Shown here: positions 1-64,000 of the stretch, piece after piece | How the letters are laid out: every line of letters begins with the position of its first letter | How positions within the stretch are numbered: the first letter of the stretch is position 1 | Assembly (NCBI GenBank): GCA_903957365.1 | Contig: CAJBPB010000276.1 | Coordinates: 1 to 64,000 of the forward strand | Length of the DNA: 64,000 nt | From: an uncultured Bacteroidota bacterium | GTDB lineage: Bacteria; Bacteroidota; Bacteroidia; Bacteroidales; F082 | Reading direction: 5' to 3' | Notes under the pieces: generated by a model | Seen by the model: the letters and a program-made list of their open reading frames with translations, nothing else | What the model was told of the DNA's origin: nothing | Databases searched by the model: none | Made by a program: the position numbers and the translations under genes

Positions 1-100
1 AAAAAATTTTGGATTTAAATTATTCTGCTCCAAAAATACTATACTTTTTGTCTTTCTTCACAATAAAGAAATCTGAATAAAATATGAACATTATTTTGGT

Positions 101-108
101 TATTTTTG
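101..108 (+). promoter_or_regulatory. Candidate -7 box upstream of rsfS
   Basis: The sequence TATTTTTG matches the Bacteroidota -7 consensus TAnnTTTG and lies 22 bases before the rsfS start. No clear TTG/TTTG -33 element is seen at the usual distance, and the region is very AT-rich, so a chance match is possible. Confidence 0.35.
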
Positions 109-130
109 TTTGTTAATTCGTTAAATATAG

Positions 131-502
131 ATGTATAACCACAATAATTCTAAAATACAAAATGAGATACTTTCCTGCGTTATAAAGACGGTGCAGGATA
201 AGAAGGGTTCAGAGATTCTGAGTTTAAACCTTTCGAAAATTCAGTATGCAGTTACTGACTATTTTGTAATCTGTCATGCAAATTCAAAAACCCATGTGAA
301 TGCAATAGCCGATCATATTATCGAAAATGTACAGAGTGAAACAGGAAATAAAGTATATCATTGTGAAGGTTTTGAAAATTCGGAATGGATTTTGATAGAC
401 TATGTTGATGTTGTTGTACATGTGTTTTTAAACACTACGCGTTCGTTCTACCAATTGGAAGATTTGTGGGCTGATGCTGAGATAGTTGCTCACGACGAAT
501 AA
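131..502 (+). CDS. rsfS: Ribosomal silencing factor RsfS
   Basis: The 123-residue product matches the RsfS/YbeB/Iojap family in length and motifs: DYFVICHA near residue 38, a central ID-YVDVVVHVF segment and a C-terminal RSFYQLEDLWADA segment. Family members bind ribosomal protein uL14 on the free 50S subunit and block subunit joining, which lowers translation in starvation. The gene lies 42 bases before ftsH on the same strand, an arrangement familiar in Bacteroidota, so the two are probably cotranscribed. The ATG at 131 gives the normal family N-terminus. Function is assigned by family; no residue looks missing. Confidence 0.93.
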   Translation: MYNHNNSKIQNEILSCVIKTVQDKKGSEILSLNLSKIQYAVTDYFVICHANSKTHVNAIADHIIENVQSETGNKVYHCEGFENSEWILIDYVDVVVHVFLNTTRSFYQLEDLWADAEIVAHDE

Positions 503-544
503 CAAAATTTATAGAATTATAGACTAAAGCCAGATAGCAGACTC

Positions 545-2590
545 ATGAAAGAGGAACAAAATGACAGCCAGAAAAAGGCTAATAAATCGACTGACACGAA
601 TAAACCCAAATTTAATTTCTATTGGATATATGGTCTTTTGGCTATTGTTTTCATTGGATTGCAATTGTTAAATTTTGATACAACAACTGAATCAATCGAA
701 AAGGGAAAGTTGATGGAATTGCTTCAATTACAGGATATTCAAAAAATTGATCTTGTAAATAAAGAGATTGCTGAGATCTATTTGAAACCAGAGAGCAAAG
801 AAAAATACAAAAAAGAAGAGAAAAGTAATGGTCTGACAAGTAATCTTGGCGGTCCAAAACCAGATTATACATTTCAAATTGGCTCAATTGAGCAGTTTGA
901 ACAGTTTGTGCAGGAATCGCAAGAAGGTAAAGCTCCTGTTATTTATGTAAATAATATTAATCGCCGGAACTGGGGTGGTGAAATTATTGGTTGGGTTCTG
1001 CCTGTTCTGCTGTTAGTTGGAGTATGGTTTTTTATTATGCGCATGATGAGTCGTGGTGGTGGAGGCCCCGGAGGTCAGATATTTAATATCGGTAAGTCTA
1101 AGGCAACACTGTTTGATAAAAATACCAATGTCAATGTTACATTTAAGGATGTAGCCGGCTTGGAAGAGGCCAAAGTTGAAATAATTGAAATAGTTGATTT
1201 TCTTCGCACGCCTGATAAATACACAAAACTTGGTGGTAAAATTCCGAAGGGTGTTCTGTTGGTTGGCCCTCCCGGAACTGGAAAAACGCTACTTGCAAAA
1301 TCAGTTGCAGGTGAAGCCCATGTTCCTTTCTTCTCAATTTCTGGTTCTGACTTTGTTGAGATGTTTGTTGGAGTAGGTGCCTCACGGGTAAGGGATCTTT
1401 TTAAACAAGCCAAGGAAAAATCACCTTGCATTATTTTTATTGACGAAATCGATGCAATTGGTCGTGCCAGAGGTAAAAACCCCGCTACAGGTGCTAATGA
1501 TGAACGTGAAAATACACTTAATCAATTACTTACTGAAATGGATGGTTTTGGAACCAATTCTGGTGTAATTGTTTTGGCAGCGACAAATCGTGCTGATATT
1601 CTTGACCGTGCTTTGATGCGTGCCGGAAGGTTCGACAGGCAAATTTATGTTGAACTTCCTGATCTGGAAGGAAGAAAAGAGATTTTTGAAGTTCATATGC
1701 GTCCACTTAAACTGGATCCTAATGTGGATAAAGATTTTCTGGCAAAGCAAACCCCTGGATTTTCAGGTGCGGATATTGCCAATGTTTGTAATGAAGCTGC
1801 ATTGATTGCTGCGCGCCATGGTGGGGAAGTGATTGCAAAACAGGATTTTATGGATGCGATTGATCGAATCGTAGGTGGTTTGGAGAAGAAAAACAAAATA
1901 ATTTCAGTTTCCGAAAAGAAGGTGATCGCCTTTCATGAGGCAGGACATGCCTCAGTCAGTTGGTTGCTTGAACACGCACATCCGCTGGTGAAGGTTACGA
2001 TAATACCGCGTGGAAAGTCCCTTGGGGCGGCATGGTATCTGCCCGAAGAAAGACAACTGTCAACCTATGAGCAGATGATGGATGAAATAACTGCCACTTT
2101 GGCTGGTCGTGCTGCAGAGCAGATTGTTTTTGGCAAGATTTCTACAGGTGCATTAAATGATCTTGAGAAAGTGACAAAACAGGCATTTGCAATGGTTACT
2201 TACTATGGTTTAAGTAAAAAGATAGGAAACGTAAGTTTCTACGATTCTTCCGGACAACAGGAGTATGCTTTTAATAAACCTTTCAGCGAAAAGACCAATG
2301 TGATAATTGATGAAGAGATAAGTGAAATGATAGAAAGTGCATATCAAAAAGCATTGAAAATATTAACAGAGCATCGTGATGGACTTGAAACACTGGCAAA
2401 CCAACTTTTGGAAAAAGAGGTTATATTTGGTGAAGATCTTGAAAAGATTTTCGGTAAAAGGCCATGGAAAAAGGAAGAGCATGTCGCTTTCAAATCTTCA
2501 AATGGAACTTTGACTGCTGAGCCGGTTGCTGATGAAGAAAATAATAATAATAATGATGCCGATGAGAATAGTACCACAACACTTTCTTAA
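545..2590 (+). CDS. ftsH: ATP-dependent zinc metalloprotease FtsH
   Basis: This is a 681-residue membrane-bound AAA+ protease that degrades misfolded membrane proteins and short-lived regulators. Two membrane segments (about 25-42 and 146-166) flank a periplasmic domain. The AAA module shows Walker A GPPGTGKT (241-248), Walker B IIFIDE (297-301) and the second-region-of-homology arginines in MRAGRFDRQ (358-366). The peptidase site HEAGH is at 464-468. The C-terminus carries an acidic, Asn-rich tail that ends in a run of AAT codons. The gene sits between rsfS and a LUD-domain gene. Length and motifs are complete. Confidence 0.97.
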
Positions 2591-2620
2591 TATTTTTACA
2601 CCAGTTTATAATCAGGAAAA

Positions 2621-3271
2621 ATGAAAGAAAGCACACATCGCGAGCAGATCTTAACCAAAGTGCGTAATGCGCTTATCGAGAAAACGGAAAATCCATATAT
2701 CGATACCGACCTGTCTTCTGAAATAATGCAAAAACTTGATGACAGCGAAGGTTTGGAAATTGTTTTTGCAAATGAACTTATTGCGGTAGGTGGTAAATTT
2801 ATCTACTGTGAAAATGAAAAGTACTTTCTTGATGACCTTAAGACTTTGATGGCTCAGAATGGCTGGCCATCGATTTGGTGTGTCAGTGAAAAAGTATCTT
2901 CTATTCTTGATGCGGGAAAGGTTCCGCATCATTCGGATGTTATGGAGGATTCAGCTGGTGAAGTAGTTGGTTTAACAAGTTGTGAGCGACTGATAGCACG
3001 AACAGGCAGTATAGTTGTCTCTGATGTAAATAGTGGTTCACGCAGCGCCTATGCGTATCCAGATGTTCATTTGGTTATTGCGTACACATCTCAGGTTGTT
3101 CCGTCAATAAAAGTAGCTTTTCAGGAACTCAAAACAAAGTATTTGGATGGATTGCCCACTCAGATAACAATTATTACCGGCGCAAGTCGTACAGCCGACA
3201 TTGAGAAAACATTGGTAATCGGGGCACATGGCCCTAAAGAATTGTATGTGTTTTTAATAGATGATTTGTAA
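2621..3271 (+). CDS. LUD-domain protein (LutC/YkgG family)
   Basis: The 216-residue protein has the LUD fold signature of LutC/YkgG: a VGLTSCERLIARTGSIVV segment in the middle and the late motif ITGASRTADIEKTLVIGAHGP. LutC acts with the iron-sulfur proteins LutA and LutB in lactate oxidation, but neither partner is nearby. A lone LUD gene after ftsH is an arrangement I recall from other Bacteroidota, so its role may differ from lactate use. It starts 30 bases after ftsH and is probably in the same operon. Family assignment is firm; function is not. Confidence 0.8.
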   Translation: MKESTHREQILTKVRNALIEKTENPYIDTDLSSEIMQKLDDSEGLEIVFANELIAVGGKFIYCENEKYFLDDLKTLMAQNGWPSIWCVSEKVSSILDAGKVPHHSDVMEDSAGEVVGLTSCERLIARTGSIVVSDVNSGSRSAYAYPDVHLVIAYTSQVVPSIKVAFQELKTKYLDGLPTQITIITGASRTADIEKTLVIGAHGPKELYVFLIDDL

Positions 3272-3307
3272 TATGTTTTATAATTGTTACATAAACTGAC
3301 AATAATA

Positions 3308-4180
3308 ATGAATGCCTTTAAGTTATTGTTTATAGCATTATTTTTTTTGATTTTAACTTCATGTTCAAAAGAAAGTGATGAAAAAGTCGATGAAACTGGT
3401 TCGATAATCCTTAAAGTAGTTCACACAATAGATAGTCAGATTTTAAAAAAAGACTCGCTTATTTACAAAAACAAAGCGGGGAACGAATATCTTATAAGTA
3501 ATATTCAATGGTTTATATCTGATATTGAATTGGTTAAACCTGATGGAACCACCATAAAACCAACCATAGATGATGGGGTTTTTTATGTTGATACAGATTT
3601 AATTTCGACATGTTCGATTCAATTGCCCGGACTTCCATCTGGGGAATATATTGCTTTTAAGTTCACTTTTGGGCTTAATGAATTGGCTAATACCAATTAT
3701 CGTTTTGTTAACCCGCCGGAATCATTCATGTTTTGGCCTGAATATCTGGGTGGAGGATATCATTATATGAAACTCAATGGAAAATGGATGAATCAGGACG
3801 GACAGTTGGCTCCTTTCAATTTCCATTTGGGCATTGGGCAAAATTATTATGAAAAATCAAATGGATTAACTGATTATTTTGATTTTGGACAATCCAGTTC
3901 TTACACACATTGTGAAGGCTTCAATCCACCTTATTCCTTGCCAGAGGTTAGTTCATTTGTTCAAAATTACTTTGAGGTGTCTCAAAATATAGATTTTAGT
4001 GTTTTTCAGGAATCTGACTGCATAATCAAGCTGGAAATGCAGATTGAAAAATGGTTTGATGGAGAGCAATCGTATAATCACAATGATTGGGGAGGAAGTA
4101 TTATGCAACAGCAAAACGCACAGGAAGTTGCACGTAAAAATGGATTATCTGTTTTTCATCTTAGTGTAGACAATTTTTAA
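3308..4180 (+). CDS. MbnP-like lipoprotein (putative copper-binding)
   Basis: This 290-residue protein begins with a lipoprotein signal (LILTSC, lipidated Cys19). The body resembles the MbnP-like family: a segment YLISNIQWFISDIEL (61-75), GGGYHYMKLNGKW (148-160) and FNFHLG (170-175), with Trp68, Trp143, His152 and His173 as candidate metal or modification residues. In methanotrophs, the di-heme enzyme MbnH oxidises a tryptophan of MbnP to kynurenine to make a copper site. Here a MauG/MbnH-like gene follows after only 3 bases, which supports the assignment. The ATG at 3308 was chosen over a TTG at 3284 because it starts directly at the signal peptide. No methanobactin gene is visible. Confidence 0.72.
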   Translation: MNAFKLLFIALFFLILTSCSKESDEKVDETGSIILKVVHTIDSQILKKDSLIYKNKAGNEYLISNIQWFISDIELVKPDGTTIKPTIDDGVFYVDTDLISTCSIQLPGLPSGEYIAFKFTFGLNELANTNYRFVNPPESFMFWPEYLGGGYHYMKLNGKWMNQDGQLAPFNFHLGIGQNYYEKSNGLTDYFDFGQSSSYTHCEGFNPPYSLPEVSSFVQNYFEVSQNIDFSVFQESDCIIKLEMQIEKWFDGEQSYNHNDWGGSIMQQQNAQEVARKNGLSVFHLSVDNF

Positions 4181-4183
4181 ATT

Positions 4184-5335
4184 ATGTTTCGTTTTGAGAG
4201 ACATTTATTGACTATTATTTTTGCCTCCTTATTTATTTTTGGGTGTTCAGATAAAGACAATAATACTGAATCATTCAAAGCAGCACCTTATCTGATTGAC
4301 ATTCCGTTTCCTTTTCCCACAAATTTAAATATCCCGTCTGACAACCCAATGACTGTTGAAGGGGTGAATTTAGGTAGATTTCTGTTTTATGATGGCCGGC
4401 TGAGTGGTCGCACACATCCGGATTCATTGATGAGCTGCGGAACCTGTCATATACAATCCAATAATTTTGAGGCAGGTATCAATCATCCCCTTTTTCAAGG
4501 CGGATATGTACATGGAATTAGCGGAGAAAAAACGACTCATGTGATGCTTCCATTACTTAATCTTGTCTGGAATTTTTCTGGGTACGGATGGAATGGGTTT
4601 CTTTATGCTGATAATCCTGATCCTTATTTTACCAGTATTGAAGATTTTGTCAGAATTGCTGTCACTGCTGAAAATGAATTAATGGGAGATACAATTCAGG
4701 TTAAAAACTTATTTCAACATATTGATGGATATCCTGTTTTATTTGAAAAAGCCTTTGGATCTGACATAGTTACATTCGATCGGATTGAAAAGGCAATTGC
4801 TCAGTTTGTTAGATCACTGATCTCAACTAATTCACGTTTTGATAAGTATATTCGTGGAGAATTACAATTATCACAAAGCGAACTCAACGGTTATGTTTTG
4901 TTTACTACTGAAGAAGGTGCCGATTGTTTCCACTGTCATGGAGGCTCTGCAAATCCACTTTTTACAACTCATTTATTCTATAACAATGGTAAGGATACTC
5001 TTTTTGGTGACCAATCCGATCGCTTTTCCGTAACTGGTGTTGAAATTGACCGGGGAAAATATAAAGCACCAACTTTGCGAAATATTGCCTTTAGCGCTCC
5101 ATATATGCACGATGGCAGGTATAAAACACTGGATGAAGTAATTGATTTTTATTCTTCTGGTGTTCAGTTATCACCTTATATTGATCCACTGATGCATCAT
5201 GCTGTTCGGGGAGGTGTACATTTAACTATTCAGGAAAAAGCTGATCTGAAGTCGTTTATATTAAGTCTGCAGGATGACAATTTTCTTGTAAATCCTGAAT
5301 TTTCTGTCCCTGCTAAGTTTCCAGATGATAAATAA
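4184..5335 (+). CDS. Di-heme cytochrome c peroxidase (MauG/MbnH-like) lipoprotein
   Basis: This 383-residue exported protein has a lipoprotein signal ending at Cys21 and two haem-c motifs, CGTCH (85-89) and CFHCH (248-252). The C-terminal half has the family segment APTLRNIAFSAPYMHDGRY, whose Met-His-Asp-Gly stretch supplies a distal haem ligand in bacterial cytochrome c peroxidases. It belongs to the CcpA/MauG/MbnH superfamily, which reduces peroxide or uses high-valent iron to modify protein residues. The upstream MbnP-like gene makes an MbnH-type role on that partner most likely. A plain peroxidase is the alternative. Confidence 0.85.
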   Translation: MFRFERHLLTIIFASLFIFGCSDKDNNTESFKAAPYLIDIPFPFPTNLNIPSDNPMTVEGVNLGRFLFYDGRLSGRTHPDSLMSCGTCHIQSNNFEAGINHPLFQGGYVHGISGEKTTHVMLPLLNLVWNFSGYGWNGFLYADNPDPYFTSIEDFVRIAVTAENELMGDTIQVKNLFQHIDGYPVLFEKAFGSDIVTFDRIEKAIAQFVRSLISTNSRFDKYIRGELQLSQSELNGYVLFTTEEGADCFHCHGGSANPLFTTHLFYNNGKDTLFGDQSDRFSVTGVEIDRGKYKAPTLRNIAFSAPYMHDGRYKTLDEVIDFYSSGVQLSPYIDPLMHHAVRGGVHLTIQEKADLKSFILSLQDDNFLVNPEFSVPAKFPDDK

Positions 5336-5423
5336 TTTGCCCTTATACTTTCTTAAGATTGTGTTTATAAAATATTGATCTTTGTGTATCTATAAAATTT
5401 AAATCAATTATTTCAATATTAAC

Positions 5424-5831
5424 ATGATACGGAATATACTCGCTGTTTTAAGTGGAATTATTTTTGGAATACTCACTATTGGAATCGTTGAATCAATAGG
5501 TCACAAAATATTTACTGTTCCACAGGAAGTTACACAGACAATTGAAAATGCTGATACTGATGCAGTGTTTGCATTGGTTTCATCAGAAATATTACTTTTT
5601 GTGCTTGTGGCATATATCATCGGTTCGTTTGTAGGAGGATTTATAACAGAATTGATAAGTAAAAGATTACTGCTGGCCGTCGTTACCGGTTCAATATTAA
5701 TGCTGGGTGGAGTATTAAATCTGTTCATGATTCCTCATCCAATCTGGTTTGTTCTGGTAAGTATTTTGGTATATATTCCATTCGCCTGGCTTGGTGGACT
5801 TCTTTCAAAAAAAATAATAAATCATTTATAA
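5424..5831 (+). CDS. Small integral membrane protein, function unknown
   Basis: The 135-residue product has four predicted membrane segments (about 4-24, 54-76, 81-102 and 107-128) and a short acidic loop at about 32-50. It resembles no enzyme I recognise. Glycine-rich helices such as YIIGSFVGGF suggest tight helix packing. It lies 88 bases after the di-heme peroxidase and 17 bases before the metallopeptidase gene, on the same strand, so it may be cotranscribed with the latter. Confidence 0.65.
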   Translation: MIRNILAVLSGIIFGILTIGIVESIGHKIFTVPQEVTQTIENADTDAVFALVSSEILLFVLVAYIIGSFVGGFITELISKRLLLAVVTGSILMLGGVLNLFMIPHPIWFVLVSILVYIPFAWLGGLLSKKIINHL

Positions 5832-5848
5832 TTTAATATCATCAGAAA

Positions 5849-7897
5849 ATGAAAAAGAATGCAATTACCTCATTCATTGTAATGATATGTTTAACAATGA
5901 ATTCCCTTGCCTCAGGATCAACAGCAAGTACTTATGTTACTGAAAACACTATTGAATCGGTTATTTCAAAATTGAAAATCAATGCCGAACAGAGTCAGTT
6001 TGAGCGTATTGAAAAAGGTGTCCGACAGGCGGCCTATTTCTGGAAAGAAACGGATGGTTCTGAATCTGATTTTGCACTGATGTGTGAGGTTTATTCTTCA
6101 AAAAACGCTAATGAACGTGAAGCGATGTTTTTAAGAATGCAGGACAACATTGAATTGATTTTAGGAAGTTTTAATAAAATCAGTGTTGGATTTAAGATCC
6201 CACTTCATGTCGAAAAAGGTGAAATTCTGCCTATCGATCGTATTTATGGTGGCTTCAGTCCGGAAGCACATTTTAACGATGATATGTTTGCCAATCAGAT
6301 AGCTTTCATTACTATACTAAATTTCCCTTTTTACTCTCTTCAGGAAAAAACTGCCAATGCGGGTCAGTGGTCACGTCTCGACTGGGCTTATGTGCGGATG
6401 GGAGATTTATTTAAATCAAGAATTCCAGCTGATGTTTTACAGAACTATGCACAAATCGTATCTGATGCCGATGCCTATATCTCTGACTATAACATTTATA
6501 TGGGAAATCTTGTCGATAAAAAGGGAGGTATCGCTTTCCCCTCAGACATGAAATTGATTACCCATTGGGGGTTACGTGATGAATTGAAATCGAATTATGC
6601 GCAAAAGAATGGCCTTGATAAACAGGCAACTATTTATGAAGTAATGTTGCGTATAATAAAACAGGATATACCTAAATCTATCATCAATAATAGTGCTTTT
6701 ACCTGGAATCCATACACTAATAAAGTTTTTCAGGGAGGAACTGAAGTTGCTTTTGAAATGGAGAAAAATCTGAGGTACCAGCAATTATTGAATTTATTTC
6801 AGGTTACCAAAGGAATTGATGCCAATTCACCACATTTTCCAAATTATATACAACGGAAATTTGATGAAGAAATGGAAATCCCTGTTGAAGATGTCGAGAA
6901 AGTCTTTAAGGAAGTCTTACAAAGTGTTGAATTTAAAGAAGTCGGCAAGGTAATTGAGAACAGGCTTGGGCGTAAATTACAACCATGGGATATTTGGTAC
7001 GATGGTTTTAAAACACGTTCAACACTTGATATTAATTTGATTAACAGTACATTGAAAGCCAAATATCCAAACAAGGAGGCGTTTGAGAATGATTTGCCAA
7101 ATATTTTAGTAAAATTTGGTTTTTCAACTGACTCTGCCAACTCTATCGCATCGAAAATCATTGTCGATCCTTCACGCGGGGCAGGTCATGCATGGGGTGC
7201 CATGATGAAAACAGACAAAGCGCGATTACGTACGCGTATTGCCGCCGATGGCATGGATTACAAAGGTTACAATATTGCGATTCATGAGTTTGGTCATAAT
7301 GTTGAACAAACCATTTCACTTCATGATGTTGATTATTATATGTTAAATGGCGTACCAAACACCTCATTTACTGAAGCCCTTGCTTTTGTTTTTCAGGCAC
7401 GTGATCTGGAATTACTTGGAATGGAGCAGCAAAATGACATGAAAAAGCATTTGGATGCACTGGATAATTTGTGGTCGAATGCAGAGATCATGGGTGTATC
7501 ATTGGTTGATATTCAGGTTTGGCGTTGGTTGTATGCACATCCTGATGCTACTGCAGATGAGTTGAAACAAGCAGTTATTCAAATTGCAGTTGAAACATGG
7601 AATACGTATTTTGCTCCTGTTTTTGGAATAAAAGACAGCCCAATCCTTGCAATTTATTCACACATGATAGACAGTCCTTTATATTTATCGGCATATCCTA
7701 TTGGTCAACTTATTGAATTTCAGTTTAGTAATTACATTTCCGATAAGAATTTCTCTTCTGAAATATATAGGGCATTCCGACAGGGGCGAATCATTCCGCA
7801 GTTGTGGATGAAAGGTGCCGTTGGAAGTGAAATATCAGCTAAACCAGCTATCAAGGCAGCTGCTGAAGCAGTGGAGGCTGTTAAAAAACGTAAATAG
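5849..7897 (+). CDS. Secreted HExxH (gluzincin-like) metallopeptidase
   Basis: The 682-residue protein has an N-terminal signal peptide (about 1-22, ending SLASGS). The zinc motif HEFGH is at 479-483, and SFTEALAF supplies a Glu at about 509, the HExxH-(about 25)-E spacing of gluzincins such as M3 oligopeptidases. The long helical region before the active site is also M3-like in scale, but the sequence is not a standard thimet oligopeptidase or Dcp. It is probably periplasmic or surface-exposed. It is followed by an SDR gene 64 bases downstream. Catalytic class is well supported; substrate and exact family are unknown. Confidence 0.7.
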   Translation: MKKNAITSFIVMICLTMNSLASGSTASTYVTENTIESVISKLKINAEQSQFERIEKGVRQAAYFWKETDGSESDFALMCEVYSSKNANEREAMFLRMQDNIELILGSFNKISVGFKIPLHVEKGEILPIDRIYGGFSPEAHFNDDMFANQIAFITILNFPFYSLQEKTANAGQWSRLDWAYVRMGDLFKSRIPADVLQNYAQIVSDADAYISDYNIYMGNLVDKKGGIAFPSDMKLITHWGLRDELKSNYAQKNGLDKQATIYEVMLRIIKQDIPKSIINNSAFTWNPYTNKVFQGGTEVAFEMEKNLRYQQLLNLFQVTKGIDANSPHFPNYIQRKFDEEMEIPVEDVEKVFKEVLQSVEFKEVGKVIENRLGRKLQPWDIWYDGFKTRSTLDINLINSTLKAKYPNKEAFENDLPNILVKFGFSTDSANSIASKIIVDPSRGAGHAWGAMMKTDKARLRTRIAADGMDYKGYNIAIHEFGHNVEQTISLHDVDYYMLNGVPNTSFTEALAFVFQARDLELLGMEQQNDMKKHLDALDNLWSNAEIMGVSLVDIQVWRWLYAHPDATADELKQAVIQIAVETWNTYFAPVFGIKDSPILAIYSHMIDSPLYLSAYPIGQLIEFQFSNYISDKNFSSEIYRAFRQGRIIPQLWMKGAVGSEISAKPAIKAAAEAVEAVKKRK

Positions 7898-7961
7898 ACA
7901 TATCATTAAAGGGATTTATTGCTATCAAACTTTTTGTATAAAAACCATAAACTGTAGATCT

Positions 7962-8783
7962 ATGAAGAAAGTAGCACTGATTACCGGAGCTTCACTTGGA
8001 ATTGGAAAGGAAAGTGCCTTTGCACTACTCAAATCCGGTTACAAAGTATATGCAACTGCACGTCGGGTTGAATTGATGGAAGATCTGAAATTGGCGGGAG
8101 CAGTTGTAATGCAGATGGATGTGACAGATGCAGTTCAGGTTCAGTATGTTGTTAATCAATTAATTACAGTTGATAATCGAATTGATTTATTGTTAAACAA
8201 TGCTGGGTATGGTTCTTATGGCGCTGTTGAGGATGTGGATATGGTAGAAGTCAGAAGGCAATTTGAAGTTAATGTATTTGGTCTGGCCGCTGTAACAAAA
8301 GCAGTCATCCCGCAGATGAGGAGCCAGAGAAGTGGCAGAATCATAAATATCAGTTCTGTTGCCGGGAAGATTGTTTTTCCGATGGGCGCCTGGTATCATG
8401 CAACAAAATTTGCTGTTGAAGGGTTTTCGGATGCGCTTCGTATGGAACTCAGACCGTTTGGAATTTCGGTCATTGTCATTGAGCCGGGACCAATTTTTAC
8501 AGGTTGGCAGGATATTGCCTTTGATTCACTTGACCGGACTTCAGGTCATACAGTGTATAAGAATATGGCTGAAAGAGTGAGTAAACTGATGCGTTTAAAT
8601 TATACACCGGGTAAAACTGCCGGACCGGAAGTGATCGCACGTTTGGTTTTGAAGGCTGCAATATCAAAATGTCCTAAAACAAATTATTGTGGACCATTTT
8701 CAGCTCGTTTTATGAAAAGATTGGTGTTGATATTACCAACAAAATGGTACAACGCGTTGATAAGAAAAGCAATAGGAATGTAA
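7962..8783 (+). CDS. Short-chain dehydrogenase/reductase
   Basis: The 273-residue protein is a classical SDR, an NAD(P)-dependent cytoplasmic oxidoreductase. It has the cofactor motif TGASLGIG (8-15), NNAG (79-82), the active-site serine region INISS (128-132) and YHATK (Tyr145, Lys149). The start at 7962 gives the expected MKKVALITGA N-terminus; the reading frame extends upstream into the metallopeptidase gene, but that part is not SDR-like. The substrate cannot be told from sequence; the family includes retinol, steroid and acyl reductases. A strong hairpin follows the stop. Confidence 0.88.
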   Translation: MKKVALITGASLGIGKESAFALLKSGYKVYATARRVELMEDLKLAGAVVMQMDVTDAVQVQYVVNQLITVDNRIDLLLNNAGYGSYGAVEDVDMVEVRRQFEVNVFGLAAVTKAVIPQMRSQRSGRIINISSVAGKIVFPMGAWYHATKFAVEGFSDALRMELRPFGISVIVIEPGPIFTGWQDIAFDSLDRTSGHTVYKNMAERVSKLMRLNYTPGKTAGPEVIARLVLKAAISKCPKTNYCGPFSARFMKRLVLILPTKWYNALIRKAIGM

Positions 8784-8792
8784 ATGAAACTC

Positions 8793-8829
8793 TTTGTCTG
8801 GCAATGAATGCATTTCATTGCCGGACAAA
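8793..8829. terminator. Strong hairpin between convergent SDR and lpxA genes
   Basis: Arms at 8793-8808 and 8814-8829 form a 16-base-pair stem (one G-T pair) around a 5-base loop. It lies between two convergent genes, so it can act for both strands. Neither side has a long T-run, so it is either a bidirectional terminator of weak intrinsic type or a 3' stabilising hairpin. Confidence 0.65.
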
Positions 8830-8833
8830 ACAC

Positions 8834-9628
8834 CTATTCTCTTTCTCTTGATTTTCCGTATCCTTTCATAATGCCACGTGTTGAGTTGGCAATGAAATTC
8901 AAAATTTCATCACGATCAGGTGATGCAGGTACATTTGCTTCAATATAATTTATGGATTGCGAAACATTTTTTCCCCTGAGATACATCGTTCTGTAAACAT
9001 CCTGTATTGCATTGATCCGTTCTTCACTGAATCCACGACGACGTAACCCAATTGAGTTAACACCAACGTACGAAAGTGGTTCACGTCCTGCTTTGGTAAA
9101 AGGAGGAACATCTTTTCGCACCAAAGAACCACCTGAAATCATAGTATGTGATCCTATCTGAACAAATTGATGAACAGCAGCAAGACCTCCAACAATGGCC
9201 CAATCATCAATACGTATATGTCCGGCCAGCGTACATGCATTGGCAAGAATTACATTGTTTCCAATGATGCAGTCATGTGCAACGTGTACATAAGCCATTA
9301 GTAAACAGTTGTTTCCAACTACTGTTTCCCAGTTTGCCTTTGTCCCGCGGTTGATAGTAACGAATTCGCGTATAGTGGTGTTGTCGCCAATCCTGACGAT
9401 TGTATCTTCACCCGCATATTTTAAATCCTGAGGAATTGCTGAAATAACCGCTCCAGGGAAAATACGACAGTTTTTGCCAATTCTTGCACCTTCCATGATA
9501 GTGACATTTGAGCCAATCCAGGTGCCTTCTGCTATAATTACGTTTTTTTCAATATTTACGAAAGGTTCAATAACCACATTGCTGGCTAATTTTGCCTGTG
9601 GATGAACGTATGCAAGGGGCTGATTCAT
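8834..9628 (-). CDS. lpxA: Acyl-ACP--UDP-N-acetylglucosamine O-acyltransferase LpxA
   Basis: LpxA performs the first step of lipid A synthesis, moving a 3-hydroxyacyl chain from acyl-carrier protein to UDP-GlcNAc. The 264-residue protein shows the left-handed beta-helix hexapeptide pattern from residue 8 to about 185 (for example VVIEPFVNI, IGKNCRIF). The catalytic histidine is His118 in AYVHVAHDC. It is the last gene of the lpxD-lpxC-fabZ-lpxA run, 18 bases after fabZ, and is read on the minus strand. Length is normal for the family. Confidence 0.95.
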   Translation of the reverse strand: MNQPLAYVHPQAKLASNVVIEPFVNIEKNVIIAEGTWIGSNVTIMEGARIGKNCRIFPGAVISAIPQDLKYAGEDTIVRIGDNTTIREFVTINRGTKANWETVVGNNCLLMAYVHVAHDCIIGNNVILANACTLAGHIRIDDWAIVGGLAAVHQFVQIGSHTMISGGSLVRKDVPPFTKAGREPLSYVGVNSIGLRRRGFSEERINAIQDVYRTMYLRGKNVSQSINYIEANVPASPDRDEILNFIANSTRGIMKGYGKSRERE

Positions 9629-9646
9629 TTTCTTATTATTTCCCTG

Positions 9647-10120
9647 TTAATGTTTCTTTGCGATTTGTGCCATAAGTGTTCCTTCTGTTACGATTTTGTT
9701 GCCAACATAAGCAACACCACGCATATTGCATATACCACGACGAACGGGTGAAGTGAGTTCAAGTGAAAATACAAGTGTATCTCCGGGAACAACCTTGTGA
9801 CGAAATTTTACATCATCTATTTTTAAAAAGTAGGTGATATAGTTTTCCGGGTCAGGAACTGGATGAAGCACAAAAATTCCACCTGTCTGCGCCATAGCCT
9901 CAATTATTAAAACACCGGGCATCACTGGCTCCTGTGGAAAATGTCCAACGAAAAAAGGTTCATTCATGGTTACATTTTTCACGCCAACTATGTGTTCCTC
10001 CGAAATCTCCATGATCTTATCGATCAATAAAAACGGTGGGCGATGTGGAAGAATTTTCTGAATCTTAATGATGTCGTAAACCGGATCTTTGTAAAGATCA
10101 AAAGGAGGTAATTTTATCAT
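9647..10120 (-). CDS. fabZ: 3-hydroxyacyl-ACP dehydratase FabZ (stand-alone)
   Basis: FabZ dehydrates 3-hydroxyacyl-ACP in fatty-acid elongation and competes with LpxA for the same substrate. The 157-residue protein has the hotdog-fold signatures LPHRPPFLLIDKI, GHFP (catalytic His60) and IIEAMAQ (Glu74). Its ATG overlaps the lpxC stop as ATGA. In many Bacteroidota, LpxC and FabZ are one fused protein; here the N-terminal 20 residues, up to DIIKIQKI, look like the linker of that fusion. Translational coupling with lpxC is therefore likely. Confidence 0.93.
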   Translation of the reverse strand: MIKLPPFDLYKDPVYDIIKIQKILPHRPPFLLIDKIMEISEEHIVGVKNVTMNEPFFVGHFPQEPVMPGVLIIEAMAQTGGIFVLHPVPDPENYITYFLKIDDVKFRHKVVPGDTLVFSLELTSPVRRGICNMRGVAYVGNKIVTEGTLMAQIAKKH

Positions 10121-11040
10121 AGTACAGCTTTTATTATTTGTTGTTTTATCAATTTAGCCAATTCTGTGTTTGCATAATGTCCAGGTCTGTAAGCGGTTAT
10201 ATGTCCTTTAATTGGCATTCCGATAAGTGTAAGATCACCCAGAACATCGAGTAATTTATGACGGGCAGGTTCGTTTTCAAAATGAAGATCAAGGTTGTTT
10301 AAAATTCCCTCATCTTTTACTTTTACTTTAGGTTTATGGAATAGTTCTGCAAGACGGTCTAGTTCTTCCTGACTCACTTTGCGGTTTACAAATACAATGG
10401 CATTGCTTAAATCGCCCCCCTTAACCAAATTATTCTTCAATAAAAACTCGAGTTCGTGCAAAAAAACAAAAGTACGACAGGGAGAAATCTCTTTTTTAAA
10501 ATCAGCAAGATTATGTAATTCAGCAAATTGAATATTCAAGACCTCGGTTCCATAATCAATTTTCACATCAATTTTGTACGTCTCACAAGGCACAATTTTC
10601 ATTTCAATGCCTTTTTCCTTGTCTTCAAAAAAGATTTCTTTTTCAATGACATAGTAATTTCTTATTGTATCCTGTGCAACAGAACCCACTTTTTCAAATG
10701 CTTCAACAAATTGTTTCGAACTGCCGTCAAGTATTGGTATTTCTTCTACATCGAGTTCGATCAGCACATTATCAATACCTAAGCCAGTCAGAGCAGCCAA
10801 CGCATGTTCCATGGTATAAATGGTAGCACCATTCTTTCCCAGGGTAGTTCCTCTGGCAGTATCAATTACATTCTCAACCAGTGCCTCAACAATAGGGTTT
10901 CCGGGCAAATCAATTCTTTTGAACTTGATTCCATGGTTCGGTGGCGCCGGAACAAATGTGATTGTTCCATGCTGGCCAGTGTGTAAGCCTGTTCCCCGAA
11001 CACTGACAGATGACTTCAGTGTATGTTGGTATTCAATCAT
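10117..11040 (-). CDS. lpxC: UDP-3-O-acyl-N-acetylglucosamine deacetylase LpxC
   Basis: LpxC is the zinc-dependent, committed step of lipid A synthesis. The 307-residue protein has the zinc ligands His79 (MEHA, with catalytic Glu78), His261 and Asp265 (HKLLDVLGD), and the catalytic histidine His288 (PGHYANTEL). It ends at KQQIIKAVL, where Bacteroidota fusion proteins usually continue into FabZ. The stop TGA overlaps the fabZ start. Upstream on the minus strand is a good promoter candidate. All catalytic residues are present, so the enzyme should be active. Confidence 0.95.
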   Translation of the reverse strand: MIEYQHTLKSSVSVRGTGLHTGQHGTITFVPAPPNHGIKFKRIDLPGNPIVEALVENVIDTARGTTLGKNGATIYTMEHALAALTGLGIDNVLIELDVEEIPILDGSSKQFVEAFEKVGSVAQDTIRNYYVIEKEIFFEDKEKGIEMKIVPCETYKIDVKIDYGTEVLNIQFAELHNLADFKKEISPCRTFVFLHELEFLLKNNLVKGGDLSNAIVFVNRKVSQEELDRLAELFHKPKVKVKDEGILNNLDLHFENEPARHKLLDVLGDLTLIGMPIKGHITAYRPGHYANTELAKLIKQQIIKAVL

Positions 11041-11083
11041 ATCGACATATTGAATGGAATAAATATTCCTTTATTTCAGCCGA

Positions 11084-11116
11084 CAAAAGTAAAACATTTA
11101 CAATTCAGTAGACAAA
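11084..11116 (-). promoter_or_regulatory. Candidate promoter for lpxC-fabZ-lpxA
   Basis: On the minus strand, TTTG at 11116-11113 is followed after 21 bases by TACTTTTG at 11091-11084, an excellent fit to the Bacteroidota TTTG/TAnnTTTG promoter. It lies just past the lpxD stop and about 43 bases before lpxC. It would allow lpxC, fabZ and lpxA to be transcribed apart from lpxD. Confidence 0.55.
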
Positions 11117-11119
11117 AAT

Positions 11120-12154
11120 TCATTCGGATAGCTTTGCAAGCTTATTTTCAAGTTCCTGAACCCTTTTGGAAAGCTGGTCCAATCGTCTGAGATGGATGAA
11201 AGTTCTCTTGGCTTCAGCAATAGGAACAACAGGAGATCCCATCCAAATTTGATTTTCTTCTTTCAGACTGGAAGCTACACCCGATTGTGCTGCAAGTTTA
11301 ACTCCATTTGCGATAGTAAGGTGACCTGCGAGTCCGACCTGACCACCAATCATGCAATGTTTGCCAATCTTGGTTGAGCCACTCACCCCGGTTAATGCTG
11401 CAATTACAGTGTTTTCTCCGACTTCAGCATTGTGGGCAATCTGGATCAGATTGTCAAGTTTAACACCCTTCCTGATAATGGTAGAGCCCAAAGTAGCTCT
11501 GTCAATGGTCGTATTGGCGCCAACCTCAACATAATCTTCCAAAACAACATTGCCTGTCTGAGGAACTTTTTTGTATTGGTTATCAGCCTGTGGTGCGAAT
11601 CCAAAACCATCGCTACCAATAACAACACCAGCATGTATAGTGCAATATTTACCAACAATTGTGCCTGCATATAAAGTTGCCCCCGGAAATACAATGGTGT
11701 CGTCACCCAAAACACAGTCGTCACCAATATATGCCTGAGGAAATATTTTAACGTTGTTGCCAATCACAACTCTTTCTCCGATCGAAACAAATTCACCGGC
11801 ATAAAAGTCATCACCATAACTTGCCGTTGAAGCGATGAATGCCAATGTACTTATTCCTTTTTTATCATTTTTATATTTCTGATAAATTTCGAGCAGTTGT
11901 GCAAATGCTGAATAAGCATCCGGAACACGGATCAATGTGGGTTTTACTGTCTTTTCTGCAATAAAACTATCATTCACTATCACAATGGATGCATCGGTTA
12001 AATAAATATGCGGGGTGTATTTGGGGTTGGCCAAAAAACTTAGTGTTCCTTCTGTTCCCTCCTCAATCTTGGACAGGTTCGAAACCATCGCGTTGGGATT
12101 ACCTTCTACTACGCCACCCAGCAAGCTGGCTATTTGTTCTGCACTAAACTCCAT
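11120..12154 (-). CDS. lpxD: UDP-3-O-acylglucosamine N-acyltransferase LpxD
   Basis: LpxD adds the second 3-hydroxyacyl chain in lipid A synthesis. The 344-residue protein has the N-terminal uridine-binding domain (MEFSAEQIASLLGG start, ISNLSKIEEG-like segment), a hexapeptide-repeat beta-helix (about 105-300) and the active-site region LIQIAHNAEVG. A C-terminal helix has leucine-rich heptads. The start is set at 12154 because family members begin with MEFSAxQIA; ATGs at 12160 and 12181 are possible. It heads the lpx gene run and is divergent from the Bat operon. Confidence 0.93.
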   Translation of the reverse strand: MEFSAEQIASLLGGVVEGNPNAMVSNLSKIEEGTEGTLSFLANPKYTPHIYLTDASIVIVNDSFIAEKTVKPTLIRVPDAYSAFAQLLEIYQKYKNDKKGISTLAFIASTASYGDDFYAGEFVSIGERVVIGNNVKIFPQAYIGDDCVLGDDTIVFPGATLYAGTIVGKYCTIHAGVVIGSDGFGFAPQADNQYKKVPQTGNVVLEDYVEVGANTTIDRATLGSTIIRKGVKLDNLIQIAHNAEVGENTVIAALTGVSGSTKIGKHCMIGGQVGLAGHLTIANGVKLAAQSGVASSLKEENQIWMGSPVVPIAEAKRTFIHLRRLDQLSKRVQELENKLAKLSE

Positions 12155-12313
12155 AATCATGTTTATTAAATCATGATGCAAGATACAACTATTCTTAAAA
12201 TGGGATGTTTATTATGGTAAAAAAGACTCTGGATCAATCGGAATATCCTGAAAACATTAACTTTTGTTAATCTCCTTTAACTTTTTTTAACGCGCTTACT
12301 GATGTAGGTTTTT

Positions 12314-12321
12314 TACCTTTG
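12314..12321 (+). promoter_or_regulatory. Candidate -7 box of the Bat operon
   Basis: TACCTTTG fits the Bacteroidota -7 consensus exactly and lies 28 bases before the moxR start. No clear -33 element is at standard spacing. It is the only good box in the lpxD-moxR divergent region facing the Bat genes. Confidence 0.45.
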
Positions 12322-12349
12322 CCCACCAAAAATAGCTAATCTTAAACCC

Positions 12350-13342
12350 ATGATAACAACAGATATCAGAGAATTGAACGAACGTATTCAACGCGAAAGT
12401 CAGTTTATCGACCTTGTGAATATGGAAATGAACAAGGTAATTGTTGGTCAGAAATCGATGACCGAACGCTTGTTGATCGGATTACTTGCCAATGGTCATA
12501 TCCTTTTGGAAGGTGTGCCGGGTTTAGCAAAAACTTTGGCAATAAAGTCACTGGCCAATGTAATCAAAGCTGATTTCAGCCGGATCCAGTTCACACCCGA
12601 TTTGTTACCCGCTGACTTAATCGGAACCTTAATATACAGCCAGAAAAAGGAAGAATTCGTTGTTCGTAAAGGACCAATATTCGCGAATTTCATTTTGGCT
12701 GACGAGATCAACCGTTCACCAGCCAAAGTTCAAAGTGCATTGCTTGAAGCGATGCAGGAGCGTCAGGTAACGATTGGTGACCATACCTTCAAACTGCCTG
12801 ATCCATTTCTGGTTATGGCTACCCAGAACCCCATCGAACAGGAAGGTACTTATCCGCTCCCTGAAGCACAGGTAGATAGATTCATGTTGAAAGTGGTGAT
12901 TAATTATCCAAAAAAGGAAGAAGAAAAATTAATCATGCGGCAGAATATCTCTAACGAGATTGCTACAACCATGAGTGTTATCTCAATTGAAGATATTATC
13001 AAAGCCCGTATTGTTGCCCGGGAAGTTTATCTTGACGAAAAGATTGAAAATTATATCACTGATATTGTATTTGCATCGCGCTATCCCGGACAATACCGTC
13101 TGAAACGTTTCGAAGGTTTGATTTCATTTGGAGGATCACCACGAGCAAGTATAAATCTGGCACTGGCTGCAAAAGCATTTGCATTTATCAAACGTCGCGG
13201 ATATGTTATTCCTGAAGATGTGCGCGCTGTTGCACATGATGTTTTGCGTCACCGTATCGGTCTCACTTATGAGGCGGAGGCCGAAAATATCACAAGCGAA
13301 GAAATTATCAATGAAATTCTGAATACGATCGAAGTGCCTTAG
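12350..13342 (+). CDS. MoxR-family AAA+ ATPase
   Basis: The 330-residue protein is a MoxR-type AAA+ chaperone, thought to help mature or load metal and cofactors onto partner proteins. Walker A is GVPGLAKT (55-62), Walker B is FILADE (114-119), and EAMQERQV and ATQNPIEQEG form the following conserved block. It is the first gene of the Bat operon, the usual position, followed by DUF58 and VWA-domain genes that are likely its partners. Confidence 0.92.
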   Translation: MITTDIRELNERIQRESQFIDLVNMEMNKVIVGQKSMTERLLIGLLANGHILLEGVPGLAKTLAIKSLANVIKADFSRIQFTPDLLPADLIGTLIYSQKKEEFVVRKGPIFANFILADEINRSPAKVQSALLEAMQERQVTIGDHTFKLPDPFLVMATQNPIEQEGTYPLPEAQVDRFMLKVVINYPKKEEEKLIMRQNISNEIATTMSVISIEDIIKARIVAREVYLDEKIENYITDIVFASRYPGQYRLKRFEGLISFGGSPRASINLALAAKAFAFIKRRGYVIPEDVRAVAHDVLRHRIGLTYEAEAENITSEEIINEILNTIEVP

Positions 13343-13479
13343 TCAGACTAAATTACTCCAAATACTGGATTGTTTTAACTAATGATTGGAAGTGAGAAAT
13401 TTTCTTTTGAAATTGAACTGTGAATTTCAAGAGTCAGGTTATGAAAAAAGTTGAATCTTAATAAATTTGAAAAATTGAA

Positions 13480-14367
13480 ATGTTGAATACTGTTGATTCG
13501 GCAGATATTTTTAAGAAAGTTCGAAAAATCGAAATAAAAACCCGTGGTTTGTCGAACCAGATTTTCTCCGGACACTATCACAGTGCCTTCAAAGGTCGTG
13601 GTATGGCATTCAGCGAAGTGCGTGAATACCAATATGGTGATGACATTCGCAATATTGACTGGAATGTTACAGCAAGATTCAATCACCCTTATATTAAAAT
13701 ATTTGAAGAAGAACGTGAACTGACAGTCATGCTTGTGATTGATGTTTCCGGTTCGAATGAATTCGGTACAGTTAAACAATTGAAAAAGATGCTGGTGGCT
13801 GAACTGGCAGCTGTTCTGGCATTTTCAGCTATTCAGAATAATGACAAGGTGGGGGTTATATTTTTCAGTGATCAGGTTGAGAAATTTATTCCTCCGAAAA
13901 AAGGAACTAGTCATATTTTAAGAATAATACGTGAGGTAATCAGTTTTGAGCCAAAACACCGCCAGACCAATGTCGGAGAGGGGTTGAAGTTCTTGACCAG
14001 CGCAATTAAAAAGCGTTCAACAGCTTTCGTTATTTCTGATTTTATCAGCGATGGATTTGAACAAACAATTCGAATTGCCGCAAGAAAACACGACTTGATT
14101 GCACTTCGTATCACTGACAGACGTGAAAATGAGTTACCATCCATAGGGCTCGTGAAATTTCAGGATGCTGAAACCGGAAAACAACATTGGGTGGATACAT
14201 CCAGTAGTGATGCCAGAGCCTTCTATAAATACTGGATTTCGAAAAAGACAGAGGAGTTGAATTCAATATTCAAAAAAAGTGGTGTCGATAATGCCCTGAT
14301 ATTTACAGATGATGACTATGTCAAACCACTGATGAAACTATTTAAGAAAAGGGAGGCACGTCAATAA
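13480..14367 (+). CDS. DUF58 domain protein of the Bat operon
   Basis: The 295-residue cytoplasmic protein has the DUF58 signature YGDDIRNIDWN (52-62) and a VWA-like MIDAS segment DVSGS (88-92) that lacks the full DxSxS because it reads DVSGSN. DUF58 proteins are almost always encoded beside MoxR ATPases and are thought to be their adaptors. It follows moxR after 137 bases and overlaps the next gene by one base (TAATG). Confidence 0.88.
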   Translation: MLNTVDSADIFKKVRKIEIKTRGLSNQIFSGHYHSAFKGRGMAFSEVREYQYGDDIRNIDWNVTARFNHPYIKIFEEERELTVMLVIDVSGSNEFGTVKQLKKMLVAELAAVLAFSAIQNNDKVGVIFFSDQVEKFIPPKKGTSHILRIIREVISFEPKHRQTNVGEGLKFLTSAIKKRSTAFVISDFISDGFEQTIRIAARKHDLIALRITDRRENELPSIGLVKFQDAETGKQHWVDTSSSDARAFYKYWISKKTEELNSIFKKSGVDNALIFTDDDYVKPLMKLFKKREARQ

Positions 14368-15356
14368 TGAAACGGACATTCTTTTATCTTATCATCTTAT
14401 TAAACTTGGGGATTTTTCATAAATCACATTGTCAATCTGTTGAAGCATTAAGCACATTGAGTAACGACTCCATTTCGATTGGCAAGCACCTTATTTATGA
14501 GTTGAACCTGAAAGCTCCCGAAGGATTTGAGGTTGAATGGCCTGTATGGCCTGATTCATTGCCAGGTCAGATAGAGGTTTTGTCTCAGGGTAGGGTCGAA
14601 AAAATTCCTATTGACAAAAGTGGAAATATTCACCTGAAACAGAAAGTTGTACTGACTTCTTTTGATACTGGCCGTAAGTCGATTTCAGCCATTAAACTAA
14701 GATTTAAACCCAAAGGTGATACCACACATTTTACAGCCGAATCAAATCCGGTCAGTTTTGCAGTTGTAACTGTTTCTGTTGATACCACACAGGCTTTTAA
14801 ACCTATCATTGGACCGGTGAGAGAACCAATCACGATTATGGAAATATTGCCTTGGTTGTTAGCAGTTCTGGGACTTGGATTATTTATCTATGGAATTTTC
14901 TGGTATATTAAACGTCGGCGTAAGATATTGCCCGCAATCAAGGCATTCGCTAAACCACAGATTCCACCTTACGTCATTGCTTTGGAAAAGTTGGAAGAAC
15001 TTCGTTATCAGAAACTTTGGCAAACTGGTCAGGTAAAAGAACATTACACTGCAATGACAGATATAACCAGATGGTATATTGAGGAGCAATTTAAAGTGAA
15101 TGCGGTTGAGATGACGACCGAGGAAATCTTAGATGGCATAAGGCCATTGAAAATCAATGCCGATGCTGTTGGTAAACTGAGTGAAGTGTTACATCTTGCC
15201 GACTTTGTAAAATTCGCTAAAGCCACTCCCGGAGCGATAGAAAATGATCTTAGTCTGAATCATCTGATCGATTTCGTAAATGAAAGTCACGCGATAATGA
15301 AAATGGTTCCTGAACCTGCAGTTTTATTCGAAGAAGTAAATCAGGAGGCTTTATGA
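14367..15356 (+). CDS. Bat-operon membrane protein (BatX-like, unnamed)
   Basis: The 329-residue protein has a signal peptide (about 1-22), an extracytoplasmic beta-rich domain (24-155), one membrane helix (about 160-181) with a following Arg/Lys cluster, and a cytoplasmic helical tail. This is the layout of the uncharacterised protein found between DUF58 and BatA in Bacteroidota Bat operons. Its N-terminal domain resembles the start of BatD domains. It overlaps both neighbours (TAATG upstream, ATGA downstream), so translation is coupled. Confidence 0.75.
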   Translation: MKRTFFYLIILLNLGIFHKSHCQSVEALSTLSNDSISIGKHLIYELNLKAPEGFEVEWPVWPDSLPGQIEVLSQGRVEKIPIDKSGNIHLKQKVVLTSFDTGRKSISAIKLRFKPKGDTTHFTAESNPVSFAVVTVSVDTTQAFKPIIGPVREPITIMEILPWLLAVLGLGLFIYGIFWYIKRRRKILPAIKAFAKPQIPPYVIALEKLEELRYQKLWQTGQVKEHYTAMTDITRWYIEEQFKVNAVEMTTEEILDGIRPLKINADAVGKLSEVLHLADFVKFAKATPGAIENDLSLNHLIDFVNESHAIMKMVPEPAVLFEEVNQEAL

Positions 15357-16348
15357 TTGACAATATAGTTTTTGCTAATCCAGCCTATTTGTATCTTCTG
15401 TTTCTGGTAATTCCATTGACAGTCTGGTATTATTTCCGTCATGCAAAACAACAGGCGTTCCTTCAACTTTCAGATGCAGGCATGTTTCAGCAAGGTCCGA
15501 AAAGTTGGCGTGTATATTTACGCCACATTTTATTTATCCTGCGGCAGATGGCTTTAATAGCTCTGGTTGTTGCACTGGCCAGACCACAAAGTAGTTCATC
15601 CGGCCAAAATGTAACCATTGAAGGAATAGATATTGTTATTTCACTCGATGTTTCGGGTAGCATGCTTGCCCGCGATTTGCAACCTGACCGTTTGGAGGCT
15701 TCAAAAATAGTGGCAGCCGATTTTATCAAAGGTCGTCCAAGTGATCGTATGGGCCTTGTCATCTTCAGTGGAGAAACATTCACACAGGTTCCTCTTACAA
15801 CGGATCACGCTATATTATTGAATATGTTCAATGGTATTAAAAGTGGTATGATCGAAGACGGAACAGCCATCGGGGATGGTCTTGCCACAGCAGTTACACG
15901 CCTTAAAGACAGTAAAGCCATATCTAAAGTGGTGATTCTGTTAACCGATGGTGTAAATAATGCAGGAGCTGTTGATCCACTGACTGCAGCAGAAATCGCG
16001 AAAGTTTTTGGTATCAGGGTTTATACAATTGGCGTAGGAACTTATGGTACAGCTCCTTATCCTGTTCAAACCCCTTTTGGAATTCAACTGCGTGATATGC
16101 AGGTTGAAATTGATGAGCCTTTATTGCAAAATATCGCACAGAAAACCGATGGAAGATATTTCAGAGCTACATCGAACCAAAAACTTGCTGAAATATATCA
16201 GGAAATAGATAAACTTGAACGCTCAAAAATTGATGTTACCGAATTTAAACGCAAACATGAAGAATACTTGCCTTTGGCGATTTTTGCGCTGGGTATGCTG
16301 TTACTTGAATTTCTGTTGCGCAATACCTGGTTCAGGTCAATCACATAA
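15353..16348 (+). CDS. batA: BatA, VWA-domain aerotolerance protein
   Basis: The 331-residue membrane protein has two N-terminal membrane helices (about 10-27 and 58-77), a von Willebrand A domain with a complete MIDAS (DVSGSM, Asp99, Ser101, Ser103; later TDG) and a C-terminal helix at about 305-322. Bat proteins were named for aerotolerance in Bacteroides fragilis; the family role is in envelope or oxidative-stress physiology. The gene overlaps its upstream neighbour and is 11 bases ahead of batB, its paralogue. Confidence 0.9.
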   Translation: MIDNIVFANPAYLYLLFLVIPLTVWYYFRHAKQQAFLQLSDAGMFQQGPKSWRVYLRHILFILRQMALIALVVALARPQSSSSGQNVTIEGIDIVISLDVSGSMLARDLQPDRLEASKIVAADFIKGRPSDRMGLVIFSGETFTQVPLTTDHAILLNMFNGIKSGMIEDGTAIGDGLATAVTRLKDSKAISKVVILLTDGVNNAGAVDPLTAAEIAKVFGIRVYTIGVGTYGTAPYPVQTPFGIQLRDMQVEIDEPLLQNIAQKTDGRYFRATSNQKLAEIYQEIDKLERSKIDVTEFKRKHEEYLPLAIFALGMLLLEFLLRNTWFRSIT

Positions 16349-16359
16349 ATACCGGAAAG

Positions 16360-17406
16360 ATGGAGAACGAAATTCTAAGATTTGAACGACCCGGATATCT
16401 TTATGCTTTGATTCTTATCCCGGTGATGATTGCAGCGTATCTTTTTGTTATTTATTTACAGAAAAAGACATTGCGACGATTTGCCGATCAGGAATTTATG
16501 AAGGTTTTGATTCCTTTGAAATCTGTCGGCAGACCATGGATCAAAATGATTTTGCTTCTGTTGGCAGTCAGTGCTCTGGTTTTTGGTCTGGCAAACCTTC
16601 AGTCAGGAGCTCGCATGGAAGAAGTTAAACGTGAAGGTATCGATATTTTTATTGCTATTGATGTTTCAAACTCGATGATGGCCGAAGATATTGCGCCAAA
16701 CCGTCTCGAAAGGTCTAAACAAGCCATATCCCGCTTACTTGATAAGCTTGAAGGCGACCGTATTGGCATCATTGTTTTTGCTGGTAAAGCATATATTCAG
16801 CTACCGATAACAACAGATTATGCGGCAGCAAGATTGTTTTTATCAACCATAAATACCGAAATTGTGCCATCACAAGGAACCGCGATCGGCGAAGCAATTG
16901 AGATCGCTATGAAGTCTTTTGATCAGAATGATAGAAATAAAGCAGTTGTAATTATTTCAGATGGTGAAGATCACGAAGAAAATGCTTCTGATATGGCAGA
17001 TGAAGCCGCTAAAGCGGGTATCAATGTATTCACAATAGGAATGGGACTAGCTGAAGGTGCGCCGATACCAATGTACAATGAGTATGGAAAGAAAACCGGT
17101 TTCAGAAAAGATAAGCAGGGAAATACTGTCGTTACAAGATTGAATGAGAGTATGTTACAAAAAATTGCACAAGCAGGGAATGGATCTTATGTTAGGGCAA
17201 ATAATACACGATCAGGACTGGAAACCATTTTTACTGAAATTAATAAGCTTGAGAAATCAGAAATTGATTCGAAGATATTTACCGACTATGAGAACAGGTT
17301 TCAATGGTTTATTGCAATGGCAATCCTATTGCTGTTGGCTGAATTACTGATAACAGCCCGTAAAAGAAATTGGGAATCTAAAATTAACCTTTGGAAAAAA
17401 CAATAA
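16360..17406 (+). CDS. batB: BatB, VWA-domain aerotolerance protein
   Basis: This 348-residue paralogue of BatA has the same layout: two N-terminal helices (about 13-33 and 62-79), a VWA domain with MIDAS residues in DVSNSM (Asp101, Ser103, Ser105) and the SDGEDHEE segment, and a C-terminal membrane helix. It is expected to sit in the inner membrane and interact with the TPR proteins encoded next. One base separates it from batC. Confidence 0.9.
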   Translation: MENEILRFERPGYLYALILIPVMIAAYLFVIYLQKKTLRRFADQEFMKVLIPLKSVGRPWIKMILLLLAVSALVFGLANLQSGARMEEVKREGIDIFIAIDVSNSMMAEDIAPNRLERSKQAISRLLDKLEGDRIGIIVFAGKAYIQLPITTDYAAARLFLSTINTEIVPSQGTAIGEAIEIAMKSFDQNDRNKAVVIISDGEDHEENASDMADEAAKAGINVFTIGMGLAEGAPIPMYNEYGKKTGFRKDKQGNTVVTRLNESMLQKIAQAGNGSYVRANNTRSGLETIFTEINKLEKSEIDSKIFTDYENRFQWFIAMAILLLLAELLITARKRNWESKINLWKKQ

Positions 17407-17407
17407 T

Positions 17408-18142
17408 ATGATGAAAGTTAATTTGCTTGTTCTGATGATCGTAATTCTTAGCCTGAATTTGTCGGGCCAGAGTGAAAAGAAAATGATTCGTGAAGGCAAT
17501 AAGCTTTATGATAAAGGTGTTTATGATGAGGCTGCTATTAATTATCAGAAGGTAATGGATCAAAATCCGATGAATGATAAAGCTGTTTTTAATCATGGTA
17601 GTGCCATTTATCAGCAAAAAAATTATGAACAAGCTACCAATGATTTTTCAAAAGTGGCTGAAATGAGTAAAACACCTGAAATCGAATCGAATGCACAGTA
17701 CAATCTGGGAAACAGTCTGATGAGTCAGGAAAAATACCAGGAAAGTATTGATGCTTATAAGAAAGCCCTGCGCACCAATCCTGAAAATGAAGATGCACGT
17801 TATAATCTGGAATATGCCCGTAAGAAACTGATTCAGCAGCAACAACAGCAGCAGGATAAAAACAAGGACCAGAATAAGGATCAGGATAAAAAGCAGGACG
17901 AACAGAAAAAAGACGAACAGAAGAAAGACGAACAACAAAAGGACGAACAACAAAAGGATCAGCAGCAGCAAGATAAAAAGGACCAGCAGCAACAACAGCA
18001 AAAACAGCCACAGCAAATGTCAAAGGAAGATGCTGAGCGAATGTTGCAGGCGTTGCAAAATGAGGAGAAAAAGACATTGGAGAAATTGAATGAGCAAAAG
18101 GTAAAATCCTCTTCAAAATCTACAAGCGAAAAAGACTGGTAA
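17408..18142 (+). CDS. batC: BatC, TPR protein with Q/K/D-rich tail
   Basis: The 244-residue protein has a signal peptide (about 1-20), TPR repeats (about 23-135) and a low-complexity tail (143-203) rich in Gln, Lys and Asp. Inside that tail, residues 162-186 are five pentapeptide units of the K-K-D-E-Q type. TPR repeats mediate protein binding; BatC probably bridges the VWA proteins. An ATG one codon later (17411) is an equal start candidate. The reverse strand of the tail has long open frames caused only by base composition. Confidence 0.85.
   Translation: MMKVNLLVLMIVILSLNLSGQSEKKMIREGNKLYDKGVYDEAAINYQKVMDQNPMNDKAVFNHGSAIYQQKNYEQATNDFSKVAEMSKTPEIESNAQYNLGNSLMSQEKYQESIDAYKKALRTNPENEDARYNLEYARKKLIQQQQQQQDKNKDQNKDQDKKQDEQKKDEQKKDEQQKDEQQKDQQQQDKKDQQQQQQKQPQQMSKEDAERMLQALQNEEKKTLEKLNEQKVKSSSKSTSEKDW
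17891..17965 (+). repeat. Tandem 15-base repeats in batC
   Basis: Five imperfect 15-base units encode K-Q/K-D-E-Q pentapeptides (KQDEQ, KKDEQ, KKDEQ, QKDEQ, QKDQQ). They lie within a wider CAG/AAA/GAC-rich stretch from 17834 to 18016. Such repeats often vary in copy number between strains. Confidence 0.75.
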
Positions 18143-18156
18143 AATAAAAAGGAAAG

Positions 18157-20052
18157 ATGGCATATCTTTGTAACATGATACTACCCGGAAAATTAACACA
18201 TCGATATATATATCAGATTGTTATGCTTTTCTTTTTACTGATTCCATTCATAGCAGATGGACAGAATGTTTCATTAAAAGCATCATCTAGGAGTAGGGTT
18301 GAAGTAGGTGAGCAGTTCCAGATCGTTTATGAACTCAATGCAGAAGGAAGTGGTTTTAAAGGTCCTTCTGTTTCAGAATTGCGAATTTTGACTGGTCCGA
18401 TGAGTTCGACCAGTTCTAGCATTCAGATTATAAACGGTCAGATGACTCGTTCGTTTAACCAATCATACACCTATATTGTTGTGGCTCCCCAGGAAGGTAC
18501 GCTTACAATTCCACCGGCAACTGTAAATGTGAATGGAAAACAATATACATCAAATAAGCTTACAGTCGAAGTGATGGCCAAATCAGCCCCGCAATCAGGG
18601 CAGGGCTCTGCTTCAGGTTCTCAAAGTAATACATCCGATGGCACAACAGTGAGTAACAAGGACGTTTTTTTGCGTGCCATTGCTGATAAAAGAAATGTCG
18701 TACTTGGTGAACAGGTAATTGTTACCTACAGGATTTATACAAGGGTTCCTGTTTCTTCGGTAAACGTTTCTAAACTATCTTCATTTTCAGGTTTTTGGAT
18801 GAAAAATCTATTAGACGAAAATGCAGCCCTACAACAAACAACCGAGAAAATTAATGGCGATGAATATGTAGTAGCTGATATTCGTAAGATGGCATTGTTT
18901 CCACAAAAAACAGGAAAATTGCTGATTGATCCTATGGAATTGGAGTGTGTGGCTCAGGTGCAGGGAAAAACAGAACAACGACGTTCACGTGATCCTTTTG
19001 AAAGCTTTTTTAACGATCCGTTTTTCAATCGTAATATACAAAATGTTCAGAAAAAACTAATTTCTGAGGCATTACAAATTAATGTTGAGCCGCTACCGGT
19101 TTCTGGTCAGTCAGGAAATTTTAAAGGTGCTGTCGGACAATTTTCATTGCAGAGTTCGATCGATAAAACCAGTATGAAATCTAACGATGCAGTCAATATT
19201 TCATATACTATTTCAGGAACAGGTAATCTTGAGTTATTCGATTTCCCACGCCCTGTTTTTCCGCCAGATTTTGAGTTGTACGAGCCTAAAACTTCCTCTC
19301 AGATCAGAACAAATGCAGGAGGTGTATCAGGAACAAGAAAGTTTGAATATCTCTTTATCCCGCGTGTTCATGGTAATTTCAAAATTCCTGCCATCGAATT
19401 TGTTTATTTTGATCCAAAAAAAAATGAGTATGTAAGGTTACAGTCGCAGGATTTTGAACTAAATGTTGAAAAGGGAACAAACGAAGAATCAAAAGAGGCT
19501 ATTTATACAACATCTCAGGAAGGTATCAGATACCTTGGGACAGATATAAATCATATTAAAACCGGAAATTTATTCATCATAAAGAAAGGCGATTTCTTAT
19601 TTGGTTCTGTCACTTATATTGTTTTGATATTATTGGCTTTGGCTTTGTTTACAATCGCTATTGTTTTTACAAAAAAACAAGACAAGTTAAAGGCAAATCA
19701 ATCTCTTGTAAGGTACCGGAAAGCAACAAAGATTGCCAGAAACCGTTTGAAATCAGCGTTTATTCTTATGAAGCAAAAATCGCAAAACGATTTTTATAAT
19801 GAAATGTCACAGGCATTATGGGGATATATTTCCGATAAATTTATGATTTCCAAAGCCGATCTTTCTATCGATAGTGTTAAAAATAAACTCGTCGAAAAAG
19901 AAACTCCTGAAGAATTGGTTGAACAATTTGTTGAAACACTTAATAAGTGTGAATACGCCAGATTTGCACCAGGCGATGCCGGAAAGAAAATGGAAGAATT
20001 GTATCAATTGGGTATTGAAGTGATTACCAAAGCAGAGCGATTGATTAAATAA
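18157..20052 (+). CDS. batD: BatD, aerotolerance membrane protein
   Basis: The 631-residue protein has an N-terminal signal segment (about 20-36), several extracytoplasmic beta-sandwich repeats (the oxygen-tolerance domain, about 38-450), a membrane helix (about 484-506) and a cytoplasmic helical tail. This is the standard BatD layout. Two starts are possible: 18157, or the ATG at 18175, which still leaves a full signal peptide. A TAnnTTTG box (18163-18170) ends exactly four bases before the 18175 ATG, which favours the second start for any internal transcript. It follows batC by 14 bases. Confidence 0.87.
   Translation: MAYLCNMILPGKLTHRYIYQIVMLFFLLIPFIADGQNVSLKASSRSRVEVGEQFQIVYELNAEGSGFKGPSVSELRILTGPMSSTSSSIQIINGQMTRSFNQSYTYIVVAPQEGTLTIPPATVNVNGKQYTSNKLTVEVMAKSAPQSGQGSASGSQSNTSDGTTVSNKDVFLRAIADKRNVVLGEQVIVTYRIYTRVPVSSVNVSKLSSFSGFWMKNLLDENAALQQTTEKINGDEYVVADIRKMALFPQKTGKLLIDPMELECVAQVQGKTEQRRSRDPFESFFNDPFFNRNIQNVQKKLISEALQINVEPLPVSGQSGNFKGAVGQFSLQSSIDKTSMKSNDAVNISYTISGTGNLELFDFPRPVFPPDFELYEPKTSSQIRTNAGGVSGTRKFEYLFIPRVHGNFKIPAIEFVYFDPKKNEYVRLQSQDFELNVEKGTNEESKEAIYTTSQEGIRYLGTDINHIKTGNLFIIKKGDFLFGSVTYIVLILLALALFTIAIVFTKKQDKLKANQSLVRYRKATKIARNRLKSAFILMKQKSQNDFYNEMSQALWGYISDKFMISKADLSIDSVKNKLVEKETPEELVEQFVETLNKCEYARFAPGDAGKKMEELYQLGIEVITKAERLIK
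18163..18170 (+). promoter_or_regulatory. Possible internal -7 box for batD
   Basis: TATCTTTG fits the -7 consensus and is separated from an in-frame ATG at 18175 by four bases (TAAC). A transcript from here would be leaderless or nearly so. No -33 element is evident, and it overlaps the longer batD frame, so chance is possible. Confidence 0.3.
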
Positions 20053-20060
20053 AACAGAGT

Positions 20061-20831
20061 ATGGACTTTAAGTGGTTGAAATTCATTTTGATTTTTGTTG
20101 CTGTGTTTTCGCTGACTTCTTCGTTTTCTGCAACAATACTAGAAAACAAAATTGCTCAGGGGAATTCTTATTATACCGCCGCTAAATACGATTCAGCAAT
20201 GATACAGTACCAGGCCGTTGTTGATGCTGGTTATGAGTCATCTGGTCTGTACTATAATCTTGGTAACGCTTATTTCAAACTAAAAGATATTCCATCCGCG
20301 ATTCTATATTATGAGAAGGCAAAAAAACTTGATCCGACAGACGAGGATATTCTGAAAAATCTTGAGGTAGCCAACAATATGATTGTAGATAAGATTGACC
20401 AGTTACCTCGTTTTTTCTTCAGAGAATGGTGGGATTCCATTTATAATCTTTTTAACGCCGATTCCTGGACATGGATTTCGCTTTGCTTTTTAATGCTGTC
20501 ACTTATCGCGATTTTTTTCTATCTGACCACATCGGTTCTATGGATTAAGAAAACCGGATTTTTCAGCGGACTTATTTTAATTCTTTTTACCATTGGCACA
20601 TTTGGGCTGGCATCGCAGCGGTTTTATTATACAAAACAAGCCAGTGAAGCCATTATTTTTGCTCCGACAATTACTGTAAAAAGTTCACCTGGCAATTCAA
20701 GTGTCGACTTATTTGTTTTGCATGAAGGCACCAAGGTTGCACTGCTCGATGAAGTGGTTGGCTGGCACAAAATAAAAATCGGTAATGGTAGTGTGGGCTG
20801 GTTGCCTGATGATTCTTTCAAGGGTATTTAA
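20061..20831 (+). CDS. batE: BatE, TPR and SH3-like membrane protein
   Basis: The 256-residue protein has an N-terminal signal or anchor (about 5-23), TPR repeats (25-110; for example YYNLGNAYFKLKDIPSAILYYEKA), two membrane helices (about 138-157 and 166-184) and a C-terminal bacterial SH3-like domain (195-255, ending VGWLPDDSF). This matches BatE and closes the eight-gene operon. It starts 8 bases after batD. Confidence 0.85.
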   Translation: MDFKWLKFILIFVAVFSLTSSFSATILENKIAQGNSYYTAAKYDSAMIQYQAVVDAGYESSGLYYNLGNAYFKLKDIPSAILYYEKAKKLDPTDEDILKNLEVANNMIVDKIDQLPRFFFREWWDSIYNLFNADSWTWISLCFLMLSLIAIFFYLTTSVLWIKKTGFFSGLILILFTIGTFGLASQRFYYTKQASEAIIFAPTITVKSSPGNSSVDLFVLHEGTKVALLDEVVGWHKIKIGNGSVGWLPDDSFKGI

Positions 20832-20904
20832 TAACCAGTTTTCCTGCTTCTTAGTGAAGTAATTTATTTCTTTTTAATTTTAAGCATCAAACCCCTTATT
20901 TCAT

Positions 20905-20937
20905 TTTGCATTTGTAAGTGATTTCGCTTTACATTTG
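20905..20937 (+). promoter_or_regulatory. Candidate promoter for the two T9SS cargo genes
   Basis: TTTG at 20905-20908 is followed after 21 bases by TACATTTG at 20930-20937, matching both parts of the Bacteroidota promoter. It lies 138 bases before the gene at 21076, leaving a long AT-rich leader in which no riboswitch-like structure was recognised. Confidence 0.5.
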
Positions 20938-21075
20938 CCTGAGTTTTCGCTTTAAACACGTGTTAAAAACTGTTTAAATAAAATCGTTGCCATGTTGTTG
21001 CATATTAAATAATAAATGTAACTTGTGCCACTATTTTAATAAGATAAAACTGGAATAAAATCTAAATTATCCGAT

Positions 21076-24003
21076 ATGAAAAAAAGATCTTTACTTTTTT
21101 GCACACTTCTAATTATCACACTGTTATCCGGTAATTCACTTACTGCCGGTAGTGTAACGGATGGGAAGAAAAATGTTGCAGATGTCAACAATTCTCTCTC
21201 TTCCGAAGATTATTTACACAGTTTAAGAGCCAATCAGAGCACCAATCTGGTGAATCCGGCGGATGTTGTAAGCGCTGCCAATGGCGCAATGTTATTGACA
21301 TCTGGTAGAAGTGCCAATGTTTTGGAATGGACTTCACTCGGACCTGATAATTATGGTGGCAAAACCACTTCGATTGTTTATGACAATCGTGATGCGAGCG
21401 GTAAAACTGTTTTCGCCGGTTCAGTTGGCGGTGGCGTTTGGAAATCAATAAATGAAGGTATTACCTGGCAAAAAATCTCTGATTTAAGCCTGATGGTCAG
21501 TTGTATGGTTCAGACCGCCAATGGAGATATTTATGTTGGTACCGGTGATGGTTTCAGTGCTCAAACCTATAATGGACTTGGTGATATGGGTTATACCACA
21601 GGATTTACCGGAACAGGTTTGTACAAATCGACCGATGGCCAGAATTTTATTCAAATCCCATCTACTGTACCTGTTGCAAATGATAATGTGGCAGAATGGG
21701 CGTTTATCTATAAAATAGCCATGAATGATGGTGTTATTTATGCTGCTACAAATACCGGTTTAAAATATTCTACCGATGGTGGATCAACCTGGAGTATTGC
21801 CAAAGATAATGAAAATAATGAACTAAATTTAATTTCTACCGACGTTGAGCTTGGTTCAACAGGTATCGTCGTTGCTGCAGTCAATAACAAATGTTATATT
21901 TCAAAAACAGGAAGTTACGACGGATTTGTGAACAGATCTACCGGTGATTCCATCTCTTTACCAATGGCAGATGTGTTTCGTACTGAAATTGCCATCGCAC
22001 CTTCTGACAACAATGTCCTTTATGCAAATTGTACCAATACGCTTGGTACTCATATCGGAATTTATCGTTCAGTTGATCAGGGTGATAATTGGGAAGTGAT
22101 TCTGCCTGCAACAAATTCTGTTAATATTTTTGGAACGCGCGGAAACTATAACAATAAAATTACAGTTTTTCCTGATGATGCAAATCGCATTTTAGTTGGA
22201 GGAAACAGCCTTTGGCAAGGTAAAATGATCGTTGAGGGTGGATTATTCTCGTGGGATCAGAAATCAGTTTCTGGTGGAGGAATATTTTTTCCTGAATACC
22301 TGCATCTTGGACAACAAACGATTTGCTTTAAACCTGGTGCAAGCAATATTTTCTTTGCAGGTACTGATGGTGGTGTTTTTAAAGGTACTATTGCAGGTGA
22401 TGATTTTACTTTTGCAACAAGCAACCGAAACTACATTACAACCCAGTTTTATACTGTAGCACCTTCCGGACAAGAAAACAGGGTTATGGGTGGAGCGCAG
22501 GATCAGGGGACCATTTATGTTTCAGGTACCGGTAATACAACCACACAAGGTGAAGAACTCTGGTTCCAGGGAGGATTCTCCTATTCAGGGCACGGTGGAC
22601 CCTGTGTGATTTCAACGATTCAGACAGAAGCAATTGTAATGAGTGCAGTTGCCGGCGAAATGGACAGGTCAGAAGATCTTGCGTTTACAATTTCGACCCA
22701 GTTCCTTCAGTCAAGTGGTATGGGTAATTCACAGGCCTTTAAAACACCTATCGCACTTTGGGAAAGTTATGAAGATTACAACAGCCGCGACTCGGTTACT
22801 TTCCGTGCTAAAAGACCGTATGTTGCCGGTTCAGTACTGAAAGTGAAAAGCAAAAACAATGATCATCCATTCTATTATAAATTACCCATAGGCGGAAATT
22901 TGTCAATTGGTGATACTTTAAGAGTGAAAGATATTGTAGCAACCAAACTATTCATTGCTGTTGCGAATAAATTATGGATGACAAAGGAATTCTTAAATTT
23001 TGGAAAAACCCCTGAATGGTTTGAGTTGGCTAACACCAGTGTTGGTTATTCAGGAATTCCTCAGTCATTGGCCTATTCTTCCGATGCAAATCATGTGTTT
23101 GTTGGGATGCGTAATGGAAAACTATTCCGTGTATCTAATATCGCATTGGCTTATAACTATGACCGTGCTGACGTTAACAGTCCTGATTGTATTATTGCTA
23201 CCAAAGAAATTCCACTTGTAATTCCCGGAACTTCAACCCCAATATCACAAGCAATAACTTCAGTAGCTGTTGATCCCCAAAATCCTAATAATGTATTGAT
23301 AACCCTTGGTAATTATGGTAATGATCATTATGTTCTCATGAGTACCAATGCGCTTTCCGAAATACCAACATTTGTTTCAAAACAAGGTAATTTGCCAAAG
23401 ATGCCGGTGTACGCTTCAATCATTGAAATGAATAATTCAAATGTGGTAATTCTTGGAACCGAACAAGGTATTTTTATCTCGGAGAATATTGGTGGTACAC
23501 CAACATGGGAAGCAAATCAGAGTGGAATTGGAAATGTTCCTGTCTTTGATTTGAAACAACAATTGATAAACAAAACAGCAGACACTGTCCGTTTGATAAA
23601 TGGACCTGAAATTACTGTATTAAATTATCCCGGAACAAACAATTACGGAATTATTTATGGCGCTACATTCGGAAAAGGATTATATCGCTGCAATCAATAT
23701 AGAAGACCTGTTGGCGTATTTGAAAATCCTTCAAAAGCGAAAAATCAGCAGCTAAATGTACGTGTATATCCTAATCCGGTAAACGGAATAGCCTTTGTTG
23801 ATTTTGAGTTGTCTAAAAACAGCAGTGTTGGTTACAGCATTTTTGATTTGACAGGAAAAGTTATGCAGCAAAAAAATATCGGTGTAAAGAGCGCTGGTAA
23901 AATACAATTGGAACTTCCGGTGAATGAGCTCAAACAAGGTTCATATATTTTACGAATCGAGAGTGCCGAAACTACTGGTGTAGTTAAATTCCTGGTGTAT
24001 TAA
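21076..24003 (+). CDS. T9SS-sorted BNR/sortilin-like beta-propeller protein
   Basis: The 975-residue secreted protein has a signal peptide (about 1-24). The body carries repeated BNR/Asp-box segments such as GGVWKSINEGITWQKI, GLYKSTDGQNF, GLKYSTDGGSTW and GIYRSVDQGDNWEVI, typical of Vps10/sialidase-type propellers. The last 80 residues form a T9SS type A sorting domain (VYPNPVNG, then the GKVMQQ and GSYILRI motifs), so it is exported by the type IX system and attached or released at the surface. No sialidase catalytic set was identified, so binding or structure is likelier than catalysis. The next gene, 28 bases downstream, is also T9SS cargo. Confidence 0.85.
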   Translation: MKKRSLLFCTLLIITLLSGNSLTAGSVTDGKKNVADVNNSLSSEDYLHSLRANQSTNLVNPADVVSAANGAMLLTSGRSANVLEWTSLGPDNYGGKTTSIVYDNRDASGKTVFAGSVGGGVWKSINEGITWQKISDLSLMVSCMVQTANGDIYVGTGDGFSAQTYNGLGDMGYTTGFTGTGLYKSTDGQNFIQIPSTVPVANDNVAEWAFIYKIAMNDGVIYAATNTGLKYSTDGGSTWSIAKDNENNELNLISTDVELGSTGIVVAAVNNKCYISKTGSYDGFVNRSTGDSISLPMADVFRTEIAIAPSDNNVLYANCTNTLGTHIGIYRSVDQGDNWEVILPATNSVNIFGTRGNYNNKITVFPDDANRILVGGNSLWQGKMIVEGGLFSWDQKSVSGGGIFFPEYLHLGQQTICFKPGASNIFFAGTDGGVFKGTIAGDDFTFATSNRNYITTQFYTVAPSGQENRVMGGAQDQGTIYVSGTGNTTTQGEELWFQGGFSYSGHGGPCVISTIQTEAIVMSAVAGEMDRSEDLAFTISTQFLQSSGMGNSQAFKTPIALWESYEDYNSRDSVTFRAKRPYVAGSVLKVKSKNNDHPFYYKLPIGGNLSIGDTLRVKDIVATKLFIAVANKLWMTKEFLNFGKTPEWFELANTSVGYSGIPQSLAYSSDANHVFVGMRNGKLFRVSNIALAYNYDRADVNSPDCIIATKEIPLVIPGTSTPISQAITSVAVDPQNPNNVLITLGNYGNDHYVLMSTNALSEIPTFVSKQGNLPKMPVYASIIEMNNSNVVILGTEQGIFISENIGGTPTWEANQSGIGNVPVFDLKQQLINKTADTVRLINGPEITVLNYPGTNNYGIIYGATFGKGLYRCNQYRRPVGVFENPSKAKNQQLNVRVYPNPVNGIAFVDFELSKNSSVGYSIFDLTGKVMQQKNIGVKSAGKIQLELPVNELKQGSYILRIESAETTGVVKFLVY

Positions 24004-24031
24004 TATTAGTTATCAAAAAAAACGGAATACA

Positions 24032-26305
24032 ATGAAAAATATTTTACAGATTATTTCCATCGTTTTAATTTTTAACCTTTCTGCTTATTCACAAACCCGT
24101 ATTTATACGCCGGTTCTCAAAGCACCTGAAGATGTAGCAATCAATCAGATGCCAGATGTGTTGCTTGATTGGGATGCTGTTACCGGAGAAGGTACTGAAA
24201 TATCATACGATCTCCAGTTAGCACAATCCTCGGATTTTAGTGATGCAGTTTCTTTTACAAACCTTACGGTTACTTCGGCAACCATGAGTCAGTTGAAATT
24301 TAAAGAATCGTATTACTGGCGTGTTCGTGCCCACGATGGCATCGCAATTTCAGATTGGTCAGCAGCATGGTCTTTTAGCGTTGTTTCAACGGTTACAATT
24401 ACTGCACCGAATAATCAATCTACCCAAAATCCTGATCCGCTGGTAAAATGGAATATTCTTACAGGTATTACCCATTATGATATTCAAATTGATACGGCGT
24501 ACAGCTGGCGTGTTGAGAATTCTGGTGTAACTACCAAGTTAGCAGACGTTTTTGAGGTTGATGCAAATAATGTCTGGGCTGTTGGTGACGGTGGAAAAAT
24601 CCTTCACAGAACTGACGGTACCTGGAGTATGGTGGAAAGTGGTGTAACCAATAATCTGACCGATGTATTTTTTGTAGACGCATCCCATGGATGGGCTGCT
24701 GGTGAGAATGGTACAATTTTACAATATGATGGTGCGAACTGGTCTACAATGACTTCAGGCGTCACAGTTACTTTAAATGGTTTGTTCTTTACAAGTGCCA
24801 CAAACGGATACGTTGTTGGAAATTCAGGGACATCGCTTCATTTTGATGGTACTACCTGGACTAGTTTTAATACGGGTGTAACTTTAGACCTTTTTGCAAT
24901 TCATGGATTGGATGATCAACATATTTGGGCAGTAGGTAAATCAGGAAATTATTCTTATTATAATGGCGTCTCCTGGATAAACAGTACAGTTTCAACACGT
25001 GATTTATTAGGAGTTTGGGCTTTAAGCCCGGACAAAGTATGGATTCCATCCAAAACTGGCCGAATATATTTCTGGGATGGTACAACCTGGTCAGAACAAG
25101 TATCGGGATCAACCCGTGACTTGTATGATGTTTGTTTCCTTGATGAAAATAATGGTTATATAGTCGGACGTAACGGAACCTTACTTTATTATAATGGAAC
25201 ACAATGGAAATCTACAGCAAGTGGAACAGCACAGGATTTGAACAGCATTCATTTGAAAAATGATGGAACAGGTTATATTGTAGGTAATGCTGGTGCTGTG
25301 GTATCATTCCAGGGTGAAGGGTTTAACAGTGCCTATCTGAAAAGTTATACAGCAGAAGGAACAATTCTTGAATTTAAATTCAGCAATCTTTTGTTTGGTA
25401 AAACCCATTATTTCAGAATGCGCGCCCGACACGATCTTTCGACTTCAGACTGGTCACCGGCCAATTCGTTTTTTGTAGTTGCTAGTCCAACATTGGATAC
25501 TCCGGTAGATGATGCTACTGATATTGCATTGGATACTTTGGTAAAATGGGACGAGTTGACAGGAGTCGTTAAATATGGTATTCAAATGTCAACCAATGAA
25601 ACTTTCACTGACCCACTGTATTTTGAATCGAGTATTGGTGAGTATCGTTTTCAGGACCTTGTTTTTGGTACAGATTACTTCTGGCGTGTAAATGCACGTC
25701 ACGCAGGTGGCGTTTCAGAATGGTCAGCAGCAAATAAATTTACTACCATTAACACTGTAACATTACTTTTGCCTGAGGACAATGCAGTCGACATTAATCT
25801 GTTACCTCATTATACATGGGAAGAAATCAGAGGAGCTGAAAAATATATGCTTCAGTTTGATATAAATGCAAACTTTAGTGAACCAACAACACATATTGTG
25901 ACTACTTCTTTTTATCAGACACAGTTTTTATTGGAGAAACAAACTGCCTATTATTGGAGGTTAAAAGCAATTCAAGCGCTTGATTCTACTGACTGGAGTA
26001 CTGTCCGCACTTTCACAACAGCCAATGGTGCTTCGATCATTGAATCAAAATCACAGTCATTTACATTGTATCCTAACCCTTCACAAGGCGAATTGAATAT
26101 TGTTTTTAAGGTTGGTAATGCCGAACTTGTAAAAATAGAGATATACAATTTGTTAGGGAATAGTGTATTTGAAGATAGTTTTATACCTATGATTGGTGAA
26201 GTTAAGAAGAATTATGATCTTCGTGGAACACTTAAAAAAGGTGTTTATCTGGTAAGACTGGTTGATAGTAAGAAAGTCTTTACACAAAAACTTACAATTG
26301 AATAG
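24032..26305 (+). CDS. T9SS-sorted Fn3-like protein with nested seven-repeat propeller
   Basis: This 757-residue surface protein has a signal peptide (1-20), a fibronectin III-like domain (about 30-118), a second one split into 121-156 and 431-483, then two more (486-573 and 575-663), and a T9SS type A domain (675-757, LYPNPSQGELNI). Between the halves of the second domain lie seven repeats of about 39 residues, starting near 170, 209, 248, 287, 325, 364 and 403, with the pattern L-V-F...G-VG-G-L-DG-W. These are YCF48/photosystem II-assembly-like propeller repeats. Binding or adhesion is the likely role; ligand unknown. Confidence 0.82.
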   Translation: MKNILQIISIVLIFNLSAYSQTRIYTPVLKAPEDVAINQMPDVLLDWDAVTGEGTEISYDLQLAQSSDFSDAVSFTNLTVTSATMSQLKFKESYYWRVRAHDGIAISDWSAAWSFSVVSTVTITAPNNQSTQNPDPLVKWNILTGITHYDIQIDTAYSWRVENSGVTTKLADVFEVDANNVWAVGDGGKILHRTDGTWSMVESGVTNNLTDVFFVDASHGWAAGENGTILQYDGANWSTMTSGVTVTLNGLFFTSATNGYVVGNSGTSLHFDGTTWTSFNTGVTLDLFAIHGLDDQHIWAVGKSGNYSYYNGVSWINSTVSTRDLLGVWALSPDKVWIPSKTGRIYFWDGTTWSEQVSGSTRDLYDVCFLDENNGYIVGRNGTLLYYNGTQWKSTASGTAQDLNSIHLKNDGTGYIVGNAGAVVSFQGEGFNSAYLKSYTAEGTILEFKFSNLLFGKTHYFRMRARHDLSTSDWSPANSFFVVASPTLDTPVDDATDIALDTLVKWDELTGVVKYGIQMSTNETFTDPLYFESSIGEYRFQDLVFGTDYFWRVNARHAGGVSEWSAANKFTTINTVTLLLPEDNAVDINLLPHYTWEEIRGAEKYMLQFDINANFSEPTTHIVTTSFYQTQFLLEKQTAYYWRLKAIQALDSTDWSTVRTFTTANGASIIESKSQSFTLYPNPSQGELNIVFKVGNAELVKIEIYNLLGNSVFEDSFIPMIGEVKKNYDLRGTLKKGVYLVRLVDSKKVFTQKLTIE
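24500..25315 (+). repeat. Coding region of seven propeller repeats
   Basis: This stretch encodes residues 157-428 of the Fn3-like T9SS protein. Successive repeats are spaced 39, 39, 39, 38, 39 and 39 residues apart and share the pattern of a hydrophobic strand, a W/Y-x-VG turn, G-x-G/S-T, and a DG-x-x-W strand. The DNA copies have diverged, so the duplication is not recent. Confidence 0.75.
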
Positions 26306-26328
26306 ACGCAAAATGAATTCAATAACAG

Positions 26329-26359
26329 AGCCCTTCGAAGTTATTTGAAGGGCTTTTTT
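26329..26359 (+). terminator. Rho-independent terminator after the T9SS cargo pair
   Basis: An 8-base-pair GC-rich stem (AGCCCTTC at 26329-26336 with GAAGGGCT at 26347-26354) is followed by a run of six T. It sits 24 bases after the stop of the Fn3/propeller gene and should end that transcript. Confidence 0.88.
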
Positions 26360-26802
26360 GTTGAAATATTTTGTAATTTAACACCATTTATATTTGAAGA
26401 GATGTGTTGAAGATAATGCAAAAGTGAATTTTTACAAGGATTTTCCAATATAGTATTAGTCTTTTATAGTTTCAGACACAATTTCATCCAGCGCTAATTA
26501 ATATGATAAGTAGTTCAAAGTCAATAACAATTCCTTGCCATTTTAAGATTCAATAGTTTATGTTTTGCGATTTAAAAAAACATCACAGATGAATAATAAA
26601 TACGAATTAATTAAGAATTGGTTAATATCTATGGGATATTTTCGCCAAGTAATTTAACTGTGCAAGCAGTTAGTTTAGCATATTTGGTGCCGATTTGTTT
26701 GTTGCAAATTCAAAATTCAGTTAAAATAATTGATTTAAATGAATAGCTTTGCTTTAAAATTAGTGATATTGTTGTTTAAAAATCTTTATTCACTGACAAA
26801 GT
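26360..26802. other. Intergenic region, no gene seen
   Basis: This AT-rich stretch between the terminator and the DUF2490 gene holds no convincing reading frame, tRNA or repeat. A TATATTTG box near 26389 matches the -7 consensus but is over 400 bases from the next gene. An upstream regulatory leader or small RNA is possible but not supported. Confidence 0.5.
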
Positions 26803-26886
26803 ATGTCAATTCATGATCAAATGTTCGCAGGATTTCTTGAAAAAAGAAACACAGACTGTATGTTAAAACAGATCAATAAACTGCTG

Positions 26887-27669
26887 ATGGACAATTTTGC
26901 ATTGGCAATGCTGACTTTTTTTATATTCTTTTTGTCGTTTTTTGTTAATGCTCAAACCCGCAGTTATTCGCAATTGGGGAATGAGTTTCAGATTGTTCGG
27001 GCCATAAATGATAAGCTTGCAGCCGAGGTGTATTTTGGTGGTACTTTCAGTAATACACCTTCGGATAAAAACGTGTTGAGTACAAATATTCAAAGGTATA
27101 TTTCGGGTTGGATGCACTATTATTATTCCCCACGCTGGAAATTTTCTTCCTCATTGGCCTACTATTATAATAAAGATGTGCCTGATATAGGTCAGTATTT
27201 CTCTCCTGAATGGAGGTTAAGTCTGCAAGGCACCTATTACCTTAACAAAACAGGCTTCTCACTGCTTACAAGAATGCGGGGTGAATTCAGACTTATGATG
27301 AATGAAGATGGAGTGTACGAGGATAAGTATCGCTATCGTCAAATGCTTAAATACATGAAGCCTGTTAATGGGAAAGTGCTTAGGAAAGGGGTCGTTTATT
27401 TTGTTACCTCAGAAGAGTTAATGTTTAAACCATCTGCAAAAACTACCGGTGTGCCCTTTTTCGATCGAAATCGCTTTGAAATAGGCGGTGGCTATCTTGT
27501 AACGGATAATATTCAATTTGAATTGACATACATTAATGAGTTTGTTCCCCGTGACAATGGCAATGAACTTTACAATATAATTGCAATTACTGCGACATTC
27601 AATAACCCGTTGTCTAATCTGAAAAACAGGATATCATCCTTGTCTTTAAACGCAAGAGAAGAAGATTAA
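26887..27669 (+). CDS. DUF2490 family outer-membrane protein
   Basis: The 260-residue protein begins with a signal peptide (LTFFIFFLSFFVNAQ). The rest is a run of amphipathic beta-strands rich in aromatic residues, with DUF2490-like segments YISGWMHYYYSPRWKFSSS, RYRQMLKY and FDRNRFEIGGGYLV. It is probably an outer-membrane beta-barrel of unknown function. The start at 26887 was chosen because it leads directly into the signal peptide; starts at 26803, 26821 and 26860 would add a charged extension. Its stop codon directly abuts that of the convergent gene. Confidence 0.75.
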   Translation: MDNFALAMLTFFIFFLSFFVNAQTRSYSQLGNEFQIVRAINDKLAAEVYFGGTFSNTPSDKNVLSTNIQRYISGWMHYYYSPRWKFSSSLAYYYNKDVPDIGQYFSPEWRLSLQGTYYLNKTGFSLLTRMRGEFRLMMNEDGVYEDKYRYRQMLKYMKPVNGKVLRKGVVYFVTSEELMFKPSAKTTGVPFFDRNRFEIGGGYLVTDNIQFELTYINEFVPRDNGNELYNIIAITATFNNPLSNLKNRISSLSLNAREED

Positions 27670-28194
27670 CTATTTGTTTTTCTTCTCTTTCTCATCATTT
27701 ATAAAACAGTTTAATTGCTCTTTAAGCGCTGCTTTATGTAGTTTAAACATATAGGATCTAACTCCTTCCTCTCCAAGCATATTAATCTTTGCTTCAATTA
27801 CTTCAAAATTGGTCATCGGATCAAGATCTTTTTTATCAATGAGATAAAGTATTGTCATTACTGTATCTTTATGAATATATCGGGTGTCAAAATGCTCAAG
27901 TCTGTATGTATTACCATCCGAAAGTTTCAGTTCAAGTTCTTCTTTTAGTTTGTTTCCAATAGGTTCTTCAGGGAAAGGGATGGGTAGAAGCTCAAGAAAA
28001 TAATTTTCTTTATCGGTAACGATGCCTCCTGTCAATGATTTTGTCTTTGTCCAATAAAAATTTACCGGTTCTACATAATACATCATCGATCCGTCAGCTG
28101 AAACACGGTTAAGAATTTCACATTGAGAGTATAAATGGGTTGATACTGTCAGTAATCCTAACAATAATGCTGTGTATTTTAGTCTGTAATTCAT
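27670..28194 (-). CDS. Exported protein of unknown function
   Basis: The 174-residue product has a signal peptide (about 1-23, ending THLYSQ). I do not recognise the family. The mature part is mixed alpha/beta with a segment on KLSDGNTYRLEHFDTRY and a lysine/glutamate-rich tail (NDEKEKKNK). It is convergent with the DUF2490 gene, with no base between the two stops. A TACATTTG box on the minus strand ends four bases before its ATG, suggesting a leaderless transcript. Confidence 0.65.
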   Translation of the reverse strand: MNYRLKYTALLLGLLTVSTHLYSQCEILNRVSADGSMMYYVEPVNFYWTKTKSLTGGIVTDKENYFLELLPIPFPEEPIGNKLKEELELKLSDGNTYRLEHFDTRYIHKDTVMTILYLIDKKDLDPMTNFEVIEAKINMLGEEGVRSYMFKLHKAALKEQLNCFINDEKEKKNK

Positions 28195-28198
28195 AGTT

Positions 28199-28219
28199 CA
28201 AATGTATATTACAAAGATA
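28199..28219 (-). promoter_or_regulatory. Two tandem -7 boxes upstream of the 28194 gene
   Basis: On the minus strand, TATCTTTG (28219-28212) and TACATTTG (28206-28199) both match TAnnTTTG. The second ends four bases before the ATG at 28194. Either could be the active box; no matching -33 element stands out. Confidence 0.4.
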
Positions 28220-28440
28220 CAAACTTTTTATTTTGTATATTCAGGAAGCAATGTCAGCGGTAAGTTATAACAGGTTTCGGTAAGATTATTAGATACATAT
28301 TCAAATTATATGGGAGTTTTTACTCTTCTCTTTTATTCAAAATAACGGCCATTTATGATCAGCTGACATTAAATTGTACAATTTGTTAAGGGCCTGATTT
28401 GAAATTATTCAGATGAAAATCAGAAAAAATGAAGTGTAGC

Positions 28441-29220
28441 TTAGTATTTATTCATACGATTGCCGAACGAAAAACCAATGTAAAAGGTCAGAAAGGCTGG
28501 TTGATAAGATGATTCAGCCATTACAGTTACCCCAGCTGGAAAAAAATCAAGCATCACACCTGCTTCAATGGCTTTCACTTTTGTTTTAATTTCTCCAAAC
28601 TCAAAACTGAAACCACTCCGGAAAAAGGCCCCAGGTACCACGGTTATTTCGTTCAATCCTTTAGAGTAAGGTGCCCGACCGTAAATATCGTCCCACGAAA
28701 TGTCAGGGTCAAATTGTTCAGTTACAATATCATATAAATAGGCTCCGCCAGATGACTGATTGATCTTTACTACATACAGATAGTAAGGTTTTTCAATGGC
28801 TAAAGATGCGCCTATTTCGTAAATCCATCTTACTTCTACGCCTCCCCAGTAGGGTTTGCCATTTAAAAGTTTTCGATACCCAAATCCTGCCCGTGCTACA
28901 ATAACATCATTCATTTTGCCGTAAACATACCTTCTCGAATTGCTGTAATAAGGGTTTATGGTTTTGATTTGTTTCGGTGAACGCATTGTTACCAACTCAA
29001 AGGAGAAAACACGCGTATTGAATGCGTTTATATTTTTCCCCATGCGATAGCCCATACCTAATCCAAGATTATGTGCGATGGCCTGTCCGAATCGCTCATG
29101 ACTGTATATTATCATATTTTCTATGCTGTCGAAATCATCGCTGATCTGAGCATAGGTTGATGGCAAAGACACCCACAAAAAAGTGGCTGTTAATAATAAT
29201 ATTTGGAATAACCTTTTCAC
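28441..29220 (-). CDS. Probable outer-membrane protein, function unknown
   Basis: The 259-residue protein has a signal peptide (about 1-24, ending STYAQ). Repeated alternating hydrophobic strands (GLGMGYRMGK, VFSFELVTMR, VVARAGFGYRK, FYIGFSFGNRMNKY) and a terminal aromatic residue point to an outer-membrane beta-barrel. It is not assigned to a named family. The gene is alone on the minus strand, upstream of a small lipoprotein gene on the same strand. Confidence 0.68.
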   Translation of the reverse strand: MKRLFQILLLTATFLWVSLPSTYAQISDDFDSIENMIIYSHERFGQAIAHNLGLGMGYRMGKNINAFNTRVFSFELVTMRSPKQIKTINPYYSNSRRYVYGKMNDVIVARAGFGYRKLLNGKPYWGGVEVRWIYEIGASLAIEKPYYLYVVKINQSSGGAYLYDIVTEQFDPDISWDDIYGRAPYSKGLNEITVVPGAFFRSGFSFEFGEIKTKVKAIEAGVMLDFFPAGVTVMAESSYQPAFLTFYIGFSFGNRMNKY

Positions 29221-29289
29221 ACGCTAAAAATATCAAATTTTTAGGAGAAATAACAGTTGAACGGGAAATTTCAGGATAAAAAGAAAGTT

Positions 29290-29418
29290 TTAATAACGTG
29301 TTTCGCGTTGAAATTTTTGTGTTTCACCATAGGCTGCGCACTTGGCCGTTGATTTACACGACATCATCATTATTCCGATTGCTGCAACAGCTATTAGGAG
29401 GACTGAGATTTTTTTCAT
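29290..29418 (-). CDS. 42-residue putative lipoprotein
   Basis: A short frame starts at ATG 29418 and ends at TAA 29290. It encodes a typical lipoprotein signal (MKKISVLLIAVAAIGIM, then MMSC with lipidated Cys21), followed by a 21-residue mature part: KSTAKCAAYGE, then TQKFQRETRY. The mature part contains a second Cys and a basic/aromatic tail. Such tiny CKSTAK-type lipoproteins occur in other Bacteroidota and are often missed. It lies 69 bases upstream of the 28441-29220 gene, on the same strand. Function unknown. Confidence 0.72.
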   Translation of the reverse strand: MKKISVLLIAVAAIGIMMMSCKSTAKCAAYGETQKFQRETRY

Positions 29419-29533
29419 AATTTTACTCAATGTTTATGAAGTTATTTTTCGGATGCAAAGGAAACAGTTTTTATCCAAATAACAAAGAAATACCGAAGTT
29501 ATTGTTCACTAATATGTCTTTAATAATTTAACC

Positions 29534-30211
29534 ATGACTGTGGTCAACCCTGAAATTGAAGAAAGTTGGAAGGATGCGCTTGCCCAAGAATTTGAATCGC
29601 AGTATTTTATTGATTTAAAGAGCTTTCTATTGGAGGAAAAAATGAAGTACACAATTTATCCTCCCGGTAAAAGTATTTTTCATGCATTTGATCTTACCCC
29701 ATTGTATAAAGTAAGGGTAGTAATCATCGGACAGGATCCATACCATGGGCCTGGGCAGGCACATGGATTGTGCTTCTCTGTCCCCGATGGAGTATCTCCC
29801 CCTCCAAGTCTGGTTAATATTTTCAAGGAGTTGAAAACAGATTTCGGTCTCATAACGCCACGCACAGGAAATTTAGAGAAATGGGCACGCCAGGGCGTAT
29901 TGCTCCTGAATGCAACATTAACTGTTAGAGACGGACAAGCCGCTTCACACCAGGGAAAAGGTTGGGAAAGATTTACTGATGCTGCAATTAAGGTTATTTC
30001 TGAAAAGTGTGAACATGTTGTTTTTATTTTGTGGGGTAATTTCGCACAGGCAAAAGCACAATTAATTGATTCGGATAAGCATTTTATTCTAAAGGGAGTG
30101 CACCCGTCACCGTTATCTGCGTCACGTGGTTTTTTTGGCTGCCGGCATTTTTCTCAAACAAACAGATTATTAAGCAGTGTTGGGTACAAGGAAATTGACT
30201 GGTCTGTTTAG
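29534..30211 (+). CDS. ung: Uracil-DNA glycosylase
   Basis: Ung removes uracil from DNA to start base-excision repair. The 225-residue protein has the family-1 water-activating motif GQDPYHGPGQAHG with its catalytic Asp, and the DNA-intercalation motif HPSPLSASRGFFG. The length is normal. The gene stands alone between a divergent lipoprotein gene and the FadL gene, with its own upstream region. Confidence 0.97.
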   Translation: MTVVNPEIEESWKDALAQEFESQYFIDLKSFLLEEKMKYTIYPPGKSIFHAFDLTPLYKVRVVIIGQDPYHGPGQAHGLCFSVPDGVSPPPSLVNIFKELKTDFGLITPRTGNLEKWARQGVLLLNATLTVRDGQAASHQGKGWERFTDAAIKVISEKCEHVVFILWGNFAQAKAQLIDSDKHFILKGVHPSPLSASRGFFGCRHFSQTNRLLSSVGYKEIDWSV

Positions 30212-30621
30212 GACGTTCTTCTAAAACAGAAACATGAAAATTGATAATAGAAGAGTCATGCAGATATAGATTTATTATGCAATCGAAGATTCCCTCAATA
30301 GTTAGGTCAAATTTATCTGGATTGATTTCAGATTCTTAAACATGCACTCATTTTACTATTCTGAGACTTAAAAAAAATCTTCCCAGATTTAATTCTTTCG
30401 GTATCTTTAAGTAAAAGTTATCGATGATTTATGCTGATTACAGGCATACCATTCAAAATCAAATTATTATCACCTATTCTTATGACCCATATCTGATGGG
30501 GTTAAAACGAAAAATTTCAATCTTTGGTTAAAATTTAAAAAATCAGGTTTATAATTACTTAATTGCATAAATAAAAAATATTGTACCTTGCGCCGATTTT
30601 TAACCAAATAAAAACTAAATT
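30212..30621. other. Intergenic region before the FadL gene
   Basis: This stretch of about 410 bases is AT-rich, with no convincing reading frame on either strand and no tRNA. Its only recognisable element is the promoter candidate at 30563-30590. Confidence 0.5.
30563..30590 (+). promoter_or_regulatory. Candidate promoter for the FadL/SGNH pair
   Basis: TTG at 30563-30565 is followed after 18 bases by TACCTTG at 30584-30590, one T short of the TAnnTTTG consensus. It lies 31 bases before the FadL-like start. Confidence 0.4.
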
Positions 30622-31836
30622 ATGATCAAATCCTTTATTTTCTCCTTGCTGTTCGCTGTAGCTGGTATGTCAGTGATTGCGGGCGGTTATCAAGTGAGGT
30701 TGCAGGGAAACAAGAGTACCGGCATGGGTCTCACCGGAACAGCCTTAAACTTAGGCTCAAGTTCAATCTTTTACAATCCTGGTGCTTTGTCACTTATGAA
30801 AGAAAAGATGGATTTTTCGGTTGGTGCAAGTGGTATTATTTCACGCATCACCTTCGAAAAATCAGGTTCACAGTATCAGGCTGAAACTGAAAATCCTATG
30901 AGCACTCCATTTTATCTTTATGGTGCCGGAAAAATTTCAGACAAATGGACAGTTGGATTAGGTGTTTATACACCTTACGGAAGTTCTGCCAAATGGAATG
31001 ATGACTGGGCTGGAAGTTTGTTGATTCAGAATATTTCGCTGAAAGCGATTTTTATTCAACCTACAGTAGCCTATAAAATTAATGACAAACTCGGTATTGG
31101 TGCAGGTTTTGTTTATGCTTATGGAACTGTTAAACTTGCAAAAAGTTTAAATTATGGGTCTGGAACAGGTGCAGAACTTGAAGGTACCAGTTCGAATATG
31201 GGTTTTAATCTTGGTGTTTTTTACACGCCAACTGAAAAACTTTCTGTTGGTGTGAATTATCGCTCGAAAGTGTTGGCTGAAGTTAAAGGGGGTGATGCCA
31301 CTTTTTCAGTTCCTCAGTCAATTCAATCATTGGTTCCGACCAATAATAAGTTTGATGCTACCTTACCAATGCCAGGTAACCTTGATTTCGGACTTAGTTA
31401 TCAGGCGAGTGAAAAACTCCTTGTGTCACTTGAGTTAAACTGGGTAATGTGGAGTGTTTATGATACCTTAACTTTTGAATTTGAAGAATCTGGTTCAAGG
31501 CTTAATTCATCCAATCCACGATTGTATAAAGATACTTTCATTCCTCGTTTGGGATTTGAGTACAAATTGAATGATATGGTTACCCTTAGAGCTGGTGGAT
31601 ATTATGATCCAAGTCCTACAGATGAAAACTATTTTAATCCTGAAACAGTTAGTTTAAATACAATCGCTTTCACACTTGGTCTGTCTGTTAAGCCAACTGA
31701 AAAATTGAGTATTGATTTGTCTTATTTGCAGTTGACCGGTTTGAAGGCTGAAAAATCTTACTCGCCAGAAAACTTTGCAGGTACTTACAAATCAGCTGCT
31801 TATATTCCGGGTATTGGCGTTTCATATCATTTTTAA
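30622..31836 (+). CDS. OmpP1/FadL-type outer-membrane transporter
   Basis: The 404-residue protein has a signal peptide (about 1-20) and the FadL family N-terminal segment GNKSTGMGLTGTAL followed by SSIFYNPGALS, which forms the plug. The rest is a 14-strand-type beta-barrel ending IPGIGVSYHF with a terminal Phe. FadL proteins take up long-chain fatty acids and other hydrophobic compounds across the outer membrane. It is followed after 20 bases by an SGNH lipoprotein gene, which suggests that lipid released by hydrolysis could be imported. Confidence 0.9.
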   Translation: MIKSFIFSLLFAVAGMSVIAGGYQVRLQGNKSTGMGLTGTALNLGSSSIFYNPGALSLMKEKMDFSVGASGIISRITFEKSGSQYQAETENPMSTPFYLYGAGKISDKWTVGLGVYTPYGSSAKWNDDWAGSLLIQNISLKAIFIQPTVAYKINDKLGIGAGFVYAYGTVKLAKSLNYGSGTGAELEGTSSNMGFNLGVFYTPTEKLSVGVNYRSKVLAEVKGGDATFSVPQSIQSLVPTNNKFDATLPMPGNLDFGLSYQASEKLLVSLELNWVMWSVYDTLTFEFEESGSRLNSSNPRLYKDTFIPRLGFEYKLNDMVTLRAGGYYDPSPTDENYFNPETVSLNTIAFTLGLSVKPTEKLSIDLSYLQLTGLKAEKSYSPENFAGTYKSAAYIPGIGVSYHF

Positions 31837-31856
31837 TCATAAAATAAGATACTCAG

Positions 31857-33251
31857 ATGAAAATAAAAATATCAATAATTGCCTTGGCACTCACAGGGAT
31901 GTGGGCATGTCAACCTGAACTTAATGAGTTCGTTCCTACAAAAGGAAATGCTGATTTCACAACCTATATGTCTGCAGGTAATTCACTTACAGCAGGTTAT
32001 AGCGATGGTGCTTTGTATAAATCAGGTCAACAAAACTCTTATGCTGCTATTATTGCAATGCAGATGGAAGCAGTTGGTCGTACCGGTGATTTTAAGGTGC
32101 CTTTTATGGAGACTGAAGACGGTGTTGGTTTGCGCGGTGCAAATCTGGTGACAAAAATGGAAATGGGTTACTCAGTCGATTGTAAAGGTGTGGCTTCATT
32201 GTCACCTGTTTTCGCTAATCCAAATGCATCACAGCAAGAACTTGCAGTTTTAATTGGTACTCCGATCGGAGAAGCCGGTCCTTATCATAATGTGGCTGTA
32301 CCTGGCGCTAAGGTGGGTCATTTACTTGCTCCTGGTTACGGAACTTTGAATCCTTTCTATGGTAGGTTTGCAAGTGCTGCCGGAAATGCTGTGGTAAATG
32401 AATTTGCAAATATTAATCCGACATTCTTTAGTTTGTGGATTGGAAATAATGATGTTCTTGGTTATGCCACTTCAGGTGGAATAGGCGATATCATTACTCC
32501 GATTGAAGGAACTCCAGGAATTGGATTTGCAGCAAGTTATGAAGCTGTTGTTCAGTATTTTGAAGCAAGTGCAACTGGTGGTATTGTAGCTAATATTCCA
32601 GATATCACTTCAATTCCTTTTTTCACAACTGTTCCTTATAACCCGATCGTTTTAACAGAACAGGCTCAGGTTGATGCCCTTAATGCTGGATATGCAGCAT
32701 ACAATGGTGCAATGGAACTTTTTCAAAGTCCTTTGCGTATTACCTGGGCTTTAGGTCAGAATCCAATGGTAATTGCAGATGCTTCGATTCAGGTTCCTCC
32801 AGGTTATGAAGCGTTGAAAATGAGACAGATTACAGCTGAAGAGTTGGTTCTGCTGTCTATTCCTCAGGATTCAATTAAATGTGGCGGTTGGGGATCTCTT
32901 AAACCTGTTCCTGATCAATTTATTCTGACAAGTCAGGAAAAAACAAATGTAGCAAACGCTGTTGCTTCTTATAACGAGGTAATCGCAGGTGTGGCTGAAG
33001 CACATGATCTTGCTCTCGTTGATGCAAACAAGTATATGAAACTTGCTAGTAATGGCGGACTTAAAATGGATGGAGTAATGTTTACCAATGCATTTGTTAC
33101 AGGAAATCTGTTTTCGACAGATGGAGTACATTTAACTCCTCAGGGTAATGCTGTAGTAGCTAACTTCTTCATTGATGCAATCAATGAAAAATACAATTCA
33201 AAAATTCCAAAGGTTCCTGTATCGGAATACAATGCGGTATTACTTCCTTAA
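31857..33251 (+). CDS. SGNH/GDSL-hydrolase lipoprotein
   Basis: The 464-residue protein has a lipoprotein signal (ALTGMWAC, Cys18) and the SGNH blocks: block I SAGNSLTAGY (nucleophile Ser in GNSL), block III WIGNND and block V DGVHLTPQG (Asp/His). It is therefore likely an esterase or lipase acting at the outer membrane or periplasm. It is larger than the basic fold because of an insertion around residues 120-300. It pairs with the upstream FadL gene, and the transcript ends at a terminator 21 bases later. Confidence 0.85.
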   Translation: MKIKISIIALALTGMWACQPELNEFVPTKGNADFTTYMSAGNSLTAGYSDGALYKSGQQNSYAAIIAMQMEAVGRTGDFKVPFMETEDGVGLRGANLVTKMEMGYSVDCKGVASLSPVFANPNASQQELAVLIGTPIGEAGPYHNVAVPGAKVGHLLAPGYGTLNPFYGRFASAAGNAVVNEFANINPTFFSLWIGNNDVLGYATSGGIGDIITPIEGTPGIGFAASYEAVVQYFEASATGGIVANIPDITSIPFFTTVPYNPIVLTEQAQVDALNAGYAAYNGAMELFQSPLRITWALGQNPMVIADASIQVPPGYEALKMRQITAEELVLLSIPQDSIKCGGWGSLKPVPDQFILTSQEKTNVANAVASYNEVIAGVAEAHDLALVDANKYMKLASNGGLKMDGVMFTNAFVTGNLFSTDGVHLTPQGNAVVANFFIDAINEKYNSKIPKVPVSEYNAVLLP

Positions 33252-33272
33252 ATAATATTTATTAAAACTGTA

Positions 33273-33305
33273 AAGGGCAATCTCATACGGGATTGCCCTT
33301 TTTTT
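33273..33305 (+). terminator. Rho-independent terminator after the SGNH gene
   Basis: A perfect 10-base-pair stem (AAGGGCAATC at 33273-33282 with GATTGCCCTT at 33291-33300) has an 8-base loop and a T-run. The T-run leads directly into the -7 box of rdgB. Confidence 0.9.
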
Positions 33306-33312
33306 ATTTTTG
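33305..33312 (+). promoter_or_regulatory. -7 box abutting the rdgB start
   Basis: TATTTTTG ends four bases before the rdgB ATG (33317) and overlaps the tail of the upstream terminator. A transcript would start at or next to the ATG, so the mRNA would be leaderless. No -33 element is clear. Confidence 0.4.
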
Positions 33313-33316
33313 CATT

Positions 33317-33895
33317 ATGAAAAAACTATTGTTTGCAACAAACAATGCCCATAAACTGAATGAAATTCGGGAGATCACAACGAATAAGTTTGAAATTCTG
33401 GGATTGAATGATGTGAAGTTTATAGGGGATATCCCGGAAACTTCTCCTACCATTGAAGAAAATGCGATTCAAAAAGCCCGCTACATCCACGAAAAGTTTC
33501 AAATGGACTGTTTTGCCGATGATACTGGGTTGGAAGTGAATGCATTGCATGGTGAACCTGGTGTTTATTCGGCACGTTATGCCGGTGAGCATTGTTCTTA
33601 CACAGATAACAACCTTAAATTACTTGCTGCACTTCAGAATAAAAAAAATAGAAATGCAAGATTTCGTACTGTCATAGCATTGATTTATAACAGCCAACTG
33701 TTCACATTCGAAGGTGTTGTTGAAGGGAGTATAATTTCACAACCCAGAGGGGGTGAAGGTTTCGGCTATGACCCGGTCTTTGTGCCCGATGGTTATAACC
33801 AGACATTTGCAGAAATGGGTGCAGCAATGAAAAATACAATCAGTCACCGGGGTTTGGCAACAGCAAAACTGATTAGTTTTCTTGATGGGATTTAA
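33317..33895 (+). CDS. rdgB: Non-canonical purine NTP pyrophosphatase RdgB
   Basis: RdgB (HAM1/ITPA family) hydrolyses dITP, ITP and XTP to protect DNA from damaged purines. The 192-residue protein shows [12 protein letters not shown] at the N-terminus, [23 protein letters not shown] and GFGYDPVF in the middle, and SHRG near the C-terminus, the full family set. The ATG at 33317 was preferred to a frame start at 33293, which lies inside the terminator stem and adds residues that are not family-like. Confidence 0.95.
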
Positions 33896-34055
33896 AAAGA
33901 TCGACAGAGGTTTTGCAGGAATAATTACTTTGGTTGAACAAAATGTACACAATGCATGCTTTTATCTTTAATTGTCAATTGAAAAATTGATGGTTTTTCA
34001 ACTTTACTTTTCTGTGGGCTGATGAAATCCTAAAATAAAGGTTCATCCTATTTCA

Positions 34056-34073
34056 ATGAACAAGTTTGTTCAT
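34056..34073 (-). repeat. Small inverted repeat at the ddl 3' end
   Basis: ATGAACAA and TTGTTCAT form an 8-base palindrome with a 2-base centre, touching the ddl stop codon. It could be a weak terminator for ddl, but there is no T-run after it on the minus strand. Confidence 0.3.
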
Positions 34074-35044
34074 CAAATGATATTTTCCAGTGTCATGTCA
34101 AACAACTGTTCAAGACTGATTCCCATAAAGGCGGCCTGCTTGGGAATAATACTTGCAGGTGAAATACCGGGAACTGTATTTACCTCAAGAAAAAATAAAT
34201 CTTTAGGAGTTAGAATGAAATCAAAACGCACAAATCCTTTGCATCCAATACGTTGGTACAAATAAGCGCCTGTAGCTTTAATATATGTTTCAGTTTCTTC
34301 GTCAACTACTGCCGGTGTAATTTCATCTGACATGCCTTCTGTATATTTCGCCTCATAATCGAAAAATTCCTTTTTGCTGACAATTTCAGTGATTGGAAAC
34401 ACAATCATCCTGCCTTTAGATTCAAGCACACCACAACCAATTTCTCGGCCTCCGATAAAAGCTTCAACGAGAACTTCTGTATCTTCATGCATGGCTTTTT
34501 CAATAGCTGGTAACAATTCATCAAGAGTCTTTACTTTGGAAACGCCGACACTTGAACCGCCATTGTTGGGTTTTACAAAAGCAGGTAGTCCGGTTGTTTT
34601 AATAATCTCTTCCATTGCCGGAAGATGATTTTTAGAAAGTAGAATCGATTCAGCTACTTTGACGCCATGTGTTTTTACAATTCTTTTACAATAATCTTTA
34701 TGAAAAGTGATGGCAGATGTTGCCATGCTGCACGATGTATATGGAATTTTCATCATGTCAAGGTAACCCAGAAATTTTCCGTCTTCACCCGGCGTTCCGT
34801 GAATTGCGTTAAAAACAGCATCAAAAATTATTTTTTCATTGCCAACTGAAATAGAAAAGTCATTCTTGTCAACCTGAAATCTGTTGCCATCACCATCCTG
34901 ATAATACCATTCGCGACCACTGATAAAAAGGAGATAAGCCTTATATCTTGTCGGATTGAGATGTTTAGCAACCACATTCCCACTCTTGACTGAAATTTCA
35001 TATTCACCCGAATCACCACCACAAACAACCGCAATTGATTTCAT
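34073..35044 (-). CDS. ddl: D-alanine--D-alanine ligase
   Basis: Ddl joins two D-alanines for peptidoglycan precursors. The 323-residue ATP-grasp enzyme has the N-terminal GGDSGEYEISVKSG segment, the FNAIHGTPGEDG motif, the ATP-binding FVKPNNGGSSVGVSK segment and the metal-binding region FLEVNTVPGISPASI. The length fits the family. It is transcribed away from the PASTA gene, with a TATTTTTG box on the minus strand at 35095-35088 as a possible -7 element. Confidence 0.95.
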   Translation of the reverse strand: MKSIAVVCGGDSGEYEISVKSGNVVAKHLNPTRYKAYLLFISGREWYYQDGDGNRFQVDKNDFSISVGNEKIIFDAVFNAIHGTPGEDGKFLGYLDMMKIPYTSCSMATSAITFHKDYCKRIVKTHGVKVAESILLSKNHLPAMEEIIKTTGLPAFVKPNNGGSSVGVSKVKTLDELLPAIEKAMHEDTEVLVEAFIGGREIGCGVLESKGRMIVFPITEIVSKKEFFDYEAKYTEGMSDEITPAVVDEETETYIKATGAYLYQRIGCKGFVRFDFILTPKDLFFLEVNTVPGISPASIIPKQAAFMGISLEQLFDMTLENII

Positions 35045-35481
35045 TTAATTACCTTTTAGGTTTGTTAACGCATTTTCAAATCAGAGTCAAAAATAATCAA
35101 TCTTTTCAATTGGATGTCTAATATACAGGGTACAATGTTCTTTGCAAAGCAACACATAGCCATACATCGTAAATAAAAATTTGGTTTTTAATGCATTTAT
35201 AATTCCAGTCGATTGATACAATTGCTTTTACCTTGAAATTTATATCTCATGATTAATTGATGCGTTTCTTATTTTATTTTACTCTGCATCCCCTTTCTGA
35301 TACTCTGCATTGCCGTTGTGATTTCCAGTTTTTTTCTGAATGGAGACACTTCTGACCTACTGTGGTGATTGCAAAGGTTCATATTGTCCCGAAAATATCC
35401 TTACCTTTGCCTGTTTTCAGGCAATATTTTTTATAAAATCAGGTTATCAATATTCCTGTAAGTAAGGATAAAATAATTAAA
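35045..35481. other. Divergent region between ddl and the PASTA gene
   Basis: This region of about 437 bases has no credible gene. It holds a minus-strand TATTTTTG box at 35088-35095 for ddl, the plus-strand TACCTTTG box at 35402-35409, and a small hairpin just after it. The central 250 bases have no recognised structure. Confidence 0.5.
35402..35423 (+). promoter_or_regulatory. -7 box with immediately following hairpin, PASTA gene leader
   Basis: TACCTTTG (35402-35409) matches the -7 consensus. Overlapping its last two bases, TGCCTG (35408-35413) pairs with CAGGCA (35418-35423) around a TTTT loop, and a T-rich stretch follows. The start of the mRNA would thus be a hairpin, which could protect the 5' end or act as a weak attenuator. 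Confidence 0.4.
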
Positions 35482-36324
35482 ATGGGCGTATTCTCATTCA
35501 TTGCCAGTAAGAAATTCTTTATAAATCTGGCTATTATTGTTGTTGTTTTTTTTATCATTGTCTGGTTGGTTTTTAAAGGCGTTGACTCTTATACCCGGCA
35601 TGGTCAGGTATATGTTGTGCCTGATTTTGTAGGTAGTCCTTTCAGCGAAATAGAGAAAAAGAATGATAAGCTGTTTACGTTTATCATTACTGACAGCATT
35701 TTTAAGCGTAATGTGCCTGATGGAACTGTGTTAATGCAGGATCCTTTGCCAGGTTCTAAAGTGAAGCAGGGACGGAATATGTACATTATCACAGTAGCAA
35801 AAATGCCAGAAAAAGTGAAGATGCCAAATCTCAGGAACCTGTCACTAAGACAGGCTCAGGTGCTGCTTGAATCGAATGACCTTAAGTTGAATGATCTTTT
35901 TTACGTCGATCATTTTGCGAAACATGCTGTGGTTGAACAAGAGTATAACGGATCCATTATTGAACCCGAAACAGAAATATTTCGTGGTTCGTCGATAGAT
36001 CTGACATTGGGGAATGGTGGTTCGATGGAACAAACTGAGATTCCGTTCCTGATTGGTTCTAAGCCAGGTGAATTGATCGAAATGCTGCATGCAAGTTACC
36101 TGAATCTGGGCAATGAAGTATATATGGATAATAATGACACAATACATGCAAGGGTGTTCCGCACAGAACCAAGTTCGTTGCATGGTCTAAAGGTAGATCC
36201 CGGAACAAAAATTTCAGTCTGGTATCGGTCAAACAGAATAGTCGATTTCAGTGAGGTAATTCTTCAGGCAAGAAATGATACTGCAACCATTGAAAATCAG
36301 GATAGTATTCCGGATTATTTTTAA
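35482..36324 (+). CDS. Membrane-anchored PASTA-domain protein
   Basis: The 280-residue protein has one N-terminal membrane helix (13-31) and three PASTA domains outside the cytoplasm (about 42-107, 111-177 and 185-249; each has a V/I-PDF/PNL-type start and a G-S/T-V/I hydrophobic strand end). PASTA domains bind peptidoglycan or beta-lactams, but here there is no kinase or penicillin-binding domain attached. A role in wall sensing or tethering is plausible. It is followed by a T9SS cargo gene and an RluD-type gene in one operon. Confidence 0.88.
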   Translation: MGVFSFIASKKFFINLAIIVVVFFIIVWLVFKGVDSYTRHGQVYVVPDFVGSPFSEIEKKNDKLFTFIITDSIFKRNVPDGTVLMQDPLPGSKVKQGRNMYIITVAKMPEKVKMPNLRNLSLRQAQVLLESNDLKLNDLFYVDHFAKHAVVEQEYNGSIIEPETEIFRGSSIDLTLGNGGSMEQTEIPFLIGSKPGELIEMLHASYLNLGNEVYMDNNDTIHARVFRTEPSSLHGLKVDPGTKISVWYRSNRIVDFSEVILQARNDTATIENQDSIPDYF

Positions 36325-36338
36325 AACAATTTAGTAAA

Positions 36339-38468
36339 ATGAAGTTTATTCAAGGAATAATAATAATCGTATTACTTTTCATCGTTTCTCAATCCGGTGT
36401 TGCGCAGGAAATGCTGACCGGTTTGCAGCAAAATGGTTTGATAAGGCAGGTTTATCAACTTGGCAACCCGAATAACCGCTTGAATGATAATCCATTAACA
36501 ATCCCATTTAGGGACGATTTCTCAGCGTTTAATGTTTATCCTGACGCCCAATTATGGCTCGATCAGAATATTTTTGTTAATAAAGATTTTCCGATCAATC
36601 CTCCCAACACCGGGGCTGCAACATTTGATGTTATTGATGCGACGGGAAGTGTATATACACACGCTACAGTAACACCTTTTATTGCAGACTATCTTACATC
36701 ACGTAAGATTCGTTTAGATTCTGTTTTTTATCCTGTAAATGAAAAAATAACTCCCGCTGACTCACTGTATTTCAGTTTCTTCTATCAGATTCAGGGTAGG
36801 GGCGACCGTCCTGAAAAGTTTGATTCACTTATATTACAGTTCGGTTATCCTTCTGGGAAATTGGTTTTTGATTTTATCGATTCGGTTACCTTACCTGTTG
36901 ATACATACCTTTTATTGAATCAGATTGATACAATTTTTCCGAATGATACTTTGTTTGCGCCTGAGGGGTGTAATCAGGAACTTTATTATGTGGCAGACAG
37001 ACTTATGACATGGGGCGATGATGTGACGGTTCCTTGTGATACAGTATTAAAGCCTGAGATCCTCTGGCGAAATGTCTGGTCTGTTTCTGGTGTTTTTCTT
37101 ACTGATACAATCATCCCGCGAAATGATGTTTTTAACCAAATCCTGATCCCCATTACCGATACATTGTATTTTGTTTCTGACTTTCAATTTCGTTTTTTCA
37201 ATTATGGAAGCATTGCTTCTACAATTAACCCAGGTAACCGGGGTAATGTTGACCAATGGAATGTTGATTATGTTTATCTGAACAAGGGACGATCCAAATC
37301 AGATTCAACCTATAACGTTGTTTCATTCTCAAATCGCGCACCATCATTTCTGAAACGTTATGAATCAATGCCATACAAGCAATACCGAAGTAATCCAACG
37401 AATGCTGTGCGTCCTGAATTTGAGATCAATATTACCAATCTTGACAATGTGACACACCAGACCCATTATTGGTATGAAGTTACTCAACGCAATGGCAGTC
37501 AGAATTTTGTTTATGATGGTGGAAGTTGTGAATTGCTGCCTTATGACCTAGGTGGATTTCAATCCTGCTCTTCATCCTGCGGTGCTGCACAGGCTTGTCC
37601 GGTTGTAAATTCATTGTTTGCATTGCAGGCGGGTATCGATTCAACATCTTTTGTTATTAAACATTTTGTAAGTGATTCAACAGACGGAAATACTTTGGTT
37701 GATTCATTGATATATCAACAGGGATTCTACAATTATTTTGCCTATGATGATGGAACACCGGAATTGGGTTACGGTCTGGAACCGGCAGGCGCTTATGTGG
37801 CTGTTCAGTATAATATGACTGTTCCAGATACCTTACAAGGAGTCCAGTTGTTTTTTAACAAAACACTTAACAACGCAAACTATAAGTATTTTGATATTGT
37901 AGTCTGGGGTGATAACAATGGTAAACCTGGTAGTGTTTTGTACAGGAAAGAAAGACAACATCCATTATGGAGTAATGATATGTATGGTTATATGATGTAT
38001 TCTTTTGTTGACCCTCCCATCGTCAGCGGTATATTTTATGTTGGTCTTTATCAATCGGAAATGGGGAGTTTGAATATCGGGTATGATGCTGTAAGCAATA
38101 GTAGTGATTACACATTTTATAAAATTACTGACCAATGGAGTGAGAGCCAATTTACCGGTTCGCTCATGATCAGGCCAGTGGTAGGATCAGAAGTATTTAT
38201 TGGAAGCAGTGAACATTATATGGGTTCAGATCCTTCCCTGATGATTGCTCCAAATCCCGCATCTGCTAATGTTTCAATTTCATTGGCCGATTCACATGAT
38301 TTTCTTCCACAGACTATCTGTATATACGATTTGTCAGGCAGGATGATAATTAACAAATATTTTACAGCTGATTTGGATGTTTCATTCCTTGAATCAGGTA
38401 TTTATTTTCTTCAGATCTCAGGCGAAAATCGCCGCACAATTACCTCACGATTGATGATAGCGCGATAA
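36339..38468 (+). CDS. T9SS-sorted surface protein, function unknown
   Basis: The 709-residue protein has a signal peptide (about 1-22, ending GVAQ) and a C-terminal T9SS type A sorting domain (IAPNPASANVSISL, then DLSGRMI and SGIYFLQI). The region between shows beta-rich segments and Cys pairs (CSSSCGAAQAC near residue 410) that could form disulfides, but no named catalytic domain was recognised. The operon with a PASTA protein suggests a role at the envelope. Confidence 0.8.
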   Translation: MKFIQGIIIIVLLFIVSQSGVAQEMLTGLQQNGLIRQVYQLGNPNNRLNDNPLTIPFRDDFSAFNVYPDAQLWLDQNIFVNKDFPINPPNTGAATFDVIDATGSVYTHATVTPFIADYLTSRKIRLDSVFYPVNEKITPADSLYFSFFYQIQGRGDRPEKFDSLILQFGYPSGKLVFDFIDSVTLPVDTYLLLNQIDTIFPNDTLFAPEGCNQELYYVADRLMTWGDDVTVPCDTVLKPEILWRNVWSVSGVFLTDTIIPRNDVFNQILIPITDTLYFVSDFQFRFFNYGSIASTINPGNRGNVDQWNVDYVYLNKGRSKSDSTYNVVSFSNRAPSFLKRYESMPYKQYRSNPTNAVRPEFEINITNLDNVTHQTHYWYEVTQRNGSQNFVYDGGSCELLPYDLGGFQSCSSSCGAAQACPVVNSLFALQAGIDSTSFVIKHFVSDSTDGNTLVDSLIYQQGFYNYFAYDDGTPELGYGLEPAGAYVAVQYNMTVPDTLQGVQLFFNKTLNNANYKYFDIVVWGDNNGKPGSVLYRKERQHPLWSNDMYGYMMYSFVDPPIVSGIFYVGLYQSEMGSLNIGYDAVSNSSDYTFYKITDQWSESQFTGSLMIRPVVGSEVFIGSSEHYMGSDPSLMIAPNPASANVSISLADSHDFLPQTICIYDLSGRMIINKYFTADLDVSFLESGIYFLQISGENRRTITSRLMIAR

Positions 38469-38470
38469 TA

Positions 38471-39523
38471 ATGACAATACAGAACGACGAACTTATTGAA
38501 CTTGAAACTGCTGATGAAAATAGTGAACTTTATGAACATTTTCGCATTGTAGTTGATAAGGGGCAAGCGCAGTTGAGGGTCGATTTGTTTTTATTGAATC
38601 GGATTGAAAATATTTCACGGAACAAGATTCAGCAGACTGCCAAAGCAGGTAATATATTGGTTAACAACAAGGTTGTAAAATCAAATTACCGCATTAAACC
38701 AAATGATGTCATCACCGTTGTTTTCAGTTATCCGCCACGTGAAGTCGAAATATTTCCTGAAAACATTCCTCTTGATATTGTATATGAAGATCAATACCTG
38801 CTCGTTGTAAACAAACAACCTGATCTGGTTGTGCATCCGGGACATGGAAATTTTACCGGTACGTTGCTGCATGCCCTTATGTATCATTTTGAAAAAACAG
38901 GACAATCCATCGAAAATAAGCATGGGTATCTGGTTCACCGTATTGATAAGGACACCTCTGGTCTTTTGCTTGTAGCCAAAGATGAATTATCACAGACGCG
39001 TTTGGCAAAACAATTTTTTGATCACACCATTGAACGAAGATATAATGCATTGGTATGGGGAGGTTTTGAAGAAAATACCGGCACGATAACGGGTAATATC
39101 GGGCGAAGTGTGCGCGACCGTAAGGTAATGGCTGTTTATGAAGATGGTTCATATGGACGAGAAGCGGTTTCGCATTATACAGTTTTGCAGCGATTCGGTT
39201 ATGTTACATTGGTTGAATGTAAACTTGAAACCGGAAGAACACACCAGATCAGAGTGCATTTTAAACATATTGGCCATCCGCTTTTCAACGATGCCTGGTA
39301 TGGTGGTGACACAATAATAAAAGGTACAACGTTCACTAAATACAAACAGTTCATCGAAAACTGTTTTAAAATTCTGCCCCGACAAGCCTTACATGCCAAG
39401 TCGCTTGGCTTTAGACATCCTGAGACCAACGAAAATATGTTTTTTGATTCTGAACTTCCAAATGATTTCAAACAGGTTGTTGAGAAATGGTCAACTTATA
39501 CCAGCGCGAGGGAAATAGAATAA
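38471..39523 (+). CDS. RluD-family pseudouridine synthase
   Basis: The 350-residue enzyme has an N-terminal S4 RNA-binding domain (about 30-85) and the catalytic RluA/RluD domain with HRIDKDTSGLLLVAK, whose Asp is the catalytic residue, and the later TGRTHQIRVHF motif. Members make pseudouridines in 23S rRNA (positions 1911, 1915 and 1917 for RluD). RluD is the best match because of the S4 domain. The gene starts 2 bases after the T9SS gene and ends directly against the stop of the convergent protease gene. Confidence 0.9.
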   Translation: MTIQNDELIELETADENSELYEHFRIVVDKGQAQLRVDLFLLNRIENISRNKIQQTAKAGNILVNNKVVKSNYRIKPNDVITVVFSYPPREVEIFPENIPLDIVYEDQYLLVVNKQPDLVVHPGHGNFTGTLLHALMYHFEKTGQSIENKHGYLVHRIDKDTSGLLLVAKDELSQTRLAKQFFDHTIERRYNALVWGGFEENTGTITGNIGRSVRDRKVMAVYEDGSYGREAVSHYTVLQRFGYVTLVECKLETGRTHQIRVHFKHIGHPLFNDAWYGGDTIIKGTTFTKYKQFIENCFKILPRQALHAKSLGFRHPETNENMFFDSELPNDFKQVVEKWSTYTSAREIE

Positions 39524-41404
39524 CTATTTGATAATTAATAGTTTAAAATTCTTATCCGTAGATGAAGTATGTAAATTAAGTAAATACAGCCCATTTTCTA
39601 ACGGATCAATATAAAGACTTATTTTTGTCCCTGAAGTGTTTTGAATAGTTGAAATTATTCTTCCTGCCAGGTCGATAACCTGAATTTCCAGGTCTTCAGG
39701 TATTTCAGTGCCAAAAGAGATGGTTACATTTCCATTTGTCGGATTTGGATAAAGAAATGGTTTCACCTGAATATAATCTTTCTTCTCAATGGTATCGGAG
39801 GTGATTGCATTCGATACGATTAGTTTTACATCATAACTGCCGTAAGATGAATAGGATATCGATTGAGGGTTTGTTTCAGTACTTGTATTATTATCAGCAC
39901 CTTCAAAAAACCAATTGTAGTTATTGACCCTTCCGAAAGTCAGACTTTCAAAATTTATTCTCTGACCGATATTAATTTCTGCAAAATCTGCTTCGAAATC
40001 AGCAACCAGTAAAGAGTCATTTATTCCAATACCTTCTATTTGGCTAATACCTGAATTTTCGGGATCGAGCCAGGGTTGAAGCTGCAAGTTCAAGCTGTTA
40101 CCATTATCTTTCCAGCTCTTGCTGAATTTTCCATAATAATCAACATCTTCTAATGCGGTGCAGTCTGATCTTCCACCTGTCAATGCTCCGACAAGTCTTC
40201 CGTTAGCATTGAACATTGGAGAACCCGATGAGCCAGGCTCAGTAACACCATGGCCATTTTCTGTTTCTGCCCATTTCACACGCCAGTAATTCCCGGCTGT
40301 ATTCTCATTGTCAGCATCATAATCGCATGAAATTGGGAACTCAGTAAATGTTGAAATTTTTTTGATGTCACCCTGAGGATGATGGATGCCAAACCCGGAC
40401 TGGGTAATTTGTGAATCAAGCGTCCAACCATTAAAAAATGGCTGGAAATCTGCAGGAACAGCTTGATTTAATAATAACAATTTGAAATCGGTGCCTGTAT
40501 AAGTCGGACCAGACGCCTTTAAACTTGCACCTACAATTGTTTGTGGAACTGGCTCTGCATCCGGATCAGGACAAAATTCGCCTTCATAATTGAAATCAAA
40601 AATCCATTGGTTATAGTCCGATTCGCTTGCGCCATCTCCACAATGCCTTGCTGTGAATAAATAAGGTGTCTGATCTCGTAAAGCATTGTTGATCAATGTT
40701 CCGGTGCAATAAAACAGTGAGCTGCCGTTTTTTACCAGAATGCGGGTAACACCCTGTTTGATGTATTTCCATGGATCACCTTCGGTGCAGTTAACATTGA
40801 CTTCGCAGGAACCTGATGAACCGAAGCCTGTTTTCAGATTTTCAGAATCAATAAATCCAATCTCACTCAGAAGAATTTGATAATCATTGGATTGTAAATT
40901 TGTTTCAAATTGTAACAGAATGTCAGAAGCATTCATTGTTTCAAACGCAAATTCGCTTGCATTAGTTTTACTCTGTTTTGTAAAGCCACCTATTATTTGT
41001 TTGCGTTCATTATCGAAAGCATATAATCGGCCACTTTCACCTGGATTGAACTGATTGAAATAGAGGACGTGTTTATTTTTCGAATCAAATTTCAGATGAA
41101 TCCGCCAGATCTTTTTTTGAATAGAATCCAGTTCCAACCAGGGATCATTTTCGTCGGGTTGAATATTTACAATTTGTGTATGGCCTATTAACAAAGGAAA
41201 TTTAGACTTGTTTTGAGTTGTTTTTATTGATTCATCTAATTGAATATGAATTTGTTCAACAGCGAAATAATTATTCAATAATAAAGGTGTTCCATTATCC
41301 CGCTCCTGAGAAATAAGTGAAAATGATATAAAAAAAAACAGGATGGAAATTACAATTGAGCGGTTTAAGAAGTTATTTGATTCGTTTCTCATTAGGTATA
41401 TCAT
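39524..41404 (-). CDS. T9SS-sorted lysyl-endopeptidase-like serine protease
   Basis: The 626-residue protein has a signal anchor (about 15-32), a propeptide-like region (35-195), an S1-family protease domain (about 198-455), a PKD-like domain (about 465-545) and a T9SS type A sorting domain (550-626, LYPNPTNGNVTIS). The triad is His254 (TARHC), Asp306 (GTDFKLL) and Ser393 (PGSSGSP). The domain start GSCEVNVNCTEGD and the tail resemble Achromobacter lysyl endopeptidase; Asp422 in DVDYYGKF aligns with that enzyme's S1-pocket Asp225. It is probably a secreted protease cutting after Lys or Arg. Confidence 0.88.
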   Translation of the reverse strand: MIYLMRNESNNFLNRSIVISILFFFISFSLISQERDNGTPLLLNNYFAVEQIHIQLDESIKTTQNKSKFPLLIGHTQIVNIQPDENDPWLELDSIQKKIWRIHLKFDSKNKHVLYFNQFNPGESGRLYAFDNERKQIIGGFTKQSKTNASEFAFETMNASDILLQFETNLQSNDYQILLSEIGFIDSENLKTGFGSSGSCEVNVNCTEGDPWKYIKQGVTRILVKNGSSLFYCTGTLINNALRDQTPYLFTARHCGDGASESDYNQWIFDFNYEGEFCPDPDAEPVPQTIVGASLKASGPTYTGTDFKLLLLNQAVPADFQPFFNGWTLDSQITQSGFGIHHPQGDIKKISTFTEFPISCDYDADNENTAGNYWRVKWAETENGHGVTEPGSSGSPMFNANGRLVGALTGGRSDCTALEDVDYYGKFSKSWKDNGNSLNLQLQPWLDPENSGISQIEGIGINDSLLVADFEADFAEINIGQRINFESLTFGRVNNYNWFFEGADNNTSTETNPQSISYSSYGSYDVKLIVSNAITSDTIEKKDYIQVKPFLYPNPTNGNVTISFGTEIPEDLEIQVIDLAGRIISTIQNTSGTKISLYIDPLENGLYLLNLHTSSTDKNFKLLIIK

Positions 41405-41419
41405 AGATTATGGAACATC

Positions 41420-41427
41420 CAAATTTA
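41420..41427 (-). promoter_or_regulatory. Candidate -7 box for the protease gene
   Basis: TAAATTTG on the minus strand (41427-41420) lies 15 bases before the protease start. A -33 element is not clear. Confidence 0.35.
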
Positions 41428-41513
41428 GGCAAATTATAAGAGGAGCCTTTATTTCGGACTATAAATATACCGCAAAAGGATTGTTCAACTACTGTTTATG
41501 ATCACAAAAATCT

Positions 41514-41521
41514 TAAATTTG
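41514..41521 (+). promoter_or_regulatory. Candidate -7 box for hldD
   Basis: TAAATTTG matches the -7 consensus and ends 17 bases before the hldD ATG. The nearest TTG (41481-41483) is 30 bases upstream, too far for a normal -33 element. Confidence 0.35.
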
Positions 41522-41538
41522 TCGTAAAATAATATACA

Positions 41539-42504
41539 ATGATTGTTCTAACGGGTGCTGCTGGTTTTATTGGAAGTGTTGTAGCTGGGAAGCTGAATGA
41601 AAAAGGACTGGCCGATCTGGTTCTGGTGGATGATTTTAACAGACCGTTAAAGGAACCAAATTTCGAGACAAAAAAGTATTCGGCATTGGTGCAACGTGAT
41701 GTTTTTTTTGACTGGTTTGATGCACATGCAAATGAAATTACTTTTGTCATTCATCTCGGAGCACGGACAGATACAACAGAATTTAACGTTCAAATATTCA
41801 ATGAATTGAATCTGGATTACTCTAAATCAGTCTGGAATCTTTGCTCAAAATTTAAGATCCCAATGATTTATGCTTCTTCTGCTGCAACGTATGGTCTTGG
41901 AGAATTTGGCTACAATGAGGATGAAATGACTATTTCCAAATTAAAACCATTAAATCCTTACGGTGATTCGAAGAATGATTTTGATAAATGGGCTTTAAAA
42001 CAGGATAATCAGCCACCATTTTGGGCTGGATTAAAATTCTTCAACGTTTATGGTCCCAATGAATACCATAAAGTACGGATGGCATCTGTAATATTTCACG
42101 CGTTTCATCAGATCAAAACAACTGGTAAAGTAAAACTTTTCAAATCGCATCGCCCTGATTTTGAAGATGGTAAACAATTACGTGATTTTGTTTATGTAAA
42201 GGATGTGGCTGATGTAATTACATTTTTAATGGCAAATAAACCCGAAAGTGGCATTTACAATCTTGGTACTGGTCAGGCACGTTCATTCTTCGATCTGGCA
42301 TTGGCAACTTTTTCAGCATTAAAAGTCACGCCTGTAATAGAATTCATCGACACTCCGATTGATATACGGGATAAATACCAGTATTTTACTGAAGCTGACA
42401 TGTCTAAACTTAGGAATGCCGGTTATCCGGGCATTTTTACTTCACTTGAGGATGGTGTAAAAGATTATGTCACTAATTATCTTGTGAAAACGATTTACTT
42501 TTAG
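41539..42504 (+). CDS. hldD: ADP-L-glycero-D-manno-heptose 6-epimerase
   Basis: HldD makes the heptose donor for lipopolysaccharide core. The 321-residue SDR-type epimerase has the nucleotide motif TGAAGFIGS (5-13), the YASSAATYG segment and NPYGDSKNDFDKWA (catalytic Tyr and Lys), and the heptose-type NVYGPNEYHKVRMASV stretch that separates it from GalE. Its presence agrees with the lpx genes in this window. The gene is alone between a divergent protease and a convergent MerR gene. Confidence 0.93.
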   Translation: MIVLTGAAGFIGSVVAGKLNEKGLADLVLVDDFNRPLKEPNFETKKYSALVQRDVFFDWFDAHANEITFVIHLGARTDTTEFNVQIFNELNLDYSKSVWNLCSKFKIPMIYASSAATYGLGEFGYNEDEMTISKLKPLNPYGDSKNDFDKWALKQDNQPPFWAGLKFFNVYGPNEYHKVRMASVIFHAFHQIKTTGKVKLFKSHRPDFEDGKQLRDFVYVKDVADVITFLMANKPESGIYNLGTGQARSFFDLALATFSALKVTPVIEFIDTPIDIRDKYQYFTEADMSKLRNAGYPGIFTSLEDGVKDYVTNYLVKTIYF

Positions 42505-42576
42505 AAAAAAATAAACTGCTATTATAGACTGATCACCGAAGGTATTTTAAAAGACAAAAAAGTAATAATTGTTTGT

Positions 42577-42912
42577 TTATTTCTTTGTTGCCAATTCCTG
42601 ATCTAAAGCTACAAGAAAATTCTTTAGATGATGTAATGTTTCCAGAACAACTATCTTGTTTTCAACTTCGTCTATGTTATTTTTTAATTCATCTTTTGCG
42701 CCTTGCAATGTATAACCCTTTTCCTTAACAAGATGATAAATCATGTGGAGGTATTTCACATCACGTTCAGTAAAAAGCCGGTTACCTTTTTTGTTTTTCT
42801 TTGGCTTTAGAATATCAAATTCCTTTTCCCAAAATCTGATAAGTGAGGCGTTTACATCAAACATGGAAGATACCTCTCCAATGCTGTAATAAATTTTGAC
42901 AGCTTTTGTCAT
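42577..42912 (-). CDS. MerR-family transcriptional regulator
   Basis: The 111-residue protein has the MerR winged-helix DNA-binding domain: YSIGEVSSMFDVNASLIRFWEKEF at the N-terminus and RLFTERDVKYLHMIYHLVKEKGYTLQGAKDEL after it. A short C-terminal helix with leucine spacing allows dimer formation. No metal-binding cysteines or ligand domain are present, so the signal is unknown. It lies 10 bases after the M23 gene and is likely cotranscribed; this pairing opposite alaS is common in Bacteroidota. Confidence 0.88.
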   Translation of the reverse strand: MTKAVKIYYSIGEVSSMFDVNASLIRFWEKEFDILKPKKNKKGNRLFTERDVKYLHMIYHLVKEKGYTLQGAKDELKNNIDEVENKIVVLETLHHLKNFLVALDQELATKK

Positions 42913-42922
42913 AGGAATAAAG

Positions 42923-43894
42923 TTAATCCATTGTTTGACTGGGAAGTGAAGATAACTCTATGATTTGCTCGTATTCTTCAGGAGTTAAATCATTGAAAAA
43001 GAAGTGTATAGGGTTGATTGGTTGACCATTTTTATGAACCTCATAATGCAAATGTGGCGCTGTTGATTTGCCAGTATTGCCGACTTTTCCAATCAATTGT
43101 CCACGTTTTACCTGATCACCTACTTTCACTTTGAACTGACTTAAATGACTGTAGGTTGTTCTAAAACCAAATCCATGGTCTATTGTCAGACTTTTACCGT
43201 AACCCCAGCGAGATACCTCGGCTTCAATAACTTTGCCATTTCCAGGCGCGAAAATATCGGTACCAATTGGAGCAGAGAAATCAACGCCCTGATGAAATTT
43301 GTTCACTTTATAATAAGGATCTAAACGAACACCGAAAAACGATGAGATGCGGCGCATATCATTCGTTTTTACTGGCTGAATGGCGGGAATGGAACTTAAC
43401 ATTACTGATTTATTTTTTGCCATTTCAAAAACTTCATCATACGATTTTGATTGTACATACAATTGGCTGGCAATCTTATCTATCTTTTTTGCTGTTTCAA
43501 TTACAAATACGGAATTTGCATAGCCTTCCATTTTTTCATAACGATCAGCACCACCATAACCAGCTTTCCTAACAGATCCAGGAATAGGATCTGCTTCAAA
43601 AATTACACGATAAATATTATCATCACGTTGCTGCATATCAGCTAATAGGGATTCAAGATTACCTAACCTATCGGTCATCATTTCATACTGAAGCTTCATG
43701 TACTCGAGTTCACGCTTTTGCATACGTTCTTTCGGAGATCCGAAAAAATTATACCAAATCAAAACAAATCCTGTTGCAAATGCACCGGTAGTAACTAAGA
43801 AATAAAAAAAACGCACCAATTTCTGACGCCATCCGAGTTTGAATTTCTCGTATGTCAGTGTCATCGGGTTAAATATGTATTTATGCGCTTTCAT
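42923..43894 (-). CDS. M23 family metallopeptidase (membrane-anchored)
   Basis: The 323-residue protein starts with the family-typical MKAHKYIFNPMTL and KFKLGWRQKLVRFFYF segments, has one membrane helix (about 30-50), a coiled-coil region (about 60-105) and a C-terminal LytM/M23 domain with zinc ligands in FHQGVDF and HLHYEVH. M23 enzymes cut peptide cross-links in peptidoglycan; the form without extra domains may also act as a regulator of other hydrolases. The start at 43894 was chosen over 43939 because of the conserved MK-HKYIF beginning. Confidence 0.9.
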   Translation of the reverse strand: MKAHKYIFNPMTLTYEKFKLGWRQKLVRFFYFLVTTGAFATGFVLIWYNFFGSPKERMQKRELEYMKLQYEMMTDRLGNLESLLADMQQRDDNIYRVIFEADPIPGSVRKAGYGGADRYEKMEGYANSVFVIETAKKIDKIASQLYVQSKSYDEVFEMAKNKSVMLSSIPAIQPVKTNDMRRISSFFGVRLDPYYKVNKFHQGVDFSAPIGTDIFAPGNGKVIEAEVSRWGYGKSLTIDHGFGFRTTYSHLSQFKVKVGDQVKRGQLIGKVGNTGKSTAPHLHYEVHKNGQPINPIHFFFNDLTPEEYEQIIELSSLPSQTMD

Positions 43895-43941
43895 AGTATC
43901 TTTAAAACAATCAATTCGGGTAATGTTTAAATTGAACACGA

Positions 43942-43971
43942 CAAAATTAACTAAAAACTCTAAATTTGCAA
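43942..43971 (-). promoter_or_regulatory. Candidate promoter for the M23-merR genes
   Basis: On the minus strand, TTG (43971-43969) is followed after 19 bases by TAATTTTG (43949-43942), a good match to the Bacteroidota promoter. Its -33 part overlaps the -7 box of the divergent alaS promoter. Confidence 0.5.
43961..43968 (+). promoter_or_regulatory. Candidate -7 box for alaS
   Basis: TAAATTTG matches the -7 consensus and ends 44 bases before the alaS ATG. It is interleaved with the divergent M23 promoter, so the two may compete for polymerase. Confidence 0.4.
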
Positions 43972-44012
43972 GTTCAAACTATATCTTAACATTCATTAAC
44001 AGCAAATTGAAT

Positions 44013-46643
44013 ATGACTTCAGCGCAAATACGCACTACATTTCTCGGGTTTTTTCAGTCAAAACAACATCAGATTGTTCCTTCAGCACCTATCGTTGTAA
44101 AAGATGATCCAACACTGATGTTCACCAATGCCGGAATGAATCAGTTCAAAGAAATATTTCTTGGTAATATGCCAGCTAAATTTAACCGCATTGCTGATAC
44201 ACAGAAATGTTTGCGCGTTTCGGGTAAGCACAATGATCTTGAAGAGGTCGGATACGATACCTATCATCACACAATGTTTGAAATGCTGGGCAACTGGTCG
44301 TTTGGAGATTATTTTAAACAGGAAGCCATCGATTGGGCCTGGGAACTTTTGGTTGATGTTTTGAAGATTGATAAAAACCGTTTATACGTCACTGTTTATG
44401 GTGGCGATAAAACAGATGGACTCGAACGTGATAATGAAGCGTTCGATTTCTGGAGAAAACATGTGCCGGAAGACCGGATTCTTTTTGGGAGTAAAAAAGA
44501 TAATTTCTGGGAAATGGGCGATTCTGGTCCCTGTGGTCCCTGCTCAGAGATTCATGCCGATATTCGTAGTGATGCTGAGAGGGCAGCCATTGATGGTAAG
44601 ACCCTGGTTAACAATGATCATCCTTTGGTAATTGAGATTTGGAATCTTGTATTTATTGAGTTCAACAGGATGTCGAATGGTAGTCTTACAAAATTACCTG
44701 CACAACATGTTGATACAGGGATGGGCTTCGAACGATTGACAATGGTCTTACAGGAAAAAAAGTCGAATTATGATACAGATATTTTCCAGCCAATAATTCA
44801 GGAGATAGCTGGTTTAGCAGGTGTTGTTTATGGTGTTGATCCGCAAAAAGATATCGCTATGCGCGTTATTGCTGATCATTTGCGGGCCGTCAGTTTCGCA
44901 ATTGCCGATGGACAAATACCATCGAATAATGGTGCAGGATATGTAATACGCCGCATTTTGCGTCGGGCTGTGCGTTACGGTTACACTTTTCTTGGATTTG
45001 AGGAGCCCTTCTTCTATAAAATACTGCCGGTACTTTCAGGCCAGATGGGAGGTAATTTTCCTGAAATAGTATCTCAACTTGAACTTGTTTCCAAAGTAAT
45101 TTTCGAAGAGGAAAATTCGTTTTTAAGGACTCTCTCTCATGGTATAAGAAAATTCGAACATTTTGTGAAAAGTAATCCAGATCAGAAAATAGTAGACGGA
45201 AACTTTGCTTTTGAACTGTTCGATACCTATGGCTTTCCTGTCGATCTCACAAAACTTCTCGCAAAAGAGAAGAATCTGGATGTTGATCTTGAAGGATTTC
45301 AGTTAAAACTTGAAGAACAGAAAAACCGTTCGCGTAAAGCCGCTGAGGTAGCAGCCGGAGATTGGGTTATTATCAATGATAAGATTGTTAAAACAGAATT
45401 TGTCGGATATTCTGTAATTGAATCCAAAGCAAGAATAATTCGTTACAGGCAGGTGGTTACAAAAAAACTATCTTATTTTGAGATTGTTCTCGACCATACA
45501 CCCTTTTATGCCGAATCGGGTGGTCAGGTTGGTGATACTGGTGTCTTAAAAGACTGTGAAGAAACCATCGAAATATTCAATACCCTCAAAGAAAATAACC
45601 TGATAGTTCATCTGTCAGAAAAAATACCTCAGAATATTGAAAATGAATTTATTTGCTCTGTAAATGCCACACGCCGGCAAAAGATTATGATTAATCATAG
45701 TGCTACACATTTAATGCATGCCGCATTGCGTATAGTTCTTGGAACACATGTGGAACAAAAAGGATCACTGGTTGATGATGAACGGCTTCGTTTTGATTTC
45801 AGTCATTTTGGAAAAATGACAACCGATGAGATCAGACGGGTTGAAACCATAGTAAACGGTAAAATAAGGGAAAATATTCAAGGCAATATTGCCCAGGACG
45901 TGCCAATTGAACATGCAAAGGAAATGGGTGCTATGGCTCTGTTCGGTGAGAAATATGGTGATTTTGTTCGCGTTGTTTCGTTCGATCCGGATTATTCTGT
46001 TGAACTGTGCGGAGGTACCCATGTAATGGCAACCGGTCAGATTGGTAGTTTCAGAATAATATCGGAAAGTGCCATAGCAGCTGGAGTCCGTCGTATAGAA
46101 GCAGTAACAGGTCAGTCAGCCGAGTTTTATATTGATAACCAACTGGATCAGTTACAGGGCGTGAAGGAACTAATCAAGAGTGCTGGTGATATTGTAAAAA
46201 GCACCCAGCAATTGATTGAACAAAACCATGCTTTGCAAAAACAGATCGAAAATCTTTTAAATACAAAGGCAATTGAAAAAGCGAAGAGCCTGATTCATTC
46301 TGTTGAAATGGTTGGTGAAATCCGTTATGTGGAAGTAATAATGGAAGAGGATATCGAGTTTATAAAAAACGTTTGCGGACATTTACGTCAGGGTCAGTTA
46401 AACCTTATTGTAAGTGTGGGTGGTAAATATGATGGCAAAGTTTCACTTTGTCTGATGATATCTGAAGACCTTGTGAACAATAAAAACCTTGATGCATCAA
46501 AACAAATTCGTGAAGCTGCCAAAGTAATTATGGGTGGCGGAGGTGGTCAAAAACAATTGGCTACAGCAGGTGGAAAGAATATTGATGGCATCGAAGAAGC
46601 CATGATGGTTACAAAAAATTTCGTTATAAGCTTAAATAATTAG
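44013..46643 (+). CDS. alaS: Alanine--tRNA ligase
   Basis: AlaRS charges tRNA-Ala. The 876-residue protein begins MTSAQIRTTFLGFFQ, has the class II motifs (TNAGMNQFKEIFLG; RVSGKHNDLEEVG), the editing domain zinc motifs HSATHLMH and CGGTHV, and a C-terminal C-Ala domain with a glycine-rich MGGGGGQK segment. The start is set at 44013; the upstream frame to 43839 has no conserved sequence and overlaps the M23 promoter. Confidence 0.97.
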   Translation: MTSAQIRTTFLGFFQSKQHQIVPSAPIVVKDDPTLMFTNAGMNQFKEIFLGNMPAKFNRIADTQKCLRVSGKHNDLEEVGYDTYHHTMFEMLGNWSFGDYFKQEAIDWAWELLVDVLKIDKNRLYVTVYGGDKTDGLERDNEAFDFWRKHVPEDRILFGSKKDNFWEMGDSGPCGPCSEIHADIRSDAERAAIDGKTLVNNDHPLVIEIWNLVFIEFNRMSNGSLTKLPAQHVDTGMGFERLTMVLQEKKSNYDTDIFQPIIQEIAGLAGVVYGVDPQKDIAMRVIADHLRAVSFAIADGQIPSNNGAGYVIRRILRRAVRYGYTFLGFEEPFFYKILPVLSGQMGGNFPEIVSQLELVSKVIFEEENSFLRTLSHGIRKFEHFVKSNPDQKIVDGNFAFELFDTYGFPVDLTKLLAKEKNLDVDLEGFQLKLEEQKNRSRKAAEVAAGDWVIINDKIVKTEFVGYSVIESKARIIRYRQVVTKKLSYFEIVLDHTPFYAESGGQVGDTGVLKDCEETIEIFNTLKENNLIVHLSEKIPQNIENEFICSVNATRRQKIMINHSATHLMHAALRIVLGTHVEQKGSLVDDERLRFDFSHFGKMTTDEIRRVETIVNGKIRENIQGNIAQDVPIEHAKEMGAMALFGEKYGDFVRVVSFDPDYSVELCGGTHVMATGQIGSFRIISESAIAAGVRRIEAVTGQSAEFYIDNQLDQLQGVKELIKSAGDIVKSTQQLIEQNHALQKQIENLLNTKAIEKAKSLIHSVEMVGEIRYVEVIMEEDIEFIKNVCGHLRQGQLNLIVSVGGKYDGKVSLCLMISEDLVNNKNLDASKQIREAAKVIMGGGGGQKQLATAGGKNIDGIEEAMMVTKNFVISLNN

Positions 46644-46795
46644 GTTTATAAAGTTTGTATTTTATTTATTATCAATGCTTTAAATCACATTTTATATTGT
46701 TAATAAAAACTTGATTAATTGCGAACTATTTATTTCGTTTCATGTGTTTTTAATATAAATTTACACTGAGCATAATGCGGACTTCAATAAACCGT

Positions 46796-46803
46796 TATTT
46801 TTG
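46796..46803 (+). promoter_or_regulatory. Candidate -7 box for the TPR/SPOR gene pair
   Basis: TATTTTTG matches the -7 consensus and lies 27 bases before the ATG at 46831. A -33 element is not visible. Confidence 0.35.
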
Positions 46804-46830
46804 CAAGTACTAAGTCATTTTTTTGACCTT

Positions 46831-48081
46831 ATGAAAAAAGCAACACTTCTGTTTTCCATTCTCTTATGCACTATGCTGCTCGCCGGCCAGGTGAAGGATA
46901 GTTATGAGCTGGAGAATTTTTCCATCATGAGTGATATACAATCTCAGATAACGGATGCCAAGGGATGGTCCATGCAGGACAATGGAAAATGGGCATATGG
47001 CGATAATCGTATTCCGTTTACTGATAGTCGGACAAATACATCACGTTCAGAAGATGTTGAAGCATTGGGAATAGATAATTTTATTTCTATTGATTTACGT
47101 AAAATCATGATCGATGACAGGCAATACAATGTGCTTGTCAAAAAATATAAAGATGGTGAATATGAGTTCCCACTTATTTCTCAAGGTTGGACAAACTATG
47201 TCTCATTGGATTTTTATGTTTTTAAAGGCGAGAAACTTGCCGAACTTCTACCGGAAAAGCCACAGTTTAATGTGATGTATCTTGTTGATCTGGATTGTTT
47301 TATATCATCCAAAGTAAAAAATTACGAAAAGAATATTTTTATTGACCCTGATTTGAATCTTAAAAGTAATTCTACCGGAGTTGTGAGGGGATTTGATCAT
47401 AATAAGGGTGGTTACGAGGAGGCAATCATTAGGCAAATTCAGGATGTAAGGGCTGCTATACGGAAGTCAGAGGGTAATCTTATTCTTGCTGTTTACCCTA
47501 TTAAAGCCAATGACAGGGAGGTGGTCAGGTTTAAATTTGTGAAAACATACCAGAATGACAATCTTGTTAAAATGCAAACTTCGCCCGACAACTGGAAACA
47601 TCTTTTTGAAGCAAGTTTTTACGAGGTAGATTATTCTACATGGTCGAGTTTTATTCAGGACTCCAAGAATTATTTCATTGAAGTTGATAATTCTCCCACA
47701 GAATACAGCTCCAACTATAATTGGGGAATCTTACGGTATCAGATTGGAGATTATGTAGGTGCGCTTGAAGCTTTCAATAAAGCAATTGAAGAAAATCCTG
47801 AAACGGATGATTTTATGATCTATTCATATCGTGGAAATACAAAAAGCAAAAGTGGAATGTATTGCGATGCCATCGCTGATTTCACTAAGGCAATTGATCT
47901 GAAGCCAACAAAGGTAATGGACTATTCAAACTGGGTGAAGAATTATTTCAACCGGGGCGTAGCAAAATTTTATTGCGATAATCCGGAAGGCGCCTGTGAA
48001 GACTGGAAAAAATCCTATGATTTAGGTTATGGTAGTGCAAGCGAGTATCTGAATAATTACTGCGGACAAAAAACTAAATGA
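46831..48081 (+). CDS. Exported TPR-repeat protein, function unknown
   Basis: The 416-residue protein has a signal peptide (about 1-20, ending LLAGQ). The N-terminal two thirds show no family I recognise, and the C-terminal third contains TPR-like helices (NWGILRYQIGDYVGALEAFNKAIEENPE; DAIADFTKAIDLKP). TPRs point to a protein-binding role in the periplasm. Its stop overlaps the ATG of the next gene (ATGA), so the two are translationally coupled. Confidence 0.7.
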   Translation: MKKATLLFSILLCTMLLAGQVKDSYELENFSIMSDIQSQITDAKGWSMQDNGKWAYGDNRIPFTDSRTNTSRSEDVEALGIDNFISIDLRKIMIDDRQYNVLVKKYKDGEYEFPLISQGWTNYVSLDFYVFKGEKLAELLPEKPQFNVMYLVDLDCFISSKVKNYEKNIFIDPDLNLKSNSTGVVRGFDHNKGGYEEAIIRQIQDVRAAIRKSEGNLILAVYPIKANDREVVRFKFVKTYQNDNLVKMQTSPDNWKHLFEASFYEVDYSTWSSFIQDSKNYFIEVDNSPTEYSSNYNWGILRYQIGDYVGALEAFNKAIEENPETDDFMIYSYRGNTKSKSGMYCDAIADFTKAIDLKPTKVMDYSNWVKNYFNRGVAKFYCDNPEGACEDWKKSYDLGYGSASEYLNNYCGQKTK

Positions 48082-49211
48082 TACTTTCAATGACTTTCCG
48101 AAGGATTTTCTTTAGTATCATTTTCTTTTCTCTCTGGACAAGCCTTTCTGCCCAGGATAAAATCTCAGTTGAGCAACAGGGAAAATGGCAAATTGGAGGA
48201 GTGTTGGGTTATGCCCAATATTATGGTGATGTCAGTAACAAGTCTTATTTTCAAAAATTTGGAAGTGAATTGGGCTTCTCAGCATCCGCTTTTGTCCGTT
48301 ATCATGTAAATGATTTGACGGGAATCGGTTTTAATATTCACAGCGGTAGAATAACTGGCACCAAAAATAATTTCTCTGATGGTACAGCAGCAAATCTCAC
48401 TTTTTCAGGAAGTGTTTTTAATTTTGATGTACACTCCTATTTATCTATAAGTAATTTGTTTTGGGGAATTACATCTACGAGAAATTTGAATATTTATGGT
48501 ACACTTGGGTTGGGTTTTATGAGATGGAGTAGTAATTTGCAGGATAAAGTGACTCTCGATTTTATTTTTGTGGATAACCGTAACAGAATTGACGGTGCAG
48601 GGTTTGGCACTTCTGCTGCATATTTTCCAATGACTTTAGGTATGGAGTATAAACTCACCAAGGGATTGAGCGCTACATTTGAAGGTACTTTGTGTACCGT
48701 CTTCTCTGATGATGTTGATAATTATACGGGTGGATTTTCGAAGGATATGTTGTCGTTTACTTCTTTCGGTTTATCCTATCGTTTTGGTCAGAAAGGAACG
48801 ACTGCCAAAAAGCATGAAACTACTGTCCGGCAAACTGAGCCGGTTGCGGTAATTGATTATGATGTTTTCAAGTCAAAGGCTGTTCAATCAACAGGTTCGA
48901 TTCAGGCACTTACCATTACAGAACCTAAGGTTGAGAATATCAAATCATTTGAATTTCGTGTTCAAATTTTGGCAAAAACCAATCGGGTTGAGAATGTTAA
49001 ACGTTATTTCCCACAGGTTACTTTTGATTATGCGATCCGTGAAAACAGTTTTGGAGGTATTTACCGTTATTCAACTGGTAGCTTTACTAGTTTCAGGGAA
49101 GCAGAATCTTATAGTCAAACGATGCGAAGCAGAGGGATTGGAGACGCTTTCGTTGTTGCTTACGAAAATAATATCCGGATAAATATCACCAAAGAAATGA
49201 GGCTAAAATAG
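48078..49211 (+). CDS. Outer-membrane barrel with C-terminal SPOR-like domain
   Basis: The 377-residue protein has a signal peptide (about 8-25), a beta-barrel-like region of alternating strands (about 30-235: GVLGYAQYYGDVS, FGLSYRFGQK), a linker, and a C-terminal SPOR-like domain (about 290-370; FEFRVQILAKTN, YRYSTGSFTSFREAESY, GIGDAFVVAYENN). SPOR domains bind denuded peptidoglycan. The combination would link the outer membrane to the cell wall. It forms an operon with the preceding TPR gene. Confidence 0.78.
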   Translation: MILSMTFRRIFFSIIFFSLWTSLSAQDKISVEQQGKWQIGGVLGYAQYYGDVSNKSYFQKFGSELGFSASAFVRYHVNDLTGIGFNIHSGRITGTKNNFSDGTAANLTFSGSVFNFDVHSYLSISNLFWGITSTRNLNIYGTLGLGFMRWSSNLQDKVTLDFIFVDNRNRIDGAGFGTSAAYFPMTLGMEYKLTKGLSATFEGTLCTVFSDDVDNYTGGFSKDMLSFTSFGLSYRFGQKGTTAKKHETTVRQTEPVAVIDYDVFKSKAVQSTGSIQALTITEPKVENIKSFEFRVQILAKTNRVENVKRYFPQVTFDYAIRENSFGGIYRYSTGSFTSFREAESYSQTMRSRGIGDAFVVAYENNIRINITKEMRLK

Positions 49212-49218
49212 ACTTGTT

Positions 49219-49228
49219 CAAACGTTTG
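49219..49228. repeat. Short palindrome after the SPOR gene
   Basis: CAAACGTTTG is a perfect 10-base palindrome 7 bases after the stop. Its meaning is unclear; it may be a protein-binding site or chance. Confidence 0.25.
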
Positions 49229-49386
49229 TCTGGATTTTTCCCGAATGAAATTTTTTGTTTTAAATGAGCCATATCAACATAAAAGTGTTGGTTCTGGTTG
49301 ACCAAAATATCATTTGAAAGGAATACTTCTCATCTGTTTGTTAGAATAATAGATTATTGTAATCAGACATTTATAATTTTATTTTT

Positions 49387-52104
49387 CTATTCATCTTGAT
49401 CTTCATCTTCAGTTTCTTCCAGTTTATCACTCTCCCGTTCTTTACGGACCTTTACAATCGGATTATCAGATGTTCCTGTTACCGACAAGGGAATGCCAAC
49501 AATACCCATAGGTGGTAATCCCAGCCTGACGAATAAATTCAATTTTCCATCAAGTGAAGTTTGTCCTGAGAAGGTAGGCCGAAAACCGAAAACTTTCATT
49601 TTAGTTTTTTCAATCGTAATGATATTGTTAGCAATGGATGAATTGATAATCACAGCTTTAAGGTTTGGGTCATTGATACTGTCACGGCCAACGGCTTTGC
49701 CAACTTCACTGAATAATTTGTACCCTTTCATTTTTACGTTTTCGAGTCTTATGAATCCTTTACCGTTAATACTCGGATAGATTGCTTCCATATTTTCGTT
49801 TAACTTTCCTTTCAATGCATACTCCATACTAATCAATCCTTCGGCATCAGCAGCTGAAGAGACCATTTCTTTGAATATTGGTATTTCATTATAAGCCCTT
49901 TTAATATCGAATGAATCAGCTTTCATTGAAAAATCGAAGATTGCACGTGACTCATTCAGAGGGAGATAGGAAGCGTTGATGAGAATTCTGGTACCGGCAA
50001 TATCGAAGTGTGTATTTTGAATGGAAAGTTTCGACTTTTTTAATTCTACCTGACCATTGAAGTTTTTGATCGGTGTTTGCATGTAATCAACAACTTTCAC
50101 ATCCGCGGTTAAAGTAAGATTCAAATTCTCAGGTAATTGTACCACACCTGAAGTAACAATAGTATCAACCATTACCGAATCTGAAGCAAACATAAAATCT
50201 TCAATATTCAGTTTCGGACTTCTGATATGAAGATTACCGGTTAACTCATTATTTAACAATGAGTAACCAATGAAATCCTGCATATATCCTTCCAGAAAAA
50301 AGAGATTGTCGCGATAATTCATTTGCGAATTCCTGAGCCAGGCTTTGTCGTTTTCGAATCTCAGCGTTGCTTCAGGAATAATGAATGGATATGGGTAATC
50401 AGGACTACTTAATTCTACTTTTGAAAGACCTAGTGTCCCATGATTTTTTAAATTCTGATAAAGACCTTTTTCGGCATCTGATTGTTTTCCGTGTAAATCC
50501 AGATCTGCTATAAGTAGTCCGGTGACACTATAATTCTCAACAGCAAAAACCTGATAAATATTATTAAGATTTAGTGTGCCTTTTGCTGTGATATCATATT
50601 GTAAATCATCAAAATTTCTAAGGTTGGTTTTTATTAAAAAGGGTTGTTTTTCGAATAAAAATGATACTGGCTGGATCTCTATTTCTAAATCGCTCATTTT
50701 TCCACTCTTACAGTCAATTCTGGTGTCAATCTCCATCTGCTCAATTGGTTGAGGATAATAAGCTGTTTGTAATAAGCCATTGCTTAACCTGATATGACTT
50801 TGTAAAACCGGCATTATTGCATTTATCGTATCAAATTTTCCTTCCATATTGGCAGTTAGTTCCAGATTTCCTGCTAATTTTAACGAATCTAAACCCAGCG
50901 CCTGTACCAGAAGCTTTAAGTCAATTTCGCTGACAATACTGGCTTTTAAATAAGGGTTATTCAATCCTTTTGATCTGAAATAAATATCAGTTGTTTGCCC
51001 GGAAAGATTAAAAGATAAAGTATCAATTCTCAATTCAATGCTATCAAAATTTAAATTATTGATTCGTATGCTGGCATTTGCCTGAAGGTTTTTAATAGGT
51101 TCCGGTGCCAGTTTATGTTGTATATTTCCTTTATTGATTGATAATTGAAGCGACAAATCAGGAGCAACACTGTTGCTGTCGAGGTACAGACCTTTTAGTC
51201 CGATAGTAAGTTTTGATGTCCCGTCAAAATGTGTATTCGCAAACCAATTATCATATTCGGAAGGCATAACTGAAAAGAAATTGCCAAATTCTGTTACTCC
51301 GCAAATGACAGAAAAATCGACATCATATCCGTTTTTCAAAAATTTTGTTGTGCCTGTAAAATTAATAGGTAATTTATTGATTAACAGTTCGTTTTTAGAA
51401 AAATTTAATTCAAATGGTTCTGTAATTACCTCAGTAACCATCATGGCTTTTATTTGTTTGTTTTCAAAATAAGTAACGCCATCATACACAAAATCAAATC
51501 CTTCTGCATAAATGCCCGATTCAAGTCTGAACATATTATTATCTAGTTTTCCTTTGCCAAGATATTCCAGATCATCTATTACCATCAACATTGGAAATGA
51601 ATCATCTTTATATTTTATTTTACTGTCAGTTACTGTAATTCCTTCGATCGATAAATGCGTTTCTGTGCTTACTTCATTAACGATTTCGATTTCTTTTTCT
51701 CTTTCATAAATGTCATAGTTCGTTTTTCCGTCTTTACCTGTCAGAATATTGAAGTACGATTTATGGAAAAATATTTTGTTTATTTCTATCGTTTCTGCAA
51801 AAACAGAAGCCATATTGATCCCAAAACTAACTTCTTCTCCACTTACCAACGTGTCATTTTCAAAAGGAGCCGATCCTTTCATTGAAAAGTCGTAAATTGT
51901 AAATGTAAGATTTGGGAAGTGCTTAAAAAATGACAGATCAGCTTCTTTGAAATTGATTTCGCTTTTGACCATCTCTTTTGAAAGTGATTTCATCCGTTCT
52001 TTTATCGGACCGGGAAATATAATTGGAAGGATGATCATTAAAATTATAACAGATAAAAGACTTATAAATATGTATTTTAATATGTTACGTATTTTTTTTT
52101 TCAT
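49387..52104 (-). CDS. AsmA-family protein
   Basis: The 905-residue protein has an N-terminal membrane helix (about 9-30) and a long periplasmic beta-rich region of AsmA/TamB type, ending in an AsmA-like C-terminal domain (KMKVFGFRPTFSGQTSLDGKLNLFVRLGLPP, then the GIVGIPLSVTGTSDNPIVKV segment). AsmA-like proteins are thought to form bridges that carry phospholipids to the outer membrane. The C-terminus is strongly acidic (EETEDEDQDE). The gene is alone on the minus strand with a 323-base empty region upstream. Confidence 0.87.
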   Translation of the reverse strand: MKKKIRNILKYIFISLLSVIILMIILPIIFPGPIKERMKSLSKEMVKSEINFKEADLSFFKHFPNLTFTIYDFSMKGSAPFENDTLVSGEEVSFGINMASVFAETIEINKIFFHKSYFNILTGKDGKTNYDIYEREKEIEIVNEVSTETHLSIEGITVTDSKIKYKDDSFPMLMVIDDLEYLGKGKLDNNMFRLESGIYAEGFDFVYDGVTYFENKQIKAMMVTEVITEPFELNFSKNELLINKLPINFTGTTKFLKNGYDVDFSVICGVTEFGNFFSVMPSEYDNWFANTHFDGTSKLTIGLKGLYLDSNSVAPDLSLQLSINKGNIQHKLAPEPIKNLQANASIRINNLNFDSIELRIDTLSFNLSGQTTDIYFRSKGLNNPYLKASIVSEIDLKLLVQALGLDSLKLAGNLELTANMEGKFDTINAIMPVLQSHIRLSNGLLQTAYYPQPIEQMEIDTRIDCKSGKMSDLEIEIQPVSFLFEKQPFLIKTNLRNFDDLQYDITAKGTLNLNNIYQVFAVENYSVTGLLIADLDLHGKQSDAEKGLYQNLKNHGTLGLSKVELSSPDYPYPFIIPEATLRFENDKAWLRNSQMNYRDNLFFLEGYMQDFIGYSLLNNELTGNLHIRSPKLNIEDFMFASDSVMVDTIVTSGVVQLPENLNLTLTADVKVVDYMQTPIKNFNGQVELKKSKLSIQNTHFDIAGTRILINASYLPLNESRAIFDFSMKADSFDIKRAYNEIPIFKEMVSSAADAEGLISMEYALKGKLNENMEAIYPSINGKGFIRLENVKMKGYKLFSEVGKAVGRDSINDPNLKAVIINSSIANNIITIEKTKMKVFGFRPTFSGQTSLDGKLNLFVRLGLPPMGIVGIPLSVTGTSDNPIVKVRKERESDKLEETEDEDQDE

Positions 52105-52427
52105 GATTTGATAGATTATTTCCAGGTTTTAAAAATGGATAATGAAATTGAACGAATGTGTAAAATTAATCAATAAACAGGGTGAATTGTGTGCGATATT
52201 GTGTAATAATCAATTTAATTCGTAAGATTTATGGCCATATTTCCTTGTAAGACAAAGTAATGTCAATTCAAAAGCAGAAAAGGTCCGATTTTGGATATCA
52301 TACACTGATTCAATTAAATAGATTATTAAAATCTGTTTTACTGAAAATTAAAAAGTTATTTGGGAAGAAGGAATGAAAAATATTATATAAGCAATCTGGT
52401 TTACACAGATTACATGATTGAAGTGAC
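52105..52427. other. Intergenic region between asmA and the SRPBCC gene
   Basis: The 323-base region is AT-rich with no credible gene. It includes the asmA upstream sequence, without a clear TAnnTTTG box, and the hairpin at 52393-52411 after the SRPBCC gene. Confidence 0.5.
52393..52411 (-). terminator. Possible terminator of the pyrE-SRPBCC transcript
   Basis: AATCTG and CAGATT pair around a 7-base loop. On the minus strand the hairpin is followed after several bases by a T-rich stretch. The stem is only 6 pairs, so support is weak. Confidence 0.35.
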
Positions 52428-52820
52428 TCAGAACTGGTCTTTCAGTTTATCGGCCATGATATTTACTAGATTTTGCAATGGTCGTTTTGCCATCATTGCC
52501 AGCATCGGATTAAGATCAGCATTAAGGTTGATTTTAACTTCGGAATGGGTGTTATAATCTCTGATTTCGGAATCGAGCGTGAATGTGAAAGGAGATTTAC
52601 CTTCTGGTTTAAGTGAAATAAATGAAAAAGCTTTCCTTTCCTGAACCCGAAGTTTTAAATCGGTCATTCCTTTGATAGTGAATGAACAGGTGTCAGTATC
52701 TGCCTCCCAGTTTATTACCTGCTCAGGCATGAGCATGCCAAGATTTTGTAAATCAGAAAGAAATGCAAAAACCTTTTCTGGTTGGGCTTCAATCGATCTC
52801 CATTCACTAGTAAATTCCAT
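52428..52820 (-). CDS. SRPBCC-fold protein
   Basis: The 130-residue protein has the START/SRPBCC pattern: an initial FTSEWRSIEAQPEKVFAFLSDLQNLG segment and a beta-sheet with a long C-terminal helix (NPMLAMMAKRPLQNLVNIMADKL). The fold has a hydrophobic ligand cavity; the ligand is unknown. It lies 19 bases after pyrE and is likely cotranscribed, an arrangement common in related genomes. Confidence 0.8.
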   Translation of the reverse strand: MEFTSEWRSIEAQPEKVFAFLSDLQNLGMLMPEQVINWEADTDTCSFTIKGMTDLKLRVQERKAFSFISLKPEGKSPFTFTLDSEIRDYNTHSEVKINLNADLNPMLAMMAKRPLQNLVNIMADKLKDQF

Positions 52821-52839
52821 TATATTAAACGTTTAAGTG

Positions 52840-53496
52840 CTATTTATTTTCAAATCGTTTGCTCCATTTCTTTGGATCGATTTGCCATTCCTTTAAAGAA
52901 ATTAATTCCTTTTCGTTTAAATAACTGTCTTCAATGGCTTTTTCAAGCAGAGATTCAAAATTTGTAAGCGTAGTAAGTTCACAATCTGCTTTGTCGAAAT
53001 TTTCTATTGCCGATTCAAGACCATAGGAGAATATTGCAACCATTCCTTTAACATTGGCACCTACTTCCCGAAGTGCTTCAACAGCATTCAGACTGCTTCC
53101 TCCGGTTGAAACAAGGTCTTCAACTACTATAACAGAATTTCCTTTTTCTACAATTCCTTCAATCTGGTTGGTAAGCCCATGTGCCTTTTTTTCTGATCTG
53201 ACATATGCAAAAGGTAAGCCTAATTCCTGTGCAACCAAAACACCCAACGCAATTCCACCTGTCGCTACACCTGCAATAATGTCAGGTTTTCCATATTTTT
53301 CAAGTATAATGTTCACAAATTCCTGACGGATATGTGTGCGAATCTTATGAAACGACAAGGTTATTCTATTATCACAATAAATTGGACTGTTCAAACCTGA
53401 GGCCCAAACAAAAGGTGATGTTGGATTGAGTTTTATTGCTTTAATTTGCAGTAAAAATCCGGCAAGCGTTAATGCAGAATCGGTATTGAATATCAT
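52840..53496 (-). CDS. pyrE: Orotate phosphoribosyltransferase
   Basis: PyrE converts orotate and PRPP to OMP in pyrimidine synthesis. The 218-residue protein starts MIFNTDSALTLAGFLLQIKAI, has PIYCDNR at about residue 38, and carries the PRPP motif VIVVEDLVSTGGSS in the middle. The ATG shares two bases with the divergent NUDIX gene start (CATG). A TACCTTTG box ends four bases before the ATG, so the mRNA is probably leaderless. Confidence 0.95.
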   Translation of the reverse strand: MIFNTDSALTLAGFLLQIKAIKLNPTSPFVWASGLNSPIYCDNRITLSFHKIRTHIRQEFVNIILEKYGKPDIIAGVATGGIALGVLVAQELGLPFAYVRSEKKAHGLTNQIEGIVEKGNSVIVVEDLVSTGGSSLNAVEALREVGANVKGMVAIFSYGLESAIENFDKADCELTTLTNFESLLEKAIEDSYLNEKELISLKEWQIDPKKWSKRFENK

Positions 53497-54133
53497 GGAG
53501 CAAAGGTATAATATTTTTTGTGATCAAAGATGTCTCATTCTGTATTCAGGAAATGGAAAATTTAAACCTGTATCCGGTATTAACCAGTTGATTTGCAAGT
53601 CGGAAGATGATTTTTATGTGATTTTGAAAAAATGGCTTAATAAGTTGATTACAAATGATTTGTGCATTAATTTAGATAGTAGTATTTCCAGTATTGAAAA
53701 CTTGATTAGTCAAAAATACAAAGAAGTTAATGCGGCGGGTGGATTGGTCATTAACGCAAAAAATGAGGTCTTGTTTATATTTCGTTCAGGTGTCTGGGAT
53801 TTGCCAAAAGGGCATGTTGAGGACAATGAATCATTCGGAGAAACTGCTTTGCGTGAAGTTGAGGAAGAAACCGGATTATCTGCTTTGGAATTAAAACAGG
53901 AACTTACAGTAACCCGACATTTCTATTTCTCAAAAGGAAAATGGGAAGTAAAACTTACAAAATGGTTCCTTATGTCGACCATCGATTCAGGAGATCTCAA
54001 ACCCCAACTTTCTGAAGGAATTGAAAAAGCAGTATGGATTTCTGAAGATCAATTGGATGAGGTTTTACAAAATTCATTTCGTTCAGTCCGTGAAAGTCTT
54101 GAGATAGAAAAAGTATTGCGCGCAGAACGATGA
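53495..54133 (+). CDS. NUDIX hydrolase
   Basis: The 212-residue protein has the complete NUDIX box GHVEDNESFGETALREVEEETGL (within residues 107-130) that binds the metal and cleaves nucleoside-diphosphate-linked substrates. The N-terminal 75 residues are a separate domain of unknown function. The start at 53495 overlaps the divergent pyrE start. A frame start at 53426 exists but lies inside pyrE. It precedes coaD by 32 bases, an order common in Bacteroidota. Confidence 0.88.
   Translation: MEQRYNIFCDQRCLILYSGNGKFKPVSGINQLICKSEDDFYVILKKWLNKLITNDLCINLDSSISSIENLISQKYKEVNAAGGLVINAKNEVLFIFRSGVWDLPKGHVEDNESFGETALREVEEETGLSALELKQELTVTRHFYFSKGKWEVKLTKWFLMSTIDSGDLKPQLSEGIEKAVWISEDQLDEVLQNSFRSVRESLEIEKVLRAER
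53501..53528 (-). promoter_or_regulatory. Promoter candidate for pyrE within the NUDIX gene
   Basis: On the minus strand, TTTG (53528-53525) is followed after 16 bases by TACCTTTG (53508-53501), a fair promoter match with slightly short spacing. The -7 box ends four bases before the pyrE ATG and lies entirely inside the NUDIX coding region. Confidence 0.5.
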
Positions 54134-54165
54134 ATGTCATATTTTACATCTTTAATTGAACGATT

Positions 54166-54642
54166 ATGAAAAAAATAGCAGTGTTTCCTGGCTCATTCGA
54201 TCCGATTACACTTGGACATGAGTCATTGGTTCTAAGGGCGATCCCGCTTTTTGATGAGATAATTATAGCTATTGGAATCAATGCTTTGAAAAGTTATTAT
54301 TTTACGGTGGAACAACGCATAAAATGGATCGAAATGGTTTTTAAAGATTACCCACAGGTTTCAGTTGTAACATACAAAGGTTTGACAGTAGATTATTGTC
54401 GCAAAGTTGGATCGAATTACATTTTACGTGGGTTACGTACTTCTGCTGATTTTGAGTTTGAACGCAGTATCGGACAGGTAAATAAAAAATTATTTCCAGA
54501 GATTGAGACAATATTTCTATTGACAACCCCAGAGTTGACTGCCATCACATCGAGTGTGATCCGCGATGTTGTCCGTAACGGTGGCGACGCCAGTCAGTTT
54601 GTTCCTGATGGTGTGATTCTTACAATGAATCCGGAGAATTAG
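54166..54642 (+). CDS. coaD: Phosphopantetheine adenylyltransferase
   Basis: CoaD makes dephospho-CoA from 4'-phosphopantetheine and ATP, the penultimate step of coenzyme A synthesis. The 158-residue protein has PGSFDPITLGHESL at the N-terminus, the LRGLRTSADFEFE segment and the ITSSVIRDV motif, all typical of the family. Length is normal. Confidence 0.95.
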   Translation: MKKIAVFPGSFDPITLGHESLVLRAIPLFDEIIIAIGINALKSYYFTVEQRIKWIEMVFKDYPQVSVVTYKGLTVDYCRKVGSNYILRGLRTSADFEFERSIGQVNKKLFPEIETIFLLTTPELTAITSSVIRDVVRNGGDASQFVPDGVILTMNPEN

Positions 54643-54665
54643 CGTTTTAATCAAAACAGAACGCA

Positions 54666-56036
54666 ATGTCAAGAATCTTTCTTTTTTTTATAATTTTTTT
54701 ATCTTTCAAATCGCAGGCTGCCGTTGTAAAAATCAATGGTGAATGCGATGCGCCAGATCAAATTGTACGATTGATTGTTGTGAAAGACTATGTATCTAAT
54801 CTTGAGCATACTTTAATATCAACTAAAACGGATGTTGCCGGAAAATTTGTTTTGAGTATTGATTTAGATGAGATTACCGTTGCGCAATTGGCTTTGGGAC
54901 TTGACAGAGCCGAAATTGTTCTCAGTCCGGGGGCAAATTATATTTGCAAACTTTCTCAAACCAGATCTTCTTCAACGGTTTCCTATTTTGAAAAAGAACC
55001 GCTCGATTTAGAAGTGTTGGAAAGCAACGACAATGGAGTGCAAAAGAATATTGATGATATCAATATGATTTTCAACGCTTTTGTGATGCAGTATTTCGAT
55101 GATTTGTACCGTAATAAACGTATTGATTTGCTTGATTCTCTAAGGATTGCTATTGCGGACCGGTTACCTGAAAGAACTGCAGTTTTTGTTTCTGATTACA
55201 ATACCTACAAGCAGGCATCCTTGTTGCAGACTATCAGAGGAAGAAGTGCCGAACAGTGGATGCGGAATTTAATTATTGATAAACCAGTGCTTTATACTAA
55301 TCCTGAATACATGAACCTTTTAAATGAGGTTTTTCGCGATTATTTAATTAGCAACCGTTTTTACCAGCAGGATGAATTAAATCGCAGAATAAGTGAAGGT
55401 ACTGCTGCTTTTAAACAATTTATTTCGAAAAATCCTCTTTTAAAACCAAACGATCAATTAATTGAATTGGTTGGACTGATTAATTTAAGGGACTTATATT
55501 ACAACCCTTCGTTCAAAAAATCGGAAATTATTTTATTGCTCAAACAGTTTCAAAGTGAAAGTAAGTTTGTCCAACATAAGAAAATTGCTGCAAACATCAT
55601 TGAATCAGTTAATTACCTTTCATTTAACTCAGATGCTCCTGCCTTTACCCTGAAAAATCAATCAGCTAGGGAAGTTTCACTGAAAGATTTCAGGGGAAGA
55701 AATTTGGTATTGATTTTCGTTCAGGATAGCTGCAAAACCTGTTTAAATGCATTGAAAGAGGTGAAAACATTATACGAGAAATTCAGCAATGAATATGATT
55801 TTGTGACTATTGCAACAACAGAAGGGTTTAAGAATTACGTAAAATTATTCGTTCAGAATGATTTTAAGTGGACACTATTGAATTTGTCAGAAAACATTCT
55901 TCTGCTGGAAGCATACCATGTGAAAACATTTCCCGAATTTTTTCTAATCCTGAAAGAAGGCAGAATGGGGATGGCGCCTGCTCCCCAACCCGACCAGAAT
56001 CTTGAATATCACATGCTGCGTTTGAAAGAAAGATAA
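54666..56036 (+). CDS. Exported TlpA-like thioredoxin-fold protein
   Basis: The 456-residue protein has a signal peptide (about 1-18), a DUF-like N-terminal region (19-315) and a C-terminal thioredoxin-fold domain (about 322-450; APAFTLKNQSAREVSLKDFRG) with the CxxC pair Cys356-Lys-Thr-Cys359 and the cis-proline segment TFPEF. It is likely a periplasmic thiol-disulfide reductase, anchored or free. It lies 23 bases after coaD; this coaD-TlpA-secA order is also known from related genomes. Confidence 0.82.
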   Translation: MSRIFLFFIIFLSFKSQAAVVKINGECDAPDQIVRLIVVKDYVSNLEHTLISTKTDVAGKFVLSIDLDEITVAQLALGLDRAEIVLSPGANYICKLSQTRSSSTVSYFEKEPLDLEVLESNDNGVQKNIDDINMIFNAFVMQYFDDLYRNKRIDLLDSLRIAIADRLPERTAVFVSDYNTYKQASLLQTIRGRSAEQWMRNLIIDKPVLYTNPEYMNLLNEVFRDYLISNRFYQQDELNRRISEGTAAFKQFISKNPLLKPNDQLIELVGLINLRDLYYNPSFKKSEIILLLKQFQSESKFVQHKKIAANIIESVNYLSFNSDAPAFTLKNQSAREVSLKDFRGRNLVLIFVQDSCKTCLNALKEVKTLYEKFSNEYDFVTIATTEGFKNYVKLFVQNDFKWTLLNLSENILLLEAYHVKTFPEFFLILKEGRMGMAPAPQPDQNLEYHMLRLKER

Positions 56037-56098
56037 AATTCAAATGAGTCAATCAGCCATGTTCGTTGATAGGATTATGAAGACACAATAATTTCGTC

Positions 56099-56106
56099 TA
56101 AATTTG
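56099..56106 (+). promoter_or_regulatory. Candidate -7 box for secA
   Basis: TAAATTTG matches the -7 consensus and lies 73 bases before the secA ATG. The nearest TTG is 30 bases upstream, too far for a normal -33 element. Confidence 0.35.
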
Positions 56107-56179
56107 CCGATAATTCAGCCCGATTAATTGTCGGAATGATTGTTGTTGTACGTACTTACCATTAACGAAAATTCTACAT

Positions 56180-59100
56180 ATGTTCAGTATATTCAAGAAA
56201 CTGTTTGGAGACAAGGCAAGCCGCGACATGAAGGCCATTCTCCCTACACTCCAGAAAACACTTGCCGCTTACGAAACGATCAAAAAACTTGATAATGACG
56301 GGCTTCGTGCCAAAACAAAAGAGTTTAAAGACCGGATTGCTGCAAATATTGCCGCTGAGGAAGGTGAAATCTCAGAAATAAAGTTGCAGATAGAGGCAGA
56401 TATTGACATGCCTGCGGATGAAAAGGAAAAACTCTATAACCAGATTGATAAGCTGGAAAAACAATCATACGACAAAACAGAATTGTTGTTGAATGATATC
56501 TTGCCTGAAGCATTCTCCGTGATGAAAGAAGCAGCACGTCGTTTCAAGGAAAATGAGGAAATCAAGGTAACAGCAACAGAGATGGATCGCAATATTGCGG
56601 CTATTCGTGAGCATGTTACTATTCAGGGGGATCAGGCTTATTATAAGAATACATGGATGGCGGGTGGTAATATGGTCACCTGGGATATGGTACATTACGA
56701 CGTGCAGTTGATTGGTGGTATTGCACTGCATCAGGGCCGGATCGCTGAAATGGGCACTGGTGAAGGTAAAACTCTGGTCGCAACCTTACCCGTTTATTTG
56801 AATGGCCTTGCTGGTAAAGGCGTTCATATTGTAACTGTGAATGATTACCTTGCCAAACGTGACTCGGAATGGATGGGAGTTTTGTATGAATTCCTGGGCC
56901 TAACTGTTGATTGTATAGATAAACACGAACCTAATTCAGGTAGTCGTCGCAAAGCTTATCTTGCTGATATAACCTACGGCACCAACAATGAGTTTGGTTT
57001 CGATTATCTGCGTGACAATATGACAGGCAATCCGGATGAATTGGTGCAACGTAAACACCATTATTCGATTGTGGATGAGGTCGACTCTGTTTTGATTGAT
57101 GATGCACGAACTCCTTTGATCATTAGCGGACCTACACCAAAGGGTGATAGTCATGAATTTGATATATTAAAACCCGATGTAACAAAACTTTACAACGCAC
57201 AAAAAGTGATGGTCAGTGGTTTGTTGGCCGAAGCAAAAAAAATTTTACAGCCAGACGTAAAAGATGCTGACAAAAAGCGTGGAGGTGATTTATTATTCAG
57301 GGCATACCGCGGTCTGCCAAAAAGTTCAGCATTGATTAAATTCCTTAGCGAAGAAGGAATGAGAAGTCTGATGCAGAATACCGAAAGTTTTTATCTGGCT
57401 GAGCAAGCGAAGAATATGCATATTATTGATGACGAATTGTATTTCGTTATCGATGAAAAGCACAATTCGGTTGATCTGACCGAAAAAGGAATTGATTTGC
57501 TTACCGCATCATACAATGAACCTGATTTTTTCATTTTACCTGATGTAGGAGCTGAGATTGCTGATCTTGAAAAAAGTGAATTGTCCGAATCGGCCAGACT
57601 CGAAAAAAAGAGTGATATGATTCGTGATTTTACAATAAAATCAGAACGTTTGCACACTGTTATCCAGTTGCTTAAAGCCTATGCTCTTTTTGAAAAAGAT
57701 GTCGAATATGTAATTATTGAAAACAAGATCAAAATTGTTGATGAACAAACCGGTCGTATCATGGAAGGCCGGCGTTATTCCGATGGATTGCATCAGGCAA
57801 TCGAAGCAAAGGAAAATGTTAAAATTGAAGCATCAACGCAAACATATGCTACCATTACACTGCAGAATTATTTCAGGATGTATCGAAAGTTGGCAGGTAT
57901 GACTGGTACGGCTGAGACAGAAGCAGGTGAGCTTTGGGATATTTACAAACTGGATGTTATGGTAATCCCAACCAACAGACCAATTGCCCGTAACGACAGA
58001 GAAGATATGGTTTACAAAACCAAACGTGAAAAATTCAATGCTGTTATTGACGAAATTGAGAGTCTTGTTAAAGCAAAACGTCCCGTTTTGGTTGGAACAA
58101 CATCTGTTGAGACTTCCGAGTTATTGAGCCGTATGTTACAACGAAAAAGTATTGCACACAATGTATTGAATGCAAAACTTCACCAAAAAGAAGCGCAAAT
58201 TGTGAAAGAGGCCGGACAAGCCGGTGTTGTTACCATTGCTACGAATATGGCTGGTCGTGGTACAGATATAAAACTTGGACCTGGTGTGAAAGATGCAGGT
58301 GGTCTTGCTATTATTGGTACTGAAAGACATGAATCGCGACGTGTTGACCGTCAGTTGAGAGGTCGTGCCGGACGTCAGGGTGATCCGGGAAGTTCCCAGT
58401 TTTTTGTTTCACTCGAAGATGATCTGATGCGTATGTTTGGTTCCGGTAGGATTGCCGGTCTGATGGATCGACTCGGTCTCAAAGAAGGTGAGATGATTCA
58501 ACATTCGATGATCACCAAATCAATAGAACGCGCTCAGCGCAAGGTGGAAGAAAATAACTTTGGTGTCAGAAAGCGATTGCTTGAATATGATGACGTTATG
58601 AATTCGCAACGTGAGGTCATTTACAAAAAGCGTAAACATGCATTATTTGGTGAACGATTGTCTGTCGATATTTCAAATATGCTTTATGATCTGGGAGAAA
58701 ATCTGATTACTGAACATCAGGATCAGCGCGATTTCGAAGCATTCAAATTGTCAGTTATCAAAAATATGGGTATTGAACCACCATTCGATGAAAATGAATT
58801 TTCCTCATCCAAATCGGATCAATTGGCTGATAAGTTGTTCGATAAGGTAACATTGAACTATAACAACAGAACCAAAAGGATTGGCGAAAAAACCATGCCT
58901 GTTATTAAGGATGTTTACGATAGACAAACGCGCTACGAAAATATTGCCATCCCGATTACTGATGGAATCAAGATGATGCAAATTGTTGTGAATCTTAAAA
59001 AGGCAATGGAAACAGGCCCGAGAGAAGTCGCTTTGTCAATCGAAAAAAACATCTCACTTGCCTTGATTGATGATTCATGGAAAGAGCATTTACGTGAACT

Positions 59101-59482
59101 TGACGACCTTAAACAATCGGTTCAGAATGCCACTTACGAGCAGAAAGATCCATTGTTGATTTATAAATTTGAATCATTTAATTTGTTTAAAACAATGGTT
59201 CACAAAATCAACCGCGAAGTAATATCTTTCCTTATGCGGGCTGACATTCCCATTCAGGATCCTTCAACCGTTCACGAAGCTCAACGTCCACGTGGCCTGG
59301 ATAGAAGTAAAATGAAAGAAGAGCGGTCAGATCTTTTGTCTCAGGCAAACAGCAATACCCAACAAAAAGAAGTTGTTCAACCTGTACATGTTGAAAAGAA
59401 AGTCGGACGAAATGAACCTTGTCCTTGTGGTAGTGGTAAAAAATTTAAAAATTGTCATGGTAAATTTGCGGGTGATGTATAA
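56180..59482 (+). CDS. secA: Protein translocase subunit SecA
   Basis: SecA is the ATPase that drives proteins through SecYEG. The 1100-residue protein has Walker A GTGEGKT (192-198), the DEVD box (299-302), the [16 protein letters not shown] and [14 protein letters not shown] motifs of the second ATPase lobe, and a C-terminal SEC-C zinc motif (Cys1081, Cys1083, Cys1092, His1093). The length, longer than E. coli SecA, is typical of Bacteroidota and includes insertions. It is the last large gene of the coaD region. Confidence 0.97.
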
Positions 59483-59581
59483 AACATTGTAATTTAGTCT
59501 TGGATTAGATAACTTATTTACAATTTTCGCGAATTGGTTGCGGGTGTTTCTAAGAATTTGTGTCGGACTAATAAAATGTAT

Positions 59582-60004
59582 ATGAAAAACGTTAATTTAC
59601 TTTTTGTAAAAATTTTCTTTGTATTATTTTTATTTGTTTCCTGCAACAACAATGATGAAGTGTCTGATGTTCCATCCTACTCATACACAACACCAATTGT
59701 AAATCCACCTGCAGTATTTAATGTGTTTTTTAATATCTCAGGCACGGGTGACAGGACCGCTGAAGTTAGTTTTGATCAGAATGGAGTCTGGAGAATAGAA
59801 AAACTTGGCGATAACCGGGTAAATCTTACTGTCAGTTCAGGTACGGATTTGATTTCGATATTTTCGATCGACACGATTGGTTTACAGGCAAACAGTCCTT
59901 ATTTTGTTATAGTCAATAACAATAACTATAATGAATTCAATAACTTTTACGTTGGTTTTACAAAACTCGATCTGGATTACGGAACTTTTGAGCCAAAATT
60001 GTAG
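59582..60004 (+). CDS. Small lipoprotein, function unknown
   Basis: The 140-residue protein has a lipoprotein signal (FVLFLFVSC) followed by NNNDE and a beta-rich domain with aromatic strands. No family is recognised. The ATG at 59582 was chosen because it leads into the signal; 59534 and 59576 are alternatives. It lies 11 bases ahead of the patatin gene and may be cotranscribed. Confidence 0.6.
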   Translation: MKNVNLLFVKIFFVLFLFVSCNNNDEVSDVPSYSYTTPIVNPPAVFNVFFNISGTGDRTAEVSFDQNGVWRIEKLGDNRVNLTVSSGTDLISIFSIDTIGLQANSPYFVIVNNNNYNEFNNFYVGFTKLDLDYGTFEPKL

Positions 60005-60015
60005 AAGTTTTTTTT

Positions 60016-62226
60016 ATGAAAAAACCCTTTTACTTCTTTTTTATTTTTCTGACGATCATTTTTTTGGTTCAAACTTCAATCCTTTTTGCCCAGCAAAAAC
60101 CTCAGGGAAAAAGACCAAAACTGGGATTGGTATTAAGTGGTGGCGGTGCCAAAGGTTTTGCTCATGTTGGTGCAATAAAGGTTTTTGAAGAGGCTGGTCT
60201 TCATTTCGATTATATCGGTGGAACTAGTATGGGAAGTATTATTGGTGGCTTATATGCAATGGGTTATCATCCCGATACCATGACAAAAATCATTCGTAGT
60301 CAGGACTGGACAATGCTGCTAAATGATAAAATTCAGCGTAAATATATTCCGATTGAAGAAAAAGTCAATGCTGATCGGTTTGTTGTTTCTTTACCCATTA
60401 AAGAATCAAAAGTTCAGTTAAAGCAAGGATTATATGATGGTCAGATGATTAATATCCTGTTAGCGGAAACGACAAGTCCGGTACAAAATATAACGGATTT
60501 TAGTAAGCTTGAAACACCTTTTGTTTGCATCGGTACTGATCTTGTAACTGGTGAAAATGTTGTTTTGAACAAAGGTTCACTTGCCAAAGCATTGAGAGCC
60601 AGTATGTCGATTCCTAGTTATTTTACGCCAGTTGATATTGATGGCCGTTTGTTAGTCGATGGGGGAATAGTAAATAATTTTCCAGTACTTGAGGTTAAAA
60701 ACATGGGTGCGGATATTATAATTGGTGTTGATATTCAATCAGGTCTTTATGCCAGAGAAGAAATCACTACCATGGTCAGGGTCCTTGATCAGGTTACCTC
60801 ATTTTACAGGATAGAAGCAAATAATATTGCAGTTAAAAACACTGATATCTATATCAAACCTGAACTTTCAGGCTATGATATGATGAGTTTTACAAGTTTT
60901 GACAGCATTTACAAGGCAGGCGAGATTGCAGCACGTGCTATTCTTCCGCAACTGAAGCATCTGGCCGATTCCATTAATTCTTTCGGGACAACTGAATATA
61001 AACCAAAAGATACCCGACCTCCTGATTCAATTTTTATTACAGTGGTGCAGTACAAAGGATTGCACAAGGTTTCAAAAAACTTTTTGGATGGATCACTGCA
61101 GGTGAAACCCAGAACATGGGTCAAGATGGCTGACCTGAAAGAAGGCGTTCTTCGTGCTTATGGCAGCGGTTTTTTCGAAAGTATAAACTATTCTTTTTTA
61201 CCTGATGAAGATGGCGCAAATCTCTTAATTGAAGTTAGTGAGGGAGGACAGGGAATTATGGGTGCCGGCATCCATTATGATTCTGATTACAAAGTTGCCT
61301 TATTACTCAACGGTACTTTTAAGAATTTTTTAATCAAAGGTTCCAAACTTTTTGTTGATATCAGTTTTGGTGAAAATCCAAAAGCATCCGCATATTATCT
61401 GGTCGATCGCGGTAAAAAACCTGGTTTTGGAATAAAATACACCTATTTCAATCTGGATTTTAATTCCTATCAAGATGGAGTTGTGCTGGATGTTATTTCA
61501 ACAAACGAAAATCGATTAGAACTTTTTACCCAAATTAGTTTTAAAAATACAATGCAATTTAAAGCGGGTTTTGAATATGAGTATTTTAAGGTGGAAAGTA
61601 CATTGGATTCACAACTTGATTTTAGTTTTAATTCCTACTTTTCATTATTTACAAGTCTGGAAGCCGACAGTTACGATCGATCCAGCTTCTCAACAAGAGG
61701 TACCCAATTTGAATTTAAGGCCAAGTTTGTAATGCCACTTAGCAAAGACTGGTTGACTGATTTACAGAGTAATTCAGTGATTATTATGTTAAAACATAAT
61801 AAAAACTTTCCTGTTAATGCCAGAAATACATTCAAAACTGGATTGATTGCAGGGTTTACAATCAAAAATGCCTTGCCTCCATTTCAGCATACTTTCATTT
61901 TGGGAGGTCAGAACGAGAATAATAGTTTCGATGGTTTTGTGCCATTTACAGGATTGCGTTTTGTTGAACAGCAGGGATACAATACATTAATTGGTAAAAT
62001 TTCTTGGCAATACAACATATATAAGACATTTTACATAACCCCGAAAGTTGACGTTGGTTTACTGTCAATTAATTTTAAAGATTTGTTTGATATGAAATAT
62101 ATCATGGCCGGTTATGGAGTTACTTTTGGATATGATAGTTTCATCGGACCTGTCGAGTTAACAATAATGGGAAGTAATTTTAATACCAAACCTTTAGGGT
62201 TTATTAATATTGGTTATTATTTCTGA
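60016..62226 (+). CDS. Patatin-like phospholipase with BamA-type barrel
   Basis: The 736-residue protein has a signal peptide (about 1-25), a patatin domain (about 35-300) with oxyanion segment GGGAKG (42-47), nucleophile GTSMG (Ser71) and the catalytic Asp of DGG (215-217), then a POTRA-like region and a surface-antigen/BamA beta-barrel (about 400-736). This resembles PlpD-type type V proteins that transport their own phospholipase to the surface. It follows a small lipoprotein gene and precedes pyrH. Confidence 0.9.
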   Translation: MKKPFYFFFIFLTIIFLVQTSILFAQQKPQGKRPKLGLVLSGGGAKGFAHVGAIKVFEEAGLHFDYIGGTSMGSIIGGLYAMGYHPDTMTKIIRSQDWTMLLNDKIQRKYIPIEEKVNADRFVVSLPIKESKVQLKQGLYDGQMINILLAETTSPVQNITDFSKLETPFVCIGTDLVTGENVVLNKGSLAKALRASMSIPSYFTPVDIDGRLLVDGGIVNNFPVLEVKNMGADIIIGVDIQSGLYAREEITTMVRVLDQVTSFYRIEANNIAVKNTDIYIKPELSGYDMMSFTSFDSIYKAGEIAARAILPQLKHLADSINSFGTTEYKPKDTRPPDSIFITVVQYKGLHKVSKNFLDGSLQVKPRTWVKMADLKEGVLRAYGSGFFESINYSFLPDEDGANLLIEVSEGGQGIMGAGIHYDSDYKVALLLNGTFKNFLIKGSKLFVDISFGENPKASAYYLVDRGKKPGFGIKYTYFNLDFNSYQDGVVLDVISTNENRLELFTQISFKNTMQFKAGFEYEYFKVESTLDSQLDFSFNSYFSLFTSLEADSYDRSSFSTRGTQFEFKAKFVMPLSKDWLTDLQSNSVIIMLKHNKNFPVNARNTFKTGLIAGFTIKNALPPFQHTFILGGQNENNSFDGFVPFTGLRFVEQQGYNTLIGKISWQYNIYKTFYITPKVDVGLLSINFKDLFDMKYIMAGYGVTFGYDSFIGPVELTIMGSNFNTKPLGFINIGYYF

Positions 62227-62238
62227 AATATTAGAAAA

Positions 62239-62946
62239 ATGAAATATACTAGAGTTCTGCTCAAATTAAGTGGTGAGGCATTAATGGGTGAGCAAAATCA
62301 CGGAATTGATCCTCAAAGGTTAAATGAATATGCCCTGGAGGTGAAAGAAGCTGTGAAATTAGGTGCACAGATTGCAATTGTAATTGGCGGCGGAAATATT
62401 TTTCGTGGATTGCAGGGAGCAAGCCAGGGAATGGACCGTGTACAAGGTGATTATATGGGGATGCTTGCCACAGTAATCAACAGTCTGGCATTGCAGTCAA
62501 CCCTCACAGGTATGGGCGTTGAGGCAGATTTGTTGTCAGGTGTTTATATTGATCGGATAGCTGAATCAATGAGTGGTCCAAAGGCTATTGCCTTGCTCGA
62601 AAAGGGTCATGTAGTTTTAATTGGTGGAGGAACAGGAAATCCGTTTTTCACAACTGATACAGCTTCTGCATTGCGGGCTGTTGAAATTCAGGCCGATATT
62701 ATCTTAAAAGGAACACGTGTGGATGGTATTTACACAGCAGATCCTGAAAAGGACCCACTGGCTGTAAAATATGACCATCTTACGTTTAATGAAGCGTACG
62801 AGAAAAACCTTAAAATTATGGATCTTACAGCTTTTACACTCTGCCGCGAAAACAATATCCCAATCATGGTTTTTGATATGAATACCCGCGGTAATCTTAT
62901 GAAAGTGTTGAATGGTGAACCAATCGGAACTATTGTAACAAATTGA
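62239..62946 (+). CDS. pyrH: UMP kinase
   Basis: PyrH phosphorylates UMP to UDP. The 235-residue protein has LLKLSGEALMG at the N-terminus, GGGNIFRGLQG in the middle and the TGNPFFTTDTASALRAVEI and KGTRVDGIYTADPEKD segments of the family. It starts 12 bases after the patatin gene. Its stop codon overlaps the possible TTG start of the next gene. Confidence 0.96.
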   Translation: MKYTRVLLKLSGEALMGEQNHGIDPQRLNEYALEVKEAVKLGAQIAIVIGGGNIFRGLQGASQGMDRVQGDYMGMLATVINSLALQSTLTGMGVEADLLSGVYIDRIAESMSGPKAIALLEKGHVVLIGGGTGNPFFTTDTASALRAVEIQADIILKGTRVDGIYTADPEKDPLAVKYDHLTFNEAYEKNLKIMDLTAFTLCRENNIPIMVFDMNTRGNLMKVLNGEPIGTIVTN

Positions 62947-64000
62947 TTAAAAATAAATCATCTTTTATTACCAGCATTAGGTTTAATCATTTTTTGCCAA
63001 TAAGTCTTGTGCTTGTTGTTGCAGTTGTTACCAGATTCTGGAATTTCAGCGGATTGCCCTTTATGCATGATGAGTTTAGTGCATTGTTCCGAACGGAATT
63101 CGATAATTTTTCAGACCTGATAAGACTTGGTGTCATGGAAAATGATACACATCCGGCTGGTGTTCAGGTTTTTCTTTATTATTGGGTGAAAATGGTAGGC
63201 TTCAATGAATTTTGGATTAAACTGCCGTTCGCATTTGTTGGAGTAATTACAGTTTGGTTGTTTTATAGTATTGGTAAACAATGGTTTAATGAAACTGTTG
63301 GACTTGTTGGTGCATCATTAATCGCATGCACCCAGTTTTTTGTCTTTTATAGTCAGTTGGCCCGACCTTATTCCATGGGGCTTTTTGCTGTGATGCTGCT
63401 GGTTTATTTTTGGACAAAGATTATCAATTCTGATAAGCAACCAATTCTAATTTGGTTTTTCTTTGCTTTTGCATTGTTTTTTGCAGCTGTCATGCATGCT
63501 TTTTCAATGTTTGCAGCTTTGATAGTTTATCTTTCAGGATTCTGGTTGTTGAAACCTGCAAACAGAAAGTTATATATTTACGCTGCTCTAGTTGCTTCGA
63601 TTTTATATTCTCCTCATATTCCTGTTTTTTATTTTCAATTGACTGAATCAGATTTGGGAGGTTGGCTGGGAGAACCATCAACTGGTTTTTTATTTGAGTT
63701 TCTGTATTATTGTCTTCATTATTCGGTCTTATTTTCTGGACTTGTCATTGGTTTAGTTGGCTTGTCAGTCATTACGATGGATAAACAATCGAAGAAACTC
63801 TGGCGTTTTAGGATGATCGGAATTGTATGGTTTTCCGTAAGTTTCTTAACCGCATACTTTTATTCTATTTACCGGACTCCAATCATACAGTTTAGTACAT
63901 TGTATTTCACTTTTCCGTTTTTGATAATTGCAGTCTTTTCTTTCTTTAAACCATTGAATGATAAGCATAATCTGTTGATTGTCCTTTCAATTTTACTTAT
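62943..64000 (+). CDS. GT39-like (GT-C) membrane glycosyltransferase, 3' end missing
   Basis: An open frame runs off the window end. From the TTG at 62943 it encodes about 352 residues with at least eight hydrophobic helices. The loop after the first helix has MHDEFSAL (the acidic residue typical of GT-C enzymes), then NDTHPAGVQVFLYYW, as in dolichyl-phosphate or undecaprenyl-phosphate sugar transferases of family GT39. It likely moves a sugar from a lipid carrier to a glycan or protein. The start is uncertain: no ATG is near, and the TTG overlaps the pyrH stop (TTGA), which suggests coupling. Confidence 0.75.
   Translation, partial: MIKNKSSFITSIRFNHFLPISLVLVVAVVTRFWNFSGLPFMHDEFSALFRTEFDNFSDLIRLGVMENDTHPAGVQVFLYYWVKMVGFNEFWIKLPFAFVGVITVWLFYSIGKQWFNETVGLVGASLIACTQFFVFYSQLARPYSMGLFAVMLLVYFWTKIINSDKQPILIWFFFAFALFFAAVMHAFSMFAALIVYLSGFWLLKPANRKLYIYAALVASILYSPHIPVFYFQLTESDLGGWLGEPSTGFLFEFLYYCLHYSVLFSGLVIGLVGLSVITMDKQSKKLWRFRMIGIVWFSVSFLTAYFYSIYRTPIIQFSTLYFTFPFLIIAVFSFFKPLNDKHNLLIVLSILL

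Follow-up and report, generated by a model that had tools for sequence, protein, structure and literature searches.

A YCF48-type propeller predicted to interrupt a fibronectin type III-like domain in a putative type IX secretion cargo of Bacteroidales

Introduction

Domain insertions are usually visible only in their finished state. In the accessible part of one study, the A1-B-A2 arrangement is reported for 20% of multidomain proteins, with the insert smaller than its host in 77.0% of insertion events (median 115 versus 199 residues) (PMC13114784); its main text contains none of the terms propeller, fibronectin, Ig-like or immunoglobulin. Among surface proteins of the type IX secretion system (T9SS), PorZ from Porphyromonas gingivalis is described, in the portion of the source available, as containing two beta-propellers and a sorting-type domain, and as binding A-LPS in vitro (PMC8545088).

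Here, we describe a gene from an uncultured Bacteroidales bacterium, located in a 64,000-nucleotide stretch of contig CAJBPB010000276.1 (the window). A preliminary description of this DNA had proposed that a propeller sits in a loop of a fibronectin type III-like (Fn3) domain, an architecture not known to it for this family. Within the open-access literature, as far as its texts were accessible and with most subscription papers outside that scope, we found no paper on an Fn3 domain interrupted by a propeller. Our reading, held at a probability of about 0.85, is that the gene encodes a T9SS-exported stalk of Fn3 domains carrying a propeller within its second domain, that the propeller was inserted once and then lost or exchanged in several lineages, and that it would act as a binding head.

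Results

Domain organization and predicted export

The features of the gene, and of its upstream neighbor, are as follows (genomes, contigs, loci, families and genera carry our own handles G, C, L, f and g).

21076..24003, + strand: upstream neighbor, putative T9SS cargo of 975 residues, sorting domain (above cut-off) and weak BNR-type repeats
24032..26305, + strand: whole gene, 757 residues, putative T9SS cargo with nested Fn3-propeller (open reading frame, Pfam, NCBIfam)
24032..24091, + strand: signal peptide, residues 1-20 (by eye; hydrophobic residues 4-17)
24110..24385, + strand: Fn3-1, residues 27-118 (PF00041 on residues 1-118: E 2e-5, 25.1 bits, cut-off 25)
24386..24496, + strand: N-terminal half of Fn3-2, strands A, B and C, residues 119-155, ending in D154-T155 (alignments, profile)
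24503..25321, + strand: inserted seven-bladed YCF48-type propeller, residues 158-430 (PF14870 at 56 bits, predicted model, Foldseek)
24503..24538, + strand: residues 158-169, SWRVENSGVTTK, at the start of the insert, taken to complete blade 7 and close the ring (repeat layout, as for all blades below)
24539..24655, + strand: blade 1, residues 170-208
24656..24772, + strand: blade 2, residues 209-247
24773..24889, + strand: blade 3, residues 248-286
24890..25003, + strand: blade 4, residues 287-324
25004..25120, + strand: blade 5, residues 325-363
25121..25237, + strand: blade 6, residues 364-402
25238..25321, + strand: blade 7, incomplete, residues 403-430
25322..25489, + strand: C-terminal half of Fn3-2, strands C', E, F and G, residues 431-486, starting with F431-x-S433 (alignments, profile)
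25490..25762, + strand: Fn3-3, residues 487-577 (Pfam, profile, alignment)
25763..26041, + strand: Fn3-4, residues 578-670 (profile, alignment)
26066..26299, + strand: T9SS type A sorting domain, residues 679-756 (PF18962, 44.7 bits, cut-off 27; TIGR04183, 44.3 bits, cut-off 23)

The layout predicts a protein exported through Sec and the T9SS, with a stalk of four Fn3-like domains. With cleavage read by eye, the mature N terminus would be Gln-21, which is kept in 47 of 51 nested homologues and is read as the new N terminus on the basis of the Q-rule of Bacteroidetes signal peptides, as given in the accessible part of the source (PMC5837995). The sorting domain, at the opposite end from the propeller, would serve export and surface attachment. 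The Pfam fn3 model scored 37.4 bits on the whole protein (cut-off 25), its best stretch being Fn3-1; Fn3-3 reached 20.8 bits, below that cut-off, and Fn3-4 was matched by PF25788 alone (E 0.007). No DNA tandem repeats were reported within 24000-26400.

Repeat structure and predicted fold of the propeller

The insert contains six repeats of 38-39 residues, starting at residues 170, 209, 248, 287, 325 and 364, and a short seventh (403-430) whose missing part is read in residues 158-169, giving seven blades with the last split across the two ends of the insert. Trp-159 is present in 47 of 51 nested homologues. The preliminary description had placed seven YCF48-like repeats of about 39 residues at 24500-25315 (residues 157-428); the repeat type, number and place stand, with one of the seven split, and the boundaries shift to residues 158-430 (24503-25321). 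PF14870 (YCF48) scored 50.3 bits on the whole protein and 56 bits on the insert alone (cut-off 27), and YCF48 was the best match in a phmmer sequence search (E 3e-9). Assignment as a true Ycf48 photosystem II assembly factor was rejected, the NCBIfam model NF010237 scoring 44.8 bits against an equivalog cut-off of 326.

A single-sequence structure model of residues 118-486 was poor (mean pLDDT 57), with the Fn3 part not formed; YCF48 still ranked first in the fold search with this model, in which the ring was unclosed (rmsd 8-10 Å). A better model (mean pLDDT 74, pTM 0.65) was obtained from an alignment of four stretches of the same protein. Foldseek ranked YCF48 (5ojr) first for this model (E 1.4e-14, TM 0.74 of target), and VIA-align matched it to a designed propeller with seven blades (272 aligned residues, rmsd 2.2 Å, Z 32.1), with many propellers tied. 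The aligned part, model residues 41-312, corresponds to residues 158-429 of the protein, which are thus modeled as a closed seven-bladed propeller.

Blade register was compared between nested members. For L001 against L055, the in-register value was 388 versus at most 325 otherwise, and against L057 it was 384 versus at most 342; for L001 against L056, a rotated register (392) beat the in-register one (356), and a few other pairs were likewise better rotated.

The two halves of the second Fn3 domain

Residues 121-156 and 431-483 had first been matched by eye to the front and back halves of the neighboring Fn3-like domains. To assess this, Fn3-1, Fn3-3 and Fn3-4 were aligned with residues 118-486 using MAFFT. 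A single gap spanned the entire propeller, with invariant P, W, G, Y and Q before it and invariant L, R, A, W, S and F after it, bearing out the earlier observation.

In a junction alignment of 43 nested and 30 plain (propeller-free) homologues, the insert occurred at the same point in 43/43 nested forms, and nothing was present there in 30/30 plain forms; a second, partly overlapping set of 22 nested and 25 plain rows agreed on the insertion point. Nested forms read D-T (or D-S), propeller, F-x-S/T, while plain forms usually have three residues between the flanks, which vary in some of them. Among the nested homologues, Asp-154 is conserved in 51/51, Thr-155 in 50/51, Phe-431 in 51/51 and Ser-433 in 48/51. 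In genome G224, the tblastn matches break off at query residue 158 and pick up again at residue 431, with no bases between them.

A domain search of the two halves joined without the insert, as originally proposed, gave no fn3 match with general Pfam models (PF16656 alone, E 0.11), after which a profile of 103 columns built from uninterrupted Fn3-2 domains was adopted. On this profile, the N-terminal half scored 29.7 bits (columns 2-45), the C-terminal half 52.9 bits (columns 48-101) and the joined halves 87.4 bits (columns 2-101). Controls scored 75.0 bits with the halves in reversed order, 28-31 bits for the N-terminal half with a shuffled C-terminal half, and 53-58 bits for a shuffled N-terminal half with the C-terminal half (three shuffles each), so that the joined match goes beyond chance. 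Fn3-1, Fn3-3 and Fn3-4 of the window protein scored 66-83 bits, below the joined halves, and the joined halves matched the profile in 43/43 nested members (60-90 bits).

The better model gave two strands of at least three residues and one of two in the N-terminal half and four strands in the C-terminal half, the number and order expected of an Fn3 domain, at block means of 48-72 pLDDT; all 50 matches listed in the structure comparison fell on the propeller part, with no Fn3 chain among them, which does not speak against an Fn3 fold. The structure prediction suggested at the outset, run here on residues 118-486, yields a closed propeller flanked by strands in the number and order expected of Fn3, the latter at low pLDDT.

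The failure of the single-sequence model on the flanks and the missing Pfam fn3 match would also suit flanks that are separate small strands or linkers, or two genes merged by a sequencing or assembly error. We regard this as extremely improbable, given the uninterrupted orthologues at the same locus, the fit of the joined halves in every nested member and the many separate assemblies sharing the architecture. An assembly artefact or gene fusion, which had been named as one of the cases that would overturn the nested reading, was dropped and is excluded in practice, since the architecture recurs in 55 of 149 sampled family genomes and in other families. With an intact Fn3-2 present at the same locus in relatives and the joined halves fitting its profile, the comparison of sequences confirms the proposal that a predicted YCF48-type propeller sits in a loop of an Fn3 domain, interrupting Fn3-2 between putative strands C and C'.

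Uninterrupted orthologues at the same locus

The plain orthologues (for example L060, L061, L063 and L075) are proteins of approximately 500 residues with four Fn3 domains and a sorting domain. They resemble the window gene in locus, domains and usually in the residues flanking the site, but lack the propeller, with usually three residues leading from D-T to F.

Upstream of the window gene lie batA- and batD-type genes, TPR genes and then the T9SS protein at 21076-24003, whose BNR match of 19.6 bits is below the cut-off of 27. This last gene adjoins the nested gene in 43/43 nested loci, window included, and the plain gene in 28/30 plain loci; of the two others, L062 lies where its contig stops and keeps the downstream genes, and L042 has none of the neighbors. 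Among nine further nested loci, the upstream gene is adjacent in six; two more, cut off by contig ends, retain their downstream genes, and L137 shows none of the neighbors. A homologue of the gene at 28441-29220 and a uracil-DNA glycosylase gene follow downstream in many nested and plain loci. These common neighbors identify the plain and nested forms as orthologues by position, rather than distant look-alikes. Relatives thus hold the same gene in the same place without the propeller, and the insertion is visible "before and after".

Several loci showed additional features. In the window, 26306-28194 holds a gap of approximately 500 bases and two genes (26803-27669 on the + strand and 27670-28194 on the - strand) ahead of the 28441-29220 gene, the homologue of which lies within about 270 to 730 bases of the nested gene in the same-genus loci L010-L012. 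L137 (5113-7407, G839:C154) is an additional, divergent nested copy that shares its genome with the syntenic L133, and no usual neighbor was matched in the 12.5 kb around it. L051 (3649-5995, G039:C295) is a nested orthologue with a frame change near Fn3-4, leaving two overlapping frames; this may be an assembly error.

Distribution of the nested form

A search for Fn3-propeller-Fn3 proteins in other Bacteroidota, as had been suggested, found the nested form in other families of the order and none in the class and phylum samples. Within the window's family, 55 of 149 sampled genomes carry it, the window's own included, or 43 of 101 better assemblies (E 1e-60); among the matches listed in this sample, no nested form was found in genera g14, g5 and g7, nor in g3 except for G115. 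The order sample outside the family (295 genomes) contained nested forms in G194, G303 and G396 (f47), G250 and G349 (f103), G249 (f102), and G411 (f68), the last split over two contig pieces.

The nested form is therefore present in four other families of the order: f103 (2/2), f47 (3/3), f102 and f68. Nine f102 genomes comprised five nested and three plain. In genus g83 of f68, 14 of 17 genomes had a match: six were nested (G823, G824, G830, G834, G411 in its two contig pieces, and G829, for which the match begins only at residue 334), seven were plain (G215, G319, G825, G826, G827, G831 and G836), and G835, plain in Fn3-2, carries another extra domain.

No nested form was found outside the window's own genome in the class sample (395 genomes) or the phylum sample (395 genomes), with matches taken at E 1e-25. 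Viral contigs gave 20 loci with Fn3-like matches and no open reading frame of at least 150 residues matching the propeller profile, and a scan of genome contigs yielded a single locus, where a Polaribacter protein aligns to residues 488-663. The candidates scored per genome at first look were 7 (family), 3 (order), 2 (class) and 2 (phylum), with 13 in one further search; because these are few, and the thresholds were E 1e-60 and 1e-25, the absences hold at this search sensitivity only. One candidate from the phylum sample, G1094, was rejected: its match range of 157-479 had suggested nesting, and the protein is a tandem of about 14 blades. Another phylum-sample match, G1158:C4:703862-704653, is propeller-like and was read through two TGA codons.

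History of the insertion

To reconstruct the history of the insertion, the insert was cut out and the host parts of nested and plain proteins were compared. In a 73-row tree, nested hosts were scattered among plain ones, with three state changes, at least two forced by supported branches. Two 47-row trees each gave four changes, at least three forced; one omitted the long or divergent plain loci L041, L042, L072, L083 and L086 and most family-f1 rows, and the other used 22 nested and 25 plain rows picked for spread. The long Fn3-rich L039, L043, L044, L080 and L081, as well as L085 and L088, lay outside the junction alignment and the trees, and the partial G829 (L125) was in no tree. A single clade of nested hosts was rejected at p 0.037; this is not strong, and the group tested was defined only once the first tree was available.

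The propellers behaved differently. The inserted ones formed one clade, with 22/22 grouping apart from 17 stand-alone propellers (98/90) and, in a larger tree, 31/31 apart from 34 (100/93, and in all 200 bootstrap trees). Of the 17 stand-alone propellers added for the larger tree, 14 came from families that also hold nested forms. Stand-alone propellers were seven-blade slices cut using blade matches, most proteins that lacked seven clean blades in a row being dropped, and the shared 39-residue period and register of the nested propellers could aid their grouping in this clade. Stand-alone YCF48-like proteins of these bacteria (L003, L107, L093, L104, L142, L143, L146 and others) frequently carry approximately 7 or 14 blades, corresponding to one or two rings.

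One propeller clade in hosts that scatter among plain forms points to one old insertion followed by repeated loss or exchange, and the best-supported history, judged from these trees, would assign that insertion to an ancestor inside the order. A hot spot at this loop, receiving related propellers independently in about four lineages, would suit the three to four changes required by the host trees, two to three of them forced, and the p value above; the single clade of 31 nested propellers, excluding all 34 stand-alone ones, makes this improbable.

Alternatively, a propeller that arose once could have moved sideways between hosts by recombination in the flanking Fn3 sequence, its patchiness reflecting transfer instead of loss. 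Nested and plain forms coexist within g83, where nested hosts retain the long B-C loop of the local plain hosts, and recombination with a plain copy would restore the plain loop exactly with less difficulty than a deletion. The propeller-to-host distance ratios between nested families are 1.01-1.30 (without the divergent copy L137), compared with 1.09 (SD 0.13) within f1 and 1.21-1.42 within f102, f103, f47 and f68; f1-f68 (1.01) and f102-f68 (1.09) fall below the ratios within f68 (1.24) or f102 (1.40). Values between families that are lower than those within f102, f103, f47 and f68 could reflect saturation or transfer. However, they match the ratio within f1, and the propeller tree sorts by family (f1, f47, f102, f103 and f68) with long inner branches. 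The ratios fit loss and transfer alike; as the explanation of the patchy pattern, sideways movement is considered rather unlikely.

Discussion

In the architecture described here, a whole YCF48-type propeller, predicted to be seven-bladed, takes the place of the C-C' turn, usually three residues, of the second Fn3 domain. As the layout of the repeats and the predicted model suggest, the first strand of the propeller would complete its last blade, so that its own ends meet; the insert would then enter and leave at one point, which may be why the host Fn3 fold survives. This suggests a simple rule, namely that insertion is tolerated when the first strand of a propeller closes its ring and so brings the two ends together. 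Joined by two very short strands with no linker, the propeller would probably be fixed rigidly to one side of the stalk.

The analogy with PorZ makes a binding head the likeliest role for the propeller, which at the side of the Fn3 stalk may bind glycans, polymers or a partner protein. Conservation was calculated over 51 rows, without L051, whose frame is broken. The insert averages 2.29 bits per column, compared with 2.30-2.75 for the Fn3 parts and 1.98 for the sorting domain; being about equally conserved, it appears to be under constraint comparable to that of its host. In these rows, nearly all residues conserved in the propeller are W, G and D positions belonging to the repeat itself, with no obvious binding site. 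The propeller could instead be an assembly or docking module, for example for the neighboring T9SS protein (21076-24003), and not a receptor for outside ligands. That neighbor stands beside the gene in every one of the 43 nested loci, but also beside nearly all plain forms, so that the propeller is not what links the two genes, and we consider a docking role, though the foremost alternative, unlikely.

The Fn3 stalk seems to accept extra domains. At L139 (1708-3840, G835:C205), the same locus with a plain Fn3-2, approximately 190 extra residues occur near the start of Fn3-3, weakly resembling a sialidase-type carbohydrate-binding domain (PF22585, E 4e-5, 24 bits, below the cut-off of 27). About ten residues like the start of Fn3-3 precede them and add about one bit; this extra domain may thus be located between two domains instead of being nested in one. 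L177 (4804-7278, G392:C90), with the same upstream gene adjacent, has three cadherin-like repeats, identified by eye, before four Fn3 domains. Tentatively, the stalk may be a platform for binding domains in one bacterial order, on which the propeller was inserted once and then kept in some lineages and cleanly removed or swapped in others, also among members of a single genus, with L139 carrying another domain instead. If true, swapping heads while keeping the stalk would let these bacteria alter the binding properties of their surface.

Because many genomes carry this gene at one locus either with or without the 273-residue insert, the effect of insertion on a host of about 93 residues is directly testable, in terms of fold stability, T9SS export and ligand binding.

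Compared with known systems, the window's propeller is like the YCF48/PSII_BNR propeller (PF14870; PDB 2xbg and 5ojr) in repeat type and fold, but YCF48 is a photosystem II factor, whereas the propeller described here is an insert in a putative secreted T9SS protein. An animal adhesion protein is likewise nested without being homologous, with a vWFA-like binding domain of approximately 250 residues inserted in a domain; the hybrid domain of that protein is a smaller Ig-like sandwich. PorZ (5m11, Foldseek rank 36) shares with the window protein the T9SS surface context, propellers and a sorting-type domain, but has two propellers followed by that domain, with no Fn3 stalk and no nesting described in the accessible part of the source (PMC8545088). 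While the insert is mostly the smaller partner in domain insertions generally, as reported in the available text (PMC13114784), the propeller here is about three times the size of its host. Domain insertion as such is already known and common; the present case adds an Fn3 domain interrupted by a propeller, with its value lying in the before-and-after pairs.
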